Shown piece after piece: positions 1 to 32,545 of a DNA stretch of 32,545 nucleotides. Origin of the DNA: Desulfuromonas sp. (GTDB lineage Bacteria; Desulfobacterota; Desulfuromonadia; Desulfuromonadales; BM515). The position numbers and the translations under genes are program-made. The DNA is taken from assembly GCA_002869635.1 (NCBI GenBank), contig PKUF01000085.1, positions 1 through 32,545 on the forward strand. Reading direction: 5' to 3'. The notes under the pieces are model-generated. The model saw only the letters and a program-made list of their open reading frames with translations. It searched no databases and was not told the origin of the DNA. The first letter of the stretch is position 1. The number at the start of each line of letters is the position of its first letter.

Positions 1-75
1 GCCGCCGTCTCCGCCATCTGCTCCGCCCCCGATCCAATGCTGGCGACGCAGCAGCTTTTGCAGCAGATAAAGTGA
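1..75 (+). CDS. thiE: Thiamine-phosphate synthase-like protein, C-terminal end only
   Basis: Frame 1 is open from the first base to TGA at 73-75 and encodes 24 residues containing AVSAICSAPDP followed by a short helix. ThiE proteins, and the ThiE half of ThiD/ThiE fusions, end in a segment of the type VSAI-x3-DP-x2-A, so this is probably the last beta strand and helix of that TIM barrel. ThiE couples HMP-pyrophosphate to the thiazole phosphate to make thiamine phosphate. Only the tail is visible, so fusion state and catalytic residues cannot be judged. The call rests on a short motif and is moderate. Confidence 0.55.
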   Translation, partial: AAVSAICSAPDPMLATQQLLQQIK

Positions 76-109
76 GCCAAGCACCTTGTCTAGCCTATTT
101 GATTGCTAA

Positions 110-127
110 AGGGGTGTTGTGTCCCCT
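110..127 (+). terminator. Possible weak hairpin after the thiE-like gene
   Basis: AGGGG at 110-114 pairs with CCCCT at 123-127 around an 8-base loop, 35 bases after the stop codon. There is no clear T run after it, so it is at best a weak terminator. Confidence 0.25.
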
Positions 128-162
128 AATTCTCCCGGGCGAAAACAAAACCAACGAATGGC

Positions 163-191
163 TTGAAACGGTGGATGCGACCACCTACAGA
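163..191 (+). promoter_or_regulatory. Possible promoter of the aldo/keto reductase gene with an inverted repeat in its spacer
   Basis: TTGAAA at 163-168 is followed after 17 bases by TACAGA at 186-191, a poor -10 element. The spacer is filled by a perfect inverted repeat, GGTGG at 170-174 and CCACC at 181-185. A regulator could bind there, but the -10 match is only three of six, so the assignment is weak. Confidence 0.25.
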
Positions 192-255
192 AGGCTGAAA
201 TAACTAGTAGGTGTGCCACATCCCGCAAAAGAGTGCGAAAGGAGATCGCATCATA

Positions 256-1107
256 ATGTTACAGGAAACCTATACCCTCACCAATGGCGTCAAAGTCCCC
301 AAACTGGGTCTTGGAACCTGGCTGATCGACAAGGAAAATGCGGCGCAGGCGGTCAAAGAGGCGATCAACATCGGCTATCGCCACATCGACACCGCCCAAG
401 ACTATTTCAATGAAGCGGAGGTTGCCGCCGGGATCAAGGCCTGCGGGGTGAGCCGTGAGGAGATCTTCCTCACCACCAAACTCTCGGCCCAGCACAAGAA
501 CTACGAAGATGCGGTGGCGGCCATCGATAGCTCGTTGCAGCGCATGGGACTCGACTATGTCGATCTGATGATCATTCACAGCCCACAGCCGTGGGACAAA
601 TTCGGCCAGAGCGACCGCTTCACCACCGGGAACCAGCAGGCCTGGCAGGCACTTGAAGAAGCCCAGAACGCCGGAAAGATCCGCGCCATTGGCCTCTCTA
701 ACTTTCAGCAGTCGGATATCGACAACATCCTGAAAAACGGCACGATCGCCCCGGCGGTCAACCAGATCCTCGCCCATGTGACCAACACCCCGGCGGCGCT
801 GATCCAGTACGCGCAGGAGAAGGGGCTTCTCGTTGAGGCCTACTCACCGATTGGGCATGGCGAGCTGTTCAAAAACGCCCAACTCGCCCAGATGGCCGAA
901 AAGTACGAGGTCACCATCCCGCAGTTGTGCATTCGCTACACCTTGCAGCTCGGACTGCTGCCGATTCCCAAGACCGCCAACCCCGCCCATATGAAAAACA
1001 ATGCCGAGGTCGATTTTGTGATCTCGCCGGACGACATGGCTGTTCTTAAGGGGATGGAAAAGATCAAGGATTACGGCGAGGCCAGCATGTTCCCGGTCTA
1101 TCAGTAA
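256..1107 (+). CDS. Aldo/keto reductase family oxidoreductase
   Basis: This 283-residue protein is an NADPH-dependent carbonyl reductase of the aldo/keto reductase superfamily, expected to be cytosolic. The catalytic tetrad is visible: Asp45 and Tyr50 in HIDTAQDY, Lys75 in TTKL and His108 in IIHSP. The LGLGTW strand at the N-terminus and a C-terminal IPKTANPAHMKNN segment for the cofactor phosphate are also typical. An earlier in-frame ATG at 211 exists, but the ATG at 256 is preceded by AAAGGAG at 238-244 and begins at the usual family N-terminus. A strong terminator follows, so it is probably its own transcript, upstream of a marR gene that may or may not control it. The natural substrate cannot be read from sequence; the closest-looking relatives are 2,5-diketo-gluconate reductase type enzymes. 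Confidence 0.93.
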   Translation: MLQETYTLTNGVKVPKLGLGTWLIDKENAAQAVKEAINIGYRHIDTAQDYFNEAEVAAGIKACGVSREEIFLTTKLSAQHKNYEDAVAAIDSSLQRMGLDYVDLMIIHSPQPWDKFGQSDRFTTGNQQAWQALEEAQNAGKIRAIGLSNFQQSDIDNILKNGTIAPAVNQILAHVTNTPAALIQYAQEKGLLVEAYSPIGHGELFKNAQLAQMAEKYEVTIPQLCIRYTLQLGLLPIPKTANPAHMKNNAEVDFVISPDDMAVLKGMEKIKDYGEASMFPVYQ

Positions 1108-1135
1108 CAGCATCCCTTCAACGCAATGACAACCG

Positions 1136-1165
1136 AAGCCACCCTCTTTTCGAGGGTGGCTTTTC
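1136..1165 (+). terminator. Intrinsic terminator after the aldo/keto reductase gene
   Basis: GCCACCCTC at 1138-1146 pairs perfectly with GAGGGTGGC at 1152-1160 around a 5-base loop, followed by TTTT at 1161-1164. It starts 30 bases after the stop codon. Confidence 0.88.
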
Positions 1166-1184
1166 AAAACCCACAAAAGCGTAC

Positions 1185-1212
1185 TTGACAAAACCTACTG
1201 GTTGCATATACA
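1185..1212 (+). promoter_or_regulatory. Sigma70-type promoter of the marR gene
   Basis: TTGACA at 1185-1190, a 16-base spacer, then TATACA at 1207-1212. The -10 ends only 8 bases before the ATG at 1221, so transcription should start at or within a few bases of the start codon and give a nearly leaderless mRNA. The -10 lies inside the palindrome at 1201-1214, as expected for autorepression. Confidence 0.75.
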
Positions 1213-1214
1213 AC
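1201..1214. promoter_or_regulatory. MarR-type palindromic operator over the marR -10 element
   Basis: GTTGCATATACAAC is a 14-base inverted repeat with one mismatch (GTTGCAT against GTTGTAT). MarR proteins bind AT-centred TTG-N6-CAA palindromes of this kind, usually over their own promoter. The position on the -10 element supports negative autoregulation; binding is inferred. Confidence 0.68.
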
Positions 1215-1220
1215 TAAATT

Positions 1221-1667
1221 ATGACCTTTTCTTACGACCACAATCAATCGCTCGGCTACCTCAGTGGCATCACGAGTCGTCTTTTGAACAACACCCTTGC
1301 CGCACACTTTAAAGAGGCGGGGATCGAGATGACCTCGGAACAGTGGGGCGCTATCATCATCCTTCTTAACGAGGGAGCGATGACGCAAGGGGCGCTCGGT
1401 GAACGCCTCCACCTTGAGAAATCGAGCGTCAGCCGTCTGACCAATGGGCTAGAAAAGAGGGGCTGGATCGTTCGGGCGATTGATCCGAATGACAGCCGGC
1501 AACGGCAAGTCACCCCGACCCCCAAGGCGCTGGACGTGGCGCAGCAGTGCGCCACCATTGCCTGGGCGATTCACGAAGAGGCCCAGCGCGGCATGGATGA
1601 GGAGGAGAGACGGATCTCGCGAACCCTGCTGACCCGCATCATCAAAAACCTGGAGGGGGGCTCTTGA
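1221..1667 (+). CDS. MarR family winged-helix transcriptional regulator
   Basis: The 148 residues show the usual MarR order: an N-terminal dimerisation helix, then a winged helix-turn-helix around residues 35-105 with LHLEKSSVSRLTNGLEKRGWIVR as recognition helix and start of the wing, the Asp-Arg type wing (DPNDSRQRQVTPTPKA), and C-terminal helices that close the dimer. Length matches the family. The ATG at 1221 fits the family N-terminus but has no Shine-Dalgarno sequence, consistent with a leaderless message. MarR proteins normally release DNA on binding phenolic ligands or on oxidation; no ligand can be predicted here. A palindrome covers its promoter and a similar one lies just downstream before the DUF169 gene, so the likely regulon is itself and that neighbour. 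Confidence 0.93.
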   Translation: MTFSYDHNQSLGYLSGITSRLLNNTLAAHFKEAGIEMTSEQWGAIIILLNEGAMTQGALGERLHLEKSSVSRLTNGLEKRGWIVRAIDPNDSRQRQVTPTPKALDVAQQCATIAWAIHEEAQRGMDEEERRISRTLLTRIIKNLEGGS

Positions 1668-1696
1668 TAAAAGTTGCATTTCAGTTGGCACGATTA

Positions 1697-1710
1697 GTTG
1701 TAGGCACAAC
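1697..1710. promoter_or_regulatory. Second MarR-like palindrome, between marR and the DUF169 gene
   Basis: GTTGTAGGCACAAC has perfect 5-base arms (GTTGT / ACAAC) with the same 14-base geometry as the palindrome at 1201-1214. It lies in the 98-base gap between the marR stop and the preferred ATG at 1766. This suggests a second regulator site; no convincing promoter was seen here. Confidence 0.45.
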
Positions 1711-1765
1711 AAAAAAAATCATTGGGCGCCTGTTGCGCCTCGAACCACGGGAAGGAGAAAACGTT

Positions 1766-2611
1766 ATGATCGAAGCAAACACGTTAAAAGAGACCCAAAC
1801 CTTATTGGATCATCTCGGGCTGGACGAGGAGCCGATCGGCGTCTATTACGCCGACAGCAAGCCGGAGAACGCCTTCGGGCCCAAACCGGGCCCAACGATC
1901 ACCCGCGAACTTGAGGAACAGGGCGAGATCGACATGCAGGCGGTTTTTCAGAACTTCTCATGCATTATCGGCAACATTTGGCTGGCAAGAAGAAAGAAGG
2001 GGACCGCCTTCATCTCGACAGAGGAGTACGGCTGCCCCGGCGGCTCCTTCTACAGCGCCATGATGAAGCCGAACTTGCGGTTCATCGAGCACTACGTGAC
2101 GACAGGATTCGAGGGGAGCCCGATCCATGGCGAGCGCTATCTGCCGTCGCCTGAGGCGATGCGAACCTTTCTTGCCAAGGTCAATCCCCGCACAGCTCCG
2201 GCCAAGTACTGCCTCTTCAAGCCCCTCTCGCTCTTTACAGCTGACGAGACCCCCGAATTCGTCATCTTCTTTGCCCGCCCCGAGGTGTTAAGCGGTCTCT
2301 TTACCCACACCAGTTTCACCACCGGCGATGTCGATTGCGTCGCCTCGCCCTTCGGTGCCGGCTGCACCAACATCATCTCCTGGCCCCTGCATTATCAGGA
2401 GCAGGGGGTCGAAAAAGCGGTGCTTGGCGGCTTTGACCCCTCGGCCCGCAAATACATGAAGACCGACGAGCTGACCTTCACGGTCCCCTGGTCACTCTAC
2501 CAGAAGATGCTCAAGGCGATCCCCGAATCGATCTTCAGTGTCGAAGGGGCTTGGGAGACGGTGAAGAAAAAAGTCAAGCGCAGCGCCAGAACCTGGGGCG
2601 AAGAGGGCTAA
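1766..2611 (+). CDS. DUF169 family protein
   Basis: This 281-residue protein resembles the DUF169 (COG2043) family, found in bacteria and archaea and of unknown biochemical function. Visible family-like features are the N-terminal EEPIGVYYAD strand and two conserved-looking cysteine segments, EEYGCPGGSFYSAM and FGAGCTNIISWP, plus a third Cys in NFSCIIGN. These suggest metal, cofactor or redox chemistry, which is inference. The frame can be extended to a TTG at 1664 overlapping the marR stop. I prefer ATG 1766 because GAAGGAG at 1751-1757 sits 8 bases upstream and the extra 34 residues are basic and unlike the family start. It probably belongs with marR, separated by a palindrome, and is followed by a strong terminator. 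Confidence 0.85.
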   Translation: MIEANTLKETQTLLDHLGLDEEPIGVYYADSKPENAFGPKPGPTITRELEEQGEIDMQAVFQNFSCIIGNIWLARRKKGTAFISTEEYGCPGGSFYSAMMKPNLRFIEHYVTTGFEGSPIHGERYLPSPEAMRTFLAKVNPRTAPAKYCLFKPLSLFTADETPEFVIFFARPEVLSGLFTHTSFTTGDVDCVASPFGAGCTNIISWPLHYQEQGVEKAVLGGFDPSARKYMKTDELTFTVPWSLYQKMLKAIPESIFSVEGAWETVKKKVKRSARTWGEEG

Positions 2612-2616
2612 CAACC

Positions 2617-2656
2617 AAAAGGGCCGATCTCAATCATGAGACTGGCCCTTTTCTTT
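2617..2656. terminator. Bidirectional terminator between convergent DUF169 and GGDEF genes
   Basis: AAAAGGGCC at 2617-2625 pairs with GGCCCTTTT at 2644-2652, with inner pairing of TCTC and GAGA. The A run on one side and T run on the other let it work in both directions, serving the + gene ending at 2611 and the - gene ending at 2673. Confidence 0.85.
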
Positions 2657-2672
2657 ACTGGCGAGGAACAGA

Positions 2673-4595
2673 TCAGAATTCGTTGCCGCTCCACATCTCA
2701 GGGGTGAAACGAAGCGAGCGGTTGCGCCCCTCCTCCTTCGCCCGGTAGAGGGCAACATCGGCATACTTGATCGCCTGCCAGAACGCCTCGGTATCCTTGG
2801 GAAACTCGCTCACCCCAAGACTGACCGTCTTGCTGATTGCACCTCCGGGGATCTTGATCTTGGCGGCCGCCACTGTTTCTCGGATCTTCTCGGCGACCTC
2901 GAGCGCCTCCCCTTCATTGATATCGACCAGCAACACGAGGAACTCTTCCCCCCCGAAGCGGATGACGAAATCGGCCTCGCGCAGGGCGCTGCGGATGAGG
3001 TGGGCGGTGTCGCGCAGGACAATATCACCGGTGTCGTGCCCGTACTTGTCGTTAACCTGCTTGAAGTAGTCGAGATCGCACATCAGCAGGCCGACGTTCT
3101 TCTGCCGCCGCAGCACCCCAGAGATGATGAGTTGGGCGTGTTCCTGCAGGAAGCGCCGGTTGTAGAGCCCGGTCAGGGGGTCTTTAAGCGCCGACTCGCG
3201 CAGGGCGTTCATCAGCCGCTTCGCCTCAATCACCGAGAGAGACTGCTTGATGTACGCTTCGGCCTTGAAGATCCGACTGTTGACCTCATGGTTGTCGCAG
3301 CTGCCGTCAGCATCGGGATAGAAGAGGAACTGCACCACTCCGCCGATCCGACCACCGACATTCATCGGGATGCAGACGTGCTGCTCGCCGTTCTCCCCCT
3401 TGAACTGTTTGCAGACCCCGGGGAAGGCGAGCGAGGAGATGAGGTGCCCGGTCTTCTTGGCGCGACAGAGGTCGCACTGACTGAGGATGTCGGCATAACA
3501 GGAGAGGTCATCAGCCGCCACCCCCAACGGGTTGACGACAATCATGTCACGATGATTTTCTTTCACCTCGTAGATGACATAATCGCGGCACTTCGCCTCG
3601 CGCTCAAACGCCTCGCCGAGGCGCCCGTAGATATCCTGCAGGGTGCTGTCCTCTTCGATGACGTTCTTAAACATCGTCATGCCATAGACCGTCTCCATCA
3701 GGGTGTTGAACTCCCCGGAGAGGGTCCCGATCTCATCCTTGGAGGTGATGGCGATCTTGTTGGTGAGGTCAACATCTCCGGTTCCAAGAGAGTGAATCTG
3801 GCGAATGATGGCACGGACCGGCTTGGCAATCGATTCGGAAATCCAGCGGGTAAAAATCACCAGAAGCAATACAGCCACAAGGAAAACTGTCGCCATGCTA
3901 TAAGCGGTGAGGCGAATGATCTCGGCAATCTGACCGGTGTCGCTCTGATAAAGGGAGAGGCTTTGGGCCGAATACGAGGCGGAGAGCTCTTCGGCCTGCT
4001 CCAACGCCCGACGCAGTTGCAGATGCACCCGGTCGAGGTCTTCGCGCGAGCCGCGGTGGTGCTCAAGGCTATCGACCTTGAGAGCGTAAAGAGATTCACT
4101 CCCCTTGGCAATCTCTTCGACCACCACGCTCATCTGCCGCAGATAGGTGATCCCCGTCGGGTCTTCCATGCCACAGAACGAGGCGCCCTCACCATCCGCA
4201 TTCGCCGACGACTCAAGGCAACTGCCGAGATCGCCACCGAGGGCGAGTGACGAGATCGCAGCACGAATCTCTTCGAGATAGCGCCGCGCCAGCTCTCCCT
4301 GATGATTGACCTCATCAACAACCTCCCGCTCACAGAGGGTAACACCACTGATCTTGAGCAGACGCAGGTTACGCGAGATCGTCTGCACCACCCGCTCGTG
4401 CGGCAGGGTCTGATTGACGATACGGCTGTACTTGCAATTGATGGTGACAAGGGCGACCGTCGCCACCGTCGTCATCGCAAGAAACCAGAAGAGAACCCCG
4501 ACAGAGAAGAGGAAGAACTTCTTCTTGATCGGCAGATCAATGAAGGTGATGAAGCGAATAAAACGTCGGATAAGACGACCTCCCTGAGAAACCAT
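2673..4595 (-). CDS. Membrane sensor diguanylate cyclase with HAMP and cysteine-rich GAF-like domain
   Basis: The 640-residue protein has a membrane helix at about 27-52, a periplasmic helical sensor region to about 230, a second membrane helix at 231-249, a HAMP linker at about 250-305, a GAF-like domain at about 310-455 and a C-terminal GGDEF domain at about 470-628. The active-site motif is GGEEF at 548-552, with the product-inhibition site RxxD at 539-542, so it should make cyclic di-GMP and be feedback inhibited. The GAF-like domain holds Cys366, Cys374, Cys377, Cys395, Cys408 and Cys433; the C-x7-C-x2-C core could bind metal, an Fe-S centre or heme. The periplasmic part also has Cys88, Cys126 and Cys141. 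The ATG at 4595 has AAGGTGAG just upstream. It is a single-gene unit between terminators. Confidence 0.92.
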   Translation of the reverse strand: MVSQGGRLIRRFIRFITFIDLPIKKKFFLFSVGVLFWFLAMTTVATVALVTINCKYSRIVNQTLPHERVVQTISRNLRLLKISGVTLCEREVVDEVNHQGELARRYLEEIRAAISSLALGGDLGSCLESSANADGEGASFCGMEDPTGITYLRQMSVVVEEIAKGSESLYALKVDSLEHHRGSREDLDRVHLQLRRALEQAEELSASYSAQSLSLYQSDTGQIAEIIRLTAYSMATVFLVAVLLLVIFTRWISESIAKPVRAIIRQIHSLGTGDVDLTNKIAITSKDEIGTLSGEFNTLMETVYGMTMFKNVIEEDSTLQDIYGRLGEAFEREAKCRDYVIYEVKENHRDMIVVNPLGVAADDLSCYADILSQCDLCRAKKTGHLISSLAFPGVCKQFKGENGEQHVCIPMNVGGRIGGVVQFLFYPDADGSCDNHEVNSRIFKAEAYIKQSLSVIEAKRLMNALRESALKDPLTGLYNRRFLQEHAQLIISGVLRRQKNVGLLMCDLDYFKQVNDKYGHDTGDIVLRDTAHLIRSALREADFVIRFGGEEFLVLLVDINEGEALEVAEKIRETVAAAKIKIPGGAISKTVSLGVSEFPKDTEAFWQAIKYADVALYRAKEEGRNRSLRFTPEMWSGNEF

Positions 4596-4606
4596 GGCTC
4601 ACCTTT

Positions 4607-4648
4607 TCAGTGAAAATGGATCACATAATATGTTTCAGAACGACTCAT
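4607..4648 (-). CDS. Possible 13-residue leader peptide upstream of the GGDEF gene
   Basis: ATG at 4648 has a good ribosome site (AGGAGAG, 3 bases upstream) and encodes MSRSETYYVIHFH before TGA at 4607-4609. That stop lies 11 bases before the GGDEF ATG. A TTGACA lies upstream at 4671-4676 (read on the minus strand), but no good -10 was found at the right distance. It could be a translational leader or chance. Confidence 0.25.
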   Translation of the reverse strand: MSRSETYYVIHFH

Positions 4649-4702
4649 TTTCTCTCCTGTCGAACCCGAATGTCAAGAAATTCTAATAATCCAGCCGAAC
4701 AC

Positions 4703-4744
4703 AAAAAGCCACCGTCCCCGCAGGTGAGGATGGTGGCTTTTTTC
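4703..4744. terminator. Bidirectional intrinsic terminator downstream of tpx
   Basis: GCCACCGTCC at 4708-4717 pairs with GGATGGTGGC at 4728-4737 (one G-U pair). The stem is flanked by five A on the left and seven T on the right. On the minus strand it follows the tpx stop by about 28 bases and ends in a U run. Confidence 0.88.
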
Positions 4745-4765
4745 AATAAACTTTTTAATATCAGA

Positions 4766-5287
4766 TTAAAGAAGACCCTTAGCCGCCGCCAAGGCCGCGC
4801 TGTAATCGGGTTCGGCGGTCACTTCCGGCACGATCTCACGGTAGGCGACCTTACCGTTCTGGTCGATGACATAGACGGCACGAGCAAGCAGTTTGAGTTC
4901 CTTGATCAGCAGGCCGTAGGAAAGACCGAAGGAGCGCTCCTGATAGTCGGAAAGGGTCTTGACCTCCTCAATTCCCGCCGCTCCACACCAACGCTTCTGG
5001 GCAAAGGGGAGGTCGAGACTGACGGTATAAACAGCAACGCCATCACCTAAAGCAGCGGCCTCCTTGTTGAAGGTCCGGGTCATGGTATCGCAGACCGGAG
5101 TATCGATGGAAGGGACAACCGCAATCAACTGAACCTTCCCCGCCGCCGAGGCGAGGGTCACCGGCTGTAGGCCGTTATCAACCACGGTGAAGTCTGGAGC
5201 TGCCGCACCGACAGAAACATCGGGGCCGATCAGGGTGACGGGATTCCCTTTAAAGGTGATGACACCAGTACGTTCTTCTTGACTCAT
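4766..5287 (-). CDS. tpx: Thiol peroxidase (atypical 2-Cys peroxiredoxin)
   Basis: The 173 residues match Tpx, which reduces hydrogen peroxide and alkyl hydroperoxides using thioredoxin. The peroxidatic site is visible as TPVC with Thr63 and Cys66, and the resolving cysteine is Cys101 in RWCGAAG, the spacing typical of Tpx. The N-terminal TFKGNPVTLIG hairpin is also characteristic. ATG 5287 has AAGGAG 9 bases upstream. It has its own consensus promoter, overlapped by a perfect inverted repeat, and its own terminator, so it is monocistronic and probably peroxide or metal regulated. Confidence 0.97.
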   Translation of the reverse strand: MSQEERTGVITFKGNPVTLIGPDVSVGAAAPDFTVVDNGLQPVTLASAAGKVQLIAVVPSIDTPVCDTMTRTFNKEAAALGDGVAVYTVSLDLPFAQKRWCGAAGIEEVKTLSDYQERSFGLSYGLLIKELKLLARAVYVIDQNGKVAYREIVPEVTAEPDYSAALAAAKGLL

Positions 5288-5315
5288 TGCCGCAAGCTCC
5301 TTTGGATAAAGATAA

Positions 5316-5336
5316 TTACAATGGTCATCATTGTAA
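5316..5336. promoter_or_regulatory. Perfect inverted repeat (operator) over the tpx promoter
   Basis: TTACAATG at 5316-5323 and CATTGTAA at 5329-5336 are exact reverse complements with a 5-base spacer. The site covers the -10 element and expected transcription start of tpx, so a bound protein would repress. The half-site style recalls Fur/PerR-family boxes, but the 8-5-8 geometry is not the classical 7-1-7, so the regulator is unknown. Confidence 0.75.
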
Positions 5337-5357
5337 CGTCACCCCAGAGACTGTCAA
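5330..5357 (-). promoter_or_regulatory. Sigma70 promoter of tpx
   Basis: On the minus strand TTGACA (5357-5352) is followed after 16 bases by TACAAT (5335-5330). The start of transcription should fall near 5323, inside the inverted repeat, about 36 bases before the tpx ATG. Confidence 0.8.
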
Positions 5358-5374
5358 GACACGGAGAATGATTT

Positions 5375-6154
5375 TCAGTTCAAAGCAACGCGTCGAGTAC
5401 GGCGGCTTCGGCGTGGGGAAGTTGAAGCAGTGGCAGGTGAACTGGTGAGGCCGCCATCCGCGGTCACGTAATCCTCGTCATGGATCAAGGCATGGCGAAT
5501 GTAGTTTTGCAAAAGCTCGGATCGCAGCTCATCCGTCGGTGTAAAGGTGACGCCGATCCCCTGCAGATAGTTGTTTTCGGGAGTGGGATGAATCTGGTAA
5601 ACCACCTTCCCTTCAACCTCAAGCTCTTTTTTCACGCCGAGCAACGGGATGTGAAGAGAAAGGACTTCGCCATCGCCAATTTGAGCCATCCCGGCGCGAA
5701 TGAAAGCTCCGCCGGTCCCAAGACTGACAATCTCACCAAAGAAACAACGCTCCCCCTGATAGAAAAGGCCAGGAAGCTTCACCGACATTCGCAGATGGCG
5801 GCGTGGGAATTTACACAGGCGGGTGATCATCAACTGATGCAGTTCGATAACATCAAGTTGAGGACCGAGATAGTCGAAAGGGAAAGGCCACTCCCCCTGC
5901 ACCTCTCCAAAGAGGACAAGATGGGTCGAACCGGTGGCGAGGCGGGACTTGAGATAGCTGCAGTCGTCGGGACGGACACGACGCAACATCTCCCCCGAGA
6001 AGAGAAGAAGATCAGGAAGTTTGCGCGAGAGCGCCGAGAAGAGCGCCTTGTGGCGCGGAAAAAACTGCAGGTTCATACCAATGCGATGCGCACCCCGTTC
6101 AAAATCGGGCCGTAAAGCTTCGTCAAAACAGGCATAGATCGTCGGTCTTTTCAC
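5375..6154 (-). CDS. PilZ domain protein with atypical N-terminal region
   Basis: I take the GTG at 6154 as start because GGAGG lies 6 bases upstream. This gives 259 residues; a longer frame reaches 6208 without a ribosome site. Residues 1-105 have alternating strand/helix segments (TIYACF, LPDLLLFS, THLVLFG) like a degenerate receiver or flavodoxin-like fold, but without a clear phospho-acceptor Asp pattern. The PilZ domain spans about 112-225, with the RxxxR cyclic di-GMP motif as RRHLR at 118-122. The second motif, normally (D/N)xSxxG, reads SLGTGG at 144-149, so binding may be altered. The last 15 residues are rich in Arg. It may act downstream of the nearby diguanylate cyclase; that link is inference. 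Confidence 0.8.
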   Translation of the reverse strand: MKRPTIYACFDEALRPDFERGAHRIGMNLQFFPRHKALFSALSRKLPDLLLFSGEMLRRVRPDDCSYLKSRLATGSTHLVLFGEVQGEWPFPFDYLGPQLDVIELHQLMITRLCKFPRRHLRMSVKLPGLFYQGERCFFGEIVSLGTGGAFIRAGMAQIGDGEVLSLHIPLLGVKKELEVEGKVVYQIHPTPENNYLQGIGVTFTPTDELRSELLQNYIRHALIHDEDYVTADGGLTSSPATASTSPRRSRRTRRVALN

Positions 6155-6283
6155 GCATTCCCTCCCAGAAAAAAGGAGTATCCCCCACAAGGCGACATAC
6201 AAACCCACAATTAAAACGCAAGTTTGAGCTTAAAAGTAGCCTCTCCCTAAGGAAGATCAAGCAAGAGCCGTTCCCGTTCCGAT

Positions 6284-8008
6284 CTAGCAGAGCCCACAAC
6301 GGTGACACCCAGAAAAACAGCAGGGGGAAAGGGTCTCTGTCAGCGCCAGTTCGTACTCCTGACGCAGGTAGTCACGCGGCACGCCCACATCGATCACCTC
6401 CCAGGGGAGGCGTTCCTCCGCGCCACGTTCGCGCTGAACGTAAAAGTCCGGATCGAGACTGCCGGCACGACAAGCACGCGAGAGCGACTCTCCAGCGGCA
6501 AGCTGCGGCAGGATCGCACCGATGCGCCGGTCACCACGGGAGAGAAACGCCTGAAGGATGGCATTGCGCAGAGATTCGAAGATCACCGAGGTATTGGCCA
6601 ATCGGCCGATCGCACCGCGAATTTTCTGCACCCTCTTTTTGAGCAGCTTCTCCGGCGCCATCCCGGCCCATTGCAGGGGGGTAAACGGTTTTGGGATGAA
6701 AGGATTAACCGAAAGCGTGAGGCTGCCGAGACGCCCCACCTTTTTCCCTTCAACCATCCAGACCTCGCGAATCGCTGTTGTCAGCTTAAGCAACGCCTCG
6801 ATATCCTCATCTTGTTCTGTCGGCAACCCGATAAGAAAGTAGAGTTTGAGATTGAGAATCCCTCCCGCCGCCAGGCACCGAACAGCCTCGAGAATCGTCG
6901 CCTCATCAAGACCCTTATTGATGAGGTTACGCAGACGTTGACTCCCCGCCTCAGGAGCAAGGGCAACAGTGCGATGACCGCTGGCGTGGAGTGAGGTAAC
7001 CGTTGTCTCATCAACAGCATCAATCCGCAAACTCGCCAGCGATGAGGCCCCCCCCTTTTCAAAAATCGTCTGATGCAAGGCTTCAAGTTCGGAATAGTCG
7101 GAGACCGCCGCCCCCACCAGACCAACCTTATTGCGACATTCCAGTCCTTCGGTGATCTGATCCGTCAAAAAAGGGACGCTGCGTTCCCGATAAGGGCGAT
7201 AAATGAAACCGGCGGCGCAGAAACGACAGCCACGTCCACAGCCGCGGGAGACTTCCACCAGGTTCATCTCGGCAAATTCGGTCTCTTCACCCATGACGAA
7301 GGAGCGACAAGTCGCCATATTGAGATCGTGCAGCCACTGCCGCTGCACCTTCTTCGGGATCGAGGGGAGAGGTGTCTGGGCCGCAACCGTTCCGTCCTCG
7401 GCATAGCTTACCGCGTAGCGGGAGGGAACATAGACTCCCGGCAACTGCGACAGTGCCGTCAGGAGATCCTCGCGATCCTTGGTTTCATCCGTCTGCAACG
7501 TGTCGAGCAGATCGGGGAGGATGACTTCAGCCTCGCCGACAGCGAAAAAATCCATTACCGTCGCCAGCGGCTCTGGATTGAGAAAAGCACAGACCCCACC
7601 AGCGAGCAGCAGAGGGTAACTGGCGTCCCGCTCTGCTGCATAGAGTGGGATCCGCCCAAGCCGAAGCATTGTCGGCAAGTTGAGGTAGTCGTTCTCAAAG
7701 GAGAGGGAAAAGGCGATAAGATCAAAATCCGCCAGAGGTGTTGCCGTTTCGAGAGAGAAAAGAGGAAAGCCGGTCTTCTCGTGCTCTTTCAGATCGTCGG
7801 GGTCGGGGAGGAAGACGCGTTCACAGCGGGTATCATTGCGCCGATTGAGCTGTTCATAGACCGAGAGGAAACCGAGATTCCCCATGGCATGACGGTAAAG
7901 GTTAGGATAAACCAGTGCCACCGAAAGCCGACCGCCGGGAGGAGGAGGCGAGGTTCCCTGTTCAACAGCCCGCCGCTGTCGGGCACGATCAAGGAGTTTA
8001 CGCGACAT
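6284..8008 (-). CDS. Radical SAM protein resembling the TIGR03960 B12-binding-like family
   Basis: The 574-residue protein has a cobalamin-binding-like N-terminal domain (VALVYPNLYRHAMGNLGF at about 30-47, then LLLAGGVCAFLNPEP), without the DxHxxG cobalamin-ligand motif. A radical SAM core follows, whose cluster cysteines are Cys257, Cys261 and Cys264 in the canonical CxxxCxxC. The C-terminus carries a second cysteine group (Cys563, 564, 568, 571 and 574 in CCFSGCHRCGLC) that could hold another Fe-S cluster. The overall order matches TIGR03960-type proteins of unknown substrate. Start chosen at ATG 8008 with AAGAGGTGG just upstream rather than GTG 8020. It follows ftsZ in the same direction after a 239-base gap with a strong hairpin. 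Confidence 0.88.
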   Translation of the reverse strand: MSRKLLDRARQRRAVEQGTSPPPPGGRLSVALVYPNLYRHAMGNLGFLSVYEQLNRRNDTRCERVFLPDPDDLKEHEKTGFPLFSLETATPLADFDLIAFSLSFENDYLNLPTMLRLGRIPLYAAERDASYPLLLAGGVCAFLNPEPLATVMDFFAVGEAEVILPDLLDTLQTDETKDREDLLTALSQLPGVYVPSRYAVSYAEDGTVAAQTPLPSIPKKVQRQWLHDLNMATCRSFVMGEETEFAEMNLVEVSRGCGRGCRFCAAGFIYRPYRERSVPFLTDQITEGLECRNKVGLVGAAVSDYSELEALHQTIFEKGGASSLASLRIDAVDETTVTSLHASGHRTVALAPEAGSQRLRNLINKGLDEATILEAVRCLAAGGILNLKLYFLIGLPTEQDEDIEALLKLTTAIREVWMVEGKKVGRLGSLTLSVNPFIPKPFTPLQWAGMAPEKLLKKRVQKIRGAIGRLANTSVIFESLRNAILQAFLSRGDRRIGAILPQLAAGESLSRACRAGSLDPDFYVQRERGAEERLPWEVIDVGVPRDYLRQEYELALTETLSPCCFSGCHRCGLC

Positions 8009-8046
8009 AACGACAACCACCTCTTACCACACAGGAGAAACAGCGA

Positions 8047-8069
8047 CGGGGGGCGCAGCGCGCCCCCCG
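8047..8069. other. Very stable GC-rich hairpin between ftsZ and the radical SAM gene
   Basis: CGGGGGGCGC at 8047-8056 is the exact reverse complement of GCGCCCCCCG at 8060-8069, with a 3-base loop. No T run follows directly on either strand, so it is not a classical intrinsic terminator. It may attenuate, stabilise or separate the dcw message from the radical SAM gene. The rest of the gap (8009-8247) shows no convincing gene or promoter. Confidence 0.7.
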
Positions 8070-8247
8070 CCAGAACTGGGATACATGAAAGAGACCACCT
8101 CTTTCGTCACCACCATCCTGCCACCGGGCGGAGAACCGGCGGCGGCCGTCACGAAGAAGCGGCGGCAGAGGCCTACACTGTGCGGCGGGAGGAGCCGGCA
8201 CGGCGCTGTGACCCTGCGACATCAGAGCAAACAAAAAGCTCAAACGA

Positions 8248-9381
8248 TCAGTCGATCCGTTTGCGCAGGAAGGTTGGAATGTCGAACTCCTCCTGCTCGC
8301 CACTGCGGCCGGCGCGGGGATCGTTCTTACGTATGTACGTCGGGACATCGCGGTCGATCTTGCCGGCCGGAGTCGTGGCGATCCCGTTGCGAATTGCAGC
8401 AACGTCGCGCTTCCCTTTTTCGAAGGAGTCGCCGAAACCGGTGGCAATGGCGGTCACCTTGATCTTCTCCCCCATCTCCTCATCGATGACCAGACCGATG
8501 ATGATGTTGGCGTCTTCGTGTACCTTTTCATGAATAACCCGGGAGACCTCATCGAAGTCGTCCATAGTCATGGTCGAAGCGCCGGTGACATTGACCAGAA
8601 CTCCCTTGGCGCCGGTAATATCGATATCCTCAAGGAGCGGGCTGCTGATCGCCTGAGTCGCGGCAGAAGCAGCGCGCTTTTCACCTTCGGCGACACCAAT
8701 CCCCATCATCGCCATACCGCGTTCGCTCATGATCGTCTTGACATCGGCGAAGTCAACCCCAATCATCCCTTCGGCGGTGATAAGGTCGGAGATCCCTTGT
8801 ACCGCATGGCGCAGGACATCGTCAGCCGGTTTGAACGCGTCGAGGATGCTGGTGTTCTTCCCCGCCAGACCGATGAGACGGTCGTTAGGGATAATGATCA
8901 GCGAGTCGACCACCGACTTAAGACCGTCCACCCCGAAATCGGCCTTCTTCAGACGCTGCTTCCCCTCGCGACTGAACGGCTTGGTGACGACCCCGACGGT
9001 GAGTGCTCCCACCTCTTTGGCAACCTCGGCGATCACAGGCGCGGCACCGGTCCCGGTGCCGCCACCGAGACCGGCGGCGATGAAGACCATATCCGATTCG
9101 CTCAACACCTCGGCAAGACGCGCCCTATCCTCAAGCGCCGCCTCACGCCCGACTTCGGGGTTGGCACCGGCGCCAAGACCTTTGGTCAGCTTGGAACCAA
9201 GCTGCAACTTCATCGGCGCCTGATTGATCCGCAGCGCCTTGACGTCGGTATTGGCGACAACAAACTCCACCCCCTCAACGCCGGAGCGGATCATCGCGTT
9301 GACCGCATTGCCGCCACCACCACCGACGCCGATCACCTTGATACGTGCCGATTGGTCGACAGAATCATCATATTCAAACAT
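8248..9381 (-). CDS. ftsZ: Cell division GTPase FtsZ
   Basis: The tubulin homologue that forms the Z ring at midcell. The 377 residues include the N-terminal GVGGGGGNAVNAM nucleotide-binding loop at about 18-30, the tubulin signature GGGTGTG at 106-112, and the T7-loop region with NVDF-type segment GVDFADVKTIM. A short variable linker follows, and the conserved C-terminal peptide FDIPTFLRKRID, which binds FtsA, ends the protein. ATG 9381 has GGGAGGG 4 bases upstream. It lies 93 bases after ftsA, the largest gap inside the cluster, which may hold a promoter; TATCAT on the minus strand in that gap is a possible but weak -10. It is the last gene of the dcw run. Confidence 0.99.
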   Translation of the reverse strand: MFEYDDSVDQSARIKVIGVGGGGGNAVNAMIRSGVEGVEFVVANTDVKALRINQAPMKLQLGSKLTKGLGAGANPEVGREAALEDRARLAEVLSESDMVFIAAGLGGGTGTGAAPVIAEVAKEVGALTVGVVTKPFSREGKQRLKKADFGVDGLKSVVDSLIIIPNDRLIGLAGKNTSILDAFKPADDVLRHAVQGISDLITAEGMIGVDFADVKTIMSERGMAMMGIGVAEGEKRAASAATQAISSPLLEDIDITGAKGVLVNVTGASTMTMDDFDEVSRVIHEKVHEDANIIIGLVIDEEMGEKIKVTAIATGFGDSFEKGKRDVAAIRNGIATTPAGKIDRDVPTYIRKNDPRAGRSGEQEEFDIPTFLRKRID

Positions 9382-9474
9382 GTTGCCCTCCCTGGCTGTT
9401 GGGACCGGGATCTCCGCAGAACCCGGCCGCTGGCGTAATGATAACCCGTGAACGGAAAAGAAAAAAATGCTTTT

Positions 9475-10704
9475 TTAGAAGAATTCGCCGAACCACTCCT
9501 TCATGCGGCGCATCACCCGGTCAAAAACGTTCTCCTGACCGATGGAGAAGTTCTGGCTCTGCAGATTGCGGCTGCCGTAACGAACCAGACCGACGCCGGT
9601 GGCGAAGATCGGCGAGTTGACCACGTCGGTGATTCCGCCGATATCGCGGGGAACCCCACGCCGCACCGGCAGATTGAAGATCTGCTCTGCCAACTCTTGC
9701 ATCCCCGGCAAAATGGCGCTGCCACCAGTAATCACCACCCCAGAAGCGATGAGGTCTTCGTAGCCACTGCGAAGGATCTCGCGATTGACGAGACTGAAGA
9801 TTTCCTCCACCCGCGGTTCGAGAATCTCGGTGAGCAGCTGACGCGAGAGGATACGCGGCTCGCGCCCGCCGACCGAGGGGACTTCAATCGTCTCATCTTT
9901 GCCAACCATGGAGGAAAGACAGCAACCGTATTTCTTCTTGATCTCCTCGGCCTCGGCCATCGGGGTGCGCAAACCAACAGCGATATCGTTGGTGAGATGA
10001 TGCCCCCCAATGGAGAGGACTGCGGTGTGTTTGATCGCCCCATCGACATAGATGGCCAGATCAGAGGTCCCACCGCCAATATCGAGCAACGCCACCCCGA
10101 GTTCCTTCTCATCGGCAGAGAGGACCGCCTCAGAGGAAGCGAGCTGCTCAAGGACAATATCGGCAACATCGACCCCGGCACGCTGACAACTCTTGATGAT
10201 ATTCTGGGCACTGGTGACGGCGCCGGTAACAATATGGACCTTTGCCTCGAGCCGTACCCCGCTCATCCCCAGCGGCTCCTTGATCCCGTCCTGATCGTCG
10301 ATGATAAACTCTTGGGGAAGGATATGGATCACTTCGCGGTCCATCGGAATCGCAATCGCCTTGGCGGCGTCGATCACCCGGCGGATATCGTCATTGTTCA
10401 CCTCGCGATTCTTGATCGCGATCACCCCTTGTGAGTTGAACCCCTTGATATGCCCCCCGGCGATCCCAGCGAAGACCGACTTGATCTCACAGCCGGCCAT
10501 TAGCTCAGCTTCCTCGACCGCTTGGCGGATGGCACCGACGGTACTCTCGATATTGATGACGACCCCTTTGCGCAACCCTTTGGACGGGCTACTACCGATC
10601 CCAACAATCTCGAGACCTTCCTCGGTGAGGTTCCCGACAATAGCGCAGATTTTTGTGGTACCGATGTCCAGCCCGACAACGAGATTATCTTTTCTGGTAC
10701 TCAT
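9475..10704 (-). CDS. ftsA: Cell division protein FtsA
   Basis: Actin-like ATPase that tethers FtsZ filaments to the inner membrane. The 409 residues begin with the phosphate-1 loop VVGLDIGTTKICAIVG, contain the LLDIGGGTSDLAIY phosphate-2 motif and the GVVITGGSAILPGM adenosine motif, and end in the amphipathic helix RVMRRMKEWFGEFF, the membrane-targeting sequence. ATG 10704 follows a GGGGGCAGG stretch and lies 24 bases after ftsQ. Confidence 0.98.
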   Translation of the reverse strand: MSTRKDNLVVGLDIGTTKICAIVGNLTEEGLEIVGIGSSPSKGLRKGVVINIESTVGAIRQAVEEAELMAGCEIKSVFAGIAGGHIKGFNSQGVIAIKNREVNNDDIRRVIDAAKAIAIPMDREVIHILPQEFIIDDQDGIKEPLGMSGVRLEAKVHIVTGAVTSAQNIIKSCQRAGVDVADIVLEQLASSEAVLSADEKELGVALLDIGGGTSDLAIYVDGAIKHTAVLSIGGHHLTNDIAVGLRTPMAEAEEIKKKYGCCLSSMVGKDETIEVPSVGGREPRILSRQLLTEILEPRVEEIFSLVNREILRSGYEDLIASGVVITGGSAILPGMQELAEQIFNLPVRRGVPRDIGGITDVVNSPIFATGVGLVRYGSRNLQSQNFSIGQENVFDRVMRRMKEWFGEFF

Positions 10705-10728
10705 CCTGCCCCCTTTGTCTCTGCGCCA

Positions 10729-11568
10729 TCACGATCTGTGGACGCTTTTTCTTTCATGTTTAACAATTACTCGGTCTGCCACATTCAGGTCGATAGCCCG
10801 CACCACAGGAAGCCGAGATTTCAAACGATCATAGATTTTTTCAAAACGGTCGAGCTTTGCAGCAAAGCGGCCATGCCCCAGTTGTATCGGGATCCCCCTT
10901 TCGAGAGTGTAAAGACTCAAACCGCGATTTGAATCGAGGTGAATCTCCGACACATCCTCAAGAGCAAAACCTTTTCTGTTTTGCAATTCTCTGACCAGCT
11001 CTAAGCCTTGCTGGATCAACTCTTGGGCCTTCTGCGGCTGATCAAAGAGAAAGTCGCGACTCATTCCACTGAGCAGAGGGAAATCGAAGGATTCTCCCCT
11101 GTCAGGGATCTTGAAGATCACTCCTTGCGTTGAAACGTAGTAGAGACAATCGAGATTGATCAGAGCGATCGGTTGGTGTTCGCGCACCCTGATCCTTAGG
11201 GTGTCAGGAAGCGCCCTTTCCACTTTGACCTCAGCAATCCACGGTTCCTCCGCGATCTTGTGCCCGATCATATCAAGGTCAAGTCGAAGCAGCTCAAGCC
11301 CCGGATGAATGTCGCCAAGCTCAAGGATTTGCTCGACATTTACCCGATCTCCAGAGGTCACATCAATATTGGCCACCCGCAAAAATGGCGTCTTGAGCAA
11401 CCAACCCCAAGCGACATAACTCCCCAGCAGAATCGCCCCGACGCCCAGAGCCAGCACGAAACAACGTCCACTGCGACGACAAAGGCCGGACCAATCCCGC
11501 CGAGGCTTTTCCTCGACGCGCCGGTTGCTGCGAACCCCTTTACTGCGTCTCTGTTTCAGATCGTGCAT
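10729..11568 (-). CDS. ftsQ: Cell division protein FtsQ (DivIB family)
   Basis: The 279 residues have a short basic cytosolic tail, a single membrane helix at about 37-57, a POTRA domain following it (FLRVANIDVTSG to ALPDTLRIRVRE) and a beta-rich FtsQ domain ending in VRAIDLNVADRVIVK. FtsQ bridges FtsL and its partner to early division proteins on the periplasmic side. Identity rests on architecture and position between ddl and ftsA. The ATG at 11568 has only a distant AGGA upstream with a T7 stretch between, so initiation may be weak. Confidence 0.95.
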   Translation of the reverse strand: MHDLKQRRSKGVRSNRRVEEKPRRDWSGLCRRSGRCFVLALGVGAILLGSYVAWGWLLKTPFLRVANIDVTSGDRVNVEQILELGDIHPGLELLRLDLDMIGHKIAEEPWIAEVKVERALPDTLRIRVREHQPIALINLDCLYYVSTQGVIFKIPDRGESFDFPLLSGMSRDFLFDQPQKAQELIQQGLELVRELQNRKGFALEDVSEIHLDSNRGLSLYTLERGIPIQLGHGRFAAKLDRFEKIYDRLKSRLPVVRAIDLNVADRVIVKHERKSVHRS

Positions 11569-11598
11569 GGCGAAAAAAAGTTCCTGAAAACGAAACGA

Positions 11599-12522
11599 TT
11601 ACTTGTTCAATCCGGCTCCGGCAAGGATCGAAAGAGCCAAATCGCGGAACGACATCCCGGCGTATCGCGCGGCCTTGGGAAGCAGGCTCGTCTCGGTCAT
11701 ACCGGGGATGGTGTTGACCTCAAGGCACTGCGGCTGATTGTCACTAACGATGAAATCGACCCGCACTGCACCGCAACAACCGAGCGCGGCGGCAGCAACG
11801 ACGGCCTGACGCTGTAATTCGGCGGTCAGTTCAGGTGAAAGCGGCGCCGGCAGGATGTACTCGGTCTGCCCAGCAGTATACTTGGCGGTGTAATCATAGA
11901 AGCCCCCCTTAGGGACGACCTGGATGATCGGCAACGCCTGACCGTCCAGAACCCCAACCGTCACCTCCATCCCCGCGACAAACGCTTCGACAAGAACCTG
12001 CGCATCACACTGGCGGGCCGCCTCGACCCCCTGCTGTAGCTCCTGCGCAGTGCGCGCGATGGTAATGCCGATGGTCGACCCCTCACAGGCCGGTTTTACC
12101 ACCTTGGGATAGTTGCCGCCTGTTATCGAGACACCAAGATCATCCTGCGCCTCAAGAACTGCAAAATCCGGAGTGCCAATCCCCGCCTGCAACAACAGTC
12201 TTTTGCTGGTGATCTTGTCCATGGCGACGCTTGAAGCCCGCACGCCACTGCCGGTATAAGGAATGCTGAGCAGTTCGAGCAGTCCCTGCACCGTCCCGTC
12301 TTCACCGAAACGACCGTGCAGGGCAATAAATGCGACCTCAGCCCCGGCATCACGCAGCTGCTGCGGCAAATCCCGCCCGGCGTCGATCCCCACGGCATCG
12401 AGATTCGCCTCCCGAAGCGCCTTGAGGACAGCAGCGCCGGTGCGTAGCGACACTTCACGTTCGGCCGAGAGTCCCCCCATCAAGACAGCTATTTTTTTCT
12501 GGGCGATCTCTTCGCGAGTCAT
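11599..12522 (-). CDS. ddl: D-alanine--D-alanine ligase
   Basis: ATP-grasp enzyme that joins two D-alanines for the peptidoglycan stem. The 307 residues match Ddl, with MGGLSAEREVSLRTG at the N-terminus, the LHGRFGEDGTVQGLLE substrate segment, KPACEGSTIGI of the ATP-grasp fold, and the omega loop YDYTAKY, whose Tyr favours D-Ala-D-Ala rather than D-Ala-D-lactate. The metal-binding VRVDF and EVNTIPGMT follow. It overlaps murB by ATGA and precedes ftsQ by 30 bases. Confidence 0.98.
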   Translation of the reverse strand: MTREEIAQKKIAVLMGGLSAEREVSLRTGAAVLKALREANLDAVGIDAGRDLPQQLRDAGAEVAFIALHGRFGEDGTVQGLLELLSIPYTGSGVRASSVAMDKITSKRLLLQAGIGTPDFAVLEAQDDLGVSITGGNYPKVVKPACEGSTIGITIARTAQELQQGVEAARQCDAQVLVEAFVAGMEVTVGVLDGQALPIIQVVPKGGFYDYTAKYTAGQTEYILPAPLSPELTAELQRQAVVAAAALGCCGAVRVDFIVSDNQPQCLEVNTIPGMTETSLLPKAARYAGMSFRDLALSILAGAGLNK

Positions 12523-13433
12523 CCTTCGTCTCCTGTTTCACCGACAACATGAACCTCCGGGATCAGCTCGACGCCACTCTTATTGCGGACCGCCAGCTGT
12601 ACCTGCTGCATCAGACTTTCAATCTGCTGCGCCGTCGCGCCACCCCGGTTGATAATGAAATTGCAATGGACCTCTGAGACCTGCGCCGCACCGCAATTCG
12701 CCCCGCGCATTCCGGCCTTGTCGATCAGCTCCCAGGCCTTCGCCCCGTCGGGGTTGCGAAAGACAGAACCGGCGCTCGCCCCACCAACGGCGTGGGTCTT
12801 GCGCCGATGTGCGAGGGCACTCTGCATCTGCGCTTCGATCTCGCTTCGCAACTGCGTCGTCAACTGCAGGGTCACCGCCGCCACCACCCGTTTCCCCGAA
12901 AGAGCCGAATGGCGATAGGAGAAGCGGCAGCAGTCGTGATCCCAAATCTCTTCCCCCTTCTCCCCGGCAAGGGTCACGGCCGAGACAACCTCTCCTAGTT
13001 CGTGACCACCGGCACCTGCGTTCATCACAACCGCACCACCGATGCTTCCTGGCAGCCCGGCAAAACTCTCGAGACCGCAAAGGCCTCTCTCTGCCGCCTG
13101 ACGCACCAAAGTCGTCATCGCCGCCCCCGCCTCGACCCGCACCACCCCGCGCTCAGAGAAATCGATGCGGGTCAGTTGTGAGGTGGCAATCACCGCGCCG
13201 CGAATGCCACCGTCACGCACCAACAGATTGCTTCCTCCTCCCAGCGAATACCAAGGGATATTGGCTGCCGACAGCAATTTGAGGGCCGCGAGCAGTTCGC
13301 GCCTACTCTGCGGCTCGAGGTAATAGTCTGCCGTCCCGCCGACCCCCCAGGTGGTGTGACACGCCAACGGCTCATCGCAGCGCACCCGCTCGCCGAGCAG
13401 ACGCTGCAAGTTGGCGAGAAGGGCGCTGTTCAT
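12519..13433 (-). CDS. murB: UDP-N-acetylenolpyruvoylglucosamine reductase
   Basis: FAD enzyme that reduces UDP-GlcNAc-enolpyruvate to UDP-MurNAc with NADPH. The 304 residues carry the FAD loop [31 protein letters not shown], the catalytic serine in [10 protein letters not shown] and the C-terminal catalytic glutamate in PEVHVVG. The length and the lack of an extra internal domain suggest the short type II MurB. It starts within the murC stop (ATGA) and ends overlapping ddl, also by ATGA. Confidence 0.98.
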
Positions 13434-14812
13434 AGGCTCCCCTTGGCGCTGAGACGACGCCCAAGCTCGGCCCCGACCTGCCAGACATTTCCCGCGCCGA
13501 GGGTAATCACCATGTCACCAGGTCGCACCGTCTTCTCGAGATGCGCCACCACCTCATCCTGAGAGACGAGGTGCCGGACATCTTTATGCCCATGTCCGGC
13601 GATTCCGGCGGCAAGGGATTCACCGCTCACTCCGTCGATCGGCTCTTCGCCGGCGGCATAGACATCCATCACCACCACGTGGTCGGCCTGATAAAAGGCG
13701 GTGACAAAATCGTCGAAAAGACCACGGGTGCGGCTGTAGCGATGGGGCTGAAAAACGACCAACAGACGTTTCTCCCAACCAGCCCGGGCCGCCGCCAGTG
13801 TGGCGCGAATCTCGACGGGATGATGCCCGTAATCGTCGATCACCATCATGTCGTCGGCGTCATGCCGCACCTGAAAACGCCGCTGGACCCCACCAAAGTC
13901 ACAGAACCCTTCGGCGATCGTGGCGAAGTCGAGATCAAGCTCCCGCGCGACCGCCACTGCCGCCAGAGCGTTGAGGACATTATGACGCCCCGGCATACGG
14001 AAGCTGAGGCGACCAAGGCGCTGCTGCCGCTCATAAACCGTGAAGGAGGTTCGATCCCCTTGGTGCTCCACCTCTGAGGCGTAGTAATCGGCCTGAGTGG
14101 TGAAGCCGTAGGTGAGAAAGCGTTTTTTCACCAGCGGAATCATCCCTTGAATGTTGCTGTCGTCAAGACAAAGGACTGCCACCCCGAAGAAGGGGACCTT
14201 GTTGATGAAATCGACAAACGTGGCGCGAATCTCGTCAAGGTCGCTGTAGAAGTCGAGGTGATCAACATCGACGTTGGTCACCACGGCGATGGTCGGAGAA
14301 AGCTTGAGAAACGAGCCGTCCGACTCATCCGCCTCGGCGACGAGAAACTTCCCCTGTCCCAACTTGGCGTTGGAGCCAAGGGAGTCAAGGCGACCACCGA
14401 TGACCGCGGTCGGGTCGATCCCACCATGAGAAAGGACCGTCGCCACCATGCTGGTGGTGGTCGTCTTGCCATGGGTTCCAGCAACGGCGATGCCGTACTT
14501 CATCCGCATCAACTCAGCGAGCATTTCAGCCCGGGGGATCACTGGAATCAGCCGCCGATGCGCCTCTAAAACCTCAGGATTGTCGTTTTTGACCGCCGTC
14601 GAGGTGACAACGACATCAGCCGCGCCGACATTCTCGGCGCGATGGCCGAAAAAGAGCCTTCCACCGTGATCGATCAGACGGCGGGTTGTCTCACTTTCAC
14701 GCAGATCGGAACCGGTCACCTGATAGCCGAGATTGAGCAGGACTTCAGCGATACCGCTCATACCGATCCCCCCGATGCCGACAAAATGAATGGTGCGGAT
14801 TTTTCCGTACAT
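13430..14812 (-). CDS. murC: UDP-N-acetylmuramate--L-alanine ligase
   Basis: Adds L-alanine to UDP-MurNAc using ATP. The 460 residues begin with the [16 protein letters not shown] Rossmann loop, have the Mur ligase P-loop [11 protein letters not shown], the DESDGSF and VDVDHLDFY segments and the C-terminal FQPHRYSRT motif typical of MurC. ATG 14812 lies 18 bases after murG. Confidence 0.99.
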
Positions 14813-14830
14813 GATTAGGCTCCGTTGCCC

Positions 14831-15931
14831 TTAGTGGGCGTCGTGCACTGCCGCTTGTCCCCCAAGGAGGGAACGACATTCGTTAAGAATTCGTTGGGCG
14901 GCACCAAGGTGGCCCAGGGAGCGGGCGGCGTCGGCCATATCCAGCAGGCGTGTACGATCCCGCAGCAGATCGGCCACCAGCTTGGCGAGGGTCTCTCCAT
15001 CAAGCTTCGACTGGTGAAGCAAGAGCGCCGCCCCCCGTTGCGCCATTGCCGATGCGTTGGCCGTCTGATGATCGCCGGCGGCGTAAGGATAGGGGATGAG
15101 CAGCGCCGGACGACCACAGGCCGTCAGTTCGGCGATGGTTGTCGCCCCAGCCCGACAGAGCACCAGCTGATGCTGAGCATAGGCACCCGCCATATCGTCG
15201 ATAAAGGGGAGAACTTTCACCTCCTCGCCCCATCCCGCTTCGGCATAGCCTTGACGAACCGCGGCGCAATCTGCTTCACCGGTTTGGTGCAATATCCGCA
15301 ATTGCCCCTTGAGTGTCCCCCAGTGCGGCAGGGCCGCGAGCAACGCCTCATTGATCGCCTTTGCCCCACGACTGCCGCCAAAGACAAGCAGGTTCATCCC
15401 GTCGGGATCGAGAGGAGGGCACTCCTCCATCCCAAGCCGCAAGGGGTTACCGGTCAGGACCGTTTTGGCGGTGGGAAAAGCGCCGCGCGCCTCGTCAAAG
15501 GAGAGGCAAATCCGTCGCGCCAGAGGCGCGAGCAAGCGGTTGGTCAGCCCCGGCCAGGCGTTCTGTTCGTGCACCAAGGTCGGCAGCCGCAGCAGCCAGG
15601 CCGCAAAGAGAACCGGACCGGCGGCATAACCACCGACGCCGACCACCACGTCAGGACGAAAACCACGGAGCAGTTTAATCGACTGGGTGATACTCTTGAT
15701 GAGTCGCGGCAGTAGCGCCAGCTTCCCCAGCGCTCCCTTGTCGACGAGACCGACGATATCGATGGTCGCCAACGACAGATTGAGCTTTGGCAGCACCTTC
15801 ACCTCGATCCCACGTTTGGTTCCGACAAAGAGTGTCTCAGCTGCCGGATCCTCAGCGAGAAGCTGTTGCGCCAGCGCCACCGCCGGGAAGAGATGTCCAC
15901 CGGTACCACCACCGGCCAGAAGCAGTCTAAT
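14831..15931 (-). CDS. murG: MurG glycosyltransferase with an apparent ATT start codon
   Basis: Transfers GlcNAc from UDP-GlcNAc to lipid I to make lipid II at the inner face of the membrane. The family N-terminus, RLLLAGGGTGGHLFPAVALA, is intact in this frame, but the codon where Met should be is ATT at 15931-15929. It is preceded by AGGAGG with a 7-base spacer, an excellent ribosome site. Starting at the next candidate, GTG 15880, would delete the essential GGGTGGH loop. From ATT the protein has 366 residues, normal for MurG, with GGSRGAKAINEAL and the C-terminal AELTACGRPALLIPYP donor-binding motif present. The expected overlap ATGA with ftsW reads ATTA here. AUU is a known rare start (infC), or this is a base error or mutation. 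Confidence 0.93.
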   Translation of the reverse strand: MRLLLAGGGTGGHLFPAVALAQQLLAEDPAAETLFVGTKRGIEVKVLPKLNLSLATIDIVGLVDKGALGKLALLPRLIKSITQSIKLLRGFRPDVVVGVGGYAAGPVLFAAWLLRLPTLVHEQNAWPGLTNRLLAPLARRICLSFDEARGAFPTAKTVLTGNPLRLGMEECPPLDPDGMNLLVFGGSRGAKAINEALLAALPHWGTLKGQLRILHQTGEADCAAVRQGYAEAGWGEEVKVLPFIDDMAGAYAQHQLVLCRAGATTIAELTACGRPALLIPYPYAAGDHQTANASAMAQRGAALLLHQSKLDGETLAKLVADLLRDRTRLLDMADAARSLGHLGAAQRILNECRSLLGGQAAVHDAH

Positions 15932-17037
15932 CGGCCCTCCTCCTTGGTCTGCCAGGAGATATTGAGGAGTACCGCCACCGCTGCCAGGGTGCAGAGCAGG
16001 CTCGTCCCACCGTAAGAGATAAAGGGGAGAGTCAACCCCTTGGTCGGAAGCAACCCCAGCGCCACTGCCATGTTGGTGAAGGCCTGCAAACCGATAAGCA
16101 GGCTCAGACCAAAAGCGAGATGCCGACCGAAATCATCGGGAGCGTTAAGAGCGATATTGATGCCACGCAGTACCAGCAGCAGAAACATGCTCGCCACCAC
16201 GAAAACCCCGACAAAACCGAGCTCCTCACCAATCACCGAGAAGATGAAATCAGTATGTGCCTCAGGAAGGTAGAAGAGCTTCTGGCGCCCATCTCCCAAC
16301 CCGTTACCGAGGAAACCACCGGTACCGATCGCAATCCAGCTCTGGATGATCTGGAAACCCGCCCCGCTCGGATCCTGCCAAGGGTCGAGAAAGGCGAGGA
16401 TGCGACGCATACGGTAAGACTCATGCACGATCAGGTAGCAGACAAAGGGGGTTGCCAGAATCCCCACAGAAAGGAGATAGGCGAAACGGGCCCCCGCCAC
16501 CAGCAGCATCGACATCGCCACCACCGCCAAGGTCAGAGCGCTCCCCATATCGGGCTGGAGCATGATCAGGGCGATGAGCAGCGCCAATACCACCATATAT
16601 GGAACGAATCCGAGGGTGAAGCTTTTGATCTTCTCCTGCTTCTTGGTTAGCGAATGGGCCATGTAGAGAACGAGGCACATCTTCGCCAACTCCGCCGGCT
16701 GCAGCGAAAAACCGGGGAAGGAGATCCAGCGCGCCGCACCACCAGCCCGATGTCCAATACCGGGGATCAGCACTGCCAGCAGCAAAACGATACAGCCGAT
16801 CAGCGCTGGAACCGCCAACCGCCGCAGATGGTGATAATCTACCCGCATCAACAGTGCCATCAAGACAAGCCCCCCCCCGGCGAAAAGCGCTTGCCGCTTA
16901 AGAAAGAAGAAACCGTCAGCGAACCGTCGTGCCGCCATGATCGACGAGGAGGAGTAGACCATCACCACACCGAAACAGGTGAGGACAACCACCAGCAGCA
17001 ACACCGTCGTGTCAAAGGGATGTGAACGTTCCATCAT
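15799..17037 (-). CDS. ftsW: FtsW lipid II polymerase, with a read-through C-terminus
   Basis: SEDS-family peptidoglycan glycosyltransferase working with FtsI at the septum. The protein has about ten membrane helices, GGAARWISFPGFSLQPAELAK, the extracellular loop with FLPEAHTDFIFSVIGEELG-like sequence, and LPFISYGGTSL near the end. FtsW should stop soon after VLLNISWQTKEEG. Here the frame instead continues 43 residues into murG, because the junction reads ATTA rather than ATGA. With ATGA the stop would be at 15930-15928 and the protein would have 369 residues. The start ATG 17037 overlaps the murD stop as ATGA. A run of nine C at 16870-16878 (in-frame glycines on the coding strand) lies in the N-terminal part. 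Confidence 0.96.
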   Translation of the reverse strand: MMERSHPFDTTVLLLVVVLTCFGVVMVYSSSSIMAARRFADGFFFLKRQALFAGGGLVLMALLMRVDYHHLRRLAVPALIGCIVLLLAVLIPGIGHRAGGAARWISFPGFSLQPAELAKMCLVLYMAHSLTKKQEKIKSFTLGFVPYMVVLALLIALIMLQPDMGSALTLAVVAMSMLLVAGARFAYLLSVGILATPFVCYLIVHESYRMRRILAFLDPWQDPSGAGFQIIQSWIAIGTGGFLGNGLGDGRQKLFYLPEAHTDFIFSVIGEELGFVGVFVVASMFLLLVLRGINIALNAPDDFGRHLAFGLSLLIGLQAFTNMAVALGLLPTKGLTLPFISYGGTSLLCTLAAVAVLLNISWQTKEEGRLDCFWPVVVPVDISSRRWRWRNSFSLRIRQLRHSLSEPNVGSR

Positions 17038-18392
17038 TCACCCTTCCCGGCAGACGGCAACGCCCGCACGGCGGCGGCAAAGCGCTCACCCCGCTCGGCG
17101 TAGCTGCAGAACATGTCAAAACTCGAGCACCCCGGCGAGAGCAGCACGCTCCCTCCAGCCGGGGTCAATTTGTAACCGAGCTGCACCGCCTCATCGAGGG
17201 TGGCGGCGCGATGGACGCGGGTCAGATCCCCCAGAGTTTCGGCGATCCGCTCCGTCGCCTCACCAATGAGAACCAGATGCGCCACCTTGGCAGCAACCCC
17301 ATCGCGCAGAGGAGCGTAGTCCCCCCCCTTATCCTTGCCACCCGCGATAAGAGTCACCGGGCCCTGCAGACCGGCAAGGCTCTTGACAACGCTGCCGACG
17401 TTGGTCCCCTTGGAATCGTCGTACCAGATCACCCCACCCACTTCACGGACCGGGACCATACGGTGCGGCAGTCCGCCAAAGAGACAGGCGGCCCCCCAGG
17501 CGATGGTCGCGGGGCAGCCAGCGAGCAATACCGGGGCGAGCGCAGCCATGACATTTTCGATGTTGTGCAAACCTTTGAGCTGGAGCTCGGCCACCGGGAA
17601 GCGCACCTCCTCGTCCTGCCAACGCCATATAATGTCGCGGCTGTCAAAACCAATTCCTGCCTCAACAGGCTGGGAAGAGGAGAAGAGGAGCTTGCGCGGA
17701 GCAATATCGGCGGTGGCGGCGAGGACGGCGGCATCATCGGCGTTGAGGATCGCCACATCATCGCAGGTCATGTTGGCAAAGATCTCAAGCTTGGCGGTAA
17801 CGTAGGCCTCCATCGACGGATAACGGTCGAGGTGGTCCTCGCTCAGATTAAGGAGCAGCCCGTAACGGGGGTGGAATCTCTCGATCGCCTCAAGCTGAAA
17901 GGAGGAGATCTCCGCCACCGCCCACTCCCAACCGGACTCGCGCCAGAGCTCGACCAGCGGCGTCCCAAGGTTGCCACCGACAAAAGTCTTCTTCCCCCAA
18001 GCCGTAAGCATGGCGCCAATCAGCATTGTGGTCGTCGATTTCCCGTTGGTTCCGGTGATGGCGATCAGCGGTGTCTTCAGTTCACGGGTCGCGATCTCGA
18101 TCTCCCCAAGGATCGGCACCCCGGCCGCTTTCGCCACCTGCAGCACCGGGACATCGAGAGGGACGCCGGGGCTGATGACAATGAGGTCGGCAGCGACAAA
18201 GAGCGTTTCAGTGTGCCCACCGAGGTCTCGCCGCACCGCCGAATTCAGCTGATCAAGCCCGTTAATCGCTGCTTCTTCGCGCCGATCGGAGAGGGTCACC
18301 TGAGCCCCTTGCGCGCAGAGGTAGTCGCAGAGCGCCAGGCCACTGCGGCCCGCTCCGACGACGACAATCTGCTGGTTGGCGTAGATGCTCAT
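17034..18392 (-). CDS. murD: UDP-N-acetylmuramoylalanine--D-glutamate ligase
   Basis: Adds D-glutamate to UDP-MurNAc-L-Ala using ATP. The 452 residues begin with a Rossmann-type VVVGAGRSGLALCDYL segment, have the P-loop GTNGKSTTTMLIG, the NLSEDHLDRY segment and YDDSKGTNVGS before the C-terminal domain with LIAGGKDKGGDY. All are MurD hallmarks. ATG 18392 lies 4 bases after the mraY stop, and the stop overlaps the ftsW start. Confidence 0.99.
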   Translation of the reverse strand: MSIYANQQIVVVGAGRSGLALCDYLCAQGAQVTLSDRREEAAINGLDQLNSAVRRDLGGHTETLFVAADLIVISPGVPLDVPVLQVAKAAGVPILGEIEIATRELKTPLIAITGTNGKSTTTMLIGAMLTAWGKKTFVGGNLGTPLVELWRESGWEWAVAEISSFQLEAIERFHPRYGLLLNLSEDHLDRYPSMEAYVTAKLEIFANMTCDDVAILNADDAAVLAATADIAPRKLLFSSSQPVEAGIGFDSRDIIWRWQDEEVRFPVAELQLKGLHNIENVMAALAPVLLAGCPATIAWGAACLFGGLPHRMVPVREVGGVIWYDDSKGTNVGSVVKSLAGLQGPVTLIAGGKDKGGDYAPLRDGVAAKVAHLVLIGEATERIAETLGDLTRVHRAATLDEAVQLGYKLTPAGGSVLLSPGCSSFDMFCSYAERGERFAAAVRALPSAGKGE

Positions 18393-18396
18393 GCGC

Positions 18397-19473
18397 TTAC
18401 CTCAACTTGAGGGTCGACAGGCCGATCAGGGCCAGAATGATACTGATAATCCAGAAGCGGACGATGATCTTCGGCTCCGGCCACCCCTTGAGCTCAAAAT
18501 GGTGATGCAACGGCGCCATGCGGAAAATCCGCTTGCCATAGAGGCGAAAGGAGGTCACCTGAGCGATGACCGAGAGCGCCTCGACAACGAAAATACCTCC
18601 GACGATCACCAGCACGATCTCTTGCTTGGTGATGACGGCGATGGTCCCAAGCGCCCCGCCCAACGACAAGCTCCCCACATCCCCCATAAAGACCTGGGCC
18701 GGATAGGTATTGAACCAGAGGAAACCGAGCCCAGCCCCGACCATGGCGCCGCAGAGGACCGCCAGCTCCCCCGCCCCCTGAACACTGCTGATTTGCAGGT
18801 ACTCCGAGAGCCGGGCGTTCCCTGCAAGATAGGCAAAGAGCAGGTACGACGCCGAAGCGATGATCATCGGTCCGATCGCCAGCCCATCGAGGCCATCGGT
18901 CAGGTTAACGGCATTGCCGGAACCGACGATGACGAGCATGGCAAAAGGGATATAGAAGAGCCCCAGCTCCGGCCGCAACCCTTTGAAAAAAGGGAATGCC
19001 AAGGTCGTGCTGAAGGGTGGGTAGAGATAAAGAATCACCCCGGCGGTCCACGACACGAAGAGAAGGCCTAGCATCTTCTGCCGTGCCGAGAGTCCATCAC
19101 TGCTTTTGCGCCGCACCTTACGATAGTCATCAACAAAACCGACGGCGCCAAAACCGACGGTCACCAACAAGGTCACCCAGACATAGAGGTTGCTCAGATC
19201 GGCCCAAAGCAGGGTCGGTAATACGATCGCAAGGAGGATCATCGTCCCCCCCATGGTCGGCGTCCCCTCTTTCTTGAAGTGAGACTCCGGCCCGACCTTT
19301 CGGATGCTCTGACCGATCTGCAACGCTGAGAGTTTGTTGATCAACCACGGCCCGATCATAAAGGCGATGATCAGGGCGGTGATGGTGGCGTAGATCGTCC
19401 TAAAAGTGATGAAACGAAAGACGTAGAGTGCCGAGAACTGATCATGTAGCGGATAGAGCAGATGATAAAGCAC
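18397..19473 (-). CDS. mraY: Phospho-N-acetylmuramoyl-pentapeptide transferase MraY
   Basis: Integral membrane enzyme that moves phospho-MurNAc-pentapeptide onto undecaprenyl phosphate, giving lipid I. The usual N-terminus [14 protein letters not shown] begins at a GTG (19473) with AGGAGAG 5 bases upstream, so I use that start. A longer frame to 19593 overlaps murF and adds an unrelated basic segment. The 358 residues contain the catalytic [17 protein letters not shown] and the conserved [14 protein letters not shown] loop, with about ten membrane helices. Confidence 0.98.
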
Positions 19474-19483
19474 GCCGTCTCTC

Positions 19484-20887
19484 CTAAGCTTTAACCGTCG
19501 TCGCTGACGCCAGCAGGGTGCGCAGCTGCGCACCAACGCGCTCCATGCGCATCCCTCGTGACCCCTTAACCAGAACCCGATCCTCTTGAGCAAGCTCCTG
19601 CTGCAACTGCGCCGCCACCGCCTCCGGCTCGGCGAGAGTCACAATCTTCTCCGTCGGCATCCCGGCAAGACGAGCCCCAACGGCAATCTCTTCGCCAAGA
19701 ACTCCCATGACGATAAGCAGGTCACAGCAGGAAGCCGCCACCACGCCGATATCTCGGTGCAGGTTTTTCGCCTCAACCCCCAATTCGAACATATCACCGA
19801 GGACGGCGATCCGCTTACCGTTACGTGGCGGCATCTCGCGCAGCGCTTGCAGCGCCGCCCGTACCGAGAGGGGATTGGCGTTGTAGCTATCTTCGATCAG
19901 AGTAATCCCACCGGGGAGTTTCACCAGCTCCATCCGTCCCGGGAAGGGGCGAAAGTCACCGAGCCCGGCGACGATGGTCTCGCCATCCACCCCGATAGAC
20001 CAGGCGGCCGCTGTCGCGAGAAGAGCGTTAGCAGCGTTGTGCCGTCCCTGCACCTGCAGTTGCAGCGGATAGTTACCATCAGGAAGGATCAATGTTAGAG
20101 CGACCCCTTGAGACGTCATCTCAACCCCCTCCCCCCGAATCTGCGCCTTGGGATGGAGTCCACAGGTGATCTGATTCACGCCGTTGGCGACGGGGAGTTG
20201 CGCCACCCGCGGATCATCGAGATTGATCACCGCGGTCGTCCCGCTGGCCAGCGCCCCGAAGAGCTCCCCCTTGGCCCGGGCAACCCCTTCGATGCTCTGC
20301 AGCCCCTGTAGGTGGGCAGCACCAATATTGGTAATTAGCCCCACCGTCGGAGCGGCAATCTCGCTTAAGCGAGAGATCTCGCCGCGACTGTTCATCCCCA
20401 TCTCGAGCACTGCCCACTGATGCTGTGGTTGCAGGCGGCAAACGGTGAGCGGTAATCCGATCAGATTGTTGTAGTTCCCCTGCGTCTGCACCCCCTCACC
20501 ACGACGGGCAAGGATGGCGGCAAGCATCTCGCGGGTGGTGGTCTTGCCGGCCGACCCCGTAATGGCCACAACCGGCCCGTCGAAAGCCTGACGCCAGAGG
20601 TTGGCGAGGTCGCCGAGAGCAACAAAGGTATCTGCCACCTCGATCACCGGGGAATTCACTCCGAGTTCCAAGGCTGAGCGTTCACTGAGACAGGCAGACG
20701 CGCCCCGTTCAAAGGCGGCGGAGACATAGGCATGGCCATCGACCCGCGTGCCGGCCAGAGGCACGAAGAGCTCCCCCGATTGCACCGTGCGGCTGTCAAT
20801 AGAGACACCTTTGATGCAACCACGCGCCGTCGCCGGCTGCAGCCGTCCCCCTACCGCTTTGGCGATCTGGTTCAGGTCGAGATTCAT
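19484..20887 (-). CDS. murF: UDP-N-acetylmuramoyl-tripeptide--D-alanyl-D-alanine ligase
   Basis: Adds the D-Ala-D-Ala dipeptide made by Ddl to the UDP-MurNAc tripeptide. The 467 residues show a MurF N-terminal domain ([16 protein letters not shown]), the P-loop [24 protein letters not shown] and the [15 protein letters not shown] segment diagnostic of MurF. It starts inside the murE stop (ATGA) and lies 10 bases before mraY. Confidence 0.99.
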
Positions 20888-22392
20888 GCTGCCCCTTTCC
20901 GTGTGGCCAGGGCCCGCCGCAACTCTTCGCGATCATCGAAGTGAAAACGTTTTTTGCCGATGATCTGGTAATCCTCATGCCCTTTTCCCGCCACCAACAG
21001 CAGATCGCCGGCGCACAACAGCGAAACGGCAAGATCGATGGCAGCGCGACGGTCACTACAAACCAGATAACTTTTGGCCGTCGCCTCCCCCACCGTGTCG
21101 GCACTCAAGAGCACCGCATGCGAAGACACCCCAGGGAGGATATCAGCAATGATGGTCTCAGGGTCCTCGCTACGTGGGTTATCAGAGGTGACAATCGTCA
21201 AGTCACTGTGGCGAGCCGCGACGCTCCCCATCACCTGACGTTTGCCGCGGTCGCGATCACCACCACAACCAAAGAGGGTGATGACCCGCTTAGGTTGAAG
21301 TGCCGTCAGGGTCTCGAGAGCTTTTTCCAGAGCGTCACCGGTATGAGCATAGTCGACCAGAACCAAGGCGCTAAGATCGTTTTCGATCCGCTCTAGCCGT
21401 CCCGGGACCGGCGGCGCCGTCGCCAGCGCCTGCACCAGAACATTTTGTGCGATCCCCAGCGTTAGTGCCGCGCCGCAGGCACCGAGCAGGTTCTCCAGAT
21501 TAAAACGCCCAAGCAGCGGCGCCGTCAGGGAGAACTCCCCCTGCGGCGTCGCCAACTGCGCCGAGATCCCCTCAAGCCCCATGCTCACACTCTGCACAGC
21601 CAGCGCGGCCTCTTTCTTTTCCACCGAGAAGGTCAGGGCCGTGGGAAACTCCTCGGCGAGGCGGGCACCGAAGGGATCGTCAAGATTAAGGATCGCATGG
21701 GTCGGATCACACAGTAGATCGGCGAAAAGGCGCCTCTTGCTGACGAAGTAGTGCTCCATGTCGGGATGGTAATCGAGATGCTCCGGCGTCAGGTTAGTGA
21801 AAATAGCCGCCGAAAAATTGATCCCGCTCACCCGTTGCTGATCGAGAGCATGTGAGGAGACCTCCATCACCACCACGTCGGCCCCGACATCCCGCAGCCG
21901 TCGCAAGGAGTGCTGCAGTTCTACCGGCTCGGGGGTGGTGTTGGGCGCAGCGAAGCAGAGATCACCACAGCGATAGCTCACCGTACCGAGAATCGCCGGA
22001 GTATAGCCAGCCTCGCGCAGAATCGCCTCAAGCAGATAAGTGATGGTCGTTTTACCGTTGGTCCCCGTTACCCCAATTACCGGGACACCGGCGGTGGGGT
22101 GGTCAAAAAAGCGGGCCGCCAGCTGCGCCAGAGCAAGGCGCCCATCATCAGCGACGATCCCGGTCACCCCGACGGGAAGCGTCACAGGCCGCTGCGAACA
22201 AATGACCGAAGCCCCAGCGGCGAGAGCCTCCTCGATGAAATCATGACCGTCGGCGGCCACTCCTTTAAGAGCAAAGAAGAGAGAACCCGGTTTGACCTGA
22301 CGCGAGTCGACACAGAGCGCACACACCTCCACCGTCGTCGGACCGCTTGGGGTCAGACCGGTGATGTCAGCGATCAGATCGGCTAACTGCAT
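20884..22392 (-). CDS. murE: UDP-MurNAc-L-Ala-D-Glu--meso-diaminopimelate ligase
   Basis: Adds the third stem residue. The P-loop GTNGKTTITYL lies at about 110-120, and DNPR at 404-407 (in DNPRSEDP) is the motif selecting meso-diaminopimelate over lysine, so the wall is expected to be DAP type. I use ATG 22392 (MQLADLIADI, the normal family start, 502 residues), with GGAG and AAGAG upstream. The earlier ATG 22419 has no ribosome site and adds nine unusual residues. Confidence 0.97.
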   Translation of the reverse strand: MQLADLIADITGLTPSGPTTVEVCALCVDSRQVKPGSLFFALKGVAADGHDFIEEALAAGASVICSQRPVTLPVGVTGIVADDGRLALAQLAARFFDHPTAGVPVIGVTGTNGKTTITYLLEAILREAGYTPAILGTVSYRCGDLCFAAPNTTPEPVELQHSLRRLRDVGADVVVMEVSSHALDQQRVSGINFSAAIFTNLTPEHLDYHPDMEHYFVSKRRLFADLLCDPTHAILNLDDPFGARLAEEFPTALTFSVEKKEAALAVQSVSMGLEGISAQLATPQGEFSLTAPLLGRFNLENLLGACGAALTLGIAQNVLVQALATAPPVPGRLERIENDLSALVLVDYAHTGDALEKALETLTALQPKRVITLFGCGGDRDRGKRQVMGSVAARHSDLTIVTSDNPRSEDPETIIADILPGVSSHAVLLSADTVGEATAKSYLVCSDRRAAIDLAVSLLCAGDLLLVAGKGHEDYQIIGKKRFHFDDREELRRALATRKGAA

Positions 22393-22424
22393 GGTTCTCT
22401 TATCTCCGGCGTCATCCATACAAT

Positions 22425-24406
22425 TCAGGTCGGCGGGGCGAGGCGCACCCAGACCTCATCGCCATAAACAATCTCTTGACCGGCCAATGGCAACTGCTCC
22501 ACCACCCGGCCACTACCGATCAGACGAATATTGAGACCATCCCGCCCCATCACCCGCAACACTTCACGGCTGCTCATCCCGGCGAAATCGGGCATCAACG
22601 GATGTTGCGCCGCATCCATCCCTTTTTTCGTTGCGACTTTCGCCACGGGGCGGGCTGATTTTTCAATGATCCCTTCGATGGTCGGTTCTAGCGCCACCAG
22701 CTGCTGCGGCTGAGTCGCCGGCACCTGCAAATAGCGCAACGACTGAGCTGCGATCTGCGAGAAAATTGGCGCAGCGACCAGACCACCATAGGTCTGCTCC
22801 TGTGGCTCATCAAGAAGAACCAAAATCACCAACTGCGGCTCCTTCGCCGGAACAAAACCGACAAAGGAGGAGACCCGCTTATCCGGCGAATATCCTCCGG
22901 TCACCGGATCGACCTTCTGGGCGGTGCCGGTCTTACCAGCCACATCGTAACCAGGGACATTAGCCAACACCCCTGTCCCCTCATCATCGGTGACCGTCGT
23001 CAGCATCGTCGATAAACGGCTCGAAAGCTCGGGCGGGATAACCTGACGAACCGCCCCCCCCCCCCCGCTTCAAGGAGGTGACCTTCGCGGTCTTGTGCCT
23101 TAAGGACGATCTGCGGCTTCATCAAAATACCACCGTTGGCAATCGCCGCTGTCGCCATCGCCAACTGAATCGGGGTGACCGAAACCCCCTGACCAAAAGA
23201 GATCGCGGCAAGATCGATCTCGAACCATTTGGAGGGAGAACTGAGCAGCCCGTTGACCTCACCGGGAAGATCAATGCCGGTTCGATCTCCAAAACCGAAC
23301 GCCTTGAGGTAACGGTAATAGCGCTCGCGTCCCAATCCCTGCCCCAGCTTAGCGGAACCGATATTGGAACTAACCTGCAACACCTGAGTCGGGGTCAGTG
23401 CCCCGTAGCGACGATGGTCATGGATCGTCTTGCCACCAACTCGATAGGAACCGTTTTCGCAGTTGATCCGCTTGCCGGGGATCGCGACCCCTTCATTGAG
23501 CGCCGCCGCCATCAAAAACATCTTGAAGGTTGAGCCTGGCTCAAAGGTATCGCAGACCGCCCGGTTGCGGCGGGTTTCAGGACGGAAAGAGCCAGCAGCG
23601 TTGGGATTGAAATCAGGCAGACTCGCCATAGCGAGAATCTCGCCGGTCTCTGGCGCAACGACAACGACCGTCCCCGCCTTGGCCCGAGCGCTATAAACCC
23701 CGGCTGCAAGCTCCTTCTCAGCGATATATTGTAGATTTTTATCGATAGTCAGATAGAGATCGCCCTGAGGTCCATCTCCTTCAATCTGCTGTGCGGCCTG
23801 TCCGAGACTTCGTCCTTTGTGGTCATTTTCGCTGATCAGGCGCCGCTCATCACCGGCGAGAAGAACGTTGTAGCGCAGTTCAATCCCTTCTAACCCCCGT
23901 GGATCAACGCCTGTGAAACCAACAACCTGTGAAGCGCTCTCCGAATTGGGATAGAAACGCTGATGTTCTCGATGAAAACCGATCCCCGGAATCTCAAGCA
24001 ACCGGATCTTTTCGATTATCGCCGGCGCAACCTGACGCTTGAGCCAGTAAAAGTTCTTCGATGAGACAAGACGGGCCTGGACGGTTTTTTCATCCATCTC
24101 AAGCAGAGCTGCAAGCTGGCGCGTCTGCTCCGGCGTCGCCTTCACTTTCCGCGGATAGACACAGACGGACTCAACCTCAACACTGATCGCCAACGGCTCG
24201 CCGTTACGATCGAAGATCGTGCCACGTTGCGGTGTTAACGTGACAACCCGGGCATACTGCTTGTCGGCTTGCTTATCCCAGTTTTCACCGGAGGCGATCT
24301 GCAGGTAGAAGGCACGTCCAACAACAAAGACAAAAGCAACCAGAAAGAGAATCCCGATCGTCTTGACCCGCACACGCGCCCAACTCTCCCGCCCGCCACG
24401 CATCAT
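22425..24406 (-). CDS. ftsI: FtsI/PBP3 peptidoglycan transpeptidase, frameshifted at a G13 tract
   Basis: Septal class B penicillin-binding protein. The first part (24406 down to the tract) has a membrane helix at about 15-33, a dimerisation/pedestal domain, catalytic Ser292 in STFK and SSN at 346-348. The second part has KTGTAQKV and a C-terminal PASTA domain (PDFAGMSSREVLRVM to DEVWVRLAPP), as in Desulfuromonadales-type FtsI. The two parts are in different frames. The first runs off frame in a 13-base C run (23054-23066; G13 on the coding strand) to a stop at 23000. A tract of 14 or 11 would restore one protein; with 14 it has 660 residues. Both halves look under normal coding constraint, so the gene is probably functional in life. 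It overlaps ftsL by ATGA. Confidence 0.93.
23054..23066. repeat. 13-base C homopolymer inside ftsI
   Basis: Thirteen consecutive C on the + strand, read as G13 (poly-Gly) in ftsI. It lies exactly where the reading frame is lost, between the KPQIVLKAQDREGHLLEAG and AVRQVIPPELS segments. This is the longest homopolymer I found in the window. Confidence 0.97.
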
Positions 24407-24717
24407 TCCACCAGCACCATCTGGTGAGGTTCAGGGCGCTGCAGTCCAAGCTGGCGACGCGCCAGCTCTTCGATACGACGGGGCTGGCTCAGCGTACTCT
24501 CTTCGAGTTCGAGGTGGGCCGCAAGCTGCGTCTGTTCACGCTGGCGAGAATCGAGACGGGCAAGTTCATATTCAAGGTTGATCACCGTCAGGCGGGTCCA
24601 GACAGAGAAGAGGCCGAGAAGGAAGAAAGCAGCAATCAGCACGAACAACCCGGAGAGGCTGCCGCGACGGAAGGAAAGCCAGTGCATACGCGCGACCGGT
24701 GTGAGGGTCTGGAGCAT
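24403..24717 (-). CDS. ftsL: Cell division protein FtsL
   Basis: A small bitopic division protein of 104 residues. It has a basic cytosolic tail, one membrane helix (about 21-40) and a periplasmic coiled coil with leucine heptads, ending with RRIEELARRQLGLQRPEPHQMV, the usual FtsL ending. Identity comes mainly from this layout and its place between rsmH and ftsI. ATG 24717 has GGAG 7 bases upstream; a longer frame to 24783 overlaps rsmH and has no support. Confidence 0.93.
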   Translation of the reverse strand: MLQTLTPVARMHWLSFRRGSLSGLFVLIAAFFLLGLFSVWTRLTVINLEYELARLDSRQREQTQLAAHLELEESTLSQPRRIEELARRQLGLQRPEPHQMVLVE

Positions 24718-24733
24718 TGAACGTCTCCGTCCA

Positions 24734-25687
24734 CTAAGCCGCCGGAAGCCGGCGTACGGCACGCAGAATCGCACTGCGTGCACGGGGATTATTCGCGATT
24801 TCAGTCTCGTTAGCCTTGACCGCTTTTCGAGTCAGCAGTTCAACCGCCGGAGTATGCTTACAGACACAGATTGGAAGCTCCGGGGGGCAGAGACAACGCC
24901 GTGCCTGAGCGACAAAAATCCGTTTAACGATTCGATCTTCCAACGAATGAAAAGCAATGACCGCCAATCGCCCTCCAGGTTTGAGCAGGCGGATCGCCTG
25001 TTCGACACCCTGCGCGACGTGATCGAGCTCGCCATTGACTTCGATGCGCAGCGCTTGAAAAACTCGGGTTGCGGGATGAATCCGCCCCGGCACCATTCCA
25101 CCAGGCACGGTGTGTCGGACCAGTTCGGCCAATTCCAGCGTCGTCTTTAACGGCTGCTGCTGTTCGCGGCAACGGACGATGGCTCGGGCGATCTTGCCAG
25201 CCCAACGTTCCTCGCCATATTCTTTGAAAATCCGCGCCAGTTCCCTCCACTCGAGGCTCTCCAGCAGCTGCGCTGCCGTCTCGCCTCGGGTCGGATCCAT
25301 CCGCATATCAAGAGGAGCATCAACTCGAAAGGAGAACCCTCGCTCGGGTGTATCGAGCTGATGTGACGAAACCCCGAGATCGAGAAGGATTCCATCGACA
25401 CCATCGACCTCCATCTCGTTCAGGACATCGGCCGCTTCGGAAAAGTTTCGATGAACCAACTGAACCCGCTCGCCATAGGGGGCGAGAACCTCTCCGGCTC
25501 GTTTCAAGGCGGCCGGGTCTCGATCAAAAGCGATCAGCGCACCGTCTGCCCCCATCGCCTCGAGAATCAGGCGGGAATGACCACCTCCACCAACGGTTCC
25601 ATCGATGAAAAGCTCCCCCGAAGCTGGCGCCAGCAGGTTGAGGACCTCACGCGGCATCACGGAGAGATGGGAAAAGGAGACACCCAT
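24734..25687 (-). CDS. rsmH: 16S rRNA (cytosine1402-N4)-methyltransferase RsmH
   Basis: Methylates N4 of C1402 in 16S rRNA using S-adenosylmethionine. The 317 residues carry the SAM loop FIDGTVGGGGHSRLIL, the DLGVSSHQLD motif, FSFRVDAPLDMRMD, the ARIFKEYGEERWAGKIARAI insertion and the C-terminal VIAFHSLEDRIVK. ATG 25687 lies 3 bases after the mraZ stop with no good ribosome site, so it is probably coupled; TTG 25690 is an alternative. RsmI, encoded at 30048-30893, methylates the ribose of the same nucleotide. Confidence 0.98.
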   Translation of the reverse strand: MGVSFSHLSVMPREVLNLLAPASGELFIDGTVGGGGHSRLILEAMGADGALIAFDRDPAALKRAGEVLAPYGERVQLVHRNFSEAADVLNEMEVDGVDGILLDLGVSSHQLDTPERGFSFRVDAPLDMRMDPTRGETAAQLLESLEWRELARIFKEYGEERWAGKIARAIVRCREQQQPLKTTLELAELVRHTVPGGMVPGRIHPATRVFQALRIEVNGELDHVAQGVEQAIRLLKPGGRLAVIAFHSLEDRIVKRIFVAQARRCLCPPELPICVCKHTPAVELLTRKAVKANETEIANNPRARSAILRAVRRLPAA

Positions 25688-25690
25688 CAA

Positions 25691-26149
25691 TCAGAGCCCG
25701 AGTTCAGCAATAAGATCGGGGTTGCCGCGCAGAACATCGCCAGAATTCCCGGTGACCTGCGCGTAAAGCTCTTCGTTATAAATTTCGATCTTCTCTTCCA
25801 TCCCGACGACAACAACCGTCGGATTGTCATTCTTGCCAAGCCCGGCGTAATCTCTCAGCGCCGATGGGACAAGAACTCGTCCCTGCTTGTCGAAACCACA
25901 CTCTTGAGCCGGACTGGTGACTAGGCGCAGCGTCGCGGTCTTCGCAGCGCCGTTCGGCATCGACTTGACCTTCGCCACAATCCCCTTCCAAATCGAAGGT
26001 GGATAGGCCGTCAGCCCCCCTTCGGTGTTCTTCGCCAGAACCAGCAGCTCATCACCATGGCACTCCATCAGAACCTCGCGAAAACGCGCGGGGATACTGA
26101 GACGCCCTTTGGGGTCGATGCTGTTATGATTTTCGCCTGCGAAGCTCAT
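25691..26149 (-). CDS. mraZ: Transcriptional regulator MraZ
   Basis: DNA-binding regulator of the dcw cluster with two SpoVT-AbrB-like halves: IDPKGRLSIPARFRE near residue 12 and DKQGRVLVPSALRDYAGL in the second half. The 152 residues are normal. I use ATG 26149 (MSFAGENHNSID) because an upstream extension to 26230 would run through the MraZ box and promoter. MraZ typically binds repeats just upstream of its own gene and represses the operon; such repeats are visible at 26158-26183. Confidence 0.97.
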   Translation of the reverse strand: MSFAGENHNSIDPKGRLSIPARFREVLMECHGDELLVLAKNTEGGLTAYPPSIWKGIVAKVKSMPNGAAKTATLRLVTSPAQECGFDKQGRVLVPSALRDYAGLGKNDNPTVVVVGMEEKIEIYNEELYAQVTGNSGDVLRGNPDLIAELGL

Positions 26150-26157
26150 CGCCGCCT

Positions 26158-26183
26158 GTCCCGATTTGTCCCAAATTGGCCAA
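26158..26183 (-). promoter_or_regulatory. MraZ box: three 10-bp spaced direct repeats
   Basis: On the minus strand TTGGCC, TGGGAC and CGGGAC start exactly 10 bases apart (26183, 26173 and 26163). The last two match the known MraZ TGGGN-type repeat; the first is degenerate. They lie between the predicted transcription start and the mraZ ATG, a typical place for MraZ autorepression. Confidence 0.8.
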
Positions 26184-26201
26184 ATTTTACACTTCGCTGG
26201 A

Positions 26202-26230
26202 ACTATAACGGCGCAGGGGGGGGTTGTCAA
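26202..26230 (-). promoter_or_regulatory. Consensus sigma70 promoter of the dcw cluster
   Basis: On the minus strand TTGACA (26230-26225) is followed after exactly 17 bases by TATAGT (26207-26202). The spacer contains a run of eight C (26223-26216 read on the minus strand). Transcription should begin near 26195. Confidence 0.87.
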
Positions 26231-26313
26231 GAACGATTTGTTCTTTCCAATTGATCGACAAATAAGGGAAAAAGCGTATTAAGAAGGGGGGGGCGGAGAG
26301 CCTTAAAAAAGGG

Positions 26314-27573
26314 TCATTCTAATGCCTCGGAAGGGGAAGAAAGAATCATTTCAATCTGTTCGATGCGACGATCAACAATGTGGCGCACCGTAAAGCGTGT
26401 TCCGGCCGAGGTGCAACTCTCCCCTTCCTGGGGGATTCGACCGAAGGTCAGCAGAAGAAATCCGGCGAGGGTCGTGACATGTTCTTCGGAGAGGTCAAGC
26501 GCGAAGCGACGGTTCATCATGCGGACCGAAGCGCTGCCATCAACCAGATAGCGCCCTGGGGCCAACTCCTGCACCAAAACCTCCTCGGCGTCATATTCAT
26601 CCTGAATTTCACCGACGATCTCCTCGACGATATCTTCAAGAGTCGCAATCCCCTCGACCCCACCGTACTCATCGAGGACCATCGCCAGGTGGACCCGTTT
26701 CTTGCGAAACGACTGGAGCAGGGTCTCGATTTGCTTCGATTCTGGAACAAAGTAGGGAGGACGACAGGCCACCCGCAGGTCAAAATCCTGAGGATGGTCG
26801 ACATAGTTGAGGATATCCTTGGAATGAATGACACCAACAACGTGATCAAGCCCCCCCTCAAAGACGGGGAAGCGTGAATGGCGCGCCTGTTGGACCAACC
26901 GAAGCATCTCGACGAAAGGGGTTGTCACCTCGATCCCGACGACCTCGGTGCGGGGGATCATGACGTCGCGCACCCGCATCTGTGACAGCTCGAAGACGCC
27001 ATGCAACATCCGCCGCTGCTCCTTGGCAACCACACCGGTTTGCTCGCCGACCGTAATCAAAGAGCGGATCTCATCCTCCGAAATAATCGGCCGCGTCTCA
27101 TCTTTGAAAAAACGGGTCAAAAAGCGCGAAAAACCGGTCACTAACCAGACCACCGGCGCCAGCAGGGTCATGAAAAAGCGGATAGGTCGCAAGACAAGAA
27201 AGGAGACCCGCTCAGGATAGCGCGCCGCCAACGTTTTGGGACAAACCTCGGCAAAAATGAGGAGCAACGGGGTCAAAATGAGGATAGTCAGAAACTCACC
27301 CCGCTCCCCAAAAAAGGAGACGAAGAAGGTGGTGGCAAAGACCGAAACAGCGATATTGACGAGGTTGTTGCCGACCAGGATCGCACCAAGAAGGCGGTCG
27401 GGGGTATGCAGAAGCGCCTCGAGCTGATCCGCCCCCCGTTGTTTTTTTTCGACGAGGTAGGAGAGACGCAGCTTGTCAAGGGAAAGCAGGGCGGTTTCGG
27501 AGCCGGAGAAAAAGGCGGAAAAGACAAAGAGCACGAACAGTCCAAGCAAGTGTAATAATTCTTCTTCCGTCAT
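26314..27573 (-). CDS. CNNM/DUF21-CBS-CorC membrane protein (HlyC/CorC family)
   Basis: The 419 residues show three to four membrane helices of the CNNM (DUF21) domain at about 1-150 (FSAFFSGSETALLSLDKLRL is its signature), then an acidic helix bundle, a CBS pair at about 205-325 (MIPRTEVVGIEV, SRFPVFEGGLDHVVGVIHSKDIL) and a CorC_HlyC domain at about 335-415. Family members are linked to magnesium/cobalt efflux or homeostasis; hemolysin labels for it are historical. The ATG at 27573 lacks a well-spaced ribosome site (GAGGAGG is 16 bases upstream). It is upstream of mraZ in the same direction with no clear terminator between them, and divergent from ligA. Confidence 0.93.
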   Translation of the reverse strand: MTEEELLHLLGLFVLFVFSAFFSGSETALLSLDKLRLSYLVEKKQRGADQLEALLHTPDRLLGAILVGNNLVNIAVSVFATTFFVSFFGERGEFLTILILTPLLLIFAEVCPKTLAARYPERVSFLVLRPIRFFMTLLAPVVWLVTGFSRFLTRFFKDETRPIISEDEIRSLITVGEQTGVVAKEQRRMLHGVFELSQMRVRDVMIPRTEVVGIEVTTPFVEMLRLVQQARHSRFPVFEGGLDHVVGVIHSKDILNYVDHPQDFDLRVACRPPYFVPESKQIETLLQSFRKKRVHLAMVLDEYGGVEGIATLEDIVEEIVGEIQDEYDAEEVLVQELAPGRYLVDGSASVRMMNRRFALDLSEEHVTTLAGFLLLTFGRIPQEGESCTSAGTRFTVRHIVDRRIEQIEMILSSPSEALE

Positions 27574-27675
27574 ATCGGGTCGTCCGGAACCTCCTCTGGG
27601 ACTAGGGTAAGTATCCGGAGTTTAACCGATGGCCGCCCAAAAGACAACGCCGCATCAGCACTTTCCCAGCCACAA

Positions 27676-30047
<2,372 letters not shown>

Positions 30048-30051
<4 letters not shown>

Positions 30052-30893
30052 CCCGCCCCTTCCTCCTCGGCGTCAAGATCGAGGCTAAGGCGATAGACGT
30101 CACTGCCGGGAAGAGAAAAACATTTCGCCACCTGCCGCGTCATCTCCTTGCGACTCAACTCCCCTTCACGCCGCAGCCGCTGAAGCATCTCAATCGGCTC
30201 CTCTTCTGGCGCTTCGTCACGGGCCGGCGCCACCAACAGCACAATCTCGCCTCGCACTCGTCCTGCCGAAAAATGCTCCGCCGCCGCATCGGCACGACCG
30301 CAGAAGATCTCTTCGTGCAGCTTGGTCAGCTCCCGCGCCACCACCACCTCTCGTTCATCCCCCAGCTCCTGCCGCAAGTCGGAAAGGGTCGCCAGAAGAC
30401 GATGCGGCGCCTCGTAGAAGATCAGCGTCCGCTTCTCCTGCGCCAGCGTCCGTAGTGTCTCACAGCGTCCCTTACTCCGGGGCGGCAAAAACCCTTCGAA
30501 AGCAAAACGCTCTACCGGCAACCCTGAAACCGCCAGAGCCGCCACACCGGCAGAGGGGCCAGGGACACTATTGACCGTGATCCCTTCACGACGGCAACGC
30601 GCCACCAAAAGGTAACCAGGGTCGGAGATCGCCGGAGTTCCGGCATCGCTCACCAGAGCAATCTGCTTCCCCTCGTGCAGCTGAACAAGAAGTTGCTCCC
30701 CCTTCTCCGACTCGTTGTGCTGATGGTAAGAGGTGAGCGGGGTGCGGATGTCATAGTGGTTGAAGAGCTTACGGCTGTGGCGGGTATCCTCGGCGGCGAC
30801 CAGATCAACCTCCTTGAGGATCCGCAGTGCCCTCAGGGTGATATCCTCGAGGTTGCCGATAGGGGTGGCGACGAGATAGAGGATTCCGGGCAT
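30048..30893 (-). CDS. rsmI: 16S rRNA (cytidine1402-2'-O)-methyltransferase RsmI
   Basis: Methylates the ribose of C1402 in 16S rRNA with S-adenosylmethionine. The 281 residues start with MPGILYLVATPIGNLEDITLRA and contain the AEDTRHSRKLLxH-type segment, DAGTPAISDPG and SVPGPSAGVAALAVSG, all diagnostic of the tetrapyrrole-methylase-like RsmI family. The C-terminal part (LRREGELSRKEMTRQVAKCF) resembles the small helix-turn-helix tail of RsmI. ATG 30893 is 5 bases after the nadE stop; there is no strong ribosome site, so coupling to nadE is likely. Frames extended upstream overlap nadE and have no family match. Confidence 0.97.
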
Positions 30894-30898
30894 AGGGA

Positions 30899-32545
30899 CT
30901 AGAGACCTTCGAGCTCGGCGAGCCAGAGCGCGGCGCAAGCATCGCTCGGCATCCGCCAGTCGCCACGGGGGGAGAGGGCGACGCTGCCGACCTTCGGTCC
31001 GTCGGGGAGGCAGGAACGCTTGAACTGCTGCGAAAAGAAACGCTGGTAGAAGTTGCGCAGCCAGTGCAACAGCTCGTCTCGGCTGAAATCGCCGGAGAAC
31101 GCCTGCTCCGCCATAAAAAGAACCTTGCGCGGCGGATAGCCGAGCCGCACCACCTGATAGAGGAAGAAATCGTGAAGCAAATAGGGGCCAACCGTCTCTT
31201 CGGTCTTCTGGGCGATTTCGCCACTCTCTGTTGGGGGCAGCAGTTCGGGAGAGACCGGGGTCTCGACGATGTCGTGCAGCACTGTGGCGGCATCCACAGG
31301 GAACTCGCTTTCGGCACACCAAGAGACAAGATAGCGCACCAACGTCTTTGGGACGCCGCTGTTGACCGCGTACATCGACATGTGGTCGCCGTTATAGGTG
31401 CACCATCCCAGTGCCAGCTCCGAAAGGTCGCCGGTGCCGATGACCAGCCCCCCGACCTGATTGGCGACATCCATGAGGATCTGGGTCCGCTCCCGCGCCT
31501 GACAGTTCTCGTAGGTGATATCATGCCGTAATGGATCGTGGCCGATATCAGAAAAATGCTGCCGCACCGAGGCGTCAATGGAGACGATACGCAACGTCAC
31601 CCCGAGATGTTCGGCGAGGGCCTCGGCGTTGCCGCGGGTGCGACCGGTGGTGCCAAAACCGGGCATGGTGATGGCGACGATCCCTTGGCGGTCGAGACCG
31701 AGGCGATCAAACGCCTTGACCGTCACCAACAGTGCCAGGGTCGAATCGAGGCCACCCGAGATGCCAATCACCACGGTTTTCGCCGAGGTGTGACGCAAGC
31801 GTCGGGCGAGCGCCGTCGTCTGCAGAGCGAAGATCTCCTGACAGCGAGAGCTCCGTTCACTCTCAACATTCGGAACAAAGGGCGAGGGACTGACCGGGCG
31901 CAGCAAGGTTGCAACCTCTCGCTCCGCCAAGGCAAAGGGGATGCACCGTCCCGCAGGCGTCGGAGCAAAGGTGCTACTGCGGCGGCGTTCGTTACCAAGC
32001 CGCTCGAGATCAACATCGGCCAGCGCAAGGGTTGAGCTGAAACTGAAGCGTTCGGTTTCGGCAAGCACCACCCCGTATTCGGCAATAAGAGAGTGGCCAG
32101 AGAAGACCAGATCGGTGCTCGATTCCCCGGGCCCGGCCGAGGCGTAGAGATAGGCGGCGAGACAGCGCGCCGACTGGGAGGCGACCAGATTGCGTCGATA
32201 CTCGGCTTTGCCGAGAATCTCGGGGCTGGCCGAGGGGTTGACAAGCAGGGTCGCGCCAGCAAGAGCCTGATCGGCGCTGGGAGGACGGGCGACCCAGAGG
32301 TCTTCACAGAGCTCAATCCCGACAACACAGTCGGGGCGATTATCTGCAGCGAAGAGCAGATCGGTGCCGAAGGGGATGCTCTCCCCGTTCCAGTCAAGGA
32401 TGGATGGCAAAGCGTCGTGCGCCGCGGTGAACCAGCGCTGCTCGTAGAACTCCTGACTGTTAGGAAGCCAGCGTTTCGGCACCACCCCACAGACTTTTCC
32501 GTCGGCAAGCAGGGCGGCGACATTGTAAAGCGCCCCATCGAGAGC
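30899..32545 (-). CDS. nadE: Glutamine-dependent NAD+ synthetase, N-terminus outside the window
   Basis: Makes NAD from nicotinic acid adenine dinucleotide with ATP, using ammonia from glutamine. The open frame reaches the window edge, giving 548 residues with the start missing. The nitrilase-type glutaminase domain shows the catalytic Lys in [19 protein letters not shown] and Cys in GIELCEDLW; the catalytic Glu lies beyond the edge. The synthetase domain carries the PP-loop [21 protein letters not shown] and [22 protein letters not shown]. The overall size fits the long form (about 640-680 residues), as in mycobacteria. GTG 32485 is an internal Val, not the start. Confidence 0.97.

Follow-up and report, generated by a model that had tools for sequence, protein, structure and literature searches.

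ATTA in place of the ftsW/murG overlap in a draft Desulfuromonas genome: wrong base or AUU start?

In E. coli, infC and pcnB start at AUU, as does cvfC1 in S. aureus (PMC13009471; PMC5472188). Starts at AUU and AUA work at about 10% of the efficiency of AUG and lie behind extended Shine-Dalgarno motifs (PMC13009471). The AUA start of citZ, one of four non-canonical starts reported in S. aureus, is confined to one lineage of that species (PMC13009471). In the dcw cluster, translationally coupled NTGA (ATGA) overlaps are known, in which the stop codon of one gene shares bases with the start codon of the next. Here we describe an ftsW/murG junction that resembles both systems, found in a 32,545-nucleotide stretch of DNA from Desulfuromonas sp. 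(contig PKUF01000085.1, assembly GCA_002869635.1; the whole stretch is called the window below).

The ftsW/murG junction as written

The minus strand of the window carries a dcw cluster (mraZ, mraW, ftsL, ftsI, murE, murF, mraY, murD, ftsW, murG, murC, murB, ddl, ftsQ, ftsA, ftsZ). The features around the ftsW/murG junction are as follows.

15799..17037, minus strand: ftsW as written, 412 aa (TIGR02614, 433.8 bits)
15927-15799, minus strand: FtsW residues 370-412, out-of-frame murG sequence, as judged from the FtsW ends of relatives
15939..15945, minus strand: AAGGAGG Shine-Dalgarno sequence, with a 7-base spacer to ATT and a predicted pairing of -14.6 kcal/mol
15928..15931, minus strand: ATTA replacing an ATGA/GTGA overlap, ATT being the codon at the murG start position
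14831..15931, minus strand: murG, frame from ATT to stop (TIGR01133; Glyco_transf_28 and Glyco_tran_28_C domains; 57-66% identity to relatives)
14831..15880, minus strand: the sole NTG-started murG ORF (GTG), which would miss 17 N-terminal residues and with them the GGGTGGH loop

Both genes scored above the curated cut-offs of their families: FtsW against 337.5 bits, with the match at residues 9-363, and MurG (frame read from CCG ATT) with 310.5 against 250.25 bits, at residues 3-351. On the minus strand the junction reads CAGACC AAGGAGG AGGGCCG ATTA GACTGCTTCTGG, with ATTA at 15931-15928; in a longer reading, AAGGAGG AGGGCCG ATTA is followed by GACTGCTTCTGGCC. The first-pass annotation had placed ATTA exactly where ATGA is expected, after AGGAGG and a 7-base spacer, and this is what we read, counting from the first AGGAGG. 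The ATGA overlaps that it listed elsewhere in the cluster (ddl/murB, murB/murC, ftsL/ftsI, murE/murF and murD/ftsW) are all five present. On the coding strand, T stands for G at 15929, the third position of the murG start codon. Stop and start no longer share bases at this junction, ATTA being neither codon; a single base does abolish the stop of ftsW and the start of murG jointly, as had been proposed, and junctions of the order indicate that the NTGA overlap is ancestral.

As predicted, FtsW as written gains 43 residues from the murG region, its frame running on to 15799. In the 13 relatives compared, FtsW ends at positions corresponding to residues 366-369 of the window protein, i.e. at the ancestral stop, and none of the 13 has the long tail. 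The tail (example peptide as written, DCFWPVVVPVDISSR) is out-of-frame murG sequence resulting from loss of the stop and not a feature.

The MurG frame lies -1 relative to that of FtsW. Upstream of GTG 15880 it contains no ATG, GTG or TTG as far back as the in-frame stop at 16135, and this GTG is downstream of the conserved GGGTGGH loop. In-frame CTG codons are found 2 and 4 codons past ATT and 8 codons ahead of it. The locus has two marks of an AUU start, the lack of a usable NTG and an ATT properly spaced from its Shine-Dalgarno sequence. The claim that MurG must start at AUU holds as far as the missing NTG codons go, but the base on which it depends is private to one draft genome with a broken ftsI on the same contig.

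Junctions in relatives and infC as a positive control

MurG is present in 127 of the 136 genomes of the order, from which 92 distinct junctions were read (the junctions of some 30 further genomes were left out). murG starts with ATG in 87 of them and with GTG in 5, and no other start was seen; 90 junctions are four-base NTGA overlaps, and in 2 the ATG lies just past the ftsW stop. ATTA does not stand there by chance: its alignment column is occupied by ATGA or GTGA in 90 of 92 junctions. The flank is nearly identical in several relatives, e.g. GAGGTCCGATGA compared with GAGGGCCGATTA in the window. With such starts and near-exact shared flanks, the ancestral state is plain, and this assembly alone shows the change to T; a non-canonical murG start is conserved in 0 of 92 junctions. 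Relatives with murG starting elsewhere and FtsW ending in the same long tail, named beforehand as the contrary outcome, were looked for and none was found. The ATTA pattern was not found outside the window's own loci, and a scan of IMG/VR for a second copy of the region gave no relative. All relatives are at the order level: the window genome is the only member of its genus and family in the comparison set, so near relatives can neither confirm nor deny the base.

We compared infC in 30 order-level loci including that of the window genome, of which 25 were readable in the N-terminal region. In the window genome, infC lacks a suitable NTG at the start, where the sequence is TTAGGAGGTGGCACC ATA.

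L305 2012-2010, minus strand: apparent AUA start of infC behind TAGGAGGTG, read from the sequence

ATA stands at the same place, with the same Shine-Dalgarno sequence, in 22 of the 25 readable loci (L307-L334 and the genome's own). Apparently, infC begins at AUA in this order. The comparison is able to detect genuine non-canonical starts, as infC shows. By these alignments, a true non-canonical start in this order appears to be conserved, as the AUA of infC is, and that of murG is not.

Of 12 dcw starts of the window whose predicted pairing was compared, murG with its AAGGAGG has the strongest; the value for infC is -15.3 kcal/mol. Among 90 murG junctions of the order, that of the window ranks 7th, and in six relatives with ATG the pairing is as strong or stronger. 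The strong Shine-Dalgarno sequence is therefore no evidence of compensation for AUU, equal strength being found with ATG.

Quality of the assembly and the weighing of readings

The genome (G000) is a draft of 138 contigs and 2.39 Mb, 73.9% complete with a contamination of 0.7%, and holds one copy of the window region. A clear lesion lies in the same cluster.

22425..24406, minus strand: ftsI (transpeptidase and PASTA domains) in two frames, broken at a G13 run at 23054-23066, as judged from 13 relatives and the split domain

The Transpeptidase domain is divided between two ORFs (1-190 and 214-298), whereas the two parts share one frame in all 13 relatives compared. All other internal G/C runs in the contigs of this genome that were sampled (about 870 kb) are shorter than this G13. 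Bacteria that use this machinery to divide need ftsI to live, so a real break is less likely than an error in the sequence. All other dcw genes checked in the window align with relatives over their full length.

One complete relative was used to look for frameshifts in 106 ortholog-like pairs (some 94 kb of alignment), and ftsI and one more gene were detected. The latter is conserved and loses its frame at a GGGG run (L256, near 10245, minus strand); from resemblance it may be called FAD-dependent oxidoreductase-like. Scanning the 870 kb for in-frame stops inside coding sequence gave two clear cases, a GGDEF protein and a transposase-like ORF. The GGDEF domain is interrupted mid-way by an in-frame TGA (L158, 12073), where Gly is common in relatives of the domain. 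Assembly breaks in this genome are mostly indels in G runs, and breaks by substitution are uncommon. Singletons at otherwise invariant residues number 50 in the window, or 0.059 of differences, the highest value (others, 0.014-0.050); they are mostly conservative changes in a long-branched lineage, so the ratio says little about base quality. No paper on homopolymer errors in draft assemblies came up in a search of the literature.

Several further observations were made on this genome. The transposase-like ORF (L279, 6160-6829 in reverse-complement coordinates) contains one in-frame TGA. Contig C40 opens with 19 Cs (L266, 1-19) and resembles an assembly artefact. The genome is rich in G/C runs of 8-9 bases, often on coding strands, with 26 in 240 kb besides the G13 (own contigs L145-L164, set against relatives L132-L144). 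Two apparent ATC starts were dismissed: in one, a frameshifted gene, the reference ORF is over-extended, and the other belongs to rnhB, which has TTG two codons on.

By a modest preference, we read the third base of the murG start codon as a consensus error of sequencing or assembly, the organism itself probably carrying an ordinary NTGA overlap. Ribosomes finishing FtsW at TGA would then re-initiate at the overlapping murG start, downstream of the strong Shine-Dalgarno sequence, and the long FtsW tail and the absent MurG start would be two faces of a single wrong base. An error is favoured because the T is private, none of the 92 junctions having another start, and because the genome is a draft with an essential ftsI broken on the same contig and lesions at L256, L158 and L266. 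Yet the known lesions are mostly G-run indels rather than substitutions, substitution errors look rare (two clear nonsense breaks in 870 kb, one of them in a transposase), and the dcw genes checked, bar ftsI, are intact along their length. If the one nonsense break outside a transposase in 870 kb reflects the rate of substitution errors, a rough count suggests that a wrong start codon made by error would be expected in well under 1% of window-sized stretches. Private non-canonical starts are rare as well, citZ being one such reported case, so that the priors of a base error and of a private non-canonical start would be of the same order. The balance tips to error because MurG is essential and belongs to a coupled pair, such starts reach about a tenth of AUG, and a second essential gene on the contig is wrong. 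On the whole, the T is somewhat more likely to be false than real.

The serious alternative, though less likely, is that the T is a real, recent and private G-to-T change, with MurG made from AUU at lower efficiency under discrimination by IF3 and FtsW carrying the 43-residue read-through tail. The AAGGAGG at its 7-base spacer, first among the dcw starts and close to infC in pairing, is consistent with this, as are the intact remainder of murG and ftsW and the natural use of AUU and AUA behind extended Shine-Dalgarno motifs (PMC13009471); but such a start is absent from every relative read, equally strong Shine-Dalgarno sequences accompany ATG, low initiation of an essential enzyme should meet counter-selection, and the genuine non-canonical starts of the order are apparently conserved. 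While the sequence, the frames, the state of relatives and the Shine-Dalgarno sequence are direct readings, what happens in translation is something we infer. Were the base real, the 30S subunit would bind AAGGAGG and initiate at AUU with fMet, IF3 would discriminate against this start as it does for infC in other bacteria (PMC5472188), and ribosomes on the FtsW tail would cross the murG start region, which should reduce initiation further. The predicted sensitivity of MurG to IF3 is sound in this conditional form, the organism having an infC that itself apparently starts at AUA; its premise of a real base is somewhat less probable than the opposite. Rather unlikely is the fuller picture of an uncultured member of the order that makes its essential MurG from AUU, has lipid II synthesis throttled by the level of IF3 together with infC, and bears on FtsW a 43-residue tail from early murG. 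We give very little credence to a real base with MurG made otherwise, by -1 frameshift fusion from FtsW, from an in-frame CTG or as a truncated product from GTG 15880. The -1 frame relation, the Shine-Dalgarno-like AGGAGG ahead and the CTG codons near ATT would fit; however, no X XXY YYZ slippery heptamer lies near the junction in the FtsW frame (ftsW has two, at 16875 and 16359), the CTG codons are poorly spaced from the Shine-Dalgarno sequence, the GTG product would lack the GGGTGGH loop, and no fused or shifted ftsW/murG arrangement was found among the 92 junctions. It is just as improbable that a strain mixture or a decaying genome supplied a real but defective allele: two essential genes broken in one cluster and lesions elsewhere in the genome would agree with it, but the region is single-copy, contamination is low, and the remaining cluster is intact and conserved.

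Comparison with known systems

If the T is an error, the case illustrates clearly that a single false base in a draft can imitate an exotic start codon. A cheap check is at hand, since real non-canonical starts such as the apparent AUA of infC are conserved across the order and artefacts are private. If the base is real, a single step would have put a tightly coupled essential pair under IF3 discrimination and given a cell-wall enzyme a rare AUU start.

Compared with the translationally coupled NTGA overlaps of dcw clusters, the window junction has the same position, frame relation and Shine-Dalgarno sequence as 90 of 92 relatives, and departs from them by the one base that leaves neither stop nor start as written. 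With infC, pcnB and cvfC1 it shares AUU in the start position and a strong Shine-Dalgarno sequence; those starts, however, are backed by experiment and several are also conserved, whereas the putative one of murG is read from the sequence and is unconserved. The infC of the same genome likewise has a non-NTG start behind its Shine-Dalgarno sequence, but one conserved in most relatives read, unlike that of murG. The ftsW/murG case is ordinary if the base is an error, and of a rare but known kind if it is real.

Follow-up and report, generated by a model that had tools for sequence, protein, structure and literature searches.

A run of 13 G that breaks the ftsI reading frame in a draft Desulfuromonas genome points to a miscounted homopolymer

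The closest described proteins to the one considered here are class B penicillin-binding proteins (PBPs) of the FtsI/PBP3 type with a C-terminal PASTA domain (SpoVD-like). These combine PBP_dimer and transpeptidase domains, carry the motifs SxxK, SxN and KTG, and are encoded in the dcw cluster. Like dxs, ftsI is normally essential. Poly-G switching of surface genes is found in Campylobacter and Helicobacter as well as in Neisseria. In Neisseria, such switching is known to work through replication slippage at the G tract; tracts of at least nine G are treated as phase-variable, and the rate rises with tract length (PMC5953494). Genes expressed through slippage or corrective frameshifting, such as Thermus dnaX and the pseudogenes of Buchnera and Blochmannia, also have a homopolymer at the break while the gene looks constrained, and the known bacterial cases involve A/T runs. 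Homopolymers are also a technical problem, since the accuracy with which short reads report run length drops as runs grow, already at eight bases (PMC11140927).

The window analysed here is a stretch of 32,545 nucleotides from the draft genome of an uncultured bacterium. Its minus strand carries a complete dcw cluster, from rsmH to ftsZ, with ftsI between ftsL and murE. Direct reading and a pattern search found exactly 13 C on the plus strand at 23054-23066, and thus 13 G on the coding strand, inside ftsI. The features concerned are as follows:

23067-24406, minus strand: 5' part of ftsI, with the membrane segment, PBP_dimer (PF03717) and the transpeptidase domain (PF00905, profile positions 1-189) with S292TFK and S346SN, from Pfam matches and motif positions
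23054-23066, minus strand: the G13 tract in the SSN-KTG linker, which breaks the frame, from direct reading and pattern search
23000-23002, minus strand: premature stop of the 5' frame, from the open reading frame 23000-24406
22425-23053 (the start of this part is approximate), minus strand: 3' part of ftsI in another frame, with the end of the transpeptidase domain (PF00905, profile positions 214-298), KTGT and PASTA (PF03793)
15928-15931, minus strand: ATTA at the ftsW/murG junction, the second anomaly of the cluster, from comparison with 29 relatives

The 5' frame (23000-24406) encodes 468 aa, with STFK at residue 292 and SSN at residue 346. Beyond the tract it meets its stop after about 18 codons, and KTG and the PASTA domain are encoded in the other frame. 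The contig accordingly holds no single continuous ftsI frame, and one Pfam Transpeptidase model is divided between the two pieces (profile 1-189 and 214-298). Tract position, gene anatomy and residue numbers agree with a preliminary description of this DNA, as does its calculation that 11 or 14 G would rejoin the halves. By sequence, both halves are normal class B PBP: PBP_dimer and a transpeptidase domain with SxxK, SxN and KTG are all present, though over two frames. The gene differs from FtsI/PBP3-type (SpoVD-like) proteins in that its frame is broken in the contig and that it encodes an Ala-poly-Gly linker, not a polar linker with a near-invariant proline. Membership in FtsI rests on homology, and we judge the frame break to be artefactual. 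The mRNA directly before the tract (window about 23067-23085) reads GGTCACCTCCTTGA, a near match to the 3' end of 16S rRNA (anti-Shine-Dalgarno); GGTCACCTCCTTGA is probably a coincidence of the Gly-His-Leu-Leu-Glu codons found there.

The preliminary description called this the only ftsI, and a single FtsI was indeed found in the genome; a search of its 2.39 Mb in 138 contigs revealed no second copy, a statement limited by the 73.9% completeness of the assembly. The best other transpeptidase match is PBP2, which adjoins RodA. Two more matches are long open frames of 866 and 781 aa, which we take to be class A PBPs. Across the order, ftsI was detected at the threshold used in 127 of 136 genomes, with a single match per genome. 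A contig scan and an order-wide search found no genome of the same family, and the best identity was 58%.

We compared the segment between SSN and KTG in the 53 distinct relatives in which it was readable. Of these, 51 have a spacing of 146 aa, one has 145 and one has 147. In the window, tracts of 11, 14 and 17 G would give 145, 146 and 147 aa, respectively. Considering that the spacing is nearly fixed at 146 aa and that 14 G yields exactly this value, the contig looks one G short, and 14 is likely the true count. None of the 53 relatives has the tract, nor any run longer than eight in this segment; in their alignment, G13 falls over a polar, variable linker. It also replaces a proline that is conserved in 50 of 51 relatives, which makes even the G identity of every base uncertain.

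The complete ftsI genes of the relatives are all open, with two exceptions: a one-base break in a draft metagenome-assembled genome (MAG) and one internal TAA. The first, in SZUA-540 (L090/L204, QKGY01000412.1; G042 apparently holds the same contig as L090), lies shortly after SSN and is not at a homopolymer. It indicates that such breaks do occur in draft genomes of this order. The second is an in-frame TAA in the otherwise conserved ftsI of G045 (C78, L205). Comparison with relatives had been put forward earlier as a check, and its outcome points to an error.

We also asked how strongly the two halves are constrained. Private changes at otherwise invariant columns number 4 of 131 in the 5' part of ftsI, 2 of 63 in the 3' part and 68 of 2266 in the whole cluster. 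By these equal rates, conservation does not differ between the two halves, and ftsI is not decaying, since a long-broken gene should show more changes behind the break. The 68 changes in the window are the most among the compared sequences (the next has 60), a number compatible with a lone family-level lineage and with no flood of substitution errors.

Other artefactual-looking breaks are present in the same assembly, a fragmented draft of 138 contigs at 74% completeness. We examined its joins in sampled stretches and searched for run patterns genome-wide. In the sampled stretches, contigs are joined at a single N, and at several of these joins the same 7-9 bases occur on either flank. One such N (L022, position 1703) interrupts dxs in contig C34, and its flanks nearly repeat each other; here an essential gene has been broken by the joining of contigs. 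Contig C40 opens with C19 followed by T6, and its first gene, read by eye, seems to change frame twice. Contig C23 has a G10 after a GT repeat, ending at N. The ftsI break resembles those in SZUA-540 ftsI and in dxs of its own genome in being a single-base break in an intact-looking housekeeping gene, but it differs from draft-MAG breaks of this kind in its position, which is a homopolymer rather than an N. Head-to-head joining of poly-G read tails was considered as a cause and rejected, as a run of G would then pass into one of C instead of consisting of G throughout.

Another anomaly lies 7 kb away in the same cluster, at the ftsW/murG junction. Here the window reads ATTA (15931-15928), where 29 of 29 relatives have the ATG of murG, which in nearly all of them shares the sequence ATGA with the ftsW stop. 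This one-base difference affects two more essential genes: ftsW loses its stop and reads on beyond the normal end, and murG loses its ATG and has ATT in its place, behind a good Shine-Dalgarno sequence. Going by the relatives, ATTA is probably a base error; it is possibly a real, rare ATT start. For two such anomalies 7 kb apart in the dcw cluster, errors in the consensus are a simpler explanation than a biological cause.

To place G13 among the G/C runs of the genome, we searched for all runs of at least nine. There are 55 in 2.39 Mb: 41 of nine, 11 of ten and one each of 11, 13 and 19. The run of 19 stands at a contig end, which leaves G13 as the longest internal run. Extrapolation of the decay in run length gives 0.2-0.45 expected runs of at least 13, compared with two observed (one at the contig end). 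A chance G13 is thus not wildly improbable, and the expectation is not decisive. GGG is the commonest glycine codon in the cluster (212 of 568), so that glycine-rich spots easily form G runs. Of the runs of 9-11, 38 of 53 lie within stop-free frames of at least 150 aa, which suggests that shorter tracts are mostly read well. A G10 in contig C76 (3259-3268) divides a gene of glycosyltransferase family 9 (heptosyltransferase) between two frames, one matching profile positions 5-145 before the run and the other 151-238 after it. This class is often phase-variable; phase variation may explain the break, as may a miscount of the kind proposed for ftsI. Contig C76 (47 kb) as a whole is enriched in G runs of at least nine, with 1.1 expected and a Poisson probability of 2e-5 for eight, a slightly generous figure because the run list gives seven separate runs. 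Three of the C76 runs are inside one UbiA-like gene.

The frame break probably arose because the bases of a long G run, itself real, were miscounted in a draft assembly that contains errors. This reading is favoured by the fixed spacing, the lack of decay and the other breaks in the same assembly. It was the first option listed in the preliminary description, and the relatives, the 146-aa spacing and the other artefactual breaks all favour it. Weighing against a miscount are the good reading of most runs of 9-11, the absence of an N at G13 itself, and the loss of the conserved proline to the tract. Alternatively, the tract may truly be long and unstable, with a population of mixed lengths from which the assembly caught a minority or intermediate length. 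Cells with the tract in frame would divide, while out-of-frame cells would continually be made by replication slippage and then lost; the tract would impose a mutational load or, in an essential gene, form a contingency locus by accident. The tract, in a reading frame, is longer than the nine G from which tracts in Neisseria are treated as phase-variable (PMC5953494), the broken family 9 gene offers a parallel within the genome, and the shorter tracts are mostly in frame. As in the poly-G contingency genes of Neisseria, Campylobacter and Helicobacter, a tract of more than nine G lies in an open reading frame and is found out of frame. Unlike those surface genes, ftsI encodes an essential enzyme of the cytoplasmic membrane, whose off state would bring no benefit as off cells could not divide. 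The relatives lack the tract, and unrelated breaks of artefactual look occur in the same assembly. We therefore regard a length-variable population as unlikely. A literature search joining ftsI, phase variation and homopolymers found no paper. Quite unlikely, too, is a working stochastic on/off element, in which slippage at a long SxN-KTG tract would shed non-dividing cells or, at a low level, set the dose of FtsI.

Recoding would instead require a tract truly fixed at 13, on which either slippage of RNA polymerase or a -1 frameshift of the ribosome yields full-length FtsI. An all-G run permits re-pairing in every frame, and herpes thymidine kinase shows compensatory frameshifting, at a low level, on a run of seven G (PMC5009743). 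Slippage by RNA polymerase, one of the options raised in the preliminary description, is unlikely because published homopolymer insertions, in the transcriptomes of E. coli and Buchnera, occur in A/T runs only, with none on G/C (PMC5574713). The ftsI run is G only, neither an A/T run of about nine or more nor an efficient slippery heptamer (PMC5574713, PMC4066793), and G_GG.G_GG.U is the weakest heptamer in the absence of a stimulator, at 0.018% (PMC4066793). Folding of the RNA 3' of the tract revealed no stimulatory structure there, as it is no better folded than shuffled sequences (z 0.93, 0.36 and -0.67), and the arrangement is conserved in no relative. With a homopolymer at the break and a constrained gene, ftsI does resemble known slippage and corrective-frameshift genes, but those lie on A/T runs, whereas ftsI has neither a stimulator nor conservation. 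Recoding is therefore very improbable. We give as little credence to a true loss of ftsI, its function having passed to a different protein or to a second ftsI that the assembly lacks. The completeness of 74% leaves room for a second copy, but the equal constraint on both halves, the position of ftsI within an otherwise complete dcw cluster and the single match per relative at the threshold used all argue against this.

If the G run was miscounted, the organism would have an intact ftsI, with a linker of Ala-(Gly)n-Ala encoded by GGG codons. We infer that the true tract would most likely be 14 G, the contig having one G too few. In that case FtsI would be a division transpeptidase of full length and ordinary type. 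The miscount may have arisen through polymerase stutter in the reads or through contig ends joined inside the G run.

It would be surprising to find a core division enzyme controlled by a hypermutable or leaky switch, as it would be were the tract really 13 or mixed in length. Taken together, the sequence evidence favours a miscount of the G run over a new control of cell division. As the evidence stands, this locus serves as a caution: when a single gene looks anomalous in a draft MAG, the conservation of spacing and the other breaks of the assembly should be checked first, and a mechanism proposed only afterwards.
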